From Alphaproteobacteria bacterium (GTDB lineage Bacteria > Pseudomonadota > Alphaproteobacteria > Caulobacterales > Parvularculaceae): a stretch of 64,000 bases of DNA. The notes beneath the pieces were generated by a model. The model saw nothing but the letters and a program-made list of their open reading frames with translations. It was not told the origin of the DNA and searched no databases. A program made the translations under genes and the position numbers. The DNA is taken from assembly GCA_030433215.1 (NCBI GenBank), contig JAUIMC010000016.1:1-64000 (forward strand), in the 5' to 3' direction. Positions within the stretch are counted from its first letter, which is position 1; every line of letters starts with the position of its first letter. Positions 1 to 64,000 of the stretch are shown in pieces.

Positions 1-2657
1 ATGGTTGTCGACGATGCGGTCGATATCGACGCCGTTTTCGTCTTCCTGAAGCGAGAGCTCATCGAGATATTCGTCGCGATAGGTCGCCGCGACGCGCAGG
101 TCGATGGGACCCTTTTCATAACCGAGAATGCCCGTCGCCACATGCTTGGACTGACCGGGAATGGTGATCTCGCGCCCGTCGATCAGCGTCGCTTCGCTGT
201 CGATATAGGTGTAGTTGGCGCCGACGATGAGGCCGTCGAGAAGCCCCGGCAGGAAGTCCAGCGGCTGCTGGTAGTTGAGCTCGACGCCGAACAGCGAGGC
301 ATCGGGCACGTTGATGAAGGTTTCCACTTCTTCGAAGAACACGCCGCTGATCGTCACGTCTTCATTGATGGTCGAGGTAATGAGGTCCGAGATGTCCTTG
401 TAGAAGACGCCGGCCGACAGGATCGACTTGTTGCCCGGATACCATTCGAGCGAGGCGTCGAAATTGTGCGCTTTCTGGCGATCGAGCAGCGGGTTGCCCG
501 CTTCGCCCTCGGCCTCGTCGTCGACCAGGGTGCGCGGCGCCGCCGCTTCGAGGTTCGGACGCACGATCGTTTTGTAGTAACCGAGACGGAACACGACCTC
601 TTCGGTCACGTCGTACCGGATATTGATGCTCGGCAGCCAGTCCGTATAGGAGCGCTCGACATCAACGCCCAGCGCATAGACTTCGTCGCCATCGTCTTCG
701 GCGATCAGCTCCGCGCCAGCCGGAATGACAGCACCCGGCTCATAGGCGTTGAAGCCGGAAGCATCGTATTCCGTGTGCTCGACGCGAACGCCTGCAACGA
801 CGCTGGCGGCGCCGAACTGGCGCTGGCCCATGAGATAGCCGGCATAGACGTCCTCATTGGCGACATAATTGGCGCCGGTGGATTCAAGCGCCGTGTCGAC
901 AATGTTGAGCTCGAAACTGTCGAGATTGGAGAAGAAGAAATCGCGGAACAGGGTCGGGTCCACGACAGGATTGATGCGGTCGAGCCCGTAATCAACCTCC
1001 CCCATGAAATCGCTGAGAACGAGATCATCGGCTTCGAGGATGGCGAGATCGAGGTCATAGGACTTTTCACGAAGCCGGGCCTTGGCGCCCGTCTTGATAT
1101 AGCCCGGGGCGCCGAACAGATCGACATCGACGCGGAGATTGGCCTGGAAGGCGAGCTCTTCGTCTTTCGCGATGCCGTTGGTGCGTTCAACTTCATCGAA
1201 CTCGTAATTGTCCGGATCGAAATAAGCCGCTTCCGCCGAAGCGTCGGGGAAAGCAAGGCGCGGCAGCAGCGGATCGGAAACGTCGACGCCAAAGAGGCCC
1301 TCTTCGAATTCAGCGCGGAACCCGCCGTCGAGGCGCTCGGGCTCGCTTTCCTCCGCATAGGAATAGGCGCCGGAGACGTCAAAGGTGATCGCGTCTTTGG
1401 CGAATTCGGCGCCGCCGGTGAAGGAATAGATCAGCTGGTCTTCGTAACGGTCCTTGATGTCGCGGTCGACTTCGTAAGGATCGTCGTCGCCAGCGTCGAC
1501 AACCGCCACAGACCCGCTGCTCGTATCGCTGAAGCTGGGATCGCCGAGCTTGTTTTCAACGCGGCTGCGATATTCCTGGTCGGAGAAGTCCGAATAAAGG
1601 CCATGCGCGTAAAGCAGGAGATTGTCGGTCGCCTGGAAATCGAGATTGAGCGCCGCGGAAAAGCGCTCGCGCGTCACCTGATAGTCGCGAAGCTCGAGCT
1701 CTTCCGGATAGATGACGCCTTCGTCGAGAATCCACTCGCCGTCATTCTCTTTGTTTTCCGAGCCGAATTTGCGCTTCTGCCAGGCGGCGGTGGCGGCGAC
1801 GCCGAGACGGCCGTCGAGGAAGTTGTCCGCAAAGGCGCCGGAATAGCGCTGGCCGAACTCATCGACCTGGTTGGTGTAGATGCCCGCCGCTTTCAGTTTG
1901 AAGAGCAGGTCTTTCTGGTCAAGGCCGGACAGCGTCGTGATTTCGACATTGCCGCCGATGGAGTCGCCATCCACATCCGGGGTCAGCGACTTGGTGATGG
2001 TGATGCTGGAAAGAATATCGGAGTCGATGACGTCGAGCGGCACCTGGCGCTGGTCAGCGTCCGGCGACGGCAGGCGCACGCCGTTGACGGTCGTCGTCAC
2101 GAAGTTCGGATTGGCGCCGCGGATCGAGACGTAACGCCCCTCGCCCTGGTCGTTCTGGATGTTGACGCCGACGGCCCGGCGGGCGGCTTCGGCCACGTTT
2201 TCATCCGGCAACTGACCGACCGCGTCGGAAGACAGGACGGTGATCACCTTGTCGGAGGATTTCTGCTGGCTGAGCGCGGAGTTGAGCGCGCCGCGCTGGC
2301 CGATGACGAGAACGTTGTCGACAACCGCAACATCGCTGCCGAGGCTGATGTCCTGACGTACGACCGCATCCGCGCTGGGAACCGACACTGACACCGTTTC
2401 GCTGTCCGCGCCGACATAGGTGATGACGAGCGTATATTGACCGGCCGGCACATTGGCGAAGCGGAATTCACCGGCGCGGTCGGTCGCCGCCGAGGCGCCG
2501 GTTTCCGCGATACGTATGATTGCGCCTTCAAGAGAGACGCTTTCGCTTTGGTCGCTGACGCGGCCTTCGATAACCCCGGCGAGCGCCGGGAGCGGCGCCA
2601 AGGCGGCCACAGCGATGACAGACGCCGCCGAAGCGGATAGAAGAGAACGGTTCATGA
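1..2657 (-). CDS. TonB-dependent receptor, Caulobacter/Xanthomonas type (3' end outside window; apparent frameshift in signal peptide)
   Basis: Outer-membrane active transporter, substrate unknown. The minus frame is open from about 2640 to the window edge. It reads a signal-peptide core (AVAALAPLPALAG), then a carboxypeptidase-regulatory-like beta domain (GVIEGRVSD... GEFRFANVPAGQYTL, about residues 27-95), then a plug domain with LPDENVAEAARRAVGV, VSIRGANPNFV and DGDSIGGNVEITT, typical of the TIGR01782-like TBDR family, and the start of the barrel. The only plausible start, ATG at 2655-2657 (MNRSLL...), lies in a different frame from the rest. Removing two bases in the CT-rich stretch near 2638-2645 would give one continuous signal peptide, MNRSLLSASAASVIAVAALA. 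So this is either a real frameshift or a sequencing error. No in-frame ATG lies upstream. It is divergent from acetyl-CoA synthetase. The C-terminal barrel is not visible. Confidence 0.88.
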
Positions 2658-2859
2658 AATGCCCCACAACAAACTTGCGGAGCGCGCCATGCGCGTTTTT
2701 TGTAACGGGGTCGTGACGGCTTGATGACTGAAATGTAAAACTAGCTTTAGCCCCTGCGGTAGATTTACACAGGGCGCGAACACAACTGAGACAATGCGCA
2801 CCATTTGCGCACAATGGCGGCTTCAACTAATCTCCGCCGCAAGAATCCGGGAGAAACGC

Positions 2860-4803
2860 ATGTCGCAAGACGCCATCATCAAAGTGAGTGAAACCGCCGC
2901 CAGGAATACGCTGACGGACGCGAAAAAGGCCGCCGCCATGCGCGCCGAGGCCGAAAAGAACCCGGAGGCGTTCTGGGCCGGCGTCGCCAAGCGCCTCGAC
3001 TGGTCGAAGCCGTTCACCAAGGTGAAGGACGTTTCCTATGACGCGGACGACCTGCATATCCGCTGGTTCTATGACGGCGAGCTCAACGCCTGCGTGAACT
3101 GTCTCGATCGCCACCTGCCCGAAAAGGCGAACGATATCGCTATCATCTGGGAAAGCGACGATCCGGGCGCCGACAAGAAGATCACCTATGCGGAGGCCTT
3201 CGAAGAAACCTGCCGCATGGCGAACGTGCTGAAGGCGCGCGGCGTGAAGAAGGGCGACCGCGTCGTCATCTACATGCCGATGATCCCCGAGGCCGCCTAC
3301 GCCATGCTCGCCTGCGCGCGCATCGGCGCGGTTCACTCCGTCGTCTTCGGCGGCTTCTCGCCGGACGCGCTCGCAAGCCGTATCGAGGATTGCGGCGCCA
3401 CCGCGATCATCACCGCCGATGAAGGCGTGCGCGGCGGCAAGAGCGTTCCGTTGAAAGCCAATGTGGACAAGGCGCTCGAAAAGGCGCCGGACGTGCGCGC
3501 CGTTCTGGTGGTCGAACGCACCAAGGCGGACATTCCCATGAAGGCCGGGCGCGATCTCTACTGGTACGCCGAAGCGCGCGACGACGTTTCGCCGGACTGC
3601 CCCGCCGAAGCCATGAATGCGGAAGACACGCTATTCATTCTTTATACGTCGGGATCGACCGGCAAGCCGAAAGGCGTTCTACACACCACCGGCGGCTATC
3701 TCGCTTATGTCTCCTACACCCATGAGATGGTGTTCGATTACAAGCCCGGCGAAATCTACTGGTGCACGGCGGATGTGGGCTGGGTCACCGGCCATTCCTA
3801 TATCGTCTACGGCCCGCTGGCGAACGGCGCGACGACCCTCATCTTCGAAGGCGTGCCGACCTATCCCGACGCGTCGCGTTTCTGGCAGGTGATCGAGAAG
3901 CATGACGTCAACATCTTCTACACCGCGCCGACGGCGATCCGCTCGCTGATGCGCGAAGGCGACGACTGGGTGACGAAAACCGACCGCTCGTCCCTGCGGC
4001 TGCTCGGATCGGTGGGCGAACCCATCAACCCCGAAGCCTGGTATTGGTATTACAATGTCGTCGGCGACGGCGAGCATCAGATTGTCGATACATGGTGGCA
4101 AACGGAAACCGGCGGCGTCCTGATATCGCCGCTCCCCGGCGCCACGGATCTGAAACCCGGTTCGGCGACGCAGCCCCTCCCCGGCGTCTTTCCCGCCATC
4201 GTCGATGCGGAAGGAAACTTCCTCGACGGCGCCTGCGAGGGCAATCTCGTCATCACTGATTCCTGGCCCGGCCAGATGCGCACCGTTTACGGCGACCATC
4301 AGCGCTTCATCGACACCTATTTCAAGACCTATCCGGGCATGTATTTCACCGGCGACGGCGCGCGCCGCGACAAGGACGGCTATTACTGGATCACCGGCCG
4401 CGTCGACGACGTCATCAACGTCTCCGGGCACCGCATGGGCACCGCGGAAGTCGAGGCCGCCATCGACGAGCATCCCCTCGTCGTCGAATCCGCGGTCGTC
4501 GGCTTTCCCCACGACGTCAAAGGCCAGGGCATTTACGCCTATGTGACCCTGCATGCGACGGACGAGCCTTCCGAGGCGCTCGAAAAGGAAATCATCGAGG
4601 TGGTGCGCAAGGAGATAGGGCCGATCGCCAAACCGGACCATATTCATTTCACGCCCGGCCTGCCGAAAACCCGCTCCGGCAAGATCATGCGCCGTATCCT
4701 CAGGAAGATCGCGGAAAACGAGTTCGGCGCGCTCGGCGACACCTCGACCCTGGCCGATCCGGGCATTGTCGACAGCCTCATTGAGGGGCGCAAAAACCGT
4801 TAA
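2860..4803 (+). CDS. acs: Acetyl-CoA synthetase (AMP-forming)
   Basis: Activates acetate with ATP and CoA to acetyl-CoA in the cytoplasm. At 647 aa it has the family's usual length. It shows the ANL-superfamily motifs in order: [12 protein letters not shown] (phosphate-binding loop), [46 protein letters not shown], and C-terminal [10 protein letters not shown], whose second lysine is the residue regulated by acetylation in characterised Acs proteins. I chose ATG 2860 (MSQDAII) because GGGAGA precedes it at suitable spacing; the longer reading from 2794 adds residues unlike the family. It is transcribed away from the TBDR at 1-2657, with about 200 bp between them that should hold both promoters. 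Confidence 0.97.
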
Positions 4804-4899
4804 ATGAAAAAGCGGTAATCGCGGCGGGACGGCTTATTCTTAACAAACCGGAAACGCCGTTTCTCTAGTCTCTCGGCGAAGCTGACCGCCGGGAGACCG

Positions 4900-6435
4900 A
4901 TGGCGACCATCGCCGCAGAGTTTTCGCATGCGCGCCGCAGCGACTGGAGCCTTCCGGTCGCGGCCTACGGCCTGTTCGCGCTTGTGGGCGCGCTCGCGCT
5001 GCATCCGGCGGCGCTGTCCATGGCGAAAACCTGGCTTTCCTCCTCGACCTATCATCACGGCGTCGCGGTCGCGCCGCTGGCGCTATTGATGATCCTGTCG
5101 CGCCCGCGCATCGACCCGGCGACCGGTCCGGCTTTCCTTTTCGGCGTCATCGCCGCCGTTCTGGTCTGGCTCGCCGGCCATGCGGCGGGCGTCGCGCTTG
5201 TCGAACAGGTTGCGTTCGTCAGCCTGCTGATCGCCGGCGCCGGGGTTTTCTTCGGCGCGGCCGCGTTCCGGCTCTGGGCGATGCCGCTTTTCTTCCTGTA
5301 TTTCATGGTCCCGTTCGGCGAGGCGCTGATCCCGTTTCTCCAGCAAGCGACCGCGCATGCGGTCGTCGCCTTGCTCAATCTCGCCGGACTTTCCGCGACC
5401 ATAGACGGCGTTCTTATCAAGACCTCGGCTGGCCTTTTTGAAATCGCTGAAGCTTGCGCGGGTTTGAACTTTCTCCTCGCGGCGCTGATGATCGCTTATG
5501 TCTATGCCTGCCAGGCCCTGCCCTCCGTAAGCGCGCGCCTCGGCTTTCTGTTCATCGCCGCGCTGATCGCCCTCGCCGCGAATTTCCTGCGCGTCTATCT
5601 CCTGATCCTGATCGCCGACATTTCCGGCATGACGCTGGCCGTCGGCCCGGATCATCTTGTCATCGGTCTCGTCTTTTACGGCGCCGTCTTTTTCCTCCTG
5701 TTCTGGATCGGCGCGAAGATGAAGAGCCCGAAAAGCCTGTTTCCCGAACATGCGCCGGTCATGGCGCGCCGCCCCTGGCATGGAAAGCTCGCGGTGCTGG
5801 CCTTTGTTCCGGTGGCGCTTGCCGCCGTTTACGCCCGGGCCGTCATCGACGCGACGCCGCCGCGGGGCGTCGCGGAAGTCTCGGCCTTCAACGCGCCGGG
5901 CTGGCGCATCCTGCCCGGCCCGCAAAACTGGACGCCCGCGATCGAGGCCGACCGCATGCGCGTCTACACCTATGAAAAGAGCGGAACCCGCGTTTACGTG
6001 GGGCTGGCGGGCTTCACCCATGACCGGCGCGGCGCCGAAATCGTCAACACGCAGAACAGCGCCGCGGGCGGCGACTGGCGGCGCATCGCCGGCGAAGAGA
6101 ACATCGCTTATCTCTTCGGCGGCACGCGCGCGATCCCCATGGAAATTTTCGCAGGGCCGGAACGCCGCCGCCTGTTGACGCTGACCGCATGGTGGCGCGG
6201 CGACAAGATTTATACGGACCCGCGCGCCTTCAAGGCCGCGCAGATGAAAGACAAGCTGCAGGGCCGCAATCCCCCGGGCGGGATCATCGTCATCGCTTCC
6301 GATTACGCCGGCGAGCCTTCCGAGGCCCTCGCCCGCATCCGCGCCTTTACCGGCGAGGTGGAGCCCTTCGCCGACTGGCGCGCGCGCCATGCCGAAATCC
6401 GGCAGGCAGGGGCGATCCCCGTGAGCGCGCTCTAG
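4900..6435 (+). CDS. xrtA: Exosortase A with C-terminal EpsI-type domain
   Basis: Multi-membrane-spanning cysteine protease/transpeptidase of the PEP-CTERM sorting system, linked in this class to exopolysaccharide loci. The N-terminal 270 residues are very hydrophobic with about eight membrane segments and carry the exosortase signature: EACAGLN with Cys186, ANFLRVY with Arg231 and DHLVIG with His252. These are the presumed catalytic Cys/Arg/His. Residues 290-511 form a soluble EpsI-like extension, as in XrtA-type fusions. ATG 4900 follows GGGAGACCG. The amidotransferase starts 5 bp after the stop, so the two are co-transcribed. No protein with a PEP-CTERM tail was found in the window, so the substrates must be elsewhere. 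Confidence 0.92.
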   Translation: MATIAAEFSHARRSDWSLPVAAYGLFALVGALALHPAALSMAKTWLSSSTYHHGVAVAPLALLMILSRPRIDPATGPAFLFGVIAAVLVWLAGHAAGVALVEQVAFVSLLIAGAGVFFGAAAFRLWAMPLFFLYFMVPFGEALIPFLQQATAHAVVALLNLAGLSATIDGVLIKTSAGLFEIAEACAGLNFLLAALMIAYVYACQALPSVSARLGFLFIAALIALAANFLRVYLLILIADISGMTLAVGPDHLVIGLVFYGAVFFLLFWIGAKMKSPKSLFPEHAPVMARRPWHGKLAVLAFVPVALAAVYARAVIDATPPRGVAEVSAFNAPGWRILPGPQNWTPAIEADRMRVYTYEKSGTRVYVGLAGFTHDRRGAEIVNTQNSAAGGDWRRIAGEENIAYLFGGTRAIPMEIFAGPERRRLLTLTAWWRGDKIYTDPRAFKAAQMKDKLQGRNPPGGIIVIASDYAGEPSEALARIRAFTGEVEPFADWRARHAEIRQAGAIPVSAL

Positions 6436-6440
6436 AAACC

Positions 6441-8318
6441 ATGTGCGGCATTGCTGGCATTTTCGATCTGAACGGCGAACGCGACATCGACCGCGAGGCG
6501 CTCAAGCGCATGACGGATGCGCTCGCCCATCGCGGACCCGACGGCGAAGGCTTTTTCCATGCGCCGGGCGTCGGTTTCGGCCATCGCCGGCTTGCGATCA
6601 TCGACCGCGAAGGCGGCGCCCAGCCCCTTCACGCCCAGACCGGCGGGGCTGTCCTCACTTACAACGGCGAGATCTATAATTATCAGGCGCTCGCCAAAGC
6701 GCTCACGGGCGTTTCGCTCAAAACCCGTTCCGACACGGAGCTTCTTGCAGAGGGGCTGGCGCTGAAAGGCGGCGACTTCCTGCATGACTTACGTGGCATG
6801 TTCGCCTTTGGGTTTTTCGAGCCGCAACAGAACCGCCTGACGCTGGCGCGCGACCGGCTCGGCGAACGCCCGCTTTATTATACGGAGACCCGCGACGGGT
6901 TTTTGCTCTTCGCTTCCGAAATCGGCGCGCTTCTCGCCTCAGGGCTCGTGGACGCCGCGCTCGATCCGCGCGCCGTCGCCGATTATTTTTATTACGGCTA
7001 TGTGCCCGATCCGAAAACCATCTATCGCGGCGTCTACAAGCTGGCGCCGGCGCACAAACTCATCGCCGCGCGCGGCGAGACGCCGCGCCTCGAACGCTAC
7101 TGGCGCCCCGTTTTCGCGGACGCCGCCGCGGCTTCTTTCGAAGACTCAGCGCAGATACTGCGCGCGCAAGTCGACGAAGCGGTAAAGCTGCAAATGCTGT
7201 CCGACGCGCCGCTCGGCGCGTTTTTGTCCGGCGGCGTCGATTCCACCAGCATCCTTTCCGCCATGGCCGAGACCGGCGCGAAGCCCGTCGCCTGCACCGT
7301 GGGTTTCGATCAGGAAAGCCATGACGAACGCGCCGCCGCGCGCGCCATCGCGGAAAAATTCGGCGCCGACCATTATCAGGATCTCGCGGATTGCGAGACG
7401 GCGGCGCTGATCGATCGGATCGCGGCCGTCATGGGCGAGCCTTTCGCCGACGCCTCCGCGCTTCCCTCTTTTCTCGTGGCTGAGGCCGCGCGCCGCCACG
7501 TCACGGTCGCGCTCACCGGCGATGGCGGCGATGAAATCTTCGCGGGCTATCGCCGCTATCCGTTTTTTCTTGCCGAGGAAAAAATGCGCGAGATGGCGCC
7601 CGCGCCCTTGCGCGCCGGGGTCTTCGGCCCGCTCGGCGCGGCCTATCCAAAACTCGACTGGGCGCCGCGTTATTTGCGCGCCAAGACCACCTTTCAGGCC
7701 ATGGCGCGCTCGAGCGCGGACGGCTACGCCGCGGCGGCTGCGATCAACCTGCCTTCGCGCATCGACGCGATCTTCAATCCGGATTTCAAACGCGCGCTGG
7801 CGGGCTACGAACCGGAAGCGGTGATGGCCGCGGCCATGGACGAGGCCGGAACCGACGACCCGCTCGCGCGCGCGCAATATGCGGATCTCATGACCTGGCT
7901 GCCGGGACGGATGCTCGTCAAGGCCGACCGCACGGCGATGGCGCACGGGCTCGAAACGCGCCCGCCGCTGCTCGATCATAAGCTCGTCGAATGGGCGGGC
8001 GCCCTGCCCGCCGAGTACAAGCTGAAGGGCATGGACGGCAAACGCATTCTGAAAGAAGCCTTTGCGCCGCGGCTCGGCGCCGATCATGTGGCGCGCCGCA
8101 AACAGGGCTTCGCGCCGCCCTTGAAAGACTGGATGCGCCGCCGGCGCGCCAACCCCGCCCAGCGCCTCAACGTCTCTGACGCCTGGCGGGAAAGCGGCTT
8201 CTTCGATGAAAAGGCCGTCGGGGCGATGATCGCCGCGCATAAAAGCGGCGGCGCCGACTGCGCCCAGGAGATCTGGAGCGTCGTCATGTTCGACGCATTT
8301 CTTACAAACGCCCGCTAA
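6441..8318 (+). CDS. Exosortase A system-associated amidotransferase (asparagine synthase family)
   Basis: Glutamine-hydrolysing amidotransferase of the AsnB superfamily, 625 aa. It starts MCGIAGIF, so Cys2 becomes the N-terminal nucleophile of the class II glutaminase domain (about 1-210). The ATP-pyrophosphatase domain follows, with the PP-loop LSGGVDSTS, then LTGDGGDEIFAGYRRY and RPPLLDHKLVEWA. It lies 5 bp after xrtA, which places it among the exosortase-associated amidotransferases of exopolysaccharide loci rather than true asparagine synthetase. It presumably aminates a sugar or cell-surface precursor; the substrate is not known. Upstream reading to 6189 is shadow. Its stop overlaps the stop of the convergent FemAB-like gene. 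Confidence 0.9.
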   Translation: MCGIAGIFDLNGERDIDREALKRMTDALAHRGPDGEGFFHAPGVGFGHRRLAIIDREGGAQPLHAQTGGAVLTYNGEIYNYQALAKALTGVSLKTRSDTELLAEGLALKGGDFLHDLRGMFAFGFFEPQQNRLTLARDRLGERPLYYTETRDGFLLFASEIGALLASGLVDAALDPRAVADYFYYGYVPDPKTIYRGVYKLAPAHKLIAARGETPRLERYWRPVFADAAAASFEDSAQILRAQVDEAVKLQMLSDAPLGAFLSGGVDSTSILSAMAETGAKPVACTVGFDQESHDERAAARAIAEKFGADHYQDLADCETAALIDRIAAVMGEPFADASALPSFLVAEAARRHVTVALTGDGGDEIFAGYRRYPFFLAEEKMREMAPAPLRAGVFGPLGAAYPKLDWAPRYLRAKTTFQAMARSSADGYAAAAAINLPSRIDAIFNPDFKRALAGYEPEAVMAAAMDEAGTDDPLARAQYADLMTWLPGRMLVKADRTAMAHGLETRPPLLDHKLVEWAGALPAEYKLKGMDGKRILKEAFAPRLGADHVARRKQGFAPPLKDWMRRRRANPAQRLNVSDAWRESGFFDEKAVGAMIAAHKSGGADCAQEIWSVVMFDAFLTNAR

Positions 8319-9391
8319 TCCCTGACCCTCGCGCGCAGGCGATTGCGCCAGGTCGGCCGCTCGACCACGAAAGAGGTTAGGATGGTTTCCGGATCGCCGA
8401 GCCGCGCCTTGTATTCCTCCTCGCCCGCAAGGAGGTCATAGGTTTCAAAGCCCTTGTCGCGATAAAACTGCGCCGCCAGCGCATGCGCGACGAAACCGGG
8501 CGAGACGCGGTTGTCGTCTTCGATGTTGAAGCCGCTCTGGTAATTCATCACGCGCTTGCGGTGCACGAAATTATAGAGAACCGCGAAGGTCTCCTCGCCG
8601 GCGCTGACTTCAAAAAGATGCAGACTATCCGGCGCGTGGGACCAGAGCCGGTCGTGGAAACTTTTCAGATGCGGGTTGGCGAAAACCCCTGCCTGTCCCC
8701 GCCCGCGCCAGCGCTGCTGGTGCAGCTCTTTCAGTTTTTCATATGCGGATTTTTTCTCGTCAGGCGTTTCCGCCAGCCGCGCCCTGATCGGGCCGCGCTC
8801 CTCGTAAAGCGCGATCGAGCGCTGGATTTTCGTCTGCAGGGATTTGCTGAGCCCGGCGATGAAGCCCTCGCCGCCAAGCTCGCAGACATAGACCGGCTGT
8901 TCGCGCAGGATGCGCGCGGAAAAGCCGCGTCCGGCCGCCGCCGATAAAATCATCGATGTCATGCGCATGCGCGCATTGCGGAAGACGAACCCGTCGGCCT
9001 TGTCGAAATAATCCATGATCGCGGCGGCGGCCTTGGTCCTCAAGCCTCCGGAGGGACGCGGCGCAAGGAAGTCGAGATATTCCGGGTAGATCGCATCGCG
9101 CGCCGGATCGCCATATTCCTGAAACCAGATTTCGCGAAGCCCGAGGCCCATCAGCTTGCGCTTCGGGGCGGCAAAGGCGCCCATCAGCCGGGCGCGGCCA
9201 TCATCGATGACCTCGACCTTGTAAAGGTCGGCGCCCGCCGGGGCGCCGCCGAGCCAGGACGCCATCCATTGCGGCGACTGGAAAAATCCGGCGTCGGGAC
9301 ACTCCGCGAAAAGGCGCGCCCAGTCGGCGAGAAAAGCCTCCCGGTCGTCGAGCGGCGCGACTACGGCTTGCAGCGCGGAAGCTTCAGCCAT
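8315..9391 (-). CDS. FemAB-like / GNAT-fold protein of the exopolysaccharide cluster
   Basis: 358 aa and predicted cytoplasmic. It resembles the FemAB-related (Acetyltransf_6 type) proteins found in exosortase/exopolysaccharide clusters: an early DAGFFQSPQWMASWLGG stretch, LREIWFQEYGDPARDAIYPE, and a C-terminal GNAT-like half with HLFEVSAGEETFAVLYNF, NYQSGFNIEDD and RVSPGFVAHALAAQFYRDKG. Such proteins are thought to transfer an acyl or aminoacyl group in surface polymer assembly; the exact reaction is unknown. ATG 9391 is preferred; ATG 9412 is possible. It overlaps the end of the upstream glycosyltransferase by 8 bp (translational coupling) and meets the amidotransferase gene tail to tail. 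Confidence 0.78.
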   Translation of the reverse strand: MAEASALQAVVAPLDDREAFLADWARLFAECPDAGFFQSPQWMASWLGGAPAGADLYKVEVIDDGRARLMGAFAAPKRKLMGLGLREIWFQEYGDPARDAIYPEYLDFLAPRPSGGLRTKAAAAIMDYFDKADGFVFRNARMRMTSMILSAAAGRGFSARILREQPVYVCELGGEGFIAGLSKSLQTKIQRSIALYEERGPIRARLAETPDEKKSAYEKLKELHQQRWRGRGQAGVFANPHLKSFHDRLWSHAPDSLHLFEVSAGEETFAVLYNFVHRKRVMNYQSGFNIEDDNRVSPGFVAHALAAQFYRDKGFETYDLLAGEEEYKARLGDPETILTSFVVERPTWRNRLRARVRD

Positions 9392-10502
9392 GGCGGCCCC
9401 GCACTTCCTCAAAAAGTTCGCGATAGGCGGCGATCATGCGGTCCTGCGAAAACGCCTCCCTGGCTTTTCGTTTATTGGCGGCGCCGATGGCGGCCCGCGC
9501 CGACGGATTCTGGAGCATCTGCGCGAGAGCGTGGGCGTAGGCCTCATCGTCGCCGGCGGGCGTAATGTAGGGCAGATTCTCTTCCGCCACCATCAGGGCG
9601 ACGTCTCCCACGCCGGTGGCGACCACGGGAAGCCCGGCGGCCATGGCCTCCATGAGGCTTATCGGGGCCTGTTCAGTGTCCGAGGACAAGGCGAAAATAT
9701 CGAACCGGGCATAGGCGTCCGCCGCCGCCGCCGTCGCCCCCGGCAGAGAAATCCGCGAATCGTCCCTGGCCGCCTTTCTAAGCGCGTCGAGGGCCGGCCC
9801 GGCCCCGACAATCTCGAGCCGCGCGGCGCCGTCGCGATCCGCCGCGCGGAACGCCGCGATCAGCCGGGGGTAATTCTTTTCCGGGCGCAGCGCCCCGAGC
9901 GAGCCCACGACGAGCGCGTCATCATGGCCGCGCTTGCCGGCCTGGAGCGCGTTGAAATCGACGCCGTTCTCGATGCGCATGACAGCCTTCAGGCGCCATT
10001 TTTTCGCCGCGGTTTTTTCGAGCGCGCGGGAGGGCGCGACCACCGCCGTCTTTTTCAGGAGCAGGCGCCTTGCGCGCACCCGGCGGGGAAGCTGGCGGTC
10101 GATGGTTTCGTCGGGACCGAAGCCGTCCTCGAAATGCACATGAGGAAGACGCGGGCCCAGCCGGTTGGCGGCGACGGCTTCCATGGCGCCCCAATTATAG
10201 GTGCACAGAATATCCGGATTGATGTCGCGCAGAAGGCGCCGCAAACGCCAGATATTCGACAGGCTGAGGCCGGAGGTTTTCTTGAGGACCAGTGTCTTGA
10301 ACTCGGTACGGACATCGTCATCAAAGAGCGCGCGCGCCGCATGATCGCCGTCGAGCGCGACGATGACATGCCGGTAAGACGGCCCGAGACCGCGCGCGAG
10401 CGCCGCCAGCCGCGCCTGCTGGCCGCCATAGGCAAAGCTCGGAAAGACGTGCAGCAGGACCGTTTCCCCCGACGGTCCGCCGCTTGAGGCTGCGTCCTGC
10501 AT
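9384..10502 (-). CDS. Glycosyltransferase family 4 (exopolysaccharide cluster)
   Basis: 372 aa retaining glycosyltransferase of the GT-B/GT4 fold, acting on the cytoplasmic side of the membrane in polysaccharide synthesis. Visible: N-terminal HVFPSFAYGGQQARL (acceptor-side glycine motif), VVGSLGALRPEKNYPRLI at the start of the nucleotide-sugar domain, and ALSSDTEQAPISLMEAMAAGLPVVAT with the GT4 E-x7-E region. ATG 10502 gives the conserved start; the longer frame to 10652 runs over the promoter region and into the divergent GNAT gene. It belongs with xrtA, the amidotransferase and the FemAB-like gene. Similar transferases are listed as exosortase A system-associated. Confidence 0.87.
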   Translation of the reverse strand: MQDAASSGGPSGETVLLHVFPSFAYGGQQARLAALARGLGPSYRHVIVALDGDHAARALFDDDVRTEFKTLVLKKTSGLSLSNIWRLRRLLRDINPDILCTYNWGAMEAVAANRLGPRLPHVHFEDGFGPDETIDRQLPRRVRARRLLLKKTAVVAPSRALEKTAAKKWRLKAVMRIENGVDFNALQAGKRGHDDALVVGSLGALRPEKNYPRLIAAFRAADRDGAARLEIVGAGPALDALRKAARDDSRISLPGATAAAADAYARFDIFALSSDTEQAPISLMEAMAAGLPVVATGVGDVALMVAEENLPYITPAGDDEAYAHALAQMLQNPSARAAIGAANKRKAREAFSQDRMIAAYRELFEEVRGRHG

Positions 10503-10590
10503 GGCGGTTGATGTGACAGGTTTCGCATTCCCGTGCAAAGGGTTGCCGGGTGGGCATGCGCCTTGATAATGGCCTTTGAGGGACTGCGCC

Positions 10591-11082
10591 ATGAGCAAAG
10601 ACATCACCATTCGAACCGATCTGAGGCCGGGCGATCTCGGCCGCATCATCACGCTGCACGGCGAAGGCTATGGCCGCGAGGAAGGCCATTTCGGCCTCGC
10701 TTTCGAGGCTTTCGTGGCGCGCACGGTCGCGGATTTCGTCATCGACAATGGCGCGAAAGGCCGGGTCTGGCTGGCCGAGCGCGGGGATCGCCTCGTCGGC
10801 TGCACGGCCATGGTCGACCGCGGCGGCAAGGGCCAGTTGCGCTGGGTACTGGTCTCGCCGGAAGCGCGCGGCGCGGGGCTCGGCAAGACGCTTGTGGATG
10901 AGGCCCTCGCCTACGCCGCTGCGCAGGGCTGGAGCGACGTGACCCTCGAAACGACGACCGGCCTGCCTGCCTCCATGGATATCTATTTGCGCCTCGGCTT
11001 CGAGGTGACCGGCGAAGAAGAAGCCAAGCTTTGGAACCCCCATGCCCAGACACTGATCCGCATGAGAAAGACGCTCTCATGA
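10591..11082 (+). CDS. GNAT family N-acetyltransferase
   Basis: 163 aa single-domain GNAT. Strand 4 and the acetyl-CoA loop are clear at about residues 88-108 (LRWVLVSPEARGAGLGKTLV, an R/Q-x2-G-x-G/A-type motif), followed by the C-terminal YLRLGFEVTGEEE. ATG 10591 follows GAGGGACTG. It is divergent from the glycosyltransferase. Its stop codon overlaps the ATG of a decayed oxidoreductase fragment. The acceptor cannot be told from sequence. Confidence 0.85.
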   Translation: MSKDITIRTDLRPGDLGRIITLHGEGYGREEGHFGLAFEAFVARTVADFVIDNGAKGRVWLAERGDRLVGCTAMVDRGGKGQLRWVLVSPEARGAGLGKTLVDEALAYAAAQGWSDVTLETTTGLPASMDIYLRLGFEVTGEEEAKLWNPHAQTLIRMRKTLS

Positions 11083-11295
11083 CCGGGGGCGCGAACTGCG
11101 CTCTCGCCGGAATCATGAGCGCGGCGGCGACCTATGCGCTGGCCCGCCGGGGCGCGCGTCACCCTTTTTCAACAGTTCGGCTTCGGCCATGACCGCGGGT
11201 CTTCGCACGGCGTCACAAGGCTTTTTCGCAGCGCCTATAAGGAATTCGATTTCCTGAAGCACGCGCGGTTTTCCGGAAACCAGGCTGACGCCTAA
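11079..11295 (+). pseudogene. Remnant of a sarcosine / N-methyl-amino-acid oxidase (FAD-dependent) gene
   Basis: Two frames joined by a shift near 11150 read like the N-terminus of monomeric sarcosine oxidase or N-methyltryptophan oxidase. Frame one (ATG 11079 to TGA 11192) gives GIMSAAATYALARRGA, the dinucleotide-binding helix region. The next frame continues RVTLFQQFGFGHDRGSSHG and VTRLFRSAY, matching the family's EQF...HxRGSSHGxTRxxRxAY pattern. It stops at 11293-11295 after only about 70 residues; the rest of the roughly 380-residue enzyme is absent. A GCGCGC tract at 11150-11157 lacks two bases relative to a continuous frame. The end overlaps the stop of the convergent gene at 11292. It cannot give a functional enzyme. 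Confidence 0.8.
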
Positions 11296-12020
11296 CCGCC
11301 TATCTTAAAGGCGAATTTGTAGGGAATGTAGATTTTCAGCGCCAAGGGGCCGGTTCGCTCCCAGCGCACAACCTGCTCAAGCCCGGAAATTGCCGTTTCC
11401 GAGGCCCCCAAAGCCTCGCTTTGCTGTTGCGCGTCCGCGCGGATCTCAGCCGTCAATTGCGTCCGGTACCGTTCGACATTGACGATGGAAAGCTGGGTGT
11501 CGCCTTTCTGCTCGGCCAGCGTGCGCCCTTCAAGCTTGAGTGCTTTAACGAAGTCTTCTATGCGCGCCGCCGCCGCTTCGAGACTGTCCCCGCTTTCTTT
11601 CACGGGCGTCTTGACGACCACGGATTGAACCGACGTATCGGATCGCCCGTATTGCGGCGTAAAACTTTCCTCATCGACGGCCTCATAGGGTTTTGGAAAG
11701 TAAAGCGTGTCGTAATCGTCTTCATATTCGACGAGCGTCGAAAGCTCTATGTCATTGCGCCGGCGCGCGGATGCGATCAGCCCCTCAAGCGTTCGCGTCA
11801 GCTCCCGCCGGCGCTGCGCCCTGTCGCGCGTGTCGCAAACGAAATCATAGGATATCAAAACGAAATCTGCGTTTCGGATCAGAGAAACCGTCGGCACGGT
11901 GTCCGAGGCGAACCGTTCCAGCCTTGAACCTGTAACGACGATTTCATCATTATATTGCGCATAGGCGGATGCGCCTGAAGCCAGGCAGACGAAGACCGCC
12001 ATTACGAAAGTCCGGATCAT
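11292..12020 (-). CDS. Exported protein of unknown function with a TonB-box-like N-terminus
   Basis: 242 aa. Signal peptide MIRTFVMAVFVCLASGASAYA, then QYNDEIVVTGSRLERF. This last stretch is the mature N-terminus usual for TonB-dependent receptors of this group, yet no plug or barrel follows. The remainder is soluble: VSLIRNADFVLISYDFVCDT, an acidic middle, a helical segment (SLEAAAARIEDFVKALKLEG) and a C-terminal YIPYKFAFKIGG. I do not recognise the family. ATG 12020 is preceded by GGAGGG at slightly long spacing. It lies 81 bp after pdhA on the same strand, where pdhB would be expected. Confidence 0.7.
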   Translation of the reverse strand: MIRTFVMAVFVCLASGASAYAQYNDEIVVTGSRLERFASDTVPTVSLIRNADFVLISYDFVCDTRDRAQRRRELTRTLEGLIASARRRNDIELSTLVEYEDDYDTLYFPKPYEAVDEESFTPQYGRSDTSVQSVVVKTPVKESGDSLEAAAARIEDFVKALKLEGRTLAEQKGDTQLSIVNVERYRTQLTAEIRADAQQQSEALGASETAISGLEQVVRWERTGPLALKIYIPYKFAFKIGG

Positions 12021-12101
12021 GCAGGAGCCCTCCCGTCCCAAGCAGGACGGGATGATCGCATCAAAGCCGGCTGCTGAAAAGCCGGGCGTCGCCCGGAAGA
12101 C

Positions 12102-13103
12102 TTACTGGGCGGGCGCGAGAATATCCGTGAAGAGCTGATCGGCGGCGGGTTCGGGGCTCTCGAGGGAGAAGTCCGCCGCGTCCTTGACGATCGCCTTGAT
12201 CTCCTTGTCGATCTCTTTGAGCTTGGCCTCGTCGGCGAAGCCGTTCTCTGACAGGCGCTGTTCGCAGCGCTTGATCGGGTCGGAGGTTTCGCGGATGTGA
12301 TCGACTTCCTCGCGGGTCCGGTATTTCGCCGGGTCCGACATGGAGTGGCCGCGATAGCGGTAGGTCTTCATTTCAAGAACGTAAGGCCCCTCGCCCTTGC
12401 GCGCATGCTCCACCGCCTGACGGCCGGCCTCGCGCACCGCGACGACGTCCATGCCGTCGACTTCCATGCCCGGAATGCCGAAAGCCGACCCGCGCCGGTA
12501 AAGATGGGTGTCGGAATGCGAGCGCTTGACGCTGGTGCCCATGGCGTACTGGTTGTTCTCGATGATGAAGATCACCGGCAGCTTCCACAGCTGCGCCATG
12601 TTCATGGCTTCGAAGACCTGGCCCTGGTTCGAGGCGCCGTCGCCGAAATAGGTAAGGCTCACCGAGTCATTCTCGCGGTAATGATTGGCGAAGCCGAGGC
12701 CGACGCCGAGCGGCACCGAGGCGCCGACAATGCCATGCCCGCCATAGAACTCCTTTTCCTTGGAGAACATGTGCATGGAGCCGCCCTTGCCCTTGGAGTA
12801 GCCGCCTTCGCGGCCGGTGAGCTCGGCCATGACGCCTTTCGGGTCCATGCCGCAGGCGAGCATGTGGCCGTGATCGCGATAACCGGTGATGGTCTGGTCG
12901 CCGTCCTTCTTCACGGCTTCCATGCCGACCACCACGGCCTCCTGGCCGATATAGAGGTGGCAGAAGCCGCCGATATGACCCATGCCGTAAAGCTGGCCCG
13001 CGCGCTCCTCAAAGCGGCGAATGAGCAGCATGTCGCGGTAATATTTAAGCAGCTCTTCCGTCGTCGCGGAAAGGTTGGTTTTGGGCGCGGCGTCGTCAGC
13101 CAT
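12102..13103 (-). CDS. pdhA: Pyruvate dehydrogenase E1 component, alpha subunit
   Basis: Alpha chain of the heterotetrameric (alpha2beta2) pyruvate dehydrogenase E1; binds thiamine diphosphate and decarboxylates pyruvate in the cytoplasmic PDH complex. 333 aa, normal length. Motifs: RDMLLIRRFEERAGQLYGMG near the start, GYRDHGHMLA, the ThDP motif FGDGASNQGQ...ENNQYAMGT, and the loop YRYRGHSMSDPAKYR. ATG 13103 (MADDAAP) is chosen over the adjacent ATG 13106. The E1 beta and E2 genes that normally follow it in alphaproteobacteria are not in this window. It follows the FtsB/DivIC-like gene on the same strand, a common neighbourhood. Confidence 0.95.
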   Translation of the reverse strand: MADDAAPKTNLSATTEELLKYYRDMLLIRRFEERAGQLYGMGHIGGFCHLYIGQEAVVVGMEAVKKDGDQTITGYRDHGHMLACGMDPKGVMAELTGREGGYSKGKGGSMHMFSKEKEFYGGHGIVGASVPLGVGLGFANHYRENDSVSLTYFGDGASNQGQVFEAMNMAQLWKLPVIFIIENNQYAMGTSVKRSHSDTHLYRRGSAFGIPGMEVDGMDVVAVREAGRQAVEHARKGEGPYVLEMKTYRYRGHSMSDPAKYRTREEVDHIRETSDPIKRCEQRLSENGFADEAKLKEIDKEIKAIVKDAADFSLESPEPAADQLFTDILAPAQ

Positions 13104-13199
13104 CAATCATATCTCCCGAATGCAGCCCCTGTCATACGCGCCACGGCCGCCGCGAACAAGCGGGCGGCGGGAATTCACGTCCTGCAGGGCGCGAAAAAC

Positions 13200-13532
13200 C
13201 TAGCGTTTTTCTTCGTTTAGGAGCCGGTCGAGCTCGCGCCGGGGGATCACCACGTCGCCTTCCCGGCTATAGCCGAGGACAGTGCGGATGCGCTCGTCGA
13301 GAATGTCCGGATCGAGGGATTTTGGATTGAGAAGGTCGGCCCGCTTTTCGAGCTCCTGCCGGCGCGCCTTGAGGGCGTCGAGCTCGGCGGTTTTCGTCTC
13401 CGCCTCGTCCTGAAGCTGGCCGAGCGCCCGGTAGCCGGTGTCGCTGGCCGTCGCGCCCCAGACGAGAATGCCCGTCAGACACATGACAAGGGCCGGAAAC
13501 GCGATGTCGAGAAGGAAGCGGATACGCAACAT
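13200..13532 (-). CDS. Septum formation initiator, FtsB/DivIC-like
   Basis: 110 aa bitopic membrane protein of the divisome. One N-terminal transmembrane segment (about 7-28), a periplasmic coiled coil (about 38-68: LQDEAETKTAELDALKARRQ), and a C-terminal DPDILDERIRTVLGYSREGD, the DivIC-family signature seen upstream of pdhA in alphaproteobacteria. ATG 13532 (MLRIRF). A full CtrA-type box, TTAA-N7-TTAA, lies 44 bp upstream at 13576-13590, consistent with cell-cycle control. Likely co-transcribed with pdhA 96 bp downstream. Confidence 0.86.
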   Translation of the reverse strand: MLRIRFLLDIAFPALVMCLTGILVWGATASDTGYRALGQLQDEAETKTAELDALKARRQELEKRADLLNPKSLDPDILDERIRTVLGYSREGDVVIPRRELDRLLNEEKR

Positions 13533-13575
13533 GGGCTCGTTCTTTTTTGTTGCGTTTTAGAAGAATCAAACTTGG

Positions 13576-13590
13576 TTAACGATTAGTTAA
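13576..13590. promoter_or_regulatory. CtrA-type binding site TTAA-N7-TTAA
   Basis: TTAA at 13576-13579, seven bases, TTAA at 13587-13590. This is the full consensus of the alphaproteobacterial cell-cycle regulator CtrA. It sits in the short gap between a GNAT gene and the FtsB/DivIC-like gene, 44 bp before the latter's ATG. Binding is inferred from sequence only. Confidence 0.6.
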
Positions 13591-13614
13591 GCCGATTCGC
13601 TTTTCCGGGCGCCG

Positions 13615-14088
13615 CTAGAGCGCCAGCGTCAGAGCCTGGTCGCAGCGCTTCTCGACCTCGGCCCGCGCTGAGGGCGCGAAGCCGTATTTCTTGTACAGGC
13701 CGAGCGCCTCTTCGAGCACATTGTTGGTCTGAAGCTCGATGCGCCTGAAGCCGAGCGCCCGCGCCTGGGCGATGGCATGGTTGAGGAGAAGCTTGCCCAT
13801 GCCCTTCCCGCGCGCGGCGGGTTTCAAATACATCTTGCGCAGCTCGACGGCGTCCGTTTCGCCCTCATCCCTGAGGGGCATCAGTCCGACCGTGCCGACG
13901 ATGTCGCCTTCCGGCGTTTCGATGACGTCAAAGATGCCGCCAGCGTAAAACCCTTCCAGATCATCGAGATCCTTGTCGGTCGTTTTCGGCGCCGGCTCGA
14001 GACCGTATTCATCGAGCACGGCGAAGATCAGGGCGCGAACCTTGACGCAGTCCGCATTGGTCGCCGGACGGATAACGGATGCGTTCAT
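13615..14088 (-). CDS. GNAT family N-acetyltransferase
   Basis: 157 aa GNAT. The acetyl-CoA-binding stretch is MYLKPAARGKGMGKLLLNHA (about 88-107), followed by ARALGFRRIELQTN and the C-terminal LYKKYGFAP. ATG 14088 (MNASVIRP) is 7 bp after the enolase stop and has a purine-rich stretch, ATGAGGAACCG, before it, so it is probably translated from the enolase transcript. Substrate unknown. Confidence 0.85.
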   Translation of the reverse strand: MNASVIRPATNADCVKVRALIFAVLDEYGLEPAPKTTDKDLDDLEGFYAGGIFDVIETPEGDIVGTVGLMPLRDEGETDAVELRKMYLKPAARGKGMGKLLLNHAIAQARALGFRRIELQTNNVLEEALGLYKKYGFAPSARAEVEKRCDQALTLAL

Positions 14089-14095
14089 CGGTTCC

Positions 14096-15445
<1,350 letters not shown>

Positions 15446-15462
15446 TCATGACCGGCCAGGTC

Positions 15463-16305
15463 CTATTGCGGACGGCCCTGGCGGGTGTCGGGCTTGGGAT
15501 CGCGCGGCGGCCGGGAGGGGCGCGTCTCCTCATACCGGCGCTGGCGCGGGGTCGACCGGCGCGGCGGCGGCGAGGACGGCTGGGTCCGGGCCGGCGGCGC
15601 CGATTGCGGGGGGCTGGACGGCGCCGGGCTCGATGCGGGCGGGGGCGTCGCCTGCCGGGGCGCGGCCCCGCTCGAGCGCGTGCGGCCCTGTGGTTGCGGA
15701 CGGGTGTCCTGATAGCGGCGCTGGCGCGGGGTCAGCCGGCGGTTCGGATTGTCGCCGGGCGTCGCCTGAGGCGGTCTTGCGCCGCCGCGGTCGGAGCGGT
15801 CCCGGTCACGGCCCCTATCCCGGCTTCCATCTCTGCTTCTGTCCCGGTCATAGCGGCGGTCGCCGTCATAGTCGCGGTCGCGATGGCGCCGGCTGCGGTC
15901 GCGATCGTAGTCGCGCCGGCGGTCGTAATCGTAGCGGCGCTTGTGACGGCGGTCGTAATCGCGATAGCCGCCCCAATAGGTGAAGTCGAAATAATAGCCG
16001 CTCGACGGGCCCCAGGCGCCGTAACGCCCGTACCACGGCCAGGACGAGCCGTAATACGTCGTGCTCGAATAGCTCGAGCTGTAGGCGTAGCTGTCATAGG
16101 CGCTTGCGAAACACTGATTGGCGGTGGCGTCGCAATCAGCGTGACAGGCGCTGTAGGCCGACGCATTGCCGGCGACATCCTCGCAATAGCGATAGCAGGC
16201 GCCCGCCTGTTCGTCGCAGGAATCGAAAGCGGATTGATATGGATAGGTGACGCAGCCGGCGAGCGCGAAAAACGCCAGCCCGAATACAGCCTTTAAAAGC
16301 TTCAT
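15463..16305 (-). CDS. Arg/Asp-rich repetitive lipoprotein of unknown function
   Basis: 280 aa. Lipoprotein signal MKLLKAVFGLAFFALAGC, with the modified Cys at 18. The first 70 residues hold seven more cysteines (SCDEQAGACYRYCEDV, ACHADCDATANQC). A Tyr/Ser/Trp-rich stretch follows (SYSSTTYYGSSWPWYG), then a long charged block of RD/RR/DY repeats (about 115-185), then a Pro/Ser/Gln-rich tail with a near repeat: TPRQRRYQDTRPQ and TPRQRRYEETRPS. I do not recognise a family. Low-complexity composition suggests a surface or envelope role. ATG 16305 is preferred over upstream starts because of the lipobox. Confidence 0.78.
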   Translation of the reverse strand: MKLLKAVFGLAFFALAGCVTYPYQSAFDSCDEQAGACYRYCEDVAGNASAYSACHADCDATANQCFASAYDSYAYSSSYSSTTYYGSSWPWYGRYGAWGPSSGYYFDFTYWGGYRDYDRRHKRRYDYDRRRDYDRDRSRRHRDRDYDGDRRYDRDRSRDGSRDRGRDRDRSDRGGARPPQATPGDNPNRRLTPRQRRYQDTRPQPQGRTRSSGAAPRQATPPPASSPAPSSPPQSAPPARTQPSSPPPRRSTPRQRRYEETRPSRPPRDPKPDTRQGRPQ

Positions 16306-16370
16306 CCCCGAGTGTCCCTTGTCTGGGCCCCTCACCCGGGAAAGAGCATAAAGACGCGGATCGCAAATGC

Positions 16371-16396
16371 AAACGCCGCCCGGAAAGGGGCGGCGC
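16371..16396 (-). terminator. Terminator-like hairpin after rpmF
   Basis: On the minus strand GCCGCCC-CTTTCC-GGGCGGC is followed by GTTTGCATTTG. It lies about 30 bp after the L32 stop codon. The T-tract is weak, so this is moderate support. Confidence 0.45.
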
Positions 16397-16422
16397 GCAA
16401 AAAACCGTGATGAAAACCGGGT

Positions 16423-16605
16423 TTAGTCTTCTTTCGGCTCGAGAACCTGACGGCCGCGATATTTGCCGGTTTTCAGGTCGATATGGTGCGGACGGCGCAG
16501 CTCGCCCGAATCCTGGTCTTCGATATAGCTCGCCTGGCCAAGCTTGTCGTGGCTGCGGCGCATGCCCCGCTTCGCAGGCGTGGTTTTTCTCTTGGGGACG
16601 GCCAT
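16423..16605 (-). CDS. rpmF: 50S ribosomal protein L32
   Basis: 60 aa component of the large ribosomal subunit. It begins [20 protein letters not shown], the standard L32 start, and ends [17 protein letters not shown]. It lacks the zinc-binding cysteines of some L32 forms, as in other alphaproteobacteria. In many of these bacteria it is near plsX; here it stands alone between the RD-rich lipoprotein and a divergent exported protein. Confidence 0.97.
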
Positions 16606-16867
16606 GGAAACCTCTAAATCGTCAATCTCTGCCGCGTGCGGATCGGCTGGGCCTTCGGGCCCGCCCGGCGCAAACGCTGGAATGGGAAGCCCGGTCGTCT
16701 AAGCCAGGACGCAAGGCTTGGCAAGGCCATCTAGCGCCCGGACCGGGTTTTTTTCCCCAGATTAACCGGAATCCGGAGATTTGCAGGTTTTCCTCAAGGC
16801 GCTGGAAAGCCGCCCGTTCTATGATGGCTGCCGTGGTGGGTTAGTCGTCCTTGGGGGGACCGGGTCT

Positions 16868-17305
16868 TTGCGCACTTTATCAGCTATTTCGTCGGCTTTC
16901 ATCCTGACGCTCGCTTGCCCCTTCTCCGCGCAGGCCGAGGACAGGCCGGACGCTGAACGCCATGAGATCATGACCGCGCCCGCCTCCACAGGCGGCGGCG
17001 TTTTCGTGGAGCTGATCGCCGAGGATTTTTACGAATCGAGCCTCAGGCTCTCCCAGGCGCGGCGCATCGAGGCGGAAACTGCCCGGCGCTATCTGGCGCT
17101 GGACGAAGCCGGCCGGGCCCGGTTCCGGGCGGCGCGCAAACGGCAATGGCGGGAAATGAGCGAGGCGGAGCGCCAGGCGCTGAGAGACGCGAAACGGCCG
17201 CGCTTCGACAATCTCGACGAAACCCAGAAACAGACTTTCCGGCGGATCGCCGCCGAAACGCTGGGCGCCGGAGATCTTGCCGCCTTGAAGGCCAATGAAA
17301 TCTGA
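16868..17305 (+). CDS. Small exported protein of unknown function (DUF3106-like C-terminus)
   Basis: 145 aa if started at TTG 16868, which follows GGGGGGAC at 8 bp and gives a clean signal peptide (LRTLSAISSAFILTLACPFSAQA). The open frame continues upstream to an ATG at 16781, but that would put 29 residues before the signal. The C-terminal half is helical and charged with FRAARKRQWREMSEAERQAL and TQKQTFRRIAAETLG, a W-x-x-M/L-S-x-x-E-R-Q pattern recalling DUF3106/periplasmic helical proteins. No function can be assigned. The start is uncertain. Confidence 0.6.
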   Translation: MRTLSAISSAFILTLACPFSAQAEDRPDAERHEIMTAPASTGGGVFVELIAEDFYESSLRLSQARRIEAETARRYLALDEAGRARFRAARKRQWREMSEAERQALRDAKRPRFDNLDETQKQTFRRIAAETLGAGDLAALKANEI

Positions 17306-17336
17306 CCTTCGGCAGACGCGTTAAAGTCCGGCTTGT

Positions 17337-17621
17337 TTAAGCGTTGGGGCGGGCGCGATGCGTCGCGAGATATTCGCGGGCCAGCCTTTGCGCTTCAGCG
17401 ACTTCTTCCGTGGTCATTTCCTTGGCGAGCTCGGCGCGGTAGGCGCGCGCTTCGAGATTGCCCTGCATGGCCGCGAGATTGAACCATTTATGCGCATTGA
17501 TGAGATCGAACGCGCCCTCCTCGCCGCCCGTCGAAGCCTCAAGACCCAGACGGTACATTTCCATGTCGCTCAAAAACGGCTCAGCCGTATCGAGCGCTTC
17601 CACACCCATGGCGATTGTCAT
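17337..17621 (-). CDS. Sel1-repeat family small protein
   Basis: 94 aa, no signal peptide. The core LINAHKWFNLAAMQGNLEA (about 40-58) is a single Sel1-like (TPR-related) helical repeat, followed by ELAKEMTTEEVAEAQRLARE. Single-repeat versions of this size are common in alphaproteobacteria. Its partner is unknown. ATG 17621. The 5' region (17622-17760) contains only an imperfect TTAA-N7-TTAG element at 17711-17725. Confidence 0.75.
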   Translation of the reverse strand: MTIAMGVEALDTAEPFLSDMEMYRLGLEASTGGEEGAFDLINAHKWFNLAAMQGNLEARAYRAELAKEMTTEEVAEAQRLAREYLATHRARPNA

Positions 17622-17782
17622 TTTTATGCCCCTTCAATTGCACGCCCGTCCGCTTCCCTTGCGAACGGATTAACCATAGGAAGGATGAAAGGGCTGAGGC
17701 TAAAATCCCGTTAATGCGCAATTAGCGACTTGTTTACGCCTTGAAAAGGTTTCGTTAAGACCTGGATTGTTCCGTATACAAA

Positions 17783-17812
17783 CAAAAATGCCGGACAAAG
17801 CCCGGCGTTTTG
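17783..17812 (-). terminator. Rho-independent terminator after the tandem four-cysteine genes
   Basis: Minus strand: GCCGGGCTTTGTCCGGC hairpin followed by ATTTTTGTTTG, about 35 bp past the stop at 17843. Good stem and T-tract. Confidence 0.7.
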
Positions 17813-17842
17813 ACGGATGCAGCAAGAAAAACGCGTGACGCG

Positions 17843-18259
17843 CTATTCTTCCTGCGGGATTTCCTTGAGTTTTTCAAACGCGCCAAGCCCGCACCCCCCG
17901 AGGGACCGGCCAAAGCTGTCCATGACCCGGATGATGTCGCCGCGGCACATCTGGCCCGTGGCGGAGTCGTGAATATAACGTCCCTCGCGGGAAAGCCCGA
18001 TACACCGCCCGCTCAACTCATTGAGATAGACATCGCCGGACGCTTCGACGAGCATCGCATAATCATCGACGATATCCGTGTCGCGCACATTGCGCAGGGA
18101 AAGGCAGGAAACCGTTTCGCCTGTCTTTTCGTATTGCGACAACAGCTCGCGCGCCTTGTCCGCGCGCGCAAGCGCGCCGGTCGCCGCGCCCGCCGCGACA
18201 ACAATCGCCGCCAGGGCGAGGCCGGCCCGCGCCGGGGAAATGTTTTTGATCGCCTTCAT
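17843..18259 (-). CDS. Exported four-cysteine protein, paralogue of the gene at 18273
   Basis: 138 aa with an N-terminal signal or anchor (about 9-32, GLALAAIVVAAGAATGALA). The mature part shares with its upstream neighbour: L-S-x-YEKTGET-x-SCLSL, YLNELSGRC, SREGRYI, CRGDIIRV and GGCGLGAFEKLKEIPQEE. The four shared cysteines suggest two disulfides in the periplasm. No family recognised. ATG 18259 (MKAIKN); a TTG before it is not needed. It starts 13 bp after the stop of the paralogue, so the pair form a two-gene operon ending in the terminator at 17783-17812. Confidence 0.78.
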   Translation of the reverse strand: MKAIKNISPARAGLALAAIVVAAGAATGALARADKARELLSQYEKTGETVSCLSLRNVRDTDIVDDYAMLVEASGDVYLNELSGRCIGLSREGRYIHDSATGQMCRGDIIRVMDSFGRSLGGCGLGAFEKLKEIPQEE

Positions 18260-18272
18260 CAAAGCCGCGCCC

Positions 18273-18707
18273 CTAGTTCTCTTCGCCTTCTTCGCTCATC
18301 TCTTCTTCGGGGATTTCCACCAGCTTTTCGAAATCGCCGAGCCCGCAGGAGCCCGTGGTCATGCCGGTCATGTTGTCGACCACCCTGACGATCTCGCCGC
18401 GGCAAAGCTGATTGATCGAAGTCGTGTACTGAATGTAGTTGCCGGCGCGGCTGGCGCCGGAACAGCGGCCGGAAATCGTATTGAGATATTCGCCGCCGCC
18501 TCTCGTCGTGACCAGGAAATGCGAATCGTCGAGGGGATCGATCGTGTCGATCTGGGTCAGGCTGAGACAGGAGCGGGTCTCGCCGGTCTGTTCGTATTTG
18601 GACAAACGCTCCGCGGCCTTTTCCGAAAGCCCCGAATCCGTCGCCGCCGTCGCGCAGCCAGCGCCGGCGAATGCGATCAGCCCTGCAAACAACAAGTTCT
18701 TCTTCAT
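18273..18707 (-). CDS. Exported four-cysteine protein, paralogue of the gene at 17843
   Basis: 144 aa. It begins MKKNLLFAGLIAFAGAGCATA, with a possible lipobox (AGAGC) and signal peptide. The conserved stretch is SKYEQTGETRSCLSLTQID, then GEYLNTISGRCSGASRAGNY, QLCRGEIVRVVDN and GSCGLGDFEKLVEIPEEE. A very acidic tail (MSEEGEEN) follows. Only ATG 18707 gives the signal; it follows GAGGAAATT. The reading further upstream to 19067 is shadow of cysK. Tandem duplication with 17843-18259 is clear from the shared pattern. Function unknown. Confidence 0.78.
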   Translation of the reverse strand: MKKNLLFAGLIAFAGAGCATAATDSGLSEKAAERLSKYEQTGETRSCLSLTQIDTIDPLDDSHFLVTTRGGGEYLNTISGRCSGASRAGNYIQYTTSINQLCRGEIVRVVDNMTGMTTGSCGLGDFEKLVEIPEEEMSEEGEEN

Positions 18708-18826
18708 AATTTCCTCCATGCGCCCAGCCGCATATGTCGGCGCGCCAGGGCGCCGACATCGCCTGTGTTTATAAGACATTCTCACGAAAGAAGCGAAACC
18801 GCATAAATCAATTTCGCGAGAGCCTT

Positions 18827-19870
18827 TTAGTCGGCGAGCTGATAGCCCGGCGTCGAGCGGGAAATCTCGACTTCCTCGGGATTCATCTCCGCGCCGACTT
18901 CCGCAAAGAGCGGCGTCGAGAGATAGCGCTCCCCGGTATCCGGCAGCATGACGAGAATGGTCGTTCCCTTGGGCGCGGATTTCGCCACTTCCATGGCGCC
19001 GGCGAAGGTCGATCCGCCGGAAATGCCGGTGAAAATTCCTTCGCGCTGGGCGAGCGCCAGAGACCATTTCATGCCGTCGGCAGGCGGCGTCTTCACGATC
19101 TGATGAATGACGCCGGCCTCTACGGCCTCGGAAGTGATCTTCGGAATGAAATCCGGCGACCAGCCCTGGATCGGATGCGGCGTCCAGGCGGGGTGCGAGC
19201 TTTTCGGACTGCCGTCGGCGTTTCGCTCCTGCGGGGCGCCGCTCGACAGCATCGCGGCATCCGGCGGCTCGCAGACAACGATCTTGGTGTCCGGGCTTTC
19301 TTTTTTCAGCACGCGGGAAACGCCGGTGAGCGTGCCGCCGGTGCCGAAGCCCGTCACCCAGTAATCGAGCTTTTCGCCCTTGAAGGCGTCCATGATTTCC
19401 CGGCCCGTGGTGCGCTCATGCATGTCGGGATTGGCTTCGTTCTCGAACTGGCGGGTCAGGAACCAGCCGTTCTTTTCGGCAAGCTCCTTCGCCTTCTCCA
19501 CCATGCCGGTGCCTTTTTGCGTCGCCGGCGTGAGAATGACTTTCGCGCCCAGGAAACGCATCAACTTGCGCCGCTCTACGGAGAAGCTCTCCGCCATAGT
19601 GACGACCAGCGGATAGCCCTTGGCGGCGCAGACCATGGCGAGGCCGATGCCGGTATTCCCGCTAGTCGCCTCGACGACGGTCTGCCCCGGTTTCAGGGCG
19701 CCGGATTTTTCCGCCGCCTCGATGACGCCGAGCGCCAGACGATCCTTCACCGAGCTTAAGGGATTGAAATATTCGCATTTGACGAAAAGGTTCACGCCCT
19801 CCGGCGCGAGACGATTGATGCGCACAATCGGCGTGTTGCCAACCGTGCCGAGGATATTCTCGTGTTTCAT
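18827..19870 (-). CDS. cysK: Cysteine synthase A (O-acetylserine sulfhydrylase)
   Basis: PLP enzyme making cysteine from O-acetylserine and sulfide. 347 aa, somewhat longer than the usual 310-325. Motifs: GNTPIVRINRL, FNPLSSVKDRLAL with the PLP-binding lysine, EATSGNTGIGLAMVCAAKGY, and FGTGGTLTGVSRVLKK. The extra length is an insert after VVCEPPDAAML (SSGAPQERNADGSPKSSHPA) before HPIQGWSPDFIP. The end (LPDTGERYLSTPLF) is typical of the family. ATG 19870 (MKHENILG). A cystathionine beta-synthase-like activity cannot be excluded from sequence alone. Confidence 0.93.
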   Translation of the reverse strand: MKHENILGTVGNTPIVRINRLAPEGVNLFVKCEYFNPLSSVKDRLALGVIEAAEKSGALKPGQTVVEATSGNTGIGLAMVCAAKGYPLVVTMAESFSVERRKLMRFLGAKVILTPATQKGTGMVEKAKELAEKNGWFLTRQFENEANPDMHERTTGREIMDAFKGEKLDYWVTGFGTGGTLTGVSRVLKKESPDTKIVVCEPPDAAMLSSGAPQERNADGSPKSSHPAWTPHPIQGWSPDFIPKITSEAVEAGVIHQIVKTPPADGMKWSLALAQREGIFTGISGGSTFAGAMEVAKSAPKGTTILVMLPDTGERYLSTPLFAEVGAEMNPEEVEISRSTPGYQLAD

Positions 19871-19995
19871 GGCGATGTCTCCAGAGTTCGGCCGAGGTTT
19901 TACGCTCTTGAGGCCGCGCCATCAATGCGCCGGCGCCGCTGACGCCGGCATCATTTCTAATGCGGTTTATACGTTTCCTCCTGACGGCCAGTGCG

Positions 19996-21414
19996 CTATT
20001 CGCCTGCGCCGCCCGCAAGCGTCTTCAGGATAATGCTCCAGTGATCGAGCCCGGCGTAGAATTGGTCGACGGCCAGGCGTTCGTTCAGGCCGTGGGCGTA
20101 CATATCGCTCGGCTTGCTGAAAGCGCCGGAGATCGCCACCGTGTCATAGCCCAGCGTGCGATAATGCATGCCATCCGTGCCGCCGGATTCCATGTACGGG
20201 ATGATCGGCGCATCGACGCCGCGCGCTGCAAGCGAGGCTTCAATGGCGGCCAGCACGTCCGGGCGCAATGTCGATTCAGGACTTTCCGTCACATCGGTGA
20301 TCAACTTGAACTGCACCGCGTCGTTGTCGACCACTTTCTTCAGGGTTTCTTCCGTCGCCGCAGCGCCGACGCCCGGGAAGATGCGGCAATTGACGGTCGC
20401 CGTCGCCGATTGCGGCAGCGCGTTTTCCGCATGGCCGGCGCGCAGCATGGTGGCGATACAGGTCGTGCCGGTTGTCCCAACCGTTTCGGGATTGGCGCGC
20501 AAGGTCGCAATCGCCTTCTTGTCTTTCGGGTTGTCAGCGAACGCAATCATCGCATCGCCAAGCTCGCCGGGCACCACAGCCCCCGCCGCGCGGAAATAGG
20601 CGCGGGTCAGATCCGAATACCGAACGGGGAACTTATGGGCCTCGATTTTCTTCAGCGCATCGGCGAGTTCATAGATTGCATTGTCCGCCCGCGGACGCGA
20701 TGAGTGACCGCCCGGATTGGTAATGGTGAGTTCGAAAGTCGCGAAGGTCTTTTCCGCCCCCTGAACACGATACATCAAAGGCGTCCCATCCGGCGCGAGC
20801 GCACCGCCGCCTGCGTCGCTGTTCAATATGAATTCCGGATCGATATTCTCCGCCACATATTTGGCCTGCGCCTGGGTGGAGATCATCCCGGTTTCCTCAT
20901 CGCCGGAAATCACGAGCACCAGGTCGCGGGTCGGCGCCCACCCTTCTTTCTTGAGGCGGATAAAAGTCTGGGTGAGGTTCGTGACGCCATATTTGTTGTC
21001 GATGGTTCCGCGCCCGAAGAAATAGCCGTCTTCCTCGGTCAGCGTGAAGGGCGGACGCTCCCAGTCTTCCGGCAAGGCGTCGACCACGTCCATATGGGCG
21101 AGAAGCACGATGGGCTTTTCTGCGGGCTCGCCCCCGGCGCGGTAGAACACCATCAAGCCTTGCGTCGGCTCGCCTTCGCTGTCGTAATCCGTAACCTGAA
21201 TATCCTCGTCCGCGAAACCGGCGGCCTTGAACTCGCCGACCAGATAATCGACGAGCGGCGGCATCTGCTGGTGGCCGCGCGCTGAGCGGAAGGAAATCAC
21301 CTTCTCGTAAATGTCACGCGCCTGTTGCTCGTCAGCGGTGAGGTCGCGGGCCGAGGCCGGCGCAGCGGCAGCGAGGAAGGCGGCGGAAAGCGATAGAACA
21401 GAACGAAAAGTCAT
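19996..21414 (-). CDS. Exported M20 family metallopeptidase
   Basis: 472 aa zinc peptidase, probably periplasmic. Signal peptide MTFRSVLSLSAAFLAAAAPASA. M20 motifs: VLLAHMDVVDALPEDWERPP (metal-binding His and Asp), FFGRGTIDNKYGV (bridging Asp), ISGDEETGM (catalytic Glu pair), LNSDAGGG (metal Asp), and HGLNERL near the C-terminus (last metal His). The dimerisation lid lies between (TITNPGGHSSRP). It is similar to carboxypeptidase/dipeptidase-type M20 enzymes with a broad role in peptide use. ATG 21414 chosen for the signal peptide. Confidence 0.92.
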   Translation of the reverse strand: MTFRSVLSLSAAFLAAAAPASARDLTADEQQARDIYEKVISFRSARGHQQMPPLVDYLVGEFKAAGFADEDIQVTDYDSEGEPTQGLMVFYRAGGEPAEKPIVLLAHMDVVDALPEDWERPPFTLTEEDGYFFGRGTIDNKYGVTNLTQTFIRLKKEGWAPTRDLVLVISGDEETGMISTQAQAKYVAENIDPEFILNSDAGGGALAPDGTPLMYRVQGAEKTFATFELTITNPGGHSSRPRADNAIYELADALKKIEAHKFPVRYSDLTRAYFRAAGAVVPGELGDAMIAFADNPKDKKAIATLRANPETVGTTGTTCIATMLRAGHAENALPQSATATVNCRIFPGVGAAATEETLKKVVDNDAVQFKLITDVTESPESTLRPDVLAAIEASLAARGVDAPIIPYMESGGTDGMHYRTLGYDTVAISGAFSKPSDMYAHGLNERLAVDQFYAGLDHWSIILKTLAGGAGE

Positions 21415-21577
21415 TGAGGGCCTCTTGGGATAAGCGGCGCCGGGCGCCGCTGAAAACGCCAATCTATCGGATTTCCGGCATAATGCGAAAAGAAAGATCA
21501 GCGGCGGATTTCGGCCCCGCGCAACCGCCTGCCCCCCTTTTATTTGCTTATCTCATGGCAGGCGCCGCAGCGAAGGA

Positions 21578-22357
21578 TCATTCGGCGGCCCCCGGCCCTG
21601 TGGTCGAGGAGGCGTCAATCGCCCGGCCCCAGCGCGCCGCGACCTCTTTTTCAATCAATGGCGGCAGTTTCCGATAAAGCGCTGCAAGCGCTCGATACGA
21701 CTGGAGCCGGTCGACCGTTTGCAGCCGGATCGCCGACACTGCCGAAGCCGTCTTCCTGTTTTTGCATAATTCCTCAATGTCGTATTCGACGGAACCCATT
21801 GATCCGTATTCGTCATAGGCTTTTATGTCTGAAAACAGAACATGCTCCTCTACGGTGAAGCGATGATGCTCCGTAATGCGATAGACATTCTCGACCGCCT
21901 GATTCAAATGCCTGACCCGCCTGACGACATCCGACAGACCGGTCTTGATGTCTTCGTTTTCAATGACGACAAATGAGCCGCTTGACGTGAGTTCGTCATA
22001 GGTGCGGCTCGAGAATATCGGCGCGTTAATATAGCCAAGGGTTGAAATCGCGTACTCAATCTCGGCGCCGGCGTCAGCGGGAACCGCGCATTCGGCAAGC
22101 GCATCGAGAAACAGGGTCTGGCCGGCGGCCTGCCGGTCCAGCAGCCCGATCGTCCGGTCTATGGTTTCTATGCTTTGCTGCAGATCTTCGTGGAGGCGAA
22201 GCAGGTAGCCGTATTCTTTCGCGCGTTCGCCGCGCGCTGCATTCCAGTTGGAGACCTGTATGCCGATGAAGACGCCGACTACAACAATCAGGAAGTCCAG
22301 CGCGACCGCCGTCCAGTTCTGGGCTTTGACGTGTTCGATGACGCGGCGCAGCAGCAT
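21578..22357 (-). CDS. Single-pass membrane protein, DUF6090-like
   Basis: 259 aa. One N-terminal membrane segment, VALDFLIVVVGVFIGIQVSN followed by WNAARGERA, which resembles the conserved start of the DUF6090-type proteins of marine bacteria. A helical, probably periplasmic domain follows, with LHEDLQQSIETIDRTIGLLD, SSRTYDELTSSGSFVVIEN and RQVRHLNQ-like patches. No catalytic motif seen. ATG 22357. Monocistronic between the M20 gene and a divergent small membrane gene. Confidence 0.65.
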   Translation of the reverse strand: MLLRRVIEHVKAQNWTAVALDFLIVVVGVFIGIQVSNWNAARGERAKEYGYLLRLHEDLQQSIETIDRTIGLLDRQAAGQTLFLDALAECAVPADAGAEIEYAISTLGYINAPIFSSRTYDELTSSGSFVVIENEDIKTGLSDVVRRVRHLNQAVENVYRITEHHRFTVEEHVLFSDIKAYDEYGSMGSVEYDIEELCKNRKTASAVSAIRLQTVDRLQSYRALAALYRKLPPLIEKEVAARWGRAIDASSTTGPGAAE

Positions 22358-22530
22358 GGATTTTCCCCGATTCCCGGTCTTTTAGCATAGTTTGCAAAAG
22401 CCGGGCACGGCCAAACGCCGGCGCGCCGCAGACGCACCGGTTAGAATCTGTTGCCCCATGCGCTTTTTCCGGCCAACAATGGGCCGGGGTGCAAGGCCGC
22501 AACGGCCCTGCAAATAATGGGGTTGGGGCA

Positions 22531-22857
22531 ATGGAGCAGATTTCTGCTTTCTTTTCCGAATTGCTGGAATGGGCGCGCGAAGGCTATGCCCAGATCAACG
22601 CGCTGCAAGGCTTGATTATCGCTCTTTATGCAACGTCGAAGCTTACAAGCTGGGGGCGGATTTTCGTTGTGGCCGTCAGCGCCAGCATCGTTCACGCGAT
22701 CGCTGATTTTCTGCTGCCGGCCATCGTCAACGATACGGCGCCGAACCTGCCGCCGGTGCTCGAAGGCGATTACTGGAAATATCTCGCGGTTCTCTATCTC
22801 GGCTATGTCGTGCTGATCGCGTTGTTCTATATGGTGAAGAAAACGCTGATGAAGTAA
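22531..22857 (+). CDS. Small membrane protein of unknown function
   Basis: 108 aa with about three hydrophobic segments: LQGLIIALYATSKL, RIFVVAVSASIVHAIADFLL and YLAVLYLGYVVLIALFYMV, ending in KKTLMK. ATG 22531 (MEQISAF) follows GGGGTTGGGG. Family not recognised. It converges on gatB; the short palindrome across both stops (about 22853-22873) could act as a shared hairpin but has no T-tract. Confidence 0.7.
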   Translation: MEQISAFFSELLEWAREGYAQINALQGLIIALYATSKLTSWGRIFVVAVSASIVHAIADFLLPAIVNDTAPNLPPVLEGDYWKYLAVLYLGYVVLIALFYMVKKTLMK

Positions 22858-22867
22858 GCGCGAGCGC

Positions 22868-24373
22868 TTACTCCAGCCCGAGTTTCGCCTTCAGGATCTC
22901 GTTGACGGCCTGCGGGTTCGCCTTGCCGCCGGACGCCTTCATCACCTGGCCCACGAACCAGCCCATGGTCTTGGGCTTTTCCTTGACCTTTTCGGCCTGG
23001 TCCGGATTAGCGGCGATGATCTCGTCGACGATCTTTTCGATGGCGGCGGCATCCGTCACCTGTTTGAGGCCGCGCTTTTCGACAATGTCGGCGGGTGAAC
23101 CGGTTTCCTCGCCTTCGAACATCAGAGCAAAGACGTCTTTGGCGATCTTGCCGGAGATGGTGCCGTCCTTGATGAGGCCAATCAGCTCGCCGAGCTGCGC
23201 GGCGGAGACGGGACTGTCTTCAATCTCCTTGCCGGCTTTGTTGAGCGCGCCGAAAAGCTCGCCCGTCACCCAGTTCGACGCGAGCTTGCCGTCGCCGCAT
23301 TTCGCTACTTCCTCGAAGTAAGCGGCGCTCGCCTTGTCGGCGGCGAGGACGGAGGCGTCGTAGGCGGACAGCCCGTATTCATTGATGAAGCGGTGCTTTT
23401 TGGCGTCGGGGAGTTCGGGAAGCCCCGCCTTGATCTCGTCGACCCAGGCCTGCTCGAATTCCAGCGGCAGAAGATCCGGGTCCGGAAAATAGCGGTAGTC
23501 ATGCGCGTCTTCCTTGGAGCGCATGGTGCGGGTCGTGCCAGACTTCACGTCGAAGAGGCGCGTTTCCTGATCGATCTCGCCGCCGCCTTCGAGCACTTCG
23601 ATCTGGCGGCGCGCTTCATAGTCGATCACCTGCTTCACATAGCGGATCGAGTTGACGTTCTTGGTTTCCGTGCGCGTGCCGAGATGGCTGAAGTCGCCCG
23701 TCTCCTGGAACTTCGCGTAGCTGCCGGCGCGGCAGACCGAGACGTTCACGTCGGCGCGCATGGAGCCTTCCTCCATATTGCCGTCGCAGGTGCCGAGATA
23801 GCGCACGATGGAGCGCAGCTTCGTGAAATAGGCGGCGCCCTCGTCGGCGGTGCGCATGTGAGGCTTGGAGACGATCTCCATCAGCGCCACGCCGGAGCGG
23901 TTGAGATCGACGTAAGACTCTTTCGGCGCAAGATCGTGGATCGACTTGCCCGCGTCCTGTTCGAGATGCAGCCGCTCGATGCCGACAATGATGGTCTCGC
24001 CGGGCTCGACCTCGACCTCGATCTCGCCCTCCCCGACAATCGGGTCTTTATATTGCGAGATCTGATAGCCTTGCGGCAGGTCGGGATAGAAATAGTTCTT
24101 GCGGTCGAAACGCGACCAGGTGTTGATCTTGGCGTTGAGGCCGAGCCCCGTGCGGATCGCCTGTTCGACGCAATATTTGTTGATGACGGGCAGCATCCCC
24201 GGCATGGCGGCGTCGACGAGCGAGACATTCTCGTTCGGCCCCGCGCCATATTCAGCCGAGGCGCCCGAGAACAGCTTCGATTTCGAGCTCACCTGCGCAT
24301 GGACCTCAAGGCCCACAACGACCTCCCAGTCGCCCGTCGTCCCTTGCAGCAGTTTTGTCGGCTCCGCGCCCAT
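22868..24373 (-). CDS. gatB: Asp-tRNA(Asn)/Glu-tRNA(Gln) amidotransferase subunit B
   Basis: tRNA-binding subunit of GatCAB, which converts Glu-tRNA(Gln) and/or Asp-tRNA(Asn) to the cognate amide forms. 501 aa. Conserved [19 protein letters not shown] at the start, [43 protein letters not shown] and [18 protein letters not shown]. The C-terminal YqeY-like tail domain ends LGWF-like ([19 protein letters not shown]). ATG 24373. It is separated from gatC and gatA (26414-28194) by a hydrolase and a desaturase, all but the last on the same strand. Confidence 0.97.
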
Positions 24374-24442
24374 GGTCGTCCTCGTCTTAAAACCAGAGTC
24401 AGGCGGTTTTGCCTGCGCTTTGCGCCGGTTGCAAGCCGCCCG

Positions 24443-25201
24443 TCACCCCTCCGCCCGCTCGATGACGCGCCCGATAGCCTTATGGAGGCGGCGGGGATAT
24501 TGCAGCTCCAGATAGTGGGTGCCGGCGGGAATGATCTCCATCTCGCCCTTGCCCTCGGGCAGCGCGTCCATCAGCCGTCTGGCGTTGGATTTCGGGACGA
24601 TGGCGTCAAAATCGCCGTGCAGCACTTCCACGGGCGCGGCGATCCCCGACAGCCGCTCGAGGATCGGGCCGATCTGGGTCCGCCGTCCGGCGACCTCTTT
24701 ACGGACCTTCATCCAGCGGTTCGGCACATAGGACTCGATCCCCTCCACATCCCCCAGCTTTTCGATATGCAGGGCGTAGTCGTGCGGCTCCTCGATGAGC
24801 GCCGCGACCGTGACGACGCCTTTCACGGCCTCGGGAAAGTCGAGCGCGGTTTTAAGCGCCAGCTCGCCGCCATAGGAAACGCCGAGCGTGATGATCTTCT
24901 TGTCGCCGAACTCGCCACCCCCGCAGGAGGCCGGCAGGAAGGGGCGCGCGGCGGCCACCTGATCCTCGAAGTCGGGATAGACCTGGGGCTGGCGGCGCCC
25001 GAAACCGGGCCGCGACAGAACCACCATGTCGAGCCCCGGCGGCGCCGTTGTCAGAAGCCGGGTGAAGAGAAACTTGTTGCAGGGCGTGCCGGGAAAAACG
25101 ATGACCCGCCAGTCGCCGTCGCCCTCGCGGTGAAACGCATCGTTCTCCAGCGGCTCGGGCAAGGGCGCGACATAGCTGATTTCCTTAAAATCCCCGAACA
25201 T
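24443..25201 (-). CDS. Alpha/beta hydrolase
   Basis: 252 aa, no signal peptide. Canonical triad in order: nucleophile elbow GVSYGG (Ser about 109), acid HGDFDAIVP (Asp), and C-terminal THYLELQYP (His). An early VIFPGTPCNKF corresponds to the oxyanion HG-type strand. Substrate unknown; may act as an esterase or lipase-like enzyme. ATG 25201 (MFGDFKE). Divergent from the desaturase with about 97 bp between the starts. Confidence 0.82.
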   Translation of the reverse strand: MFGDFKEISYVAPLPEPLENDAFHREGDGDWRVIVFPGTPCNKFLFTRLLTTAPPGLDMVVLSRPGFGRRQPQVYPDFEDQVAAARPFLPASCGGGEFGDKKIITLGVSYGGELALKTALDFPEAVKGVVTVAALIEEPHDYALHIEKLGDVEGIESYVPNRWMKVRKEVAGRRTQIGPILERLSGIAAPVEVLHGDFDAIVPKSNARRLMDALPEGKGEMEIIPAGTHYLELQYPRRLHKAIGRVIERAEG

Positions 25202-25230
25202 ACGGGCGCAGCCCCTTGATCTCGCTCAAA

Positions 25231-25258
25231 TTGTTTCGATGTGGAATTATGTTACACT
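25231..25258 (+). promoter_or_regulatory. Candidate sigma-70 promoter of the desaturase gene
   Basis: TTGTTT at 25231-25236 and TACACT at 25253-25258 with a 16 bp spacer, in an AT-rich island of this GC-rich sequence. Transcription would start near 25265, downstream of the first ATG in the frame (25239), which supports the GTG start at 25299. Confidence 0.35.
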
Positions 25259-25298
25259 AACGAGTGTCGGGAAAGCCCGGAACCGGAAGAGAATTTGC

Positions 25299-26207
25299 GT
25301 GGCCGTTCAAGAAGTCCAAAGCCTGCGGGATCTGAAGATCCTCGCCGTCTCGGAAACAAGGGGTTTCCAGTGGCCGACGCTGGCCTTTTCGTTCCTTGTC
25401 ATCTCCATGACCATTCTCGGCATTGTCCTTGGCGCGGCGGGCGTGGTTCCGCTCTGGGCCGCGATGCTCTGGAATTCGTTCTGGATGGCGCAGGGCTACA
25501 CCGCCGCCCATGAATGCGCCCACCGCAATCTCAACGGCAAGCACCGCAAGCTGCGCTGGCTGAACGACGTCTTCGGCGTTGCGGGCTTTTCCTTCACGCT
25601 GCATTCCTACACCGTGCATTGCCATGTGCACCGGCTGCATCACGCGCACACGAACGATCCCGAGCGCGACACCGACGCCTGGGTCTCTGACGCGCCGAAC
25701 CTGCCCGCCGCGATCCTGCGGGCGCTGGCGTTCTATTTTCACACGAATTATTTCGTCGTGAAGATTTTCCCGCTGGTGCAGAACAAGCGCAAATTCCTCA
25801 TCCGCGGCTTTCTGGAAACCGCGATCCCCTTCGCGATCATCATTACGCTGTCGCTCATGGGCTACTGGCGCGAGGTCATCATGCTCTCGGTGATCCCGAC
25901 CATTCTCGCCTTCGCGCTGGTGAGCTTTTTCATCGACTGGCTGCCGCACCATTATGAAGGCGATCACTCGGACCCGATGAAACAGACCTATATCGTGGTG
26001 CCGTCAAAAGGCCTGCGCGGCTGGCTCTACAAATGGGCGTACAACTTCCACAATTACCACCTCATCCACCATCTCGTCCCGAGCGTGCCGTGGTATGCGT
26101 GGGAGCGGACCTTCGAGAAGTCGGAGAAGTATCTTCAGGGCGCGGGCGCGCGGATTTATTATCCGGGCGACGCTGGCGCGCATCCCTCGCCCGTCCCGGC
26201 GGAATAA
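25299..26207 (+). CDS. Membrane fatty acid desaturase family protein
   Basis: 302 aa integral membrane di-iron enzyme that introduces a double bond (or hydroxyl) into an acyl or related lipid chain. Three histidine boxes are present: HECAH (about residue 70), HVHRLHH (about 108) and HNYHLIHH (about 251). Hydrophobic segments flank them (LAFSFLVISMTILGIVLGAA; AIIITLSLMGY; VIPTILAFALVSFF). I chose GTG 25299 (VAVQEVQS) because GGAAGA precedes it and a likely promoter lies between it and the upstream ATG 25239. Substrate specificity cannot be read from sequence. Confidence 0.85.
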   Translation: MAVQEVQSLRDLKILAVSETRGFQWPTLAFSFLVISMTILGIVLGAAGVVPLWAAMLWNSFWMAQGYTAAHECAHRNLNGKHRKLRWLNDVFGVAGFSFTLHSYTVHCHVHRLHHAHTNDPERDTDAWVSDAPNLPAAILRALAFYFHTNYFVVKIFPLVQNKRKFLIRGFLETAIPFAIIITLSLMGYWREVIMLSVIPTILAFALVSFFIDWLPHHYEGDHSDPMKQTYIVVPSKGLRGWLYKWAYNFHNYHLIHHLVPSVPWYAWERTFEKSEKYLQGAGARIYYPGDAGAHPSPVPAE

Positions 26208-26250
26208 TCCGGCCGCTCAAACCCTGCGTACTGTGTTGCATCCGGCGCAT

Positions 26251-26348
26251 CCCCACGCTTTAAGCGTGGGGTCCAACGCCCTACTTACCAAAGCAACGCA
26301 ACGCTTGCGGATTCTTCAGACGATGGACGCCACGGTTAAACCGTGGCG
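26251..26348. repeat. Paired palindromic repeat, copy A (GTGGGG/CCACG family)
   Basis: Two hairpins. Hairpin 1 at 26251-26271 has stem CCCCACGC / GCGTGGGG and loop TTTAA. Hairpin 2 at 26328-26348 has stem CGCCACGG / CCGTGGCG and loop TTAAA, preceded by TGGA and followed by AGTCGC. The same pair occurs at 42254-42326 with compensating base changes. It lies between the desaturase and gatA, which converge. Likely a REP/BIME-like mobile repeat. Nothing else is seen in 26208-26413. Confidence 0.75.
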
Positions 26349-26413
26349 AGTCGCGGGTGAGAATTTTTCGCTCTCTCAACAAAACGACCTGTTTCGCTGC
26401 AAACGAAAAAACC

Positions 26414-27895
26414 TTACGCCCACCACTCATTCGGGCGCTTGTTTGCCCCGGCGGCCTGTTCCAGCGCGAACATGCCCTTGAACATGGTCTCTTCGTCAAA
26501 GGGCTTCGCCAGAAGCTGCAAGCCCAGCGGCAGTCCCTGACGGTCATAGCCCGCCGGCACCGAAGCGCCCGGCAGCCCCGCAAGGTTCGCGGTGACGGTG
26601 AAGACGTCGTTCAGATACATCTGCACCGGATCGTTCATCTTCTCGCCGAGCGCGAAGGCCGCCGACGGCGCCGCGGGCGTCAGGATGAGATCGACCTTGG
26701 AGAAGGCGTCCGTGAACTCGTCGAAGATGCGTTTGCGCACTTTCTGGGCGCGCAGATAATAAGCGTCGTAGTAACCGGCGGAGAGAACGTAAGTGCCGAT
26801 TAGAATGCGGCGCTTGACCTCGTCGCCGAAGCCCTCGGCGCGCGTTTCCTCATACATCGAGGTGATGTCGGTGTATTCTTTCGCGCGCAGCCCGTATTTG
26901 ACGCCGTCATAGCGCGCGAGGTTTGAGGAGGCTTCCGCCGGCGCGACGATGTAATAGACGGGCAGCGCGTATTTGGTCATGGGGAGCGAGATGTCGACGA
27001 TCTCGCAGCCCGCATCCTTCATCCAGGCGATGCCGTCCGCCCATAGTTTCTCGATCTCCTCGGGCATGCCGTCGACGCGATATTCCTTCGGCACGCCGAT
27101 CTTCAGGCCTTTGAGGGACTGGCCGAGCACCGCCTCGTAATCGGGCACCGGACGATCGACGGAGGTGGAATCCTTAGGGTCGTGCCCCGCCATGGATTTC
27201 AGCATGATCGCCGCGTCGCGCACGTCCTGGGCGATCGGGCCCGCCTGATCGAGCGAGGACGCGAAGGCGACGACGCCCCAGCGCGAGACGCGGCCATAGG
27301 TGGGCTTCACGCCAACCGTATTGGTGAGCGAGGCCGGCTGGCGGATCGAGCCGCCCGTGTCGGTCGCCGTCGCGGCGGCGCAGAGCCGCGCGGACACCGA
27401 CGCCGACGACCCGCCGGACGACCCGCCCGGCGTCAGATCCGTATTGCCGCCGTCTGAACGCCGCCACGGATTGACGACATTGCCGTAAAAGCTCGTCTCG
27501 TTGGAGGAGCCCATGGCGAACTCGTCCATATTGAGCTTGCCGAGCATCACCCCGCCGTCGCGCCAGAGCTGGCTCGTCACGGTCGATTCATAACGGGGCT
27601 TGAAGCCGTCGAGAATGTGCGAGCCGGCGGTCGTTAAAACGTCCTCGGTGCAGAACAGGTCCTTGATGCCGAGCGGCACGCCTTCGAGCGGCCCGCCCTC
27701 GCCTTTGGCGAGTTTCGCGTCGGACGCTTTCGCCATGTCGCGGGCCTTGTCGGCGGTGACGGTGACATAGGCGTTCAGCGCTTTGGCTTTTTCGATGCGC
27801 CCGAGATAGGCGTCGGTCGCTTCGAGCGAGGTAATCTCTTTCGCTTTCAGAGCGTCGCGCAGTTTTGCGAGGGTGAGATCGGCGGGATTCGTCAT
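26414..27895 (-). CDS. gatA: Asp-tRNA(Asn)/Glu-tRNA(Gln) amidotransferase subunit A
   Basis: Glutaminase subunit of GatCAB and member of the amidase-signature family. 493 aa. Ser-cisSer-Lys triad: [10 protein letters not shown] (Lys), [17 protein letters not shown] (cis-Ser), [13 protein letters not shown] (nucleophile Ser), then [16 protein letters not shown] 27895 overlaps the TGA stop of gatC, so the two are translationally coupled. gatB lies about 2 kb further on. Confidence 0.97.
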
Positions 27896-28194
27896 TATTC
27901 AACCACCTTCGGCACGACGAAAAAGTTGTCTTCGGTCTTCGGCGCATTGGCGACGACGTTGTCCGCCTGGCCGCCGCCCGTGGGTCCGTCCTGAAGCGCG
28001 TCCTCGCGCATGGGGAGTTTCACGTCGACGGCCGACGCCATGGCCTCGACGCCCTCGACATCGACCTCGTTCAACTGCTCGATCCAGCCGAGAATGCCGG
28101 ACAGCTCGTTGGCCAGCGGCTCGAGGCGCTGTTCCGGTTCGGCGATGCGCGCGAGCTTCGCGACCTTGCGCACGGTCTCCTTATCGATGGACAT
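27895..28194 (-). CDS. gatC: Asp-tRNA(Asn)/Glu-tRNA(Gln) amidotransferase subunit C
   Basis: 99 aa linker subunit that stabilises GatA-GatB. Typical [20 protein letters not shown] near the start and [19 protein letters not shown], then [20 protein letters not shown] with the family's LREDxV-like stretch. ATG 28194. Stop overlaps the gatA start. Confidence 0.95.
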
Positions 28195-28233
28195 GAGGCT
28201 CTCTTTGACTGTCTGAAGCAGCCAATGGACCTA

Positions 28234-29562
28234 TCAACGCCCCCGCTCGCGCGCAAGTGCGCCGGCGGCGGCGAAAAGCCCGTCGATCTCCCTTTCCGGC
28301 CGGGCCAGCGGCTTGCGGGCGAAATCCTCCACCGCCCCGGCGAAGTCCGGGTCGCCGGTGCGCTCGGCGACGAGGTCGTAGAACATCTCCTCCGAATAGC
28401 CCTCCGGCCCCGCCCGCTCGATAAAGGCGCGCCAGAAATCGGCCGTCGAGGCCCCCTCGGCCCGGGCCACCGCCGCCGCGATGACATGGCCGCAGGCATA
28501 GAGCGCGCGGTAATAGCCCCTGGCTATGGCGCCGTTGAGGGTCGTTCCCTTGCCGAGTTCCCGGGCGCATTCGCGCCGGGCCCGGTCTTCATCGGCTTCG
28601 AGTTCCGCCGCACCCCACTCCCCGAGGGCTGCCATGACTTCGGCGGCGATGGCGTCGGCGGCGCCTTCATGGATCCATTCCGGCGGCTTCGAGGCGCCGG
28701 GCCGCGCCGCCGCCTGCCACAGATGCACCGCCTCATGCACCGTCGCCTGAATGAAGACCTCCCGCGCCTGATCGTTGGGCTCTGTCCAGACGCCGCCTTC
28801 GAGCATGATCTGGAACTGCGCCGGCAGGGCGTCGCCCGCATAGCTCAATTGGGCTGGCTTGCCGGGCGCGGCGGCGAGGAAAAGATTCGGCTTGGTTTCC
28901 GGCGCCGCGCCGAACAGGGCTGAGAGCTTTTCGAAGCTTTCAGGCACAAGGCGGCTGAACTCCCCGACGATCCAGTCCGGCGTTTGCGGATCGATCACCG
29001 CCATGACGGCGTCCGTCTCGATAGGTTCCAGCGGCCCCAGATAGACAAAAGCCGGATGCGCCATGGGGCTTTGCCAGTTTTCGAGCGCCGGCGCGTTGTC
29101 TCCGAAGGCGACCGCGTGACCGCCCGGCGCCGGGGTCAGGTCGAAGATGACATCGGCGCGCGCATCATGTTGCGTCAGCGGCCAGAAATGGCCCGTATAG
29201 ACAAGGACGCCGCCTGCGCCATAGGGCGCGACAGGCTGATATTCCTTGGGCAGACGATCGGAGGCAGGGCGCGCCGTCAGAGCCAGCGTATCGAAGCGCC
29301 CGCCGTCGCGCCGCGCGATGATCTCGCGGTCTTCGTCCTTGCGGATTTCGAAATCCGGCGGCAGATCCCAATGCGCGGCGCGGTAATCGCCGGTGATGTC
29401 GTTAAAGGCGAGCTCGGTCTGCGGGCGGCGAAGCTCATAGACGATGGCGAGCGCGGCGTCCGGCCCTTGCGTAATGGCGATCCGCGCGTCGGGCGCGTCC
29501 TCTCTGGCGCAGGAGAGGAGCAGACCCGCAAGAAGGAACACAAGAATAGCTGAACGCAGCAT
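28234..29562 (-). CDS. Putative lipoprotein gluzincin (HExxH metallopeptidase)
   Basis: 442 aa. Signal MLRSAILVFLLAGLLLSC with lipobox LLSC. The C-terminal half has TVHEAVHLWQ (HExxH zinc motif, Glu catalytic) followed about 15 residues on by WIHEGAADAIAAE, whose Glu would be the third zinc ligand, the pattern of gluzincin/MA-clan peptidases. The N-terminal half (about 20-200) is a beta-rich region including FDLTPAPGGHAVAFGDN that resembles the substrate-side domain of M61-like peptidases, but similarity is weak. Predicted to be anchored at the envelope. Activity not proven. ATG 29562 chosen for the lipobox. No cotranscribed partner is obvious. Confidence 0.72.
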   Translation of the reverse strand: MLRSAILVFLLAGLLLSCAREDAPDARIAITQGPDAALAIVYELRRPQTELAFNDITGDYRAAHWDLPPDFEIRKDEDREIIARRDGGRFDTLALTARPASDRLPKEYQPVAPYGAGGVLVYTGHFWPLTQHDARADVIFDLTPAPGGHAVAFGDNAPALENWQSPMAHPAFVYLGPLEPIETDAVMAVIDPQTPDWIVGEFSRLVPESFEKLSALFGAAPETKPNLFLAAAPGKPAQLSYAGDALPAQFQIMLEGGVWTEPNDQAREVFIQATVHEAVHLWQAAARPGASKPPEWIHEGAADAIAAEVMAALGEWGAAELEADEDRARRECARELGKGTTLNGAIARGYYRALYACGHVIAAAVARAEGASTADFWRAFIERAGPEGYSEEMFYDLVAERTGDPDFAGAVEDFARKPLARPEREIDGLFAAAGALARERGR

Positions 29563-29576
29563 CGCCAACTCACTCT

Positions 29577-29654
29577 CCGCTCATTCCCGCGCAGGCGGGA
29601 ATCCAGGCCCTGCTTGCCGGCTGTCTGGATCCCCGCTTTCGCGGGGATGAGCGG
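29577..29654. repeat. Paired intergenic repeat (CCGCTCATTCCCGC family), copy 1
   Basis: Two inverted hairpin elements: 29577-29607 (stem TTCCCGC / GCGGGAA, ends ATCCAGG) and 29625-29654 (CTGGATCCCCGC / GCGGGGAT, ends GAGCGG). The outer arms CCGCTCAT and ATGAGCGG are complementary, so the whole unit can fold as one. It lies between the gluzincin lipoprotein and ruvX. Related pairs lie at 38246-38317, 42181-42396 and 62000-62078. Confidence 0.8.
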
Positions 29655-29714
29655 CGGTAAACAATAAACGCCGGTCCACCGACCGGACTTGACCGGACCT
29701 GTTACCATCGGAGG

Positions 29715-30188
29715 ATGAAAGAGTCATTCGCAGAGCAGGCGGCGGCGCTCGGCGCCTCGGGCGCGCTTTTCGGCCTTGATATCGGCGAAAAGACCATCGG
29801 CGTCGCGGTCTGCGATCCCGCCCGCATGGTCGCGACGCCGGTCGAGACCATCAGGCGCAAGAAATTCACCCCGGACGCGCAGCGCATCGCTCTTCTCGCC
29901 GGCGAGCGCGCCATTGCGGGGATCATTATCGGCCTGCCCCTCAATATGGACGGATCGGAGGGCCCGAGCGCCCAGCGCGCGCGCGCCTTCGCCCGCAACC
30001 TGCCGAAAGTGATCGACCTGCCCGTCGCCTTCTGGGACGAGCGGCTTTCCACCGCCGCCATGGAGCGCGAACTGATCGGCCTCGATACGAGCCGCGCCAA
30101 ACGCGCGGAGAAAATCGACGAGATGGCCGCGACCTATATCCTGCAAGGCGCCATCGACCGGCTGCGCGGCCTTGCCGCCGAGTCTTAA
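29715..30188 (+). CDS. ruvX: Putative Holliday junction resolvase RuvX/YqgF
   Basis: 157 aa RNase H-fold protein with roles in pre-16S rRNA 5' end processing and proposed Holliday junction resolution. Motifs: GLDIGEKTIGVAVCD (first acidic residue), AGIIIGLPLNMDGSEGP, FWDERLSTAAMERELI (Asp/Glu region) and KIDEMAATYILQGAID (last acidic residue). ATG 29715 follows GGAGG. Convergent with the small membrane gene at 30197. Confidence 0.94.
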   Translation: MKESFAEQAAALGASGALFGLDIGEKTIGVAVCDPARMVATPVETIRRKKFTPDAQRIALLAGERAIAGIIIGLPLNMDGSEGPSAQRARAFARNLPKVIDLPVAFWDERLSTAAMERELIGLDTSRAKRAEKIDEMAATYILQGAIDRLRGLAAES

Positions 30189-30196
30189 GTCTGGCT

Positions 30197-30508
30197 CTAG
30201 TTCTGGGGCATCGGGTTCTTGACGAGCTCGGGGATCAGCTCCCGCCCGAAATAATTCGAGAACCAGGCGACGGCGAGCGCCATGGCGATAATCAGCACCC
30301 ATTGCACGAAAACCGCGAAGCCGCCTTTCGGCTGCGGCGCGACATTCTGGTTTATGGGATCGATCAGCGACACCGCCGTCAGCAGCGCCAGCACCAGGGC
30401 GCCCGGCAGCACCCACCAGAGCGGGCCCTTGATCACGCCGGAATAGACTTCGAGCAGAACGACCGCAAACGCGGTCAAAACGGATAAAATCCTGACGCCG
30501 AACAACAT
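30197..30508 (-). CDS. Small membrane protein of unknown function
   Basis: 103 aa with three hydrophobic segments: ILSVLTAFAVVLLEVYSGVI, WWVLPGALVLALLTAVSLI and FVQWVLIIAMALAVAWFSNY. C-terminus GRELIPELVKNPMPQN. Family not recognised. ATG 30508 (MLFGVR). Convergent with ruvX and divergent from pyrB. Confidence 0.72.
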   Translation of the reverse strand: MLFGVRILSVLTAFAVVLLEVYSGVIKGPLWWVLPGALVLALLTAVSLIDPINQNVAPQPKGGFAVFVQWVLIIAMALAVAWFSNYFGRELIPELVKNPMPQN

Positions 30509-30643
30509 GGTCTCCCCTCCCTTGAGGTTTGGCGGCCCCCTTATCCTTAATAGACGACCCGAGGGGCCAAATCCACTATTCCGGCCGCCCGGCCGCTGAA
30601 GCCATTGCCGACTCGCCGAAGCGGGAGTAAAGGTCCGGCTTTA

Positions 30644-31603
30644 ATGACAAACGCAGAACGCCCCCAACCGCCGAAAGGCGGCTTTTCCGCGCGCCGCCTG
30701 ATCGCCATCGACGATCTGACGGACGCCGACATCCGCTATTTGCTGAAGCTCTCAGAGTTTTACGCCGGCTTCCTGCGCCGCGCGGCGCCGCCCCCACGGC
30801 GGCTGGCGGGCAAGACCCAGATCAATCTCTTCTTCGAGGATTCGACCCGCACCAATCTCTCCTTCGACCTCGCGGGCCGCAAGCTCGGCGCCGACGTCAT
30901 CAACGTGCCGGTCGCCGCGTCCTCCGTGCACAAGGGCGAGACCCCGGTGGACACCGCCCAGACCATGGCGGCCATGGGCGCCCATGTAATGATCGTGCGC
31001 GCCAAGGAAGAAGAGCTGCATTACGACCTCGCGAAGACGCTTTCCTGTCCCATCGTCAATGGCGGCGCCGGCAAGCGCGAGCACCCGACGCAGGCTTTGC
31101 TGGATGCGGCCGCCGTGCGCTCCGAATTCGGCACGCTCGAGGGGCTGACTATCGCCATCTGCGGCGACATCAAGCATTCCCGCGTCGCGGGCTCGGACGC
31201 GCGCCTCTTCCAGCGCCTCAACGCGCAGGTGCGCTTCGTCGGGCCAAAACACCTGATGCCGCCCGACGATCAGTTCACGGATATTCCCCGCTTCGATACT
31301 CTGAAAGAAGGTCTCGACGGGGCCGATGTCGCCATGGCGCTCCGCATGCAGTTCGAACGCATGGAGGGCGACGGGAAAAAGCTGGCGCAAGGCTTCTTCG
31401 AGGAGTTCGGCCTTACCCACGAAACCCTGAAGCTCGCCAAGCCCGGCGCGCGGGTCATGCATCCGGGGCCCATGAACCGGGGCGTCGAGATTTGCGGGCG
31501 TCTCGCCGACGACGAAGAGCTTTCCCTGATCCTCAGGCAGGTGTTTTACGGCGTCGCCATGCGCATGGCCTGCCTCGACGCGCTATTGACGCGCGGCGAA
31601 TAA
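30644..31603 (+). CDS. pyrB: Aspartate carbamoyltransferase, catalytic chain
   Basis: Second step of pyrimidine synthesis: carbamoyl phosphate + aspartate to carbamoyl aspartate. 319 aa, normal length. Motifs: FFEDSTRTNLSFDLAGRKLG (carbamoyl-phosphate loop), KREHPTQALLDAA, ICGDIKHSRVAGSD, and VMHPGPMNRGVEI (aspartate binding). ATG 30644 (MTNAERP); the frame to 30605 adds residues unlike the family. pyrC, which often follows pyrB before plsY in alphaproteobacteria, is not found; a serine hydrolase occupies the next position. Confidence 0.96.
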   Translation: MTNAERPQPPKGGFSARRLIAIDDLTDADIRYLLKLSEFYAGFLRRAAPPPRRLAGKTQINLFFEDSTRTNLSFDLAGRKLGADVINVPVAASSVHKGETPVDTAQTMAAMGAHVMIVRAKEEELHYDLAKTLSCPIVNGGAGKREHPTQALLDAAAVRSEFGTLEGLTIAICGDIKHSRVAGSDARLFQRLNAQVRFVGPKHLMPPDDQFTDIPRFDTLKEGLDGADVAMALRMQFERMEGDGKKLAQGFFEEFGLTHETLKLAKPGARVMHPGPMNRGVEICGRLADDEELSLILRQVFYGVAMRMACLDALLTRGE

Positions 31604-31748
31604 AGGCCCGCCTTTTAGCCGCCTGCGGGAATTGAGGCGGAATTAAGGCCTTGTAATCAAAGCCTTATTGTGTCGCCCGTCACAGGCGTAAAAGTCCTGC
31701 CCGGTCATCTTCTCCCCATCGAAAACCAACCCTTCGAGGGAGAGAGAG

Positions 31749-33287
31749 ATGAAAAAGACACGCTTCAAGACCGCGATATTGCTGGCCGGCGCCGCGCTGT
31801 GCGTTGCTGGCGCGGCTTCCGCGCAAACCCGCATGTCGGCGCAAAAGGAAGAACCCGCACGCGCCGCCATCGCCCGGCCCGTGCAGATGAAAGCCGTCAA
31901 ACAGGACCAGACGCTCGCCGCCGCGGTCCGCTCCGACGAAACCAAGGCCGCGCTCGCCGCCAATGTTCGCAATCTTTCGGTCAGCCCGGCGATGATCGAG
32001 GCCCACGAGATGAAGCCGGCCAATGTCGTCGGCGCCGTCTCCGACAACGGCCTCGACGACAAGGACGCCGCCGCGCCGACGCGCGCGCTAATCCAGAAAG
32101 CCGGCCGCTCGCTGCAAGGCGCCAGCGCCGCGGCCATCAAAGGCGAAATCCAGAAGATGCCGCAGACGAAAGCCGAGATCGGTTCGATCACGGCCAGGAC
32201 CGCCAGGGTCAATCCGGGCATCGCCGGGGCCGCGACGGAACTCGCCGCGCCGCCGACGCCCTATCTCGACGTCGCCGCTTTCGGCCAGGCGTTCCACGCC
32301 GCCATCAAGGACGATGTCGCAGGCTACGCGCTCCGCATCGGCAAGAACGGCCAGACCATCTACACCCTGCAATGGAACTGGGCGCAGACGCCGAACGACT
32401 CCTCGCTCGGCTGGAACCCGCAGCGCCGCATGCATATCGCCAGCGTCTCGAAGCTGATGACCGGCATCGCCATGACGCGGCTGCTGCATGAAAAGGGCAT
32501 TTCGCCCAACGCCAAGATCATCTCCTATCTGCCTAGCTACTGGCAGAAGGGATCGAACATCAACGACATCACCTTCAGCCAGCTTTTGAAACACACGTCC
32601 GGTTTTTCCACCGGCTCGTCGAGCTCGGATTATGAGTTCATGAAATCGCGTGTCGCGGCGGGCGTGCCGTCCACCGGGTCTTACGATTACGAGAACATGA
32701 ATTTCGGCCTGTGCCGCATCCTGATTGCGGTGATCAACGGCAATATCGACAAGAACGCGAATTTCGGGATGTTCAACGACCTCATCTGGGACGCGATCAC
32801 CGTCAACGCCTATGCGCAATATATGGAAGACAAGGTCTTCGCGCCGTCGGGCGTTTCCGGCCCGAGCCTGTCGAAACCGTCGAGCCCGGCGCGCGCCTAT
32901 CCGTTCCCGGTTGCGGGCGACGGCTGGAACTCCGGCAATCTCGCCTCCATGGCGGGCGGCGCCGGCTGGCACATGTCGATCAACGAAATCCTCGCGGTGA
33001 TGCACACCTTCCGCCGCACCAACAAGATCGTTCCGCCTTCGGTCGCCCAGGACGCGCTTGAGGACGGCTTCGGCATCGACCGCCGCCTCAAGACCAAGGC
33101 CGGCACGATCTACGAGAAGAACGGCTTGTGGCGCGACGGAAGCCAGCGCACGGAGCAAAGCGTTGCAACCTTCCTGCCCGAAGGCATGGATGTGGTGGTG
33201 TTCACCAACTCGCCCATCGGGTCCGAGGCCGCCTCCTTGCGCAATCTCGTCAAGGATCTCTACATCGCCAACATCATCGAGCCCTGA
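31749..33287 (+). CDS. Exported serine hydrolase, beta-lactamase/class C PBP-like
   Basis: 512 aa. Signal peptide MKKTRFKTAILLAGAALC... ASA. The first 165 residues are low-complexity and charged (KAALAANVRNLSVSPAMIEA, KGEIQKMPQTKAEIG). The hydrolase domain follows, with the nucleophile SVSK at 232-235, the YxN-type YEN at about 314-316, and later GGAGWHMSINEIL and FTNSPIGSEAAS. Class C beta-lactamase, esterase and D-aminopeptidase relatives share this fold; substrate unknown. GAGGGAGAGAG precedes ATG 31749. The terminator at 33309-33340 ends the transcript. It sits between pyrB and plsY. Confidence 0.85.
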   Translation: MKKTRFKTAILLAGAALCVAGAASAQTRMSAQKEEPARAAIARPVQMKAVKQDQTLAAAVRSDETKAALAANVRNLSVSPAMIEAHEMKPANVVGAVSDNGLDDKDAAAPTRALIQKAGRSLQGASAAAIKGEIQKMPQTKAEIGSITARTARVNPGIAGAATELAAPPTPYLDVAAFGQAFHAAIKDDVAGYALRIGKNGQTIYTLQWNWAQTPNDSSLGWNPQRRMHIASVSKLMTGIAMTRLLHEKGISPNAKIISYLPSYWQKGSNINDITFSQLLKHTSGFSTGSSSSDYEFMKSRVAAGVPSTGSYDYENMNFGLCRILIAVINGNIDKNANFGMFNDLIWDAITVNAYAQYMEDKVFAPSGVSGPSLSKPSSPARAYPFPVAGDGWNSGNLASMAGGAGWHMSINEILAVMHTFRRTNKIVPPSVAQDALEDGFGIDRRLKTKAGTIYEKNGLWRDGSQRTEQSVATFLPEGMDVVVFTNSPIGSEAASLRNLVKDLYIANIIEP

Positions 33288-33308
33288 TCGCTCGACGCAC
33301 CGTAAAAG

Positions 33309-33340
33309 GGCCGCGCCGGTTATCCGGCGCGGCTTTTTTT
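33309..33340 (+). terminator. Rho-independent terminator after the serine hydrolase
   Basis: GCCGCGCCGG-TTAT-CCGGCGCGGC followed by seven T, 22 bp after the stop codon at 33287. Strong stem and T-tract. Confidence 0.92.
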
Positions 33341-33427
33341 GCGCGCGGATTACGCCCCACCCCCGCCGAGGACTTCCCGCTTGATTTCACGGCCCACGCG
33401 CCGCACAACGTCGATCGGGAGGAAGAC

Positions 33428-34030
33428 ATGATCTCCATTCTGGCGCCCCTCATTCTTGGCTATCTCTTCGGCTCGATCCCGTTCGGCCTCGTCATTACGA
33501 AAGCCGCCGGACTCGGCGACATCCGTTCCATCGGCTCCGGCAATATCGGCGCGACGAACGTGTTGCGCACCGGCCGTAAGGATCTCGCACTCGCAACGCT
33601 TATTCTCGACGGCGGCAAGGGCGCGATCGCGGTGATCATCGCCTATGCGCTCGGCTGGCGCCCGGAAGTCGCCGGCGCGGCGGCGTTTCTGGGACACTGC
33701 TTTCCGGTCTGGCTCGGCTTCAAGGGCGGCAAGGGCGTCGCGACGTTTATGGGCACCGTCTTTGCGCTCCACTTTCCCGCCGGGCTTTTCGCCGGCGCGA
33801 CCTGGCTCGCGGTCGCTTATGTCGCGAAATATTCCTCGCTCTCCGCGCTGGTCGCCGCTTCGGCGACGCCCTTCGTCATGTTCGCCATGGGAAAACCGGC
33901 CTACGCCGTCGCCTCGCTGTTCATGACGCTTCTCATCTTCATCCGCCACAGAACGAATATCGCACGCCTTCTATCCGGCGAGGAGCCGAAGATCGGCGCG
34001 AAGAAGGAGGCGTCGGAGGCTGGTGCCTGA
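33428..34030 (+). CDS. plsY: Glycerol-3-phosphate acyltransferase PlsY
   Basis: 200 aa inner-membrane enzyme that transfers an acyl group from acyl-phosphate to glycerol-3-phosphate, the first step of phospholipid synthesis. Motifs: GSIPFGLVI (motif 1), GSGNIGATNVLR (motif 2) and FKGGKGVATFMG (motif 3). Several membrane segments follow. ATG 33428 (MISILAPL) after GGAAGAC. dprA starts 8 bp before its stop. Confidence 0.95.
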   Translation: MISILAPLILGYLFGSIPFGLVITKAAGLGDIRSIGSGNIGATNVLRTGRKDLALATLILDGGKGAIAVIIAYALGWRPEVAGAAAFLGHCFPVWLGFKGGKGVATFMGTVFALHFPAGLFAGATWLAVAYVAKYSSLSALVAASATPFVMFAMGKPAYAVASLFMTLLIFIRHRTNIARLLSGEEPKIGAKKEASEAGA

Positions 34031-35141
34031 GACCGAACGCCTCGACTGGCTGCAGCTCATCCGCACCCAGACTATCGGGCCGGTCACCTTCCACCGCCTC
34101 CTCGCAAAATACAAAACCGCCGCAGACGCGCTGAAGGCGCTGCCGGAATTGTCACGCAAATCGGGCCGCGCCGCGTCGTTGAAACCGGCGAACCGCAGCG
34201 CCTGCGAACGCGAACTGAAAGACGCAGAAAAACACGGCGCGCGCCTTATCGCCTCCTGCGATGCGGACTACCCAGCGGCGCTGAAGGCCGTTCCCGATCA
34301 TCCGCCGCTGATCTATGTGCGCGGTCATGCAAGCCTCTTCGAAAAACCTTCAGTCGCAATCATCGGCGCGCGCAACGCATCCGGCGTCGGGCGCAAGATG
34401 GCGCGCATGCTCGCGGGCGATCTCGGGAGCGCGGGCTATGTCGTGACCTCGGGGCTGGCGCGCGGCATCGACGGCGCGGCCCATGATGCGGCCCTCAAAA
34501 CCGGGACCATCGCCGTCGTGGCCGGCGGGGTCGATGTCATCTATCCCCCGGACCATGAAGAGCTCACGGCCCGCATTGCCCGGGAAGGCGCGGTCGTGTC
34601 CGAATGCGCCATGGGGGCGCAGCCGACGGCCCGGGACTTTCCGAAGCGCAACCGCCTCATCTCCGGGCTCTCCCGCGGCGTCGTCGTTGTCGAGGCGGCG
34701 GCGCGCTCGGGCACGCTCATCACCGCCAATTTCGCGCTGGAACAGGGCCGCGAGGTGTTCGCCGTGCCGGGCTCGCCGCTGGACCCGCGCTGTCAGGGCG
34801 CGAACCGGCTGATCCGCGACGGGGCGACGCTGGTGGAGACGGCGCAGGACATTATAGATGCGCTCGCCGCGCAGAACCGCGGCGCGCGCGCCGGGGGGCG
34901 CGATCTCTTCGACTGGGCGGGCGGCGATAGCGGCGGCATGGGCGAAGCCGATGCGGCGGCCCTCGCTTCCTTGCGCCGTCAGGTGCTGGAGATTTTAAGC
35001 TTCACCCCGCTCCATCGCGACGAGATCCTGCGCGAAGCGGATGCGCCGCCGGGGCTCGTCGCCGACGCGCTCCTCGATCTCGTCCTGTCCGGCGAAGCGC
35101 TGGAGCATGATGGCGGGAAATTTTCCCTCAATACGGATTAG
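34023..35141 (+). CDS. dprA: DNA-processing protein DprA
   Basis: 372 aa; binds incoming single-stranded DNA and loads RecA during natural transformation. Starts at GTG 34023, overlapping plsY by 8 bp. N-terminal SAM-like helices, then the Rossmann-fold core: AIIGARNASGVGRK, VTSGLARGIDGAAHDAAL, AVVAGGVDVIYPPDHEELT, RNRLISGLSRGVVVVEAA and GSLITANFALEQGREVFAVPG-like. The C-terminal winged-helix-like region is at about 310-372 (LSFTPLHRDEILREADAPPG). Confidence 0.95.
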   Translation: MPETERLDWLQLIRTQTIGPVTFHRLLAKYKTAADALKALPELSRKSGRAASLKPANRSACERELKDAEKHGARLIASCDADYPAALKAVPDHPPLIYVRGHASLFEKPSVAIIGARNASGVGRKMARMLAGDLGSAGYVVTSGLARGIDGAAHDAALKTGTIAVVAGGVDVIYPPDHEELTARIAREGAVVSECAMGAQPTARDFPKRNRLISGLSRGVVVVEAAARSGTLITANFALEQGREVFAVPGSPLDPRCQGANRLIRDGATLVETAQDIIDALAAQNRGARAGGRDLFDWAGGDSGGMGEADAAALASLRRQVLEILSFTPLHRDEILREADAPPGLVADALLDLVLSGEALEHDGGKFSLNTD

Positions 35142-35150
35142 AGCGCCGGG

Positions 35151-35360
35151 TCAGGCGACCTTGAGGGCCGAAAACCGCAGGGCCTCGATCCGCGCGGCGC
35201 GCAGCGTGTCGGCCAGGGTCTCGATGCCGTTCTGGTCCGCCAATTTTTCAAGCTCGCCCGCCAGATCGGCGATATAGGACGCCGTCGAGGCCGCCTCGCT
35301 CGCCGCCGCAGCACTGGCGGCCGCCAGGTAATTCGGGTTAACTCTTTGTTTTCTAGCCAT
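35151..35360 (-). CDS. Small conserved-looking protein of unknown function
   Basis: 69 aa. Starts MARKQRVNPNYLAAASAAAA, then SYIADLAGELEKLADQNGIE, ALADTLRAARIEALRFSALK-like. No signal peptide or membrane segment. Ala-rich and helical. It ends 9 bp after the dprA stop on the opposite strand and is divergent from topA. ATG 35360. Confidence 0.6.
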   Translation of the reverse strand: MARKQRVNPNYLAAASAAAASEAASTASYIADLAGELEKLADQNGIETLADTLRAARIEALRFSALKVA

Positions 35361-35556
35361 TTTATCACTCGCCCGGCCGCCCCTCGCGGCTCTATGTGCG
35401 CTTCCCTACACTGCACGCTACCCTGGCGGGGCCTTACAAATCGTTTACCACGTTGGGGCGAGGGTGTTCCCCTTATAGTTGACAGGAGCCATGAGCCCGC
35501 CCCATAGGGCGCGCCCACATTGGTTTGCCAATCTTCGCCCGGAGACGCCGCCCCTT

Positions 35557-38229
35557 ATGCAAGTTGTCATCGTCGAATCCCCATCCAAAGCGAAGACCAT
35601 CAACAAATATCTGGGGTCCGGCTACAAGGTGCTCGCCTCTTACGGGCATATTCGCGACCTGCCGTCGAAGGACGGGTCGGTGAAGCCGGACCAGGATTTC
35701 GAGATGGTCTGGGAGCTCGACGCGAAATCCAAAAAGCGCGTGAGCGACATCGCCACGGCTGTGAAGGGCGCGGACCGGCTGGTGCTCGCCACCGACCCCG
35801 ATCGCGAGGGCGAGGCGATTTCCTGGCATCTCCTCGAAACGCTGTCGGACAAGAAGGCCCTGAAAGGCGTCAAGATCGACCGGGTGGCCTTCAACGCCAT
35901 CACCAAGAAGTCGGTTCAGGACGCCATGGCCAATCCGCGCGAGATCGACGAGCATCTCGTCGACGCCTATCTCGCGCGCCGCGCCCTCGATTATCTCGTG
36001 GGCTTTACGCTGTCGCCGGTGTTGTGGCGCAAGCTGCCGGGCTCGCGCTCGGCGGGGCGCGTCCAGTCCGTGGCGCTGCGGATCATCTGCGACCGCGAAC
36101 TCGAAATCGAAACCTTCATTCCCCAGGAATACTGGACGGTGAAGGCGCAGGCCGTTTCCGGCTCCTCAGCGCCCTTCGAGGCGCGCCTCGTGCTCCACGA
36201 AGGCGAGAAGGTCCAGAAATTCACGCTCGGCGACGAGGCCGCGGCCATGGGCGCCAAAAAGGCGGTCGAGGCGGCGAGCTTCACCGTGGACGCGGTCGAG
36301 GCCAAGCCCGGCCGGCGCAATCCGCCGCCGCCCTTTACGACGTCGACCCTGCAACAGGAGGCTGCGAGGAAACTCGGCTTCAACGCCCAGCGCACCATGC
36401 GCACCGCGCAAAGCCTTTATGAAGGCGTCGAGATCGGCGGCGAGACAACCGGCCTCATCACCTATATGCGGACCGACGGCATCGACATGGCGCCGGAAGC
36501 CGTTTCCGATGCGCGCAAAGCCGTCGGCTCGAAATTCGGCAAGGATTACGTTCCGGATTCCGCGCGCGTCTACAAGTCGAAAGCCAAGAACGCGCAGGAA
36601 GCCCACGAATGTATCCGCCCCACCGCCTTCGACCGCTCGCCGGACAAGGTGCGGGGCCTGAGCGACGACGAATACAGACTCTACGACCTCATCTGGAAAC
36701 GCGCCATCGCGAGCCAGATGGAATCGGCGCGGCTTGAAAACACCACCATCGACCTTCTTTCCGCCGACAAGAAGACAGGACTCAGGGCCACCGGCTCGGT
36801 CATCCTCTTCGACGGCTTTCTCGCGCTTTACGAGGAAGGCCGGGACGACCCGGAAGCGGAAGAAGGCGGCGGCGTCCTGCCGAAACTGACCAAGGGCGAG
36901 AAAGCCGGCGTTTCCGAGGTCGCGGCGGACCAGCATTTCACCCAGCCGCCGCCGCGCTTTTCCGAAGCGAGCCTCGTCAAACGTCTTGAAGAGCTCGGCA
37001 TCGGCCGGCCCTCGACCTACGCCTCGATCCTCTCGGTCTTGCGCGACCGCGGTTATGTCACCATGGACAAGAACCGCTTCATCCCGGATTCCAAAGGCCG
37101 TATCGTCACCGCCTTTCTCGAGAACTATTTCAAGAAATATGTGGAATACGACTTCACGGCGGATCTCGAAGAAAGCCTCGATGAAATCTCTGCGGGCGAA
37201 GGCGACTGGAAAGAATTTCTGCGCGCCTTCTGGTCGGAGTTTCACGCGGCCGTTCAAGACATCGGCGATCTCCGCATCTCCGAAGTGCTCGATGCGCTGA
37301 ATGAATCTCTCGGCCCCCTCATCTTTCCGAAAAAGGAAGACGGCTCCGATCCGCGCGCCTGCCCGCAATGCGACAACGGACAATTGTCTCTGAAGACCGG
37401 CAAGTTCGGCGCCTTTATCGGCTGCTCGAATTATCCCGATTGTTCCTACACCCGCCAGCTCTCTGCGCTCGGCGAAGGCGAGGACGGCACGGAGTCCGGC
37501 GACAAGCTGCTCGGCAAGGACCCGGACACCGGCATGGATGTCTGGCTGAAGGTCGGACGCTTCGGCCCTTACTTCCAGCTCGGCGAACAGGAAAAAGGCT
37601 CCAAGGAAAAACCCAAACGCGCGGGGCTCCCGAAAACCTGGTCCGTTGATGACGCGGATCTCGAAAAAGCGCTGATGATGCTGTCCCTGCCGCGCGAAGT
37701 CGGCCCGCACCCGGAAGACGGCGAAATGATCGAAGCCGGGCTCGGCCGCTACGGGCCTTTCGTGAAACACGGCAAGATCTATGCGAACCTGCCGGGCATC
37801 GACGATGTGTTCGAGGTCGGCCTCAACCGAGCGGTTACGCTGATCGCGGAAAAGAAAGCCAACCCCCGCGCCGGGCGCGGCCAGGCGGCGAAACCGTTGA
37901 AGGAACTCGGCGAACACCCCGAGACCGGCGATCCGGTGAATGTCATGAACGGGCGTTACGGGCCCTATGTGAAACACCAGAAAACCAACGCCACCCTGCC
38001 CAATGGGACAGAGCCTGAAAAAGTCACGCTCGAACAGGCGCTGGAGCTGATCGCCGCGAAAGAGAAAAAGCCGGCGAAGAAAAAGGCCAAGAAGAAAGCC
38101 GCCAAGAAAAAGGCGACCAAGAAGACCGCAACAAAAAAAACCGCGACCAAAAAGGCGCCCGCCAAAAAGAAAACAGCGGCCAAAAAGACCGCCAAGAAAA
38201 AAACGACGAAGAAAAAGTCGGCGGAATAA
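35557..38229 (+). CDS. topA: DNA topoisomerase I
   Basis: 890 aa type IA topoisomerase that relaxes negative supercoils. TOPRIM start VIVESPSKAKTINKYLGSGY, then TDPDREGEAISWHL (metal-binding acidic residues), ARRALDYLVGFTLSPVLW, SAGRVQSVALRI, catalytic-site TGLITYMRTDG (Tyr nucleophile), and SEASLVKRLEELGIGRPSTY. One zinc-finger-like domain with four Cys: CPQCDNGQ...GCSNYPDCSYTR. Then two or more Gly-Arg repeats (GRFGPYFQLG, GRYGPFVKHG, GRYGPYVKH) and a long Lys/Ala tail of about 70 residues, histone H1-like. ATG 35557 (MQVVIVES). It follows dprA and precedes rnr. Confidence 0.97.
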   Translation: MQVVIVESPSKAKTINKYLGSGYKVLASYGHIRDLPSKDGSVKPDQDFEMVWELDAKSKKRVSDIATAVKGADRLVLATDPDREGEAISWHLLETLSDKKALKGVKIDRVAFNAITKKSVQDAMANPREIDEHLVDAYLARRALDYLVGFTLSPVLWRKLPGSRSAGRVQSVALRIICDRELEIETFIPQEYWTVKAQAVSGSSAPFEARLVLHEGEKVQKFTLGDEAAAMGAKKAVEAASFTVDAVEAKPGRRNPPPPFTTSTLQQEAARKLGFNAQRTMRTAQSLYEGVEIGGETTGLITYMRTDGIDMAPEAVSDARKAVGSKFGKDYVPDSARVYKSKAKNAQEAHECIRPTAFDRSPDKVRGLSDDEYRLYDLIWKRAIASQMESARLENTTIDLLSADKKTGLRATGSVILFDGFLALYEEGRDDPEAEEGGGVLPKLTKGEKAGVSEVAADQHFTQPPPRFSEASLVKRLEELGIGRPSTYASILSVLRDRGYVTMDKNRFIPDSKGRIVTAFLENYFKKYVEYDFTADLEESLDEISAGEGDWKEFLRAFWSEFHAAVQDIGDLRISEVLDALNESLGPLIFPKKEDGSDPRACPQCDNGQLSLKTGKFGAFIGCSNYPDCSYTRQLSALGEGEDGTESGDKLLGKDPDTGMDVWLKVGRFGPYFQLGEQEKGSKEKPKRAGLPKTWSVDDADLEKALMMLSLPREVGPHPEDGEMIEAGLGRYGPFVKHGKIYANLPGIDDVFEVGLNRAVTLIAEKKANPRAGRGQAAKPLKELGEHPETGDPVNVMNGRYGPYVKHQKTNATLPNGTEPEKVTLEQALELIAAKEKKPAKKKAKKKAAKKKATKKTATKKTATKKAPAKKKTAAKKTAKKKTTKKKSAE

Positions 38230-38245
38230 AACTGACTTTTTTCCT

Positions 38246-38317
38246 CCGCTCATTCCGGCGGAAGCCGGAATCTCCCTCCCTGTTGCATGAGACCCCGACC
38301 TCCGTCGGGGTGAGCGG
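38246..38317. repeat. Paired intergenic repeat, copy 2 (variant)
   Basis: 38246-38276 CCGCTCATTCCGGC / GCCGGAAT hairpin and 38289-38317 GACCCCGAC / GTCGGGGTGAGCGG hairpin. The outer CCGCTCA and TGAGCGG arms match copy 1. It lies in the 295 bp gap after topA. The rest of that gap (to 38524) is AT-richer and probably holds a promoter for the gene at 38525; no gene seen. Confidence 0.7.
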
Positions 38318-38524
38318 TTTCACACGCATTCATTGCGTCTTTCTTCCTGAATAATCGAACACGCAACAGCACATATTTGTGCGCCGCAATAAAATTCACA
38401 GGCTGTTCGCGAAACTATCGCTGAACCGTCATCAAGCTCCCCTATCTCGCGCGGCGAGACGGCAAGCCCCCGATCGCCTCCTTTGGCCGTCTCATTCGAT
38501 CAAACCCGAATGAGGAGTTCACCC

Positions 38525-39001
38525 ATGCCCCGCGCCTTTTTGCTCCTGACCGCCTTGCTCTTCTGCGCCCCTGCTCACGCGCAGGACGAAACCGAAATCG
38601 CCATGGAGGACGTGCCGGACATCGTTCTCGACATGGCCATGAACACCGCCCCCGGCGTCGACTTCGACCGCGTCAGCATCGAGATCGAAAACGGCGTCGT
38701 CATCTATGAATTCGAAGCGAAAGATCACAACGGATGCCACATCGAAATCGACGTGACCGAAGACGGCCAGCTCGAAGAAATCGAAATGGAAATCGCCATG
38801 GCGGATGTCCCGCCAGCCGTCGCGGCGACGCTGGAAAAAGAGGCGCCCGGGTTCCGCGCCGAGTATGTCGAACTGTCCGTTCGCGATGGCGGCGGCGTTT
38901 ACGTCTACGAGTTCGAAGGCGACATTGACGGCGCGCCAGTCGATATCGAGATCGCCGAAAGCGGCGCATTGGTCGCCCTTTCCGACGATTATTCGAGTTG
39001 A
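38525..39001 (+). CDS. Exported tandem-repeat protein, PepSY-like
   Basis: 158 aa. Signal peptide MPRAFLLLTALLFCAPAHA. Two repeats of about 62 residues follow: first EIAMEDVPDIVLDMAMNTAP ... VIYEFEAKDHNGCHIEIDVTE, second EIAMADVPPAVAATLEKEAP ... VYVYEFEGDIDGAPVDIEI. This is the helix-plus-antiparallel-sheet pattern of PepSY-like domains that can inhibit proteases. Acidic overall. Function not known. ATG 38525 follows GAGGAG. Confidence 0.78.
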   Translation: MPRAFLLLTALLFCAPAHAQDETEIAMEDVPDIVLDMAMNTAPGVDFDRVSIEIENGVVIYEFEAKDHNGCHIEIDVTEDGQLEEIEMEIAMADVPPAVAATLEKEAPGFRAEYVELSVRDGGGVYVYEFEGDIDGAPVDIEIAESGALVALSDDYSS

Positions 39002-39127
39002 ATCAAGGTTGTTTGGGCGGCGGGCGCGGCCCGCCGCCGGACCGGCGCATTTTAGAGCCCCGCTTTAAGACTCCCGTATCCTTCTCTCGCTTTAACCTGA
39101 TCTATTGCCTAGCATCAGGGGATGAGC

Positions 39128-39712
39128 ATGAGAGGACTAGCCAGACTTGCTGCGGCCGCCGCGCTCTCAGCCCTCGCCGCCGCCTGCGCCTCGACGCCGC
39201 GCGGCGCGACCTCTCCCGGCGATTATGCCTCTCTTTCGCTGTGCCGCGGCGTCGTGATTTCCAACGCCCCCGCCATGGACAGAAGCCGGCGCATCGTGAA
39301 TTTCGACCCTGAGGCGCGCGTCAGGGGAACCCGGCTCCTGCGCGCGCCGGTGAAGTCCTGCGTCTCCTCCGGCTTCGGGCCGCGGCGCGGCGGCGCGGGC
39401 TCCTTTCATCACGGGCTCGATCTTTATACGGGCCGCCCGGCGCTCGTCGCCGCCGGCGGCGACGGCGTGATCGAGTCCGTCGGCTCCCTGCGCGGCTATG
39501 GCAGGACCGTGCTGATCAGCCATGGCGGCGGCGTCAAAACCCGCTATGCGCATCTGTCCGGCTATGAGCGCGGCGTCAAGGCGGGCATGCGCGTTCGGCT
39601 CGGCCAGCCCATCGGGCGCACGGGCGACACCGGCAACGCCACCGCAGTGCATCTCCACTATGAAGTCATCGTCGACGGCAGGCGCCACAACCCTTTGACC
39701 ATCGGAAATTAA
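39128..39712 (+). CDS. M23 family metallopeptidase lipoprotein
   Basis: 194 aa. Lipoprotein signal MRGLARLAAAAALSALAAAC. The M23 (LytM) domain spans about 75-190 with FHHGLDLYTG (zinc His and Asp), AAGGDGVIESVGSLRGYGRT, TRYAHLSGY, and VHLHYEV (HxH pair). The zinc ligands look complete, so cell-wall endopeptidase activity is possible. ATG 39128 has AGGGG at good spacing; ATG 39122 is an alternative. It lies between the repeat protein and rnr on the same strand. Confidence 0.9.
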   Translation: MRGLARLAAAAALSALAAACASTPRGATSPGDYASLSLCRGVVISNAPAMDRSRRIVNFDPEARVRGTRLLRAPVKSCVSSGFGPRRGGAGSFHHGLDLYTGRPALVAAGGDGVIESVGSLRGYGRTVLISHGGGVKTRYAHLSGYERGVKAGMRVRLGQPIGRTGDTGNATAVHLHYEVIVDGRRHNPLTIGN

Positions 39713-39783
39713 TAGCGTTCGCGCCGGCGGGCGAACCATGCTACCCGCAAGGGTGTTTCTAAGCACGCTACGAAAGACGTCTT

Positions 39784-42174
39784 TTGGCCAAACGCGCAAA
39801 ATCCACTTCGCCCAATAAATCGGGGCCCAACAAATCGGGGCCCCATAAATCCGGCCCCCGCAAATCAGGCGGCCTTCCCTCGAAAAAAGACATCATCGCC
39901 TATCTGGAAAACGCCGATGGCGAGATCGCGCGCCGCGACATCGCGCGGGCTTTCGGGGTCAAGGGAGAGGCGCGCGCGGAGCTGCGCGCCATCCTGAAAG
40001 AGATGGATGCGGACGGATCGATCAATGTGAAGGGCGGCAAGCGCATCGAACGCGCGGACACGCTGCCGCCCGTGGCGCCCATCGACGTCATGTCCGTCGA
40101 CGATGACGGCGATCTCCTGTGCATGCCGGCGAACTGGCGCGGCGAAACCGAGCCGCCGATGATCCGCCTTTCGGCGCGGCGCGCGGCGAAACTGAAGCCC
40201 GCGCCCGGCGTCGGCGACCGGCTGCTGGCGCGGCTCTTTCCGGCAGGCGACGACGGCTACGACGCCAGCGTCATCAAGGCTATCGGCAAGGGCGCGCACC
40301 GTTTTTTCGCAGTCTATTACAAGCGCCGCGGCGGCGGCGTCGCGGAGCCCGTGGAGCGCCGGGCGCGCGACAGTTTCACCATCGGCGAAGGCGACGATCA
40401 CGGCGCCAAGGACGGCGACCTCGTCTGGGTGGAAACCAAGAACCAGCGCGGCTATGGCCCGAAGCGCGGGCGCGTGCGCGCCATCGCCGGCCATATCGAC
40501 GACAAGCACGCCTTTTCCCTGATCGCGCTCGCCAATCACGGCATCCCTACGGACTTTCCCGCCGACGTGCTCGCCGAAGCAGAAAAAGCCAAGCTCCCCG
40601 ATCTCGGCGAGCGCACGGATTTGCGCGAAACGCCGCTCATCACTATCGACCCGGCGGATGCGAAAGATCATGACGATGCGGTGTTCGCAAAAGCCGACGA
40701 CGATCCGGAAAATCCCGGCGGCTTCCGCGTCACCGTCGCCATCGCCGATGTCAGCTTTTTTGTGAAACCGGATTCCGCCCTCGACAAGGAGGCCCTGAAG
40801 CGCGGCAACTCCACATATCTCCCCGACCGGGTGGTGCCGATGCTGCCTGAGCGACTGTCGAACGATCTGTGTTCCCTGAAGCCGAATGTGGACCGGCCCT
40901 GCCTCGCCGTTGAAATGGTCATCACCGAGGGCGGCGTCAAAAAGAGCCACCGTTTCATGCGCGCCCTGATGCGCTCTCATGCGCGGCTCGCCTATGAGGA
41001 CGCGCAGGCGATCAGCGAGGGCGGCGAGGCGTCAAAACAGCTTCAAGACGTCGTCACGCATCTTTACGACGCCTTCCATGCCCGCATGAAGGAACGCGCC
41101 AAGCGCGCGCCCCTCGATCTCGATCTGCCCGAACGCAAGATCATTCTCGACAACAATGGCGACGTTGAAAAAGTCGTCAAGCGCGAGCGCTTCGACGCCC
41201 ACCGGGTAATCGAGGAGTTCATGATCCTCGCCAATGTCGCGGCGGCGGAAGCGCTTGAGCGCGCCAGGACGCCGCTGATCTATCGGGTTCATGACGAGCC
41301 CGACGAGGAGAAGCTGGAATCGGTGCGCGATTATCTCGACACGCTCGATTATTCTCTCACCAAAGGCGCTGTGCGACCCGCCAATTTCAACCAGCTCTTA
41401 AAAATCGCCGGGGAGCGCGACCAGAAGGAGATGGTCTCCGAAGTCGTCTTGCGCTCGCAGAAACAGGCGATCTACGACACCGAAAATGTCGGCCATTTCG
41501 GGCTCAATCTCGGGCGCTATGCGCATTTCACCTCGCCCATCCGCCGTTACGCCGACCTCACCGTGCACCGGGCGCTCGTCAAAGCCTTCAAGCTTGGGCC
41601 GAACGGCCAGACCGAAAAGGAAGCAAAGGCGCTCGGCAAGATCGCCGAGACGATTTCCGATCTCGAGCGCCGCTCCATCGCCGCCGAACGCGAGTCGAAC
41701 GACCGCTATCTCGCGGGCTATCTTGAAGATCGCGTGGGCGCGGAATTCGAGGCGCGCATTCGCGGCGTCACCAAGTTTGGCCTCTTCGTCATGCTCGATG
41801 AAAGCGGCGCCGACGGCTTCATCCCCATGCGCTCCATCGGCGCTGAGCGGTACCGCTTCGAGGAGAAAGAACACGCCGTCATTGGCGAGACGACCGGCGG
41901 GATCTACCGCCTTGGCCAGGCGGTGAAGGTGAAACTCGAGGAAGCCGCGCCGCTCACCGGCGGGCTTCGCTTCGAAATGCTGTCCGACCCCCTGCCCGGT
42001 TCGCAGAAACGAAAGGGGCGCGCCGGCCAGCCCTCGAAGCCGGGCCAGGGAAAGAAAGCCACGGCGAAAAAGCGCGCCGGCCCGAAAGGCAACCGCGCCA
42101 AGGCGGCCAAGGACAAGCCCGCGCAGAAAAAGAAACGGCGCAGCAAGGCCAACGCCAAACCGAGGCGGGGTTAG
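39784..42174 (+). CDS. rnr: Ribonuclease R
   Basis: 796 aa 3'-5' processive exoribonuclease. Probable TTG start at 39784; the next ATG is about 60 residues on. The N-terminus has a tandem repeat (NKSGP NKSGP HKSGP RKSGG). Then a winged-helix domain (SKKDIIAYLENADGEIARRD), cold-shock domain, and the RNB domain with TIDPADAKDHDDAVFA, whose acidic residues bind Mg. Then ARLAYEDAQAISEG, HFTSPIRRYADLTVHRAL, S1 domain (FEARIRGVTKFGLFVML), and a Lys/Arg-rich tail of about 55 residues. Confidence 0.95.
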   Translation: MAKRAKSTSPNKSGPNKSGPHKSGPRKSGGLPSKKDIIAYLENADGEIARRDIARAFGVKGEARAELRAILKEMDADGSINVKGGKRIERADTLPPVAPIDVMSVDDDGDLLCMPANWRGETEPPMIRLSARRAAKLKPAPGVGDRLLARLFPAGDDGYDASVIKAIGKGAHRFFAVYYKRRGGGVAEPVERRARDSFTIGEGDDHGAKDGDLVWVETKNQRGYGPKRGRVRAIAGHIDDKHAFSLIALANHGIPTDFPADVLAEAEKAKLPDLGERTDLRETPLITIDPADAKDHDDAVFAKADDDPENPGGFRVTVAIADVSFFVKPDSALDKEALKRGNSTYLPDRVVPMLPERLSNDLCSLKPNVDRPCLAVEMVITEGGVKKSHRFMRALMRSHARLAYEDAQAISEGGEASKQLQDVVTHLYDAFHARMKERAKRAPLDLDLPERKIILDNNGDVEKVVKRERFDAHRVIEEFMILANVAAAEALERARTPLIYRVHDEPDEEKLESVRDYLDTLDYSLTKGAVRPANFNQLLKIAGERDQKEMVSEVVLRSQKQAIYDTENVGHFGLNLGRYAHFTSPIRRYADLTVHRALVKAFKLGPNGQTEKEAKALGKIAETISDLERRSIAAERESNDRYLAGYLEDRVGAEFEARIRGVTKFGLFVMLDESGADGFIPMRSIGAERYRFEEKEHAVIGETTGGIYRLGQAVKVKLEEAAPLTGGLRFEMLSDPLPGSQKRKGRAGQPSKPGQGKKATAKKRAGPKGNRAKAAKDKPAQKKKRRSKANAKPRRG

Positions 42175-42180
42175 GTTTAT

Positions 42181-42396
42181 CCGCTTATCCCCGCGCAGGC
42201 GGGGATCCACTTCGACTCTCGCGTCTTCTCCCAAATTTTTTCGATCGCCGCCTCCCCACGGCTTGACCGTGGGGTCTATCTCCCACCGCATGAAATATGA
42301 CTGGACGCCACGCTTAAAGCGTGGCGACTCGCCGTTGAAAAATTCAGGTCTATAAAACGCGCTTTCCTGGATCCCCGCTTTCGCGGGGATGAGCGG
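42181..42396. repeat. Nested intergenic repeats: outer CCGCTTATCCCCGC pair enclosing an inner CCCCACG pair
   Basis: Outer left 42181-42210 (CCGCTTATCCCCGC ... GCGGGGATCCAC) and outer right 42367-42396 (CTGGATCCCCGC ... GCGGGGATGAGCGG) match the family at 29577-29654. Inside lies the second repeat family: hairpin 42254-42274 (CCCCACGG / CCGTGGGG) and hairpin 42306-42326 (CGCCACGC / GCGTGGCG), preceded by TGGA and followed by ACTCGC. The convergent ends of rnr and the S9 peptidase flank it. This is the only nested copy in the window. Confidence 0.8.
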
Positions 42397-42404
42397 CTCG
42401 GCGC

Positions 42405-44636
42405 CTACGTCCCGTGCTTCACCGGTTCGGCGTCTTCAAGACCCCAGACCTTGAGCGCAAAGGCGTAAAGATGCGCGCGCTCGTCAAGGCGCTCGAAGCG
42501 CGCCGCTGAGCCTGCATGGCCGGCGCCCATATTCATGCGCAACACGAACGGCCCGCCCGACGCGTCATCGCGCAGGCGCGCGATCCATTTCGCCGGCTCC
42601 CAATAGGTGACGCGGTAATCGGTGAGCCCGCCCGTCGCCATGATCGGCGGATAGTCCGTATGCTTGATATTCTCGTAAGGCGAGTATGCCGCGATCCAGC
42701 CATATTCCTCGGCGCTGGTGATGGGGTTGCCCCATTCTTCCCATTCGGGCGGCGTCAGAGGAAGGTCGGCGTCGGAAATCGTGTTGATGACATCGATGAA
42801 CGGCACCGCGGCGAGGACGCCCCCGTAAAGGTCCGGCGCCAAATTCACCGAGGCGGCGACCAGGAGCCCGCCAGCGCTGCCGCCATAGGAGACGACCCTG
42901 CCTTTCGATGTGTAGCCATTGTCGATCAGCGCCTGCGCCGAGGCGTTGAAATCCGTGAAGGTGTTCATTTTCTCGGCGAGCTTGCCGTCGAGATACCATT
43001 GCCGGCCCTTGTCGGCGCCGCCGCGCACATGGGCGGTGGCGAAAACCGCGCCGCGATCCACCAGCGACAGGATATTCGCGGAAAAATCCGCCGCGCTCGC
43101 AATGCCGTAGGAGCCATAGCCATAGAGCAGCGCCGGCGCGGCGCCGTCTTTCGCCGTGGTTTTAAGGCGCAGGATAGTGACGGGGATTTTCGCGCCGCCT
43201 GCGCCGTCCGCCTCGATGCGTTCCACGACATAAAGCGAGGGATCGTGACCGCTCGGCACTTCCTGAGTCTTCAACAGCGTGCGTTCATCGCTCGCCATGT
43301 TGTAGTCGTAGGTCTCTTCCGGCCGCGACGGCGATTCATAGGTGAAACGGAAGACATCCGTATCGTATTCGTAACCGGCGTTCATGCCGAGGGCGTAAGC
43401 GGCCTCGTCAAACGACACGCTGTGGCTGTTGCCGTCATAGGTTGAAATGACGATGCGCGGCAGGGCGTTCTCCCGCTCCATGCGCACGAGGTAATCCTTG
43501 TAGGGCGTGAAGGTGACGACCTGGCTGCCCGATTTGTGCGCGAGCCAGTCTTGCCAGTTGGCGCGGCCCGGCGAGGCGACCGGCGCAGTGACGATTTTGA
43601 AATCGACCGCCCCATCCGCATTCGTCATGATGAAAAAGTCGTCGCCATGATGTTCGGCGAAATATTCAACGCCGTTTTCGCGCGGCGCGATGAGTTGCGG
43701 CGCGGCTTCCGGCGCATCGGACCTCAAGAACCGCACCTCGGACGTCGCCTGGCTGTTTGACGTGATGAAAACATACTCGCCGCTCTGGCTCTTCTCGATG
43801 GAGAGGAACATGGCGTCGTCCGGCTCTTCATAGATGACCGTATCATTCGCCGGATCGTCGCCAAGTCTGTGCAGCTTCACCCATTTCGGGCGCTGATTGC
43901 CATCGCGCTCCACATAGAAAAAGGCGTCCGACCCCGCCGTCCAGACCGCGCCCTCGCCGTCCGCGCTCTCGATCAGATCGGGAAGGTGTTCGCCGGTTTC
44001 GAGATTGCGCAGGGCGATGGCGTAATATTCCGAACCGAGCCGGTCGGTGGCGATCGCAATCAGCTTGTGATCGGGGCTGTGCTCGACGCTGCCGATGGAA
44101 AAGAACTCCGACTCGCCGCGTTCGGCGTCGCCGTCATAGATCGCCTGCTCCGCGCCGCCCGAAACAGGTTTGCGCATGAACACAGGATAGTCGCCGCCTT
44201 CGCGGAACTTGGTCCAGTAAAGCCAGTCGCCGTCTTTCGCGGGAATGGTGCTGTCGTCTTCCTTGATGCGCCCGCGCATCTCCGCGAAGAGCGTCTTGCG
44301 CAAGGGCTCGAGATCGCCGGTGACCGCCGCGTAATAGTCGTTCTCCGCGTCGAGCATGGCGCGGATGTCCGCATCGAGCGTTGCAGGGTTGCGCAACACT
44401 TCCTGCCATTCGCCGTCGCGCAGCCAGGCGTAATTATCGGTGCGCGTTTGCCCGTGCTGGGTGGTTTCGACCGGGCGTTTTTCAACGGCCGGCGCCGTCA
44501 GACTGCGGGCTTCGGCGAAAGGATCGCGCTTGGACATGGAGGGCTCTTCTTTACTCTGTTGCGGTTCGGCGGACGGCGTCTGATCACAGGCGGAAAGCAC
44601 GGCCAGGGCGGCTGCGCATAAAATCCTGATATTCAT
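42405..44636 (-). CDS. S9 family oligopeptidase (protease II/OpdB-like), lipoprotein
   Basis: 743 aa. Lipoprotein signal MNIRILCAAALAVLSAC. An N-terminal seven-bladed propeller region (about 60-430; e.g. RTDNYAWLRDGEWQEVL) is followed by the alpha/beta hydrolase domain: LLYGYGSYGI, RGGADKGRQWYLDGKL, nucleophile YGGSAGGLL, ITDYRVTYWEPAKW-like acid region, and GAGHAGSAARFERLDERA with the catalytic His. The family cleaves short peptides; anchoring in the envelope fits peptide scavenging. ATG 44636. Gene-dense exported peptidase neighbourhood with the M3 gene at 45478. Confidence 0.92.
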   Translation of the reverse strand: MNIRILCAAALAVLSACDQTPSAEPQQSKEEPSMSKRDPFAEARSLTAPAVEKRPVETTQHGQTRTDNYAWLRDGEWQEVLRNPATLDADIRAMLDAENDYYAAVTGDLEPLRKTLFAEMRGRIKEDDSTIPAKDGDWLYWTKFREGGDYPVFMRKPVSGGAEQAIYDGDAERGESEFFSIGSVEHSPDHKLIAIATDRLGSEYYAIALRNLETGEHLPDLIESADGEGAVWTAGSDAFFYVERDGNQRPKWVKLHRLGDDPANDTVIYEEPDDAMFLSIEKSQSGEYVFITSNSQATSEVRFLRSDAPEAAPQLIAPRENGVEYFAEHHGDDFFIMTNADGAVDFKIVTAPVASPGRANWQDWLAHKSGSQVVTFTPYKDYLVRMERENALPRIVISTYDGNSHSVSFDEAAYALGMNAGYEYDTDVFRFTYESPSRPEETYDYNMASDERTLLKTQEVPSGHDPSLYVVERIEADGAGGAKIPVTILRLKTTAKDGAAPALLYGYGSYGIASAADFSANILSLVDRGAVFATAHVRGGADKGRQWYLDGKLAEKMNTFTDFNASAQALIDNGYTSKGRVVSYGGSAGGLLVAASVNLAPDLYGGVLAAVPFIDVINTISDADLPLTPPEWEEWGNPITSAEEYGWIAAYSPYENIKHTDYPPIMATGGLTDYRVTYWEPAKWIARLRDDASGGPFVLRMNMGAGHAGSAARFERLDERAHLYAFALKVWGLEDAEPVKHGT

Positions 44637-44834
44637 CTTGCGTCTCACATGATGACTGAACGTAAAGACATAGACCGTTTGGCATGGCTGAGGCAATTGC
44701 CATAAATCACTGATTCAAAACGTCTTTCCCAAGCACGATCATGCGCCGCCGTAACAATCCCGAGAGGCGCCGGAGGCGTGACTGGCGCGCCGCGCCGGCC
44801 ATCGCCTATTGAAAGCGCAAAGGAGTTTTATGTC

Positions 44835-45416
44835 ATGAGAAACGCCCTCTTCGCCCTCGCCGCTATTTTGTTCGTCGGCCACTCCCCCGCCTTTGCGCAA
44901 GACGGCGACGAAACCGCCAGCGCGGTTTTCGCCGGCGGTTGCTTCTGGTGCATGGAAGCCGACTTTGAAAAACTAGACGGCGTCGGCGACGTCGTTTCCG
45001 GCTATGCGGGCGGCGTTAAACAGAACCCCACCTATCGCAATCATGAAGGCCACCTGGAAGTGGTGCGCGTGCCCTACGATCCGGCTGTCGTCAGCTATCG
45101 CGAGCTCGTCGATTATTTCTTCCGCCATATCGACCCGTTCGACGAGGGCGGCCAGTTCTGCGACCGGGGCCATTCCTATACGACAGGAATCTTTTATGCG
45201 AATGCGGACGAATTCGGCGTTGCGCAAGCCGCCAAAGAGGCGGCGGAGGAAGAACTCGGCAAGCCCGTAGTGACGCCGCTTATCGAGCTCGACACCTTCT
45301 GGAAAGCCGAAGGCTACCACCAGGATTATTACAAGAAGAATTCAGTGCGCTACGGCTTCTACCGGCGCTCCTGCGGGCGCGACAAACGCGTCAAGGATGT
45401 CTGGGGCGATCACTAG
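44835..45416 (+). CDS. msrA: Exported peptide methionine sulfoxide reductase MsrA
   Basis: 193 aa. Reduces S-methionine sulfoxide in proteins. Signal peptide MRNALFALAAILFVGHSPAFA, so it works in the periplasm. Catalytic GGCFWCMEADFEKLDGV with the nucleophile Cys, then GYAGG, YRNHEGHLEVV, FFRHIDPFDEGGQFCDRG with a possible recycling Cys, and AEGYHQDYY. Another Cys lies in RRSCGRDK near the end. ATG 44835 follows AGGAG; an ATG at 44830 reads into a stop. Terminator at 45424-45457. Confidence 0.95.
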   Translation: MRNALFALAAILFVGHSPAFAQDGDETASAVFAGGCFWCMEADFEKLDGVGDVVSGYAGGVKQNPTYRNHEGHLEVVRVPYDPAVVSYRELVDYFFRHIDPFDEGGQFCDRGHSYTTGIFYANADEFGVAQAAKEAAEEELGKPVVTPLIELDTFWKAEGYHQDYYKKNSVRYGFYRRSCGRDKRVKDVWGDH

Positions 45417-45423
45417 GCCACGC

Positions 45424-45457
45424 AAAAACGCCGCTGCGGCTCCGCAGCGGCGTTTTT
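45424..45457. terminator. Bidirectional terminator between msrA and the M3 peptidase gene
   Basis: Near-perfect palindrome: AAAAACGCCGCTGCGG, CT, CCGCAGCGGCGTTTTT. Both strands give a stem with A and T tracts, so it can end transcription of both convergent genes. Confidence 0.93.
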
Positions 45458-45477
45458 GGTTTCAAGCCTGACAGTCT

Positions 45478-47733
45478 TTATTCGATCGTCGACTTCTTGT
45501 CGTCGCCGCCGCCCGGAACCGGGAAGCCGCGATCGCGCATCAGCGCCTCGATCCGGGCGTCGCGGCCGCGGAAGTTGCGATAGGCCTCCGCCGGGTCGAT
45601 GGCATTGCGGGGCGCGAAAAGATTTTCCACGAGCTTTTTCGCCATCTCGGCGTCGTAAAAGCCGCCCGGCGCCTCCGCGAAGGCTTCCGCCGCATCGGCG
45701 GTCAGAACGTCCGCCCACATATAGCCGTAATAGCCGGCGGAATAGCCTTCGCCGGAAAACACATGCCCGAAATGCGGGGAGCGGTGCCGCATGGGCAGCT
45801 CTTCCGGCATGCCGAGATCGGCGAGGGTTTCTCGCTCGAACGCATCCGGATCGATGCCCGCCGGATCGACCGTGTGATAGCGCATGTCGACCAGCGCCGA
45901 GGCGAGATATTCGGTGGTGTCGAACCCCTGCTTGAAGGTCGACGCCGCCAGCACCTTGTTCACCAGCTCTTCCGGCATGGGCTCGCCGGTCTCATGATGG
46001 ACGAGATAGTTGTCGATGACCCGGTCGGTGGGAAGCCAGCGTTCGAGCAATTGCGACTGGAACTCGGTGTAGTCGCGCACGCCGCTGTTCAAGGTCGGAT
46101 AGTCCACATTCGACGAAAGATAATGCAGCGCATGGCCGAATTCGTGGAAATAGGTTTCCGCATCGTCCCATGAAATCAGCACCGGTTCGCCGGGCTGGGC
46201 TTCGACGAAGTTCGAGTTGTTGGTGGCAAGCACGGTCTTCTCGACGCCGCCGAGCGTGTCATGGCTGCGGAAGCCGGACGCCCAGGCGCCCGAGCGCTTG
46301 CCCGGCCGCGCGAAGGGATCGAGATACCACAGGCCGATATGCTTGCCCGAGGTCCTGTCCGTGACTTCCCAGACCTTCACGTCTTCATGCCAGACCGGCA
46401 CCGAGCCTTCAGGCACGGCCGTGAATTGGAAATTGAAGAGCTCGCCGGCGACCATGAACATCGCCTCGCGCAGCTTGCCGAGCTGGAGATATTGCTTCAC
46501 CTCGTCGGAATTGAGGTCGTATTTCGCCTTGCGAAGCTTCTCCATGTAATAGCGGTAGTCCCAGGGCGCGATCTCGAAATCGCCGCCTTCCGCGTCGACG
46601 ATGGCCTGCATCTCCGCGACTTCTTCCTCGACCCGCGCCTTCGCGGCGGGCCACACCGCCTCCATGAGCTCGAGCGCGTTTTCCGGGGTTTTCGCCATGC
46701 GGTTCTGGAGCCGCCATGAGGCGTAATTCTCATAACCGAGCAGCTTCACGCGCTCGTCGCGAAGCTGGAGAATTTCGGCGATGATCGCATTGTTGTCGTG
46801 TTCGCCGCCATGATCGCCGCGGCTGTAATACATCTCCCAGACCTGGCGGCGCAGGTCGCGGTCCTCCGCGAAGGTCAGGAACGGGTCCATGGCCGAGCGG
46901 GTGTTGGCGACAGCGTATTCGCCTTCGCCTTCCATGCGCTCGGCGGTCGATTTCGCTGAAGCGAGGAACCCGTCAGACAGCCCGGCCGCCCGATCCGCGT
47001 CGAAGAAAACCGCATAGGATTCCTCGTCATGGAGGACATTGTTGGCGAATTTGGTGTGGAGTTCCGCGAGCCGCTTGTTGATCGCGGCGTAGCGGTCTTT
47101 CGCGTCGCCTTCGAGGGTCGCGCCGTTGGAAGCGAAGCCGTCATAGACCAGCCAGACGAGGCGCTGCTGTTCCGGCGACAGGCGATCCATCTCCTCGCCC
47201 TCGTAAACAGCCTTGACGCGGGCGAAGAGTTTTTCGTTCTGGTTGATCTTGGAATAGAACTCGGAAAGCTTCGGCGCCATTTCCTGCTGGATTTCGCGAA
47301 ACTCCGGCGAGGACATGTTTGCCGACCAGATGCCCCAATAGGAAAAGACGCGGCCCAACGCTTCGCCGGTTTTCTCAAGCGCGATAATCGTGTTGGCGAA
47401 AGTCGGCGCTTCGGGGTTCTCGGCGATGGCGTCGATCTCGGCGAGGTTTCTTTCCATCCCCGCTTCCATCGCCGGCTTGAGGCCGGACAGCGACACATCG
47501 TCGAATTGCGGCACGCCGTTGTAAGGTCCCTTGAACGGCGCCAGCAGCGCGTCCGCGGCCGCATCGCCCGTCTGGGCCGGCGGAATGTCGGCGAAAAGAT
47601 CGCCCATGTCTTCATTCACGTCTTCGCTCATTTCCATCGCTTTATCGTCTTCAATCCGGGCTTCAGCCGCTTCTTTCTGTCCGCACCCATTGAGCAGGGT
47701 CATCAGCGCCAAAGCCGAAATAAGTGTTTCCAT
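45478..47733 (-). CDS. dcp: M3 family peptidyl-dipeptidase (Dcp-like), lipoprotein
   Basis: 751 aa zinc peptidase that removes dipeptides or cleaves short peptides. Signal METLISALALMTLLNGC with a lipobox. It is longer at the N-terminus than cytoplasmic Dcp because of the lipobox and an acidic linker. The catalytic region has ETYFHEFGHALHYLSSN (HExxH); later FSGEGYSAGYYGYMWADVLT is typical of the family, and GVRDYTEFQSQLLE supplies the downstream Glu. ATG 47733 chosen for the lipobox. Convergent with msrA. Confidence 0.93.
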   Translation of the reverse strand: METLISALALMTLLNGCGQKEAAEARIEDDKAMEMSEDVNEDMGDLFADIPPAQTGDAAADALLAPFKGPYNGVPQFDDVSLSGLKPAMEAGMERNLAEIDAIAENPEAPTFANTIIALEKTGEALGRVFSYWGIWSANMSSPEFREIQQEMAPKLSEFYSKINQNEKLFARVKAVYEGEEMDRLSPEQQRLVWLVYDGFASNGATLEGDAKDRYAAINKRLAELHTKFANNVLHDEESYAVFFDADRAAGLSDGFLASAKSTAERMEGEGEYAVANTRSAMDPFLTFAEDRDLRRQVWEMYYSRGDHGGEHDNNAIIAEILQLRDERVKLLGYENYASWRLQNRMAKTPENALELMEAVWPAAKARVEEEVAEMQAIVDAEGGDFEIAPWDYRYYMEKLRKAKYDLNSDEVKQYLQLGKLREAMFMVAGELFNFQFTAVPEGSVPVWHEDVKVWEVTDRTSGKHIGLWYLDPFARPGKRSGAWASGFRSHDTLGGVEKTVLATNNSNFVEAQPGEPVLISWDDAETYFHEFGHALHYLSSNVDYPTLNSGVRDYTEFQSQLLERWLPTDRVIDNYLVHHETGEPMPEELVNKVLAASTFKQGFDTTEYLASALVDMRYHTVDPAGIDPDAFERETLADLGMPEELPMRHRSPHFGHVFSGEGYSAGYYGYMWADVLTADAAEAFAEAPGGFYDAEMAKKLVENLFAPRNAIDPAEAYRNFRGRDARIEALMRDRGFPVPGGGDDKKSTIE

Positions 47734-47790
47734 CCGCATGGTTCGCGGCTCCTTTCATCATCCGGTCGGTCGGCTCTCCCCCGAGGGCCG

Positions 47791-47833
47791 ACAAAGGCCA
47801 GGCCGGCGGCGAAAACCTCCGGCGGGCCTTTGT
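47791..47833 (-). terminator. Hairpin between the agmatine deiminase and M3 peptidase genes
   Basis: ACAAAGGCC ... GGCCTTTGT with an extended GC-rich inner stem (CCGGC / GCCGG). On the minus strand the 3' arm ends CCTTTGT. It lies about 120 bp after the agmatine deiminase stop. The U-tract is short, so termination is only likely. Confidence 0.45.
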
Positions 47834-47952
47834 TTGCGCCCATCCTGAGAGGCTGCGCGGCGGCTGGCAAGCGGCAAGGGCGCCAGGCGCAACGCTTCGT
47901 CGCACGAGGCTAACGCTTCACCGCCGCGGCCATCGCCGCGCTCGGGCGGCGG

Positions 47953-49011
47953 TCAGGCCGGCTGCTGCTGGGAAATGCAGTGAAAGGAGCCCCCGCCGGT
48001 CAGGATGTGCGAGGAATCGACGGCGCAGAAATAGGGACGATCGATAAGCCCTTTGAGGATTTCCGCCGCCTCATGGCCCGGCCCGGCCTCGCCGGTGAGC
48101 TTTTCATAGACCGGCATCACGACCGAGTGATTGGCGATGTAAAAATTCATGTGGCTCGCCGCGGCGGGCTCGCCCTCGAGCTCCACGCGCCCCGGCGAGG
48201 GGATAGTCACAACCTCCAGCTTGCGGCCGGCGGCGTCGGTTTGCCCCGCGAGGGCTTTCTCGATGGCGGCCAGAACCTCCGCATTTGGATCGTTGTCACC
48301 GGTAGGACGCATACAGACGACTTTGCCCGGCGTGACGAAGCGCGCAAGATTGTCCACATGGCCGTCGGTGTGATCGCCCTCAAGGCCTTCATCGAGCCAG
48401 ATGACCTTTTCGGCGCCGAGCGCGGCTTTTAACACCGCCTCGACGTCTTTCTCGCTCATCCCCGGATTACGATTGTTGTTGAGAAGACACTGGCGCGTGG
48501 TGATGAAGGTTCCCTCGCCGTCGGTCTCGAGCGCGCCGCCCTCGCCGGTGAAGTCGTCGAAACGGCGCAGGCGCGCGCCAGCGAGGTTCGCGACGACGCC
48601 GGCGATCTCGTCATCTTTTTCGAGACGGTATTTCCCGCCCCAGCCATTGAAAGCAAAGGCGCTGGCGGCGCGCGCGCCGGTTTCGTCTTTCACGAAAACA
48701 GGCCCGGTGTCGCGCAGCCAGATATCGCCGATGGGCGCTTCGTGGATGGTCAAGAGCGACGGGTCCGGCAGATGCCCGCGCATAATCTCCGCCGCCGCGA
48801 TAGCGTCGGCGCCGCGCGCCAGAAGATGCACCGGCTCGCCGCGTTCGCCCGCATCCTCGCCGCCGGGGAACAGGATCGCGCGGATCAGATCCTCGACCTC
48901 CGCCCGGGCGGGGCCGAGATCGTCCTCCCAGAGCTCAACGGCGCTCGGCCAGCCGATCCAGACGGCGTCATGGGGGGCCCATTCGGCTGGCTGACGGCGC
49001 GATGAGAGCAT
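47953..49011 (-). CDS. aguA: Agmatine deiminase
   Basis: 352 aa. Hydrolyses agmatine to N-carbamoylputrescine in the arginine decarboxylase route to putrescine. It begins QPAEWAPHDAVWIGWPS, as the family does, then GDIWLRDTGPVFVKDE, EGGALETDGEGTFITT, LLNNNRNPGMSEKD, DGHVDNLARFV and the C-terminal nucleophile GGGSFHCISQQQPA. ATG 49011 follows GAGGA; the upstream frame to 49383 runs over the FMN riboswitch. aguB is not in the window. A peptidylarginine deiminase-like role is less likely. Confidence 0.92.
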   Translation of the reverse strand: MLSSRRQPAEWAPHDAVWIGWPSAVELWEDDLGPARAEVEDLIRAILFPGGEDAGERGEPVHLLARGADAIAAAEIMRGHLPDPSLLTIHEAPIGDIWLRDTGPVFVKDETGARAASAFAFNGWGGKYRLEKDDEIAGVVANLAGARLRRFDDFTGEGGALETDGEGTFITTRQCLLNNNRNPGMSEKDVEAVLKAALGAEKVIWLDEGLEGDHTDGHVDNLARFVTPGKVVCMRPTGDNDPNAEVLAAIEKALAGQTDAAGRKLEVVTIPSPGRVELEGEPAAASHMNFYIANHSVVMPVYEKLTGEAGPGHEAAEILKGLIDRPYFCAVDSSHILTGGGSFHCISQQQPA

Positions 49012-49100
49012 GAACGGGTCCTCAACTTTGTGTTCTCGGTCATTGCCGCGGGACGGCCTCACGGTTATATAGGCCTCGCGGAGCAATCCGCGACATAGAA

Positions 49101-49263
49101 ATCTTCGGGGCGGGGTGAAAGTCCCCACCGGCGGTAATGCGAAGGATTTTATCCTTCGATGAGCCCGCGAGCCGAGGCGAACGGCCTTTTTCAAGGCCAT
49201 GAGCCAAAGCAGGATTCCGGTGAGAGCCCGGAGCCGACGGTCATAGTCCGGATGAGAGAAGAT
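49101..49263 (+). ncRNA. FMN riboswitch (RFN element)
   Basis: The conserved RFN core is clear: TTCGGGGCGGGGTGAAAG then TCCCCACCGGCGGTAAT, GAGCCCGCGAGCC, GCAGGATTCCGGTGAGA and GCCGACGGTCATAGTCCGG ending GATGAGAGAAGAT. The P1 stem pairs ATCTTC at 49101-49106 with GAAGAT at 49258-49263. A variable hairpin (AAGGATTTTATCCTT) and a second (ACGGCC ... GGCCAT) correspond to peripheral stems. High FMN is expected to turn off the downstream TBDR and MFS genes. Confidence 0.97.
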
Positions 49264-49404
49264 TGACGCGGAAAGGACGGCGCTTTTGCGCCTGCCTTTC
49301 AAGCATGTGCGCAGGCGGATTCCGCCTTGTGTCATGCGCCTTTTGCGTTGATGCGGGCTTTCCGTCCGCCTTCCCTCCTCCATCCCCGATTCCGGAATTG
49401 GCTA

Positions 49405-49430
49405 TGCGCCTTCGGCGCGGATTTTATTTT
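49405..49430 (+). terminator. Candidate attenuator of the FMN riboswitch
   Basis: GCGCC-TTC-GGCGC hairpin at 49406-49418 followed by GGATTTTATTTT, 142 bp after the aptamer and 28 bp before the TBDR ATG. This is the form of an intrinsic terminator and fits control by premature termination. Alternative pairing with upstream GGCGC-rich segments (49280-49350) is possible but was not folded. Confidence 0.5.
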
Positions 49431-49458
49431 GCGCTTCGAGCGCGGGGATAGAGTTGCG

Positions 49459-51846
49459 ATGCGTAAGACGGGTTTGTGTTTCACCATAACGGCTTTGCTG
49501 TCGGGCGGAGCCTTGGCGCAGGACCGGGTCGACGAGATCATCGTCACGGCGGACCCCTTGGAGCTCGTGGAGCTCGAGGACAGCCGCGCGGTGATGGGGC
49601 TCGACCTTTCCTATGCGGAAGCGCCGCGCTCGGTGAACGTCGTTTCCGATGCGCTGATCGACCGCTTTTCCATCGAGACCGTGGACGATCTCGCGGCCTT
49701 CGCGCCCGGAACCTTCACGGGCAGCTTTTTCGGCGTGCCGGGCTCGGTGTCGCTTCGCGGCAATCGCGCCGACACCTATTTCAACGGCTTCAAGCGCGTT
49801 GAAAATCCCGGCACTTTTCCGACGCCGCTCGGCGCCAGCGAGCGCATCGAAATCGTCAAGGGCCCGACCCCGGCGGTCTATGGCGCAGGCCGGGTCGGCG
49901 GTTTCCTGAACATCACGCCCCTGACCGCGCGCACCGCAAAAGACGTCGCAGCGGAGGGCCGTCTCCTCTCACTCGAGGGAACGCTCGGCTCCTACGGCAA
50001 GCGCATCATTCGCGGCGACGCGGGCGCGGCGTTCGATCTCGGGTCTTACGAGGCGGGCGTTTACGCCCATGCCGAATACGAAAACTCCGACAGTTTCTAT
50101 CGCGGCATTGAGCCGGAAAGGACGCTCGTTCAATCGGCGTTCACACTGGCGCGCGACAATTTCGATGCGGAGTTTGGCGGCGCCTGGTTTTCCTCGACCG
50201 GCTACAAACAGACTATCGGCTGGAACCGCGTCACGCAGGACCTGATCGACAATGGAACCTACATCACCGGCCGCGATACGGATCTTTCCGATCTCAACAG
50301 CGACGGCAAGCTGACCCCCGACGAGGTCGACGCGGCGGTCGGAACCTTCTTCGGGACCTCAAATATCCGCCAGCTTGTGGATTACGGCGTCTTCCCCTCG
50401 CCCGCCTTCGCGCTGGATGAAGGCGTCGGAACCGCGACACTGTCCCCGCGCAAGGTTTACATCGCGGATGAAGACATCGCCGACGCGGAAACTTTCACCG
50501 CTTACGCCGATCTCGCCTGGTCTTTGGGGGAGGATACGCTGCGCCTCCAGGGCTTCTACGATTCCATGGATAGCGATCTTTACGTCAGCTACGGCTTCGC
50601 GGCGGAATATGTCGCGGACGTCTTCGAACTGCGCGGCAGCTACGCTTTCGATGTCAGCGCCGGACCGGTGAGCCTCGACGCGCTGCTCGGCGCCTCCTAT
50701 CGGTCCTACGACAACGAAACCCGCCAGACTTTCCTGTCGGGTTATCTCGCCGTCGACCGCCGCGACCTGACCGTGGGGCCTACGGGCAGCGACATTTTCG
50801 ACGATCCGTTTTCGCAAGAAGCGAACGGCATCGGCTGGGACACTGATCTTTACTCGAAGACCACGGACCTCGCCTTTTTCGCCGTCACCGACATCGCCTT
50901 TTACGAACGCCTGCATCTTCTCGCGAGCGCGCGCCTCGACCGCTTCACCGCCTCAGCGATCAACACCGGCGGCGCCATCTTCAATCCGGCGCTGGGTTTT
51001 GTCCGCCTCAAGGACGACGATGTTCAGCCGAGCTACGAATTGTCCCTGCGCTACGACGCGACGGACGCCGTCTCCGTCTACGCGACCTTTGCGGAGAACA
51101 ATGCGCTTGAGACCAATGACGGCGGCGGGATCGAGGTCGACCGCATCGACCAGAGCAATTTCGTCGCCGATTCCACTCTCTATGAGGCGGGCGTCAAACT
51201 CTCGCGCCGCGACCTCGTCGGCTCCCTCGCCTTTTATCGCCAGACGCGCCAGCGATCTGACCCGTTCGGCAATCTCGACGAGGAAACCTCGAAGGGCGTT
51301 GAGGCGGAGCTGAAATATCTCCTCTCCGACGAGTTTTCCGTGAACGGCGCCGTCACCTGGCAGGAAACGCGCATCGGCGCGCCGGGCCCGTGCGGCTCCG
51401 GCAATGGCGAGTTCGTGGTCATTCCGCCAAGCCGCGCGGGGCTCGCCCCGGCGGACGGCTATGGCGGTCTTTTTGCAGCGCTCAACGCCTCCTGCCTTGC
51501 GGAGTTGCAGGACGGCTACGCCCGCAACACCGCACCGGAATGGCTCGCCTCCGGCTTCGTCACCTATACGGGACCGGAAACGTCCATCGGCGCCTTCGGC
51601 GCGTCCGTCGGCGGCGTCTATGTGGGCGAGACCGGCGGCAAGATCGACAATGCGATCGTCCTTCCCCGTTACGTTCTCGCCAAGGCGGCGTTCTTTTACG
51701 AGATGGGCCGCGTCTCGCTGATCGCCAATATCGACAATCTTTTCGACAAGCGTCACTTCGTGCCCGTGCAGAATGTCTATGAGGAAGTCGGCGTGTTGCC
51801 GGGACGCGGGCGCGAATTCACCGTCACCCTGAAAGCACGGTTCTAG
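49459..51846 (+). CDS. TonB-dependent receptor under FMN riboswitch control (candidate riboflavin/flavin importer)
   Basis: 795 aa. Signal peptide MRKTGLCFTITALLSGGALA, TonB box DEIIVTA just after the cleavage site, plug domain with SVNVVSDALIDRFSIETVDD, FGVPGSVSLRGNRADTYFNG and RIEIVKGPTPAVYGAGRVGG. The barrel ends in FTVTLKARF with the terminal Phe needed for assembly. ATG 49459 gives the signal; the upstream frame from 49327 crosses the expression platform. Downstream MFS gene starts 8 bp after the stop. Receptors of this size are usual for siderophores or cofactors; riboflavin is proposed here from the riboswitch only. Confidence 0.93.
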   Translation: MRKTGLCFTITALLSGGALAQDRVDEIIVTADPLELVELEDSRAVMGLDLSYAEAPRSVNVVSDALIDRFSIETVDDLAAFAPGTFTGSFFGVPGSVSLRGNRADTYFNGFKRVENPGTFPTPLGASERIEIVKGPTPAVYGAGRVGGFLNITPLTARTAKDVAAEGRLLSLEGTLGSYGKRIIRGDAGAAFDLGSYEAGVYAHAEYENSDSFYRGIEPERTLVQSAFTLARDNFDAEFGGAWFSSTGYKQTIGWNRVTQDLIDNGTYITGRDTDLSDLNSDGKLTPDEVDAAVGTFFGTSNIRQLVDYGVFPSPAFALDEGVGTATLSPRKVYIADEDIADAETFTAYADLAWSLGEDTLRLQGFYDSMDSDLYVSYGFAAEYVADVFELRGSYAFDVSAGPVSLDALLGASYRSYDNETRQTFLSGYLAVDRRDLTVGPTGSDIFDDPFSQEANGIGWDTDLYSKTTDLAFFAVTDIAFYERLHLLASARLDRFTASAINTGGAIFNPALGFVRLKDDDVQPSYELSLRYDATDAVSVYATFAENNALETNDGGGIEVDRIDQSNFVADSTLYEAGVKLSRRDLVGSLAFYRQTRQRSDPFGNLDEETSKGVEAELKYLLSDEFSVNGAVTWQETRIGAPGPCGSGNGEFVVIPPSRAGLAPADGYGGLFAALNASCLAELQDGYARNTAPEWLASGFVTYTGPETSIGAFGASVGGVYVGETGGKIDNAIVLPRYVLAKAAFFYEMGRVSLIANIDNLFDKRHFVPVQNVYEEVGVLPGRGREFTVTLKARF

Positions 51847-51854
51847 GAGCCTTC

Positions 51855-53102
51855 ATGTTCGTCAGCAAACGGGCCGCGGGGCTCTACATCCTCCTCTGCC
51901 TCATCTTCTTTCACATCACGGCCGCGACCTTCGCGTCGCTCGGCGTCGTCCTGCCGGCGATGATCGCAGAGCTGCAATGGAGCTGGACGCAGGCCGGCTT
52001 CGGCTTCACCGCGCTCGCCCTCTTCACCGGCCTGTTCAGCCCGGTCGCTGCGGAAAGCCTTAAAAAGCTGGGACTGCGCGGCAATTACGCGGCGGGCGGC
52101 GCGGCCATGGCTGCGGGCTTTTTCCTCCTCGGCGCGGCGGCGGCCCTGCCCGCCTATCTTGTCGCCACCTCGCTTCTGGGCGCCGGTTTTGCGCTCCTCG
52201 CGAATGTGCCGAGCACTTATGTCATTGCACAGACGGTGTCGGCGCGGCGGCGGAATTTTTTCATCGGCGCTTATCTTGCGGCAGGCGGCGCCGGCGGCGT
52301 CGCCGGGCCGTTGATGGCCCATAGTCTGCTCGAAGGCGGCGAGGACTGGCGGCTCTACTGGCGCCTCGCGGCGCTGTTGATGCTGATGCTCGTTGCGGCG
52401 TTTCTGTTCTTCGCCGACAGCCGTTTCCTGGGCGGACGCGAGGCGCGCAACGCCGGCGCGCAAACGCCCGAAGACGACCCCCGCGCCGACAGAGCCGCGC
52501 CCCACGACTGGACCCTGAAAGAGGCGCTGTGCGCGCCCGGCTTTTACCTTATTGGGGCGGCGCTGATGGCCGCCTATTTTTGCGGCGTCTCGGTGTCGAG
52601 CTGGGCGGTGACGCATCTCACCGGGCTCGGCCTTTCGGCGGGCTTCGCGAGCGCCATGCTGAGCCTTCACGCCGCCTCGAACGCGCTCGCGCGCGCCGCC
52701 GGGGGCGTCGCCGTCAAACGCTTTCGCGCGCGCTATCTCCTGATTTCCGGGCTCGCGGCGGAAGCCGTCGGCATGATCGCGCTGTCCTTCGCCTATGACA
52801 GCAACATCGCCGTTATCTTCGCGCTGTTCGAAGGCTACGCCTTCGGCATGATCCTGTTCGCGACGACGGTGCTCGCCATCGAGTATTTCGGCATCAAGAA
52901 CTCGCCAGCCATTCTCGGGGCCATGAACCTCTTCGCGACCGTCGCCATGCTCGGCCCGGTGCTGACGGGCCTCACCGGCGACGCCTTCGGGAGCTTCTCG
53001 CCGATCTTCATCATTTACGGAACCGGCGCCGGCCTCCTAGCACTTCTCGCCCTCTTCGTGCACAACCCGAACGAAACCATTCCTTCGCGCAAACAGGGCT
53101 GA
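51855..53102 (+). CDS. MFS transporter, RfnT-like candidate riboflavin permease
   Basis: 415 aa with 12 predicted membrane segments. Two-halved MFS layout: N half FASLGVVLPAMIAELQWSWT and GLFSPVAAESLKKLGLRGNY, a central charged loop (about 195-218), C half FYLIGAALMAAYFCGVSV, LSLHAASNALARAAGGVAV. AGGAG lies just before ATG 51855 and the gene is 8 bp after the receptor, so it is in the same riboswitch-controlled operon. Riboswitch-regulated MFS riboflavin permeases (RfnT) are known in alphaproteobacteria; sequence identity was not measured. Terminated at 53126-53153. Confidence 0.88.
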   Translation: MFVSKRAAGLYILLCLIFFHITAATFASLGVVLPAMIAELQWSWTQAGFGFTALALFTGLFSPVAAESLKKLGLRGNYAAGGAAMAAGFFLLGAAAALPAYLVATSLLGAGFALLANVPSTYVIAQTVSARRRNFFIGAYLAAGGAGGVAGPLMAHSLLEGGEDWRLYWRLAALLMLMLVAAFLFFADSRFLGGREARNAGAQTPEDDPRADRAAPHDWTLKEALCAPGFYLIGAALMAAYFCGVSVSSWAVTHLTGLGLSAGFASAMLSLHAASNALARAAGGVAVKRFRARYLLISGLAAEAVGMIALSFAYDSNIAVIFALFEGYAFGMILFATTVLAIEYFGIKNSPAILGAMNLFATVAMLGPVLTGLTGDAFGSFSPIFIIYGTGAGLLALLALFVHNPNETIPSRKQG

Positions 53103-53125
53103 AGCGACAGGACAACTCAAAAAGA

Positions 53126-53153
53126 AAAAGGCGGGCTCAAGGGCCCGCCTTTT
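53126..53153. terminator. Bidirectional terminator between the MFS and Oar-like genes
   Basis: AAAAGGCGGGC-TCAAG-GGCCCGCCTTTT, palindromic with A and T tracts. It ends the riboswitch operon on the plus strand and the Oar-like gene on the minus strand. Confidence 0.9.
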
Positions 53154-53175
53154 CCGGTTGATGTTTTCGCCTGAC

Positions 53176-56100
53176 TTAGAAGTCGTAACGCAGGCCGAAC
53201 TGAACGCTCCACACCGAAAGGCCGGTGTCGATATCTTCGTCGTCGCGCCAGTCGGTGTTGACGTCGGTGATCACGATCTGGTTCGCCATGCTCGGATCGA
53301 CATTGTCGAGCTCCGCCGTGATGAGATCGACGATCCGGTAGGAGCTGGACGCCGAGAATGACCGGAAAACGCCCCACTCGTCATTGAGGAGATTCGGCAG
53401 GTTGTTGATGTTCGTGAAGAAGGTCAGCGTATGACCGTCCATCACGCCCGGGAAAGTCTGCTCGAAGCGCATGTCGAGCTGGCTGTACCAGCTGTCATAG
53501 AAGCCGTTTCTCGGCGCATACTCTCCGCGATAGGCGTCGAGGCCGGTCTCGGCGAGCACGCGGTTGAAGTCCTCTTCAACCTGGGCGCTCGCAAAGGCCA
53601 CGAGCGGATCGTCAACGAGCGGGATGTAGGGCAGCTGACGATTGATCGACGTATCGTAGTCGCCATAGAGGTTGTTTTCCTGCTGCTGGCCGTCGAGGCT
53701 GCTTGAGCCCAGATTCGTGTCGAGCGTGTAGCTGTAGGGACGCCCGCTATTGGCCGAACCGAAGAAGGAAACGCGCGATACGACGTCGTCGCTCCAGCGA
53801 TGCTCCAGATCAAGGCGCGCGCGCAGCGCGTGCTTGTTCATATAGTTGGAATTCGCTGCAAACGGCCGGTTGATGTCGACCCGCGCCGTGCCTTCAAAGC
53901 TCGACCACGCGGTCGAGCTGGTGCCGCCATGCACTTCTTCCACGTCGGAATACGCATATCCGAAATTGAAGTGAACGGAGCGGTTGTCGAACTCCCAGGT
54001 CTTGTCGAAATAAGCCGACAAAACCAGGCTCTTCGGCGTCGTATCCGCATTGGTCAGCATGTAGACTTCCTGGTCCGAAAATTCTTCGTATATCGGACGC
54101 CCGTCAGGCGCGGTCGCAATCTCCTGCTGGCTGAGCGAGACGAAGTTGTAGGGGTTCGAGCCGAGCGTGTAGAGCGCGTCGGCGCCGATCAGCCAGTCTT
54201 CGCCAAGGGGACCCAGATCGGCGGTGTATTGCGCGCCGAGGCTGAAGCGCCAGATCGACGGGATTTTGAAGTCCGGATCGAGAAGCGCGACCGAGCCCGT
54301 GCCAGCAAGCGCCGACGCGGTGTTGGCGTCCTGCAAGGCGGCCGGGATGGTGTAGCCGTCGAAGCCGTCGCCGACATTCACGGGAACGCCCGAGCTGAAG
54401 TTGTTGGCGTAACCGGAATTGATGCCTGTATTCTGGAAGGTGTTGGAAATCCAGACTGACGGATCGCCGCCCGAGAAGCGGCCGACGCCGCCCGTCACGC
54501 GGAGATTGTTCATCGCCTGCCAGTCGAACGCGACCCGCGGCTGGATGATGCCCGTGCTGTCGAGCGTCGCGGTGTTGGGAACGCCATAGGTCGCCTCAAC
54601 GGCGGCGTTTTCGGTGATGTCCGGGAAGCCGGAAAAGAAGTCGTAGCGCAGGCCAGCCGTCAGGTTGAGCGTCGGCGATACGGTGAACTCATCCTGAAGA
54701 TAGATCGAGTGCAGCAAGCGCTCGACCGTCGCGCCGGTGTCGAGCTTGTCGTTGGTGGGCGCGCTCGAATACTCGATGAAGCTCGGCATCTGCGCCGCAT
54801 AATCAGCGATGCTGTCAAATTCAGCATGACCTTCGCTGTTGAACGCGTAGACGTTGAACCATTCTAGCTGTTCGAGTTCGTAGCCGAAGGTGAACAGGTG
54901 GGCGCCAGTCTGATAAGCGCCCTTGGCTTTGATCTGCAGCGTGTCCTGCTTCAGCTGGTTGGCGTGACGGTTCGGGTCCGGCCCCACATGGATCGTGCCG
55001 CCGTCATCTGTCCCGATTTCCATCCACGCGAAGTCAGTGCCGTTCAGAGCGTCCTGAATGGTTTCGCGGTCCTGGTAGGAGACTTTCAGTTCGGTCGAGA
55101 AGTTGTCGGTCCAGTCCGAGAACAGACGGCCGGAATAGTTTCTGAGTTTCTCGCCGCGCTGATACCAGTGCGAGGGATAGGAGAAGTTGCCGCCGCCGCC
55201 GGTGAACAGGTCCCAGGTGCGAAGCTGGCTGCCGTCAGTGTTCTGATAGGCGAGCTCAAGACGGTGGTCTTCGGTGATGTAGGCGTCGATCTTCGCGAAG
55301 TAACGGCGATCCGAGGTCGGCGCGCTGGTGAAATATTCAAGCGGATCGTAGTTGTAGACGCTGCGCGAGATGTCGAGGACCTGATTGTAATCGGCCTGGG
55401 TGACGCTCGAAATCTCGTTGGCCACGCCCGAACCGGCGTAACCGACATCGACCGTGTCGGAGCCCGAGAATTTCTCATAGGCGAACGTGAAGAACAGACG
55501 GTCCTTGATGATCGGGCCGCTGAGCGAACCGCCCCATTGCTTGGCGTCGTTGGACGGGCGCGGAACGTCGATAGTGCCGCTCTCGAGCGACGCGCCGTTC
55601 ATCAGCGCGAAGTCGTAATTCAGGAACATGCCGCCATGAAGCTCGTTCGAGCCCGATTTCGTCACGACGTTGATGTTACAACCCGTGAAGGAGCCGTATT
55701 CGACGTCGAACGGCGCCAGTTCGACCGACACCTGCTCCACAACATCATAGGGGAACGGCATGCGCTGGGTCGGGTAGCCATTGTCGTTGAGGCCGAAATC
55801 GTCATTCTGCTTGACGCCGTCAACGGTGAGCGAGTTGGCGCGGTTGTTGCCGCCGGCGCAGTAGATGCCGTTGCCCTGGTCCGTGCGCTCGTCGATATTG
55901 ATGCGCGGGTCGAGGCGGATGATGTCTTTGATGTCGCGGTTGAAGTTCGGCAGATTGTCGAGATCGTCCGAAGTGAAGGTCGCGGAGGGGCCGGTGGCCA
56001 GATCGGCGACAACCGAGCGGGTGGCGACGACGACGATTTCGTCAGCGCTCGCGCCCGCGCTGGAAAGCGCGAAGGTCAGGTAAGAGGTGTCGCCCAGCGA

Positions 56101-56418
56101 AAGGCCGACGCTTTCAACCGACTTGCCCTGATAGCCGGACGCCGTCGCGGTCACAGTGTACTCGCCCGACACCGAAAGGTTGGTCGCCGAGAAACGGCCC
56201 GAACTGTCCGTCGTCACCAAGCGCGAAGCGCCGGTGTTGGTGTTGACGATCGACACGGAAGCGCCGGAGATCGGCGCGCCGGCGCCGTCGGTCACGACGC
56301 CGCGAACGTCAGCGGTCGTCTGCTGCGCATGCGCCGGAGTCGGCGCGACAACCGTCGTGAAGGCGGTCGTGATCGCAATCGCCGCCACGCCGGCGGAGAG
56401 CGTATTCATAAGTTTCAT
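53176..56418 (-). CDS. Oar-like TonB-dependent receptor with carboxypeptidase-regulatory domain
   Basis: 1080 aa. Signal peptide MKLMNTLSAGVAAIAITTAF ... AHA. Then a carboxypeptidase-regulatory-like domain (ADVRGVVTDGAGAPISGASV; GEYTVTATASGYQGKSVESV), the TonB-box-like DEIVVVATRS, a plug with DRDIKDIIRLDPRINIDERT-like text and GGNNRANSLTVDGVKQNDDF, VVTKSGSNELHGGMFLNYDF, and a very long barrel ending in RYDF. This is the layout of Myxococcus Oar and related large receptors. ATG 56418 preceded by GGGGAT. Substrate unknown; peptide or protein uptake or secretion has been proposed for the family. Confidence 0.9.
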   Translation of the reverse strand: MKLMNTLSAGVAAIAITTAFTTVVAPTPAHAQQTTADVRGVVTDGAGAPISGASVSIVNTNTGASRLVTTDSSGRFSATNLSVSGEYTVTATASGYQGKSVESVGLSLGDTSYLTFALSSAGASADEIVVVATRSVVADLATGPSATFTSDDLDNLPNFNRDIKDIIRLDPRINIDERTDQGNGIYCAGGNNRANSLTVDGVKQNDDFGLNDNGYPTQRMPFPYDVVEQVSVELAPFDVEYGSFTGCNINVVTKSGSNELHGGMFLNYDFALMNGASLESGTIDVPRPSNDAKQWGGSLSGPIIKDRLFFTFAYEKFSGSDTVDVGYAGSGVANEISSVTQADYNQVLDISRSVYNYDPLEYFTSAPTSDRRYFAKIDAYITEDHRLELAYQNTDGSQLRTWDLFTGGGGNFSYPSHWYQRGEKLRNYSGRLFSDWTDNFSTELKVSYQDRETIQDALNGTDFAWMEIGTDDGGTIHVGPDPNRHANQLKQDTLQIKAKGAYQTGAHLFTFGYELEQLEWFNVYAFNSEGHAEFDSIADYAAQMPSFIEYSSAPTNDKLDTGATVERLLHSIYLQDEFTVSPTLNLTAGLRYDFFSGFPDITENAAVEATYGVPNTATLDSTGIIQPRVAFDWQAMNNLRVTGGVGRFSGGDPSVWISNTFQNTGINSGYANNFSSGVPVNVGDGFDGYTIPAALQDANTASALAGTGSVALLDPDFKIPSIWRFSLGAQYTADLGPLGEDWLIGADALYTLGSNPYNFVSLSQQEIATAPDGRPIYEEFSDQEVYMLTNADTTPKSLVLSAYFDKTWEFDNRSVHFNFGYAYSDVEEVHGGTSSTAWSSFEGTARVDINRPFAANSNYMNKHALRARLDLEHRWSDDVVSRVSFFGSANSGRPYSYTLDTNLGSSSLDGQQQENNLYGDYDTSINRQLPYIPLVDDPLVAFASAQVEEDFNRVLAETGLDAYRGEYAPRNGFYDSWYSQLDMRFEQTFPGVMDGHTLTFFTNINNLPNLLNDEWGVFRSFSASSSYRIVDLITAELDNVDPSMANQIVITDVNTDWRDDEDIDTGLSVWSVQFGLRYDF

Positions 56419-56487
56419 GTTGATATCCCCAAGCTGAGTCTGCAGCCCTGCAGTTTTGTGTGCAGCGCGAAATACGCGACTGGCCTT

Positions 56488-56516
56488 AGGTAAAGTAGAT
56501 GACAAATGGATGACAA
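56488..56516 (-). promoter_or_regulatory. Candidate sigma-70 promoter of the Oar-like gene
   Basis: Minus strand TTGTCA at 56516-56511, 17 bp, TTACCT at 56493-56488; ATG 56418 is 70 bp downstream. Weak -10 match. The rest of 56419-56705 holds only a 10 bp-stem hairpin at 56671-56698 near the argS stop. Confidence 0.3.
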
Positions 56517-56705
56517 CGCCGCCCGGTTTTTCTTAATCTTTTGCGACCTTTTGGCCCCGCCGCCCTTCTCGCTCTGTTGTGGAAAATAACGTGAAGAGTC
56601 ACGAGCGCTTAGCCCGCCTGTGCGGCCCGGCGCCCTTGCCGACAGGGAAGTCGTCGGTGGATTTTAGTGGGCGAGTGTGGACCGCGCGCCACACTCGCTG
56701 CGCGG

Positions 56706-58472
56706 CTACATGCGTTCCGGCGCCGAAAAGCCGAGCAACGACAAAACAAGATCGAGCTGGCCGCCGACCGCAGAGGCCAGCGCAAGGCGCGAGGCCCGGA
56801 TATCGGCGTCGGCCTCGTCGGCGATTCGGCACGCCGCGTAGAACTTGGAAAAACTCTGGGCGAGCGTGAAGGCATGATCGCACAGGAGATGCGGCAGGCG
56901 CCGTTCATAGGCGTCGCGCAGCGCATCGGCGAAGCCGAGCAGCACAAGGGCGAGGTCGATTTCCTCCGGCGCGGCGAGGATCGCCGCCCCCGCCTCGCCC
57001 GCGCCCGCCGCCCTGGCCTTCGCGACCACCGAGCGCACCCGCACGCTGGCGTAGAGAAGATAGGGGCCGGTCTTGCCCTCGAACGCCATGAAGCGGTCAA
57101 GATCGAAGATGTAGTCGCTGGTGCGCGGGTTCGAGAGATCGGCGAATTTCAGCGCCGCGACGCCCACCTGGCGGGCGACTTCCTGCGTCTCCGCCTCGCC
57201 ATAGCCTTCCGCAAAGCCGTTCTCCACGAGGCGCTCGCGGGCCTTGTCGGTCACGGTTTCAATGAGATCGCGCAGCTTCAGGGTGCCGCCCGCGCGGGTC
57301 TTGAAGGGCTTGCCGTCCTTGCCGTTCATGGTCCCGAACCAGAGATGCTCGAGCCGCGCCTCGTCGAAATAGCCGGCCTTTTCGACGGCCCGGAAGACCT
57401 GTTCGAAATGCAGCCGCTGGCGGGCGTCGACCACATAAAGCATGCGGTCGGGATCGAGGGCGCGCTTGCGGTCAACGATGGTGGCGATATCCGTCGCGTG
57501 ATAGCCCACCGCGCCCTCGGAATTGAGGAAGATGATTGGCGGCATCTCCTTGTTGTCGTCCTCGCGGGCGACCCGGATGATCTCAGCGCCGTCGGATTCC
57601 TCGAGGACGCCGCGCGTTTTGAGATCCTCCGTCAATTCCGGAATCAGCGGGTCGGCGTCCGCCTCGCCTTTCCAGAGATCGAATTCGACCTCGAGATCGG
57701 CATAGTCCTTTTTCATGGCGTTGACGGACAGCGTCACGAAATGCCGCCACAGGGCTACATAGCCAGGCCGTCCGCTCTGCAACGCCTTGGTCGCCTTGCG
57801 GGCGATGTCGGCGCGGGCTTTGTCGTCTTTGCACGCCGCCGAAGCCGCCGGATACATTTCCTCGAGATCGGAAAGACTTATGGGCGGGTCTTCAGGAAAC
57901 GGGCCTTGCGCCGCCGGATCGAAATAGACGAGATCGGGCTGGCGCAGTTCGAGCTCGGAAATGAGCTGACCCATTTGCAGGCCCCAGTCGCCGAGATGCA
58001 CGTCGCCGGTCACGTCGTCGCCGGCAAAGCGCATGATCCGCTTCAGGCTCTCGCCGATGATGCCGGCGCGCAGATGGCCCACATGCAGGGGCTTGGCGAC
58101 ATTTGGCCCGCCATAATCGAGAACGATCTTTTCCGGCGTCTCTTTGCTCCAGCCGCCGAACCGGCCGCCGTCGGCGCAGAGCGCGTCGAGGCGCGCGGCG
58201 AGGAAGTCCGGGGTGAGCTTGAGATTGATGAAGCCGGGACCGGCGACCGTGACCTCGGCGAATTCCGGGCGGGCGGCCAGGCGTTCGGCGATGGCCCCGG
58301 CGATCTCGCGCGGGTTCTTTTTGGCGGCCTTGGCCGCGGCGAGCGCGCCGTTGCACTGGAACTGGGCGAGATCGGGCCGGTCAGCGGCTTTCACCGCACC
58401 GAGACTCGCGTCGAGCCCTTCGGCGGCGAAGGCCTCGCCGGCGATGGCCGACAATTCGTCTTTCAGGGTCAT
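56706..58472 (-). CDS. argS: Arginyl-tRNA synthetase
   Basis: 588 aa class I aminoacyl-tRNA synthetase. N-terminal tRNA-binding domain (ADRPDLAQFQCNGALAAAKA), HIGH equivalent AKPLHVGHLRAGI (HVGH), FGTMNGKDGKPFKTRAGGTL in the KMSKS region, and the DALR C-terminal domain (VRVRSVVAKARA; YERRLPHLLCDHAFTLAQSF). ATG 58472 overlaps the TGA of the preceding lipoprotein gene (ATGA), so the pair are translationally coupled. Confidence 0.96.
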   Translation of the reverse strand: MTLKDELSAIAGEAFAAEGLDASLGAVKAADRPDLAQFQCNGALAAAKAAKKNPREIAGAIAERLAARPEFAEVTVAGPGFINLKLTPDFLAARLDALCADGGRFGGWSKETPEKIVLDYGGPNVAKPLHVGHLRAGIIGESLKRIMRFAGDDVTGDVHLGDWGLQMGQLISELELRQPDLVYFDPAAQGPFPEDPPISLSDLEEMYPAASAACKDDKARADIARKATKALQSGRPGYVALWRHFVTLSVNAMKKDYADLEVEFDLWKGEADADPLIPELTEDLKTRGVLEESDGAEIIRVAREDDNKEMPPIIFLNSEGAVGYHATDIATIVDRKRALDPDRMLYVVDARQRLHFEQVFRAVEKAGYFDEARLEHLWFGTMNGKDGKPFKTRAGGTLKLRDLIETVTDKARERLVENGFAEGYGEAETQEVARQVGVAALKFADLSNPRTSDYIFDLDRFMAFEGKTGPYLLYASVRVRSVVAKARAAGAGEAGAAILAAPEEIDLALVLLGFADALRDAYERRLPHLLCDHAFTLAQSFSKFYAACRIADEADADIRASRLALASAVGGQLDLVLSLLGFSAPERM

Positions 58473-59035
58473 TGCAGTTCGGGAAACTTCAGGCTCTTGC
58501 CGGAACGGTTGAAAATCGCCTGTTCCGGGGTCACCGAAAAGCCGACGATGATTTCGAAGTTGAGGCCGGAAACGGTCTCGCTGGCGCGCGGGATCACGAC
58601 TTCGTCGATGTCGATCTGCTCCACCTTGATGGATTCGCCATCGCCGAACTTCACCGGCACCTGAAACTCTTTCTTGGCGATGACTTCGGTGTCCTTGCGG
58701 GTCACGGCGACGAAATAGGTGAACCGCTTTTCATCCTCCCCGCCCTTCGGACCGCGTCCGAAAGCGAGATCGATGGTGATCCCCGCCTCAATGGGTTCGT
58801 CCGCATAGTAGCGGCAGGTGGAGGCCACATCGACCATCTCGCCCGAATAGGCGATATTCTCCACGCTCTCTTCCCCGTCGAATTCGATGAAGCGGGAGGC
58901 GTCTTTCAGGATCAGGATATTGGGACAAGGGGCGGGATTGGCTTCCCGCGCGGCGCGCGCTTTGTCAGAACCGGCGCACCCCGCCAGAGCGGAGGCGGCT
59001 GCGGCGAAAAGCGCTGTCGCGAGGAGTGTTTTCAT
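58469..59035 (-). CDS. Lipoprotein of unknown function upstream of argS
   Basis: 188 aa. Signal MKTLLATALFAAAASALAGC, lipobox LAGC. Then PCPNILILKDASRFIEFDGE, MVDVASTCRYYADEPIEAGI, a Gly/Asp-rich loop (RGPKGGEDEKRFTYFVAVTR) and a beta-rich C-terminus. Similar lipoproteins beside argS occur in other alphaproteobacteria, but no function is known to me. Overlaps the argS start. ATG 59035. Confidence 0.8.
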   Translation of the reverse strand: MKTLLATALFAAAASALAGCAGSDKARAAREANPAPCPNILILKDASRFIEFDGEESVENIAYSGEMVDVASTCRYYADEPIEAGITIDLAFGRGPKGGEDEKRFTYFVAVTRKDTEVIAKKEFQVPVKFGDGESIKVEQIDIDEVVIPRASETVSGLNFEIIVGFSVTPEQAIFNRSGKSLKFPELQ

Positions 59036-59303
59036 CGGCCCGAACCCTTATATTTATTCCACAAATTAGCCTTGGGACCGCCTTTCGGGCGCCTGGACCG
59101 GGTGCTAGGCCGATCCTCGCCGCGGCGGGGCCCAAACGAGGGCAGCCTCTCGTAGCGTCTCGCCGCCGGGGGCGCAATCACCGAATCGGCGTCCCCCTTC
59201 ACAGAAAGGCCCCGCCGGCGCGCCCCTGCAATTGAGGGGGCTGCGAGTTAGGGCCATGGAAACGAAAGGGCCGCTATGAAGGCTCATGAGGATCGCTGCT
59301 GAG

Positions 59304-60251
59304 ATGACGGACCCCAAACCGCCTGTCACGGTCCGCCTGGCGAGCCCGCGCGGCTTCTGCGCCGGCGTGGAGCGCGCCATCCGCACCGTGGAAGACACCC
59401 TCGCCGCCTATGGCGCGCCCGTCTATGTGCGCCACGAGATCGTCCACAACACCCATGTGGTTGCACGCCTGTCGGCCATGGGCGCGAAATTCATTGAAGA
59501 TCTCGACGACGTCCCCGCCGACCGGCCCGTGGTGTTCTCCGCCCATGGCGCGCCGCAATCGGCGCATGCCGAGGCGGCGGCCCGCAAGCTCGTGAAAATC
59601 GACGCCACCTGCCCGCTGGTCCTCAAGGTTCACACCCAGACCCGCCGCCATATCGCCGCCGGGCGCAAGGTCGTGCTGATCGGCCATCGCGGCCACCCGG
59701 AGGTCGTCGGGACCATGGGCCAGGCGCCGGAGGGCGCGGTTCTTCTCGTGGAGACGATCGCCGATGTCGCCGCCTTGCCGGACCCGGACGGGCCCCTCGC
59801 TTATGCGACCCAGACGACCCTTTCCGTCGACGAGACCCGCGACATTCTCGCCGCGCTGAAAGAGCGTTTCCCCGACATCGCCGGCCCGGCCAGGGAAGAC
59901 ATCTGCTACGCCACCTCAAACCGCCAGCAGGCGGTGAAGGCGAGCGCCGCCGGAACCGATCTTTTTATCGTTATCGGATCGACCACCTCATCGAATTCGG
60001 TGCGCCTTGTGGAGACCGCGCGAGGCGCCGGCGCGAAAGACGCGCTGCTGCTGGAAGACGCCGGGTCCGCGGACTGGGCGCGCATTGACGCTGCGTCCGT
60101 CATCGGGCTTTCCGCCGGCGCCTCGGCGCCGGAAATCCTTGTCGAGGAATTCTTGACCGCGCTGGCGGCGCGCCGCACTTTGCGCGTCGAAACCGTGGAG
60201 ACCGCGCGCGAGACGATCAGCTTCAAATCGCCGCTGCGGCTCGCCAGCTAG
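59304..60251 (+). CDS. ispH: 4-hydroxy-3-methylbut-2-enyl diphosphate reductase
   Basis: 315 aa iron-sulfur enzyme of the MEP isoprenoid route. The three cluster cysteines are visible: [23 protein letters not shown] and [11 protein letters not shown]. Other motifs: [19 protein letters not shown] and [11 protein letters not shown] (diphosphate binding). ATG 59304 (MTDPK) is usual; ATG 59286 adds six residues. The 59036-59285 gap is GC-rich with no gene seen. rnhA follows at 23 bp. Confidence 0.95.
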
Positions 60252-60274
60252 ACCCAAACCGGCAGGAATTGACC

Positions 60275-60703
60275 ATGATCGAGATCTTCACCGACGGCGC
60301 CTGCCTCGGCAATCCGGGGCCCGGCGGCTGGGGCGTGTTAATCATTGAAGGCGGCGCCCGGCGCGAGCTGAACGGCGGCGAAGAGGCGACGACCAACAAC
60401 CGCATGGAAATGTTCGCCGCCATCCGCGCGCTTGAGGAAACCCCGAAAGGCGCGAGCGTCGTCATCCACACCGACAGCCAATATGTGAAGAACGGCATCA
60501 CCGGCTGGATCAAGGGCTGGAAGCGCAATGGCTGGAAGAACGCGGCGAAAAAGCCGGTAAAGAACCGCGATCTGTGGGAACGGCTCGACGCGCTCGCCGA
60601 GGAGCGCACTGTCGATTGGCGCTGGGTCAAAGGCCATAACGGCCATCCGGAAAACGAACGCGCCGACGAACTCGCCTGCCAGGCGGCGCAGGCTTTCGCC
60701 TGA
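60275..60703 (+). CDS. rnhA: Ribonuclease HI
   Basis: 142 aa; degrades RNA in RNA-DNA hybrids. All four acidic positions are present: [47 protein letters not shown] and [11 protein letters not shown] 60275 (MIEIFTDG) is correct; a TTG 6 bp upstream is in frame. Likely co-transcribed with ispH. Confidence 0.96.
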
Positions 60704-60721
60704 CGCCGCCCTTATAGAATC

Positions 60722-61204
60722 TTAAAGCTGGCCGAGCATGTGTTCGGCGCTGGAAACGTCAAAGGCGCCCGGCGCTTCGACATTCAGCTCTTTCACGACG
60801 CCATTATCGATGACGGCGGAGAAGCGCTGCGAGCGCTCGCCCATGCCGAAGCCCTTGCCGTCCATGACGAGGCCGAGAGCCTTGGCGAAATCGGCGTTGC
60901 CGTCCGCCAGCATGACGACTTTGCCGCCGGCGTTTTGATCCTTGCCCCAGGCGTTCATGACGAAGGCGTCGTTCACCGACATGCAGACGACCTTGTCGAC
61001 GCCTTTCGATTTGAACTCGTCCGCTTTCTCGACGAAGCCCGGCAGGTGCTTCGCCGAACAGGTCGGCGTGAATGCGCCGGGTACGGAGAATAGCGCAATT
61101 TTGCCGGAGCCAAGAAGCTCGCCGGTCTGCGCTGCTTGCGGGCCCTCATCGGTGGCCACCATGACTTTCACGTCAGGAATTTTGTCGCCGACAGCAATGG
61201 TCAC
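60722..61204 (-). CDS. Peroxiredoxin, Prx5/AhpE-type hybrid-family
   Basis: 160 aa thiol peroxidase. PGAFTPTCS holds the peroxidatic Cys (about 49), GEKIPDV-like start (VGDKIPDVKVMVATDEGP), VVCMSVNDAFVMNAWGKDQN with a second Cys, and the RSQRFSAVIDNGVV C-terminus of the Prx5 family. There is no fused glutaredoxin, so it relies on a separate reductant. ATG 61204. Convergent with rnhA at 18 bp. Confidence 0.93.
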   Translation of the reverse strand: MTIAVGDKIPDVKVMVATDEGPQAAQTGELLGSGKIALFSVPGAFTPTCSAKHLPGFVEKADEFKSKGVDKVVCMSVNDAFVMNAWGKDQNAGGKVVMLADGNADFAKALGLVMDGKGFGMGERSQRFSAVIDNGVVKELNVEAPGAFDVSSAEHMLGQL

Positions 61205-61319
61205 GTTAAATTCTCCTTTGTCATTGCTTCTGCGGGGCTTTTAGGCGTCCTGAAGGCCGCCGTCCACCGCCAAACGCGGCCTCTTGCATCAACTCCGGGC
61301 GAGCCTTACTTTTTCCAAT

Positions 61320-61946
61320 ATGGAAGAAACGGATGCGCCGCCTCCCCCGCCTGTCGGCGACACGCTTGCAGGCCAGATGCTGATCGCCATGCCGAATATG
61401 GGCGATCCGCGCTTTGACCGCTCGGTGATTTTCCTTTGCGCTCATGACGAGGAGCACGCCATGGGCGTGATCGTCAACAAACCGCTCGACGATGTCAGCC
61501 TTTCGGAACTTCTGGAACAGCTTGAAATCGCGCCGCGGGAAGATGCGGACGAGACGCCGGTGTTTTTCGGCGGCCCGGTGCAGACCGAACGCGGCCTCGT
61601 TCTCCATACGCTCGATTACGAGCTTGACGCGACGCTGGCGCTCGGCGACGGGCTCGGGCTAACGGCGAGCCGCGACATCCTGGTGGACATTGCCGGCAGG
61701 GAGCCGAAGAACGCGGCGCCGCGCCGCTGCCTTTTGGCCATCGGCCATGCGGGCTGGGGCGCCGGGCAACTCGAAAAAGAAATCGCCATGAACGCCTGGG
61801 TTCATTGCGAGCCTGACGAGGACATCATCTTCAACGGCGCCGATGAGGATATCTGGAAGCGCGCCCTTGAAAAGCTCGGTGTGACGAGCGCCATGCTGTC
61901 GACGGAATGGGCGTCGGCGCGCGACGAAGACCAGCCCCTGAATTAG
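61320..61946 (+). CDS. YqgE/AlgH family protein (UPF0301)
   Basis: 208 aa. After a Pro-rich start (MEETDAPPPPPVGDTL), the family motif LIAMPNMGDPRFDRSVIFLC and the HAMGVIVNKPL strand follow, then VFFGGPVQTERGLVLH and AIGHAGWGAGQLEKEI. The biochemical role of the family is not settled. ATG 61320; upstream frame from 61284 is not supported. The 62000-62078 repeat pair lies downstream. Confidence 0.92.
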   Translation: MEETDAPPPPPVGDTLAGQMLIAMPNMGDPRFDRSVIFLCAHDEEHAMGVIVNKPLDDVSLSELLEQLEIAPREDADETPVFFGGPVQTERGLVLHTLDYELDATLALGDGLGLTASRDILVDIAGREPKNAAPRRCLLAIGHAGWGAGQLEKEIAMNAWVHCEPDEDIIFNGADEDIWKRALEKLGVTSAMLSTEWASARDEDQPLN

Positions 61947-61999
61947 GTCACTGACCTGAGGCGGCCTGAATGATCCCTTTATCTTGAATATTCTCTCCG

Positions 62000-62078
62000 T
62001 GTCATCACCGGGCTTGTCCCGGTGATCCAGCCCGAAGCGAAGAAGTCTGGCTCGCCGGCATAAAGCCGGCGATGACAC
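62000..62078. repeat. Paired intergenic repeat, copy 4 (TGTCATCACCGGG variant)
   Basis: 62000-62030 TGTCATCACCGGG / CCCGGTGATCCAG hairpin and 62047-62078 CTGGCTCGCCGGC / GCCGGCGATGACAC hairpin, outer arms TGTCATC and GATGACA complementary. Same layout as the other pairs but a different arm sequence. Lies between yqgE and the EAL gene, which converge. Confidence 0.65.
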
Positions 62079-62105
62079 CCATATCGTTTCAGACGGCTCC
62101 GACCC

Positions 62106-64000
62106 CTAACGCAGGTCCTGCGCGCCGCCCCAGAAGCGCCAGCGCCGGTGCTTGCGCCCGACGGTCTCGTCTTCGGCGAACTCGATCTCTTCTGCCGGGG
62201 CTTCCTTCAGATCAGCGTCGCTTTCCGCGGATGCGTCTTCCGTCCGCTCGGCCAGCGCGGTCTCCTCTCCGGCTTCCGCTTCAAACGCCGCCTCGAAGGC
62301 CTGCGGCTTGGCGGAGGCGGATGGCTGCTCGTCTTGCCCGGACGCATCCTCTTCGTCCTGTGGCGCAGGACTTTCAGCCGCGGACGCTTCGGCGCGCTCG
62401 CTGAGAACCGGCTCGCCCAGGGCGTAGCCCTGACCATAGGCGCAGCCCATATCGCGGGCCTTGGCGGAAGCGGATTTCGATTCAACGCCCTCGACAATCA
62501 CCTTCAACCCGAGATCCTTGCCGAGCCCGGCCAGCGAAGCGACGATTTTCGCGCCGTCGCCGTCGGAGTCGAGATCGCCGGCGAAAGACTTGTCGATCTT
62601 GAGATAATCGAAATCGAATTTCCTGAGGTTCGAGAGGCAGGTGAAGCCCGCGCCGAAATCATCGAAGGCCAGCGCGACGCCGGAGGCTTTCAGCTTGCGG
62701 AACACATCCCAAGCGAGCGCCGTGTCGCTGACCGCATCGGCTTCGGTGAGCTCGAGCACCAGCGCATTTTCCGGCAGTTCGTATTTCGCCACCGTCTCGC
62801 GGACTTTCTCCAGAAAAGCCTTTTCGCGGATCTGGCCCCAGGAGACATTCATCGCGGCGAAGAGGTCGCGGCGCTTCCCTTTCTTCAGCGCGTCGGCGAG
62901 AAACGCCGCCGCCTGATCGAGCATGGTCGCGGCAAGCGCCCCGCCTTCGCCGATCTTTTCGGCGGCCTTGACGAAACGCTCCGGTCCTTCCTCGGCGCCT
63001 TCTTCCTGACCGCGCCAGCGGGCGAGCGCCTCGTAACCGGCGACCTTGCCGTCATCGAGCGAGACGATCGGCTGGAAGGCGGCGACGATATCGCCATTGG
63101 CGAGCGCGGCGGAAAGTTTCGCCGTCATGGGATCGGCCGCCGCCGGCGGCACGATTGCGGACTGGGTCGCGTATTTCAGGCGCGCTTCGTTGATCGGGCT
63201 TCCCGACAAGGGCTCCACAAAGGCGACGATCCTTTCGATCTCGCCGGAGTCCTCGTCCGCCGCACGGGCGCCGCGCAGACGCATCATGCGCCCGTCGAAA
63301 AGTTTCAGGCAGACATCGAACGGACCGTCGACGGGCGCCAGAAGATCGGAATCGAAACGGGCCGCATCGTCGGCGTGAATGAAATTGCGCAACGCTTCCG
63401 GCGTGAAGGGCGCATTGGAATCGGCGCCGAGCAGCGCGGGCAGCGATTCCGTCTGGTCGATAGCCTCAGGCGACCAGTCCCAGATGGCGACGCCGGAATA
63501 ATCGAGGACGCGGGCGATCTGGCTGTCGAGCACGATCTCAGAGCGCTCGCGCGCCGACTTTACTTCTTTATGACGCGACGGCGCCTGATGGCTGGTGCGC
63601 ACGCCGAAATCGAGAGGCTTGTGCTCCACCGCCTGCGACAGGCCGGTTTCGGTGAGCGCGATCATGCTGGCCGCCAGAATGCCGAGGGTGAAGAGGCCAT
63701 GAGAGGCGAAAGCCAAAACGCCGCTTTCGGCGGAGCCGAACAGGCCGAGCAGCGGCGCCGCCGCCGCCAGCGCAACGCCGGGCAGGACAAGGCGCGCGCC
63801 GGAGTCGCCGCGCAACGCCTGGGTCAGCGACAAAAGCACCGCAAAGCCGCCGACGCCGACCAGCGCCCAGCGCATCATCGGCGCAAGGTCGATGCGGTCG
63901 AAGAAATTGATGACGCCCATGCCGCCGATGACGAGCGCCGCCGTAAACATCACGCCGCCGAGCAGCGGGTTGTAGCGTGCGGCGCCGATGGAGGCCGACA
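62106..64000 (-). CDS. Membrane-anchored EAL-domain protein (cyclic-di-GMP phosphodiesterase), 5' end outside window
   Basis: At least 630 residues; the frame is still open at 64000 so the N-terminus is missing. Four hydrophobic segments (e.g. TAALVIGGMGVINFF; GGFAVLLSLTQAL; VLPGVALAAAAPLLGLF), then a PAS-like region (VLDYSGVAIWDWSPEAIDQT ... RLRGARAADEDSGEIERIVA), then a complete EAL domain: YEALARW, AMNVSW, LVLELTEAD, LAFDDFGAGFTCL, YLKIDKSF, IVEGVES. These are the usual catalytic and metal residues, so hydrolysis of cyclic-di-GMP is likely. An acidic tail of about 95 residues ends in a basic-aromatic patch (KHRRWRFWGG). No GGDEF domain. Confidence 0.9.
   Translation of the reverse strand, partial: SASIGAARYNPLLGGVMFTAALVIGGMGVINFFDRIDLAPMMRWALVGVGGFAVLLSLTQALRGDSGARLVLPGVALAAAAPLLGLFGSAESGVLAFASHGLFTLGILAASMIALTETGLSQAVEHKPLDFGVRTSHQAPSRHKEVKSARERSEIVLDSQIARVLDYSGVAIWDWSPEAIDQTESLPALLGADSNAPFTPEALRNFIHADDAARFDSDLLAPVDGPFDVCLKLFDGRMMRLRGARAADEDSGEIERIVAFVEPLSGSPINEARLKYATQSAIVPPAAADPMTAKLSAALANGDIVAAFQPIVSLDDGKVAGYEALARWRGQEEGAEEGPERFVKAAEKIGEGGALAATMLDQAAAFLADALKKGKRRDLFAAMNVSWGQIREKAFLEKVRETVAKYELPENALVLELTEADAVSDTALAWDVFRKLKASGVALAFDDFGAGFTCLSNLRKFDFDYLKIDKSFAGDLDSDGDGAKIVASLAGLGKDLGLKVIVEGVESKSASAKARDMGCAYGQGYALGEPVLSERAEASAAESPAPQDEEDASGQDEQPSASAKPQAFEAAFEAEAGEETALAERTEDASAESDADLKEAPAEEIEFAEDETVGRKHRRWRFWGGAQDLR

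Follow-up and report, generated by a model that had tools for sequence, protein, structure and literature searches.

A TonB-dependent receptor and an MFS permease behind an FMN riboswitch: a predicted riboflavin uptake operon at the site of the rib operon

The two-gene operon described here is very probably (roughly 0.86) an FMN-repressed vitamin B2 scavenging system that replaces the riboflavin synthesis (rib) operon at one site in riboflavin auxotrophs. It lies in a 64,000-nucleotide stretch of DNA from an alphaproteobacterium of the Parvularculaceae (contig JAUIMC010000016.1), called hereafter the window, to which the coordinates of the following features refer.

47953-49011, minus strand: agmatine-deiminase-like gene, upstream flank common to both versions of the locus (assigned from its G004 ortholog, under the curated cut-off; start codon picked by eye, matching its relatives)
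49097-49267, plus strand: FMN riboswitch aptamer (RFN element; Rfam RF00050, full-length)
49268-49458, plus strand: leader of 191 nt from the aptamer to the receptor start, with one terminator-like hairpin at chance frequency
49459-51846, plus strand: TonB-dependent receptor (TBDR) of 795 aa, predicted outer-membrane importer of riboflavin or another flavin (Plug domain, AlphaFold model, alignments)
51855-53102, plus strand: MFS permease of 415 aa, predicted inner-membrane riboflavin importer (PF07690, AlphaFold model)
53176-56505, minus strand: large gene for a TonB-receptor-like protein of 1109 aa, a downstream flank found at some loci of either version (assigned from its G013 ortholog, which gave only weak matches)
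56706-58472, minus strand: argS, downstream flank common to both versions of the locus (family assigned from its G018 ortholog)

The riboswitch and the two genes behind it

A covariance-model search with RF00050 (gathering score 66.2 bits) gave a match of 95.5 bits (E 9.1e-21) that covers the full model (1-138) and is the sole one across the 3.75 Mb genome. The arms of the P1 stem lie at 49101-49106 (ATCTTC) and 49258-49263 (GAAGAT). An earlier sequence-only reading had claimed an RFN element with such a closing stem, and the Rfam search that it had proposed as a check bears this out. A terminator-type expression platform was rejected, since the leader holds a single terminator-like hairpin (49405-49419) against a mean of 1.0 in shuffled sequences; furthermore, the fold of the leader was uninformative and gave no expression platform.

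The next gene encodes a protein with a Plug domain (PF07715, 52.6 bits against a cut-off of 23.9, E 7.4e-14) and without a match to the Pfam barrel model PF00593. Its AlphaFold model (pLDDT 83.5, pTM 0.86) was compared with the PDB and all 50 matches listed are TBDRs, which points to a plugged outer-membrane beta-barrel fold. Near its N-terminus, a DEIIVTA stretch is what we take to be a candidate TonB box. The second gene starts 8 bases after the receptor stop. Its product matches PF07690 (E 7.3e-28) and its AlphaFold model (pLDDT 88.4) has MFS carriers as best PDB matches. This permease stays below every NCBIfam cut-off, the best curated model being that for L-lactate (OFA/monocarboxylate type; 70.6 against 320 bits). 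The order read from the letters alone, i.e. a TBDR directly behind the RFN element and an MFS gene 8 bp further on, is therefore correct. The operon consists of these two genes and contains no riboflavin synthesis gene, as had also been claimed, nor any phosphatase, nucleotidase or catabolic gene.

Elsewhere in the window (11292-12041, minus strand), a 249-aa reading frame with a signal-like start, far shorter than a TBDR, carries a DEIVVTGSR stretch that presumably is TonB-box-like.

One site, two alternative cassettes

The DNA behind all riboswitches was compared by tblastn in a sample of 100 genomes (the window genome and 99 relatives). An FMN riboswitch above the cut-off is found in 54 of them, one apiece. 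It is followed by rib genes in 39 genomes, by this TBDR in 11, by both in none and by something else in four. On long enough contigs, the rib cassette has the order ribD-ribE-ribB-ribH-folE, except in G063, where folE is missing from the locus; curated models confirm all five families in G013. The MFS gene follows the TBDR in 9/11 riboswitch-TBDR loci, that is, in every one whose contig extends that far. The four other riboswitches are that of G030, whose contig stops 128 bases on, that of G071, which precedes a different TBDR, and those of G077 and G089, which precede a ribH copy.

Several of these loci show peculiarities of their own. In G077 (L100) and G089 (L102), the ribH gene behind the riboswitch is a second copy and is followed by a gene encoding a 4HBT thioesterase in G089 and a relative of it in G077. 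Behind the riboswitch-controlled rib operon of G013 (L061:4202-5026), as at other rib loci, comes folE, which encodes GTP cyclohydrolase I. In G013, ribB is without a ribA part and an in-frame helix-turn-helix-like stretch, under the cut-off, stands ahead of folE. In G045 (L064), a gene for an EamA-family transporter, which we take to be of the RibN type, is inserted between ribD and ribE of the riboswitch-controlled operon.

The two cassettes share their surroundings. Upstream, all 11 TBDR loci have the agmatine-deiminase-like gene, as do seven rib loci (G002, G017, G021, G022, G039, G047 and G053). Downstream, argS is found at eight TBDR loci and 13 rib loci, partly behind the large TonB-receptor-like gene; as for the remaining TBDR loci, G023 has no argS within 8 kb, and those of G005 and G058 lie on contigs that stop too early. 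Both flanks are present around eight TBDR loci and four rib loci. Moreover, TBDR and rib cassettes both occur inside each of two genera (g1 and g6). Hence, the uptake pair occupies the position that the synthesis operon has in close relatives. A single exchange event was rejected, since the trees of the flanking genes need three cassette changes (agmatine-deiminase-like gene), two (argS, partial) and three (TonB-receptor-like gene); several branches of the first two trees are weak, so that the number and direction of the exchanges are only tentative.

Riboflavin synthesis genes and the likely cargo

The absence of synthesis genes extends beyond the operon: a whole-genome search found no ribH, ribE or ribB in the window genome (G000). 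A flavokinase gene (PF01687) is present. This organism thus appears, from its gene content, to have lost its vitamin B2 synthesis genes. Close TBDRs (at least 49% identity, or fragments with at least 67%) are carried by 14 of the 100 genomes, two of which (G005 and G058) are known as carriers from partial genes (67-89%). All 14 genomes lack ribH, ribE and ribB. In 11 of them the riboswitch lies upstream and thus stands directly before a gene for membrane transport. Near the receptor genes of G031 and G001 (49-50% identity), no FMN riboswitch match was found up to E 1, and the G027 contig begins about 200 bases before its receptor gene.

The same contrast appears across 348 genomes sampled from the order, where ribH is present in 0/15 carriers of a close TBDR versus 312/333 other genomes (Fisher p 7e-17, shared descent ignored) and, among genomes at least 90% complete, in 0/9 versus 290/304 (Fisher p 1e-11, again with shared descent ignored). 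The fifteenth carrier, G316 (68% fragment), also lacks ribE. Since the genome of the carrier G004 is 99% complete in a single contig, an assembly gap is unlikely to be the reason for the missing genes. A flavokinase domain was found in eight of the ten carriers searched, the two misses being draft genomes (G001, 83% complete, and G005, 89%). Carriers of a close TBDR are predicted to be riboflavin auxotrophs. The receptor and the loss of synthesis can nevertheless be separated. One locus (L128, 58% identity) combines riboswitch, TBDR and MFS genes, yet its genome keeps ribH and ribE, so auxotrophy does not always accompany the pair. Furthermore, seven genomes of the same family (G020, G030, G034, G035, G038, G043 and G051) have neither ribB, ribE and ribH nor the TBDR; several of them are incomplete, and G051 is a single contig with 92% completeness. 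Therefore, rib loss does not require the receptor.

Because ribE, ribH and ribB are gone, the useful cargo is expected to be riboflavin or another flavin that can be turned into it, and a precursor is unlikely to help. The sequence-only reading had proposed riboflavin, another flavin or a flavin precursor; the first two stand and the precursor is unlikely.

G071, which belongs to another family of the order and is 99% complete, has a riboswitch of 97.3 bits directly before a different TBDR (L087:1280-3547). This receptor matches both PF00593 and PF07715 and aligns with that of the window at 26% identity over 178 residues only. The genome lacks ribH, ribE and ribB and has a flavokinase; its genus-mate G063 has the arrangement riboswitch-ribD-ribE-ribB-ribH. 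Judging from this case, the association of an FMN riboswitch with a TBDR in a predicted auxotroph probably arose at least twice. An MnhE antiporter gene lies behind the TBDR of G071.

It is very unlikely that the window receptor imports an iron siderophore, with the riboswitch adjusting iron uptake to the flavin level. Siderophore receptors are its nearest folds and top PDB matches (14-16% identity), it shows weak similarity to TIGR01783 (TonB-dependent siderophore receptor), and cross-regulation between iron and riboflavin has been described (PMC6041382). However, its TIGR01783 score is 120.3 bits against a cut-off of 223.5. Moreover, a siderophore would leave unexplained both the alternation with the rib operon and the absence of ribH in 15/15 close carriers of the order sample.

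Residues 278-289 of the receptor (window 50290-50325) form what we take to be an EF-hand-like loop, whose sequence suggests a calcium site. The receptor might take phosphorylated or complexed flavins (FMN, FAD, flavoprotein fragments), from which a periplasmic hydrolase would free riboflavin for the MFS permease. FMN and FAD are larger than riboflavin, TBDRs handle substrates too big or too scarce for porins (PMC11658791) and the loop could hold a metal that meets phosphate. However, the loop is kept, with few exceptions, in 28 aligned receptors, those of prototrophs included, and the two-gene operon brings no phosphatase or nucleotidase. We consider uptake in this form possible but rather unlikely and retain riboflavin itself as the preferred substrate.

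Relatives of the receptor and of the permease

The family was searched by a pattern-based scan of one genome per species (84,980 species), with an alignment of 12 receptors as query. It yielded 30 loci, 12 of them in genomes already in the sample counts. A riboswitch lies just upstream in ten (L122, L123, L125-L129 and L146-L148), among which only L128 is new; the names of the records are Marinicaulis flavus SY-3-19, Parvularcula or Parvularculaceae MAGs and unclassified alphaproteobacterial MAGs. The other 20 loci have no riboswitch over the gathering score, and L108 and L110 have none up to E 1.

The sequence-only reading had also proposed to place the receptor among other RFN-regulated ones. 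In a tree of 48 rows built by a quick method (the partial rows L144, L145, L149 and L164 being excluded), receptors of the window type that have a riboswitch group together in a clade of 11 rows; ten have the riboswitch and the eleventh is G027. Its sister clade has 16 rows, at none of which a riboswitch was found, and mostly prototroph clades lie outside both. In the sister clade, where genome completeness is known only within the order, ribE is absent in 11/16 genomes and ribH also in the eight tested (G362, G363 and G364 being outside this test). A branch of nine rows in this clade (SH-aLRT 92) lacks ribE in 9/9 genomes and has record names as diverse as Erythrobacter, Caulobacterales, Sphingomonadales, Gammaproteobacteria and Parvularculaceae. 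Of the tree rows that fall in neither clade, G193 alone is without ribH and ribE; G103 has ribE and its ribH was unmatched.

Alignments indicate that two cysteines, Cys645 and Cys679, are common to the auxotrophy-linked clades. They are among the residues that are invariant in the 11 rows of the riboswitch clade and absent from three prototroph homologs. In the sister clade (14 rows aligned), they are conserved in 12/14 and 14/14 rows, respectively. One may guess that they form a disulfide.

Of the genomes sampled from the order, 34 carry a more distant TBDR homolog (38-45% identity). No FMN riboswitch above the gathering score was found at the loci of the 17 of these genomes that were scanned (including G076, G069 and G093). 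Since 33/34 have ribH, the wider family was rejected as flavin-specific within the order; its distant members probably carry other substrates.

Distant homologs of the permease (31-36% identity) were found on six plasmid records. In two of them, from Paraburkholderia (L170:8132-13852) and Acinetobacter (L171:8109-12603), the genes behind the MFS homolog encode an oxidoreductase of luciferase-like type, two hydrolases (a cysteine hydrolase and one of M20 type) and a flavin reductase. The first two enzymes are RutA-like and RutB-like in Paraburkholderia; the Acinetobacter genes are known from annotation alone. An OmpK outer-membrane gene lies ahead of the MFS gene in Paraburkholderia. As for the distant TBDRs, L109 has flavin reductase, isochorismatase and M20 genes as neighbours, and others have ribokinase, LacI, hydantoinase or Rieske genes. 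In an alphaproteobacterial MAG (L144:642-4835), a partial TBDR of the family has as neighbours genes related to coenzyme F420 (CofC, CofD and an F420 ligase that includes an F420-type NADP oxidoreductase domain) and one for a luciferase-like oxidoreductase. Riboflavin lyase (RcaE) was rejected for both oxidoreductases: that of L144 is closest to F420-type methylenetetrahydromethanopterin reductases and that of Paraburkholderia is nearer RutA (1.5e-64) than riboflavin lyase (3.4e-12). These assignments make the catabolism reading only a lead.

The neighbouring genes suggest that the distant relatives may transport uracil-ring compounds for breakdown, which would make a later specialisation to riboflavin plausible. 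In this respect, they resemble the riboflavin and lumichrome catabolic clusters (RcaE, Lum; PMC12746152) and Rut, since distant receptor or permease relatives adjoin flavin reductase, RutA-like and RutB-like genes; unlike these clusters, which serve degradation, the window operon has no such genes and would serve salvage. The window pair itself is very unlikely to import another uracil-ring heteroaromatic (pterin, pyrimidine or lumichrome) for catabolism behind a riboswitch captured by chance. For such a cargo speak the RutA-like, RutB-like, M20 and flavin reductase genes next to the Paraburkholderia MFS homolog, the alike-annotated genes of Acinetobacter and the distant TBDRs near flavin reductase, hydantoinase, ribokinase and LacI genes. 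However, the window operon has no catabolic gene, the riboswitch stands directly upstream of 11 orthologs from two genera, and carriers without riboflavin synthesis genes need flavin from outside. Salvage of riboflavin thus remains the preferred role.

The predicted uptake route among known systems

Comparative genomics strongly supports the two-membrane flavin uptake system that had been proposed from the sequence, both by the cassette at the rib-operon site and by the close carriers without rib genes. When FMN is scarce, the riboswitch would permit production of receptor and permease. At the cell surface, the receptor, powered by TonB, would bind riboflavin (or FMN/FAD), which it would bring to the periplasm; from there, the MFS permease would move riboflavin over the inner membrane. 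The retained ribF-type flavokinase would then convert it to FMN (and FAD) and so trap it, and the FMN formed would close the riboswitch.

To our knowledge, the bacterial riboflavin transporters known so far all act at the inner membrane. RfnT, ImpX, RibXY, RibZ and others were found via the FMN riboswitch, and these four were confirmed by their ability to rescue E. coli auxotrophic for riboflavin; RfnT proteins are defined there by 42% identity or more to O. anthropi RfnT over 90% (PMC4418817). Like them, the window operon has a transporter gene directly under an FMN riboswitch; unlike them, it is led by a TBDR. The text of PMC4418817 makes no mention of outer membrane, TonB or porin. Another parallel is BtuB with the B12 riboswitch (the btuB riboswitch is the title subject of PMC11162775): the architecture is alike, with a vitamin-sensing riboswitch ahead of a TBDR for a vitamin. 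Receptor and ligand are different, with 12% identity in the fold match. Moreover, B12 passes the inner membrane via an ABC carrier, whereas the inner-membrane carrier is here an MFS protein. PqqU (YncD), the PQQ receptor, is a TBDR for a metal-free redox cofactor, as is predicted for the window receptor, and its structure with PQQ (9c4o) is among the fold matches. It differs by its cofactor and shares 14% identity, and we know of no FMN riboswitch associated with it. Riboswitch-linked riboflavin transporters, a B12 riboswitch with a TBDR and a TBDR for a redox cofactor (PqqU) were therefore already known.

The sequence-only reading had considered a TonB-dependent flavin receptor as the less-described part of the system. 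In agreement with this, no report of a TonB-dependent riboflavin receptor was found among the matches listed (titles and abstract starts in the open-access literature, most subscription papers being outside it), and a 2024 review of TonB-dependent transporters mentions neither riboflavin nor flavin. We lean towards the view that this is the first recognised dedicated family of TonB-dependent flavin receptors. This view, for which we have somewhat more than even confidence, includes a make-or-take site exchanged more than once within the bacterial family, a close receptor that predicts auxotrophy and a riboswitch-free sister clade with the same function in other orders.

Dissolved riboflavin is listed at 0.2-5 pM for aquatic environments (PMC7609354), a concentration that would favour an energised receptor over diffusion through porins. 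The locus offers a candidate receptor family by which auxotrophs with an outer membrane might obtain riboflavin at such a level. Marinicaulis flavus SY-3-19 is a named strain with the locus on its contig. Besides, a close receptor may serve as a genomic marker of riboflavin dependence. The locus can also be viewed as a clear example of a riboswitch behind which genes for making a cofactor alternate with genes that, as predicted here, take it from the environment.
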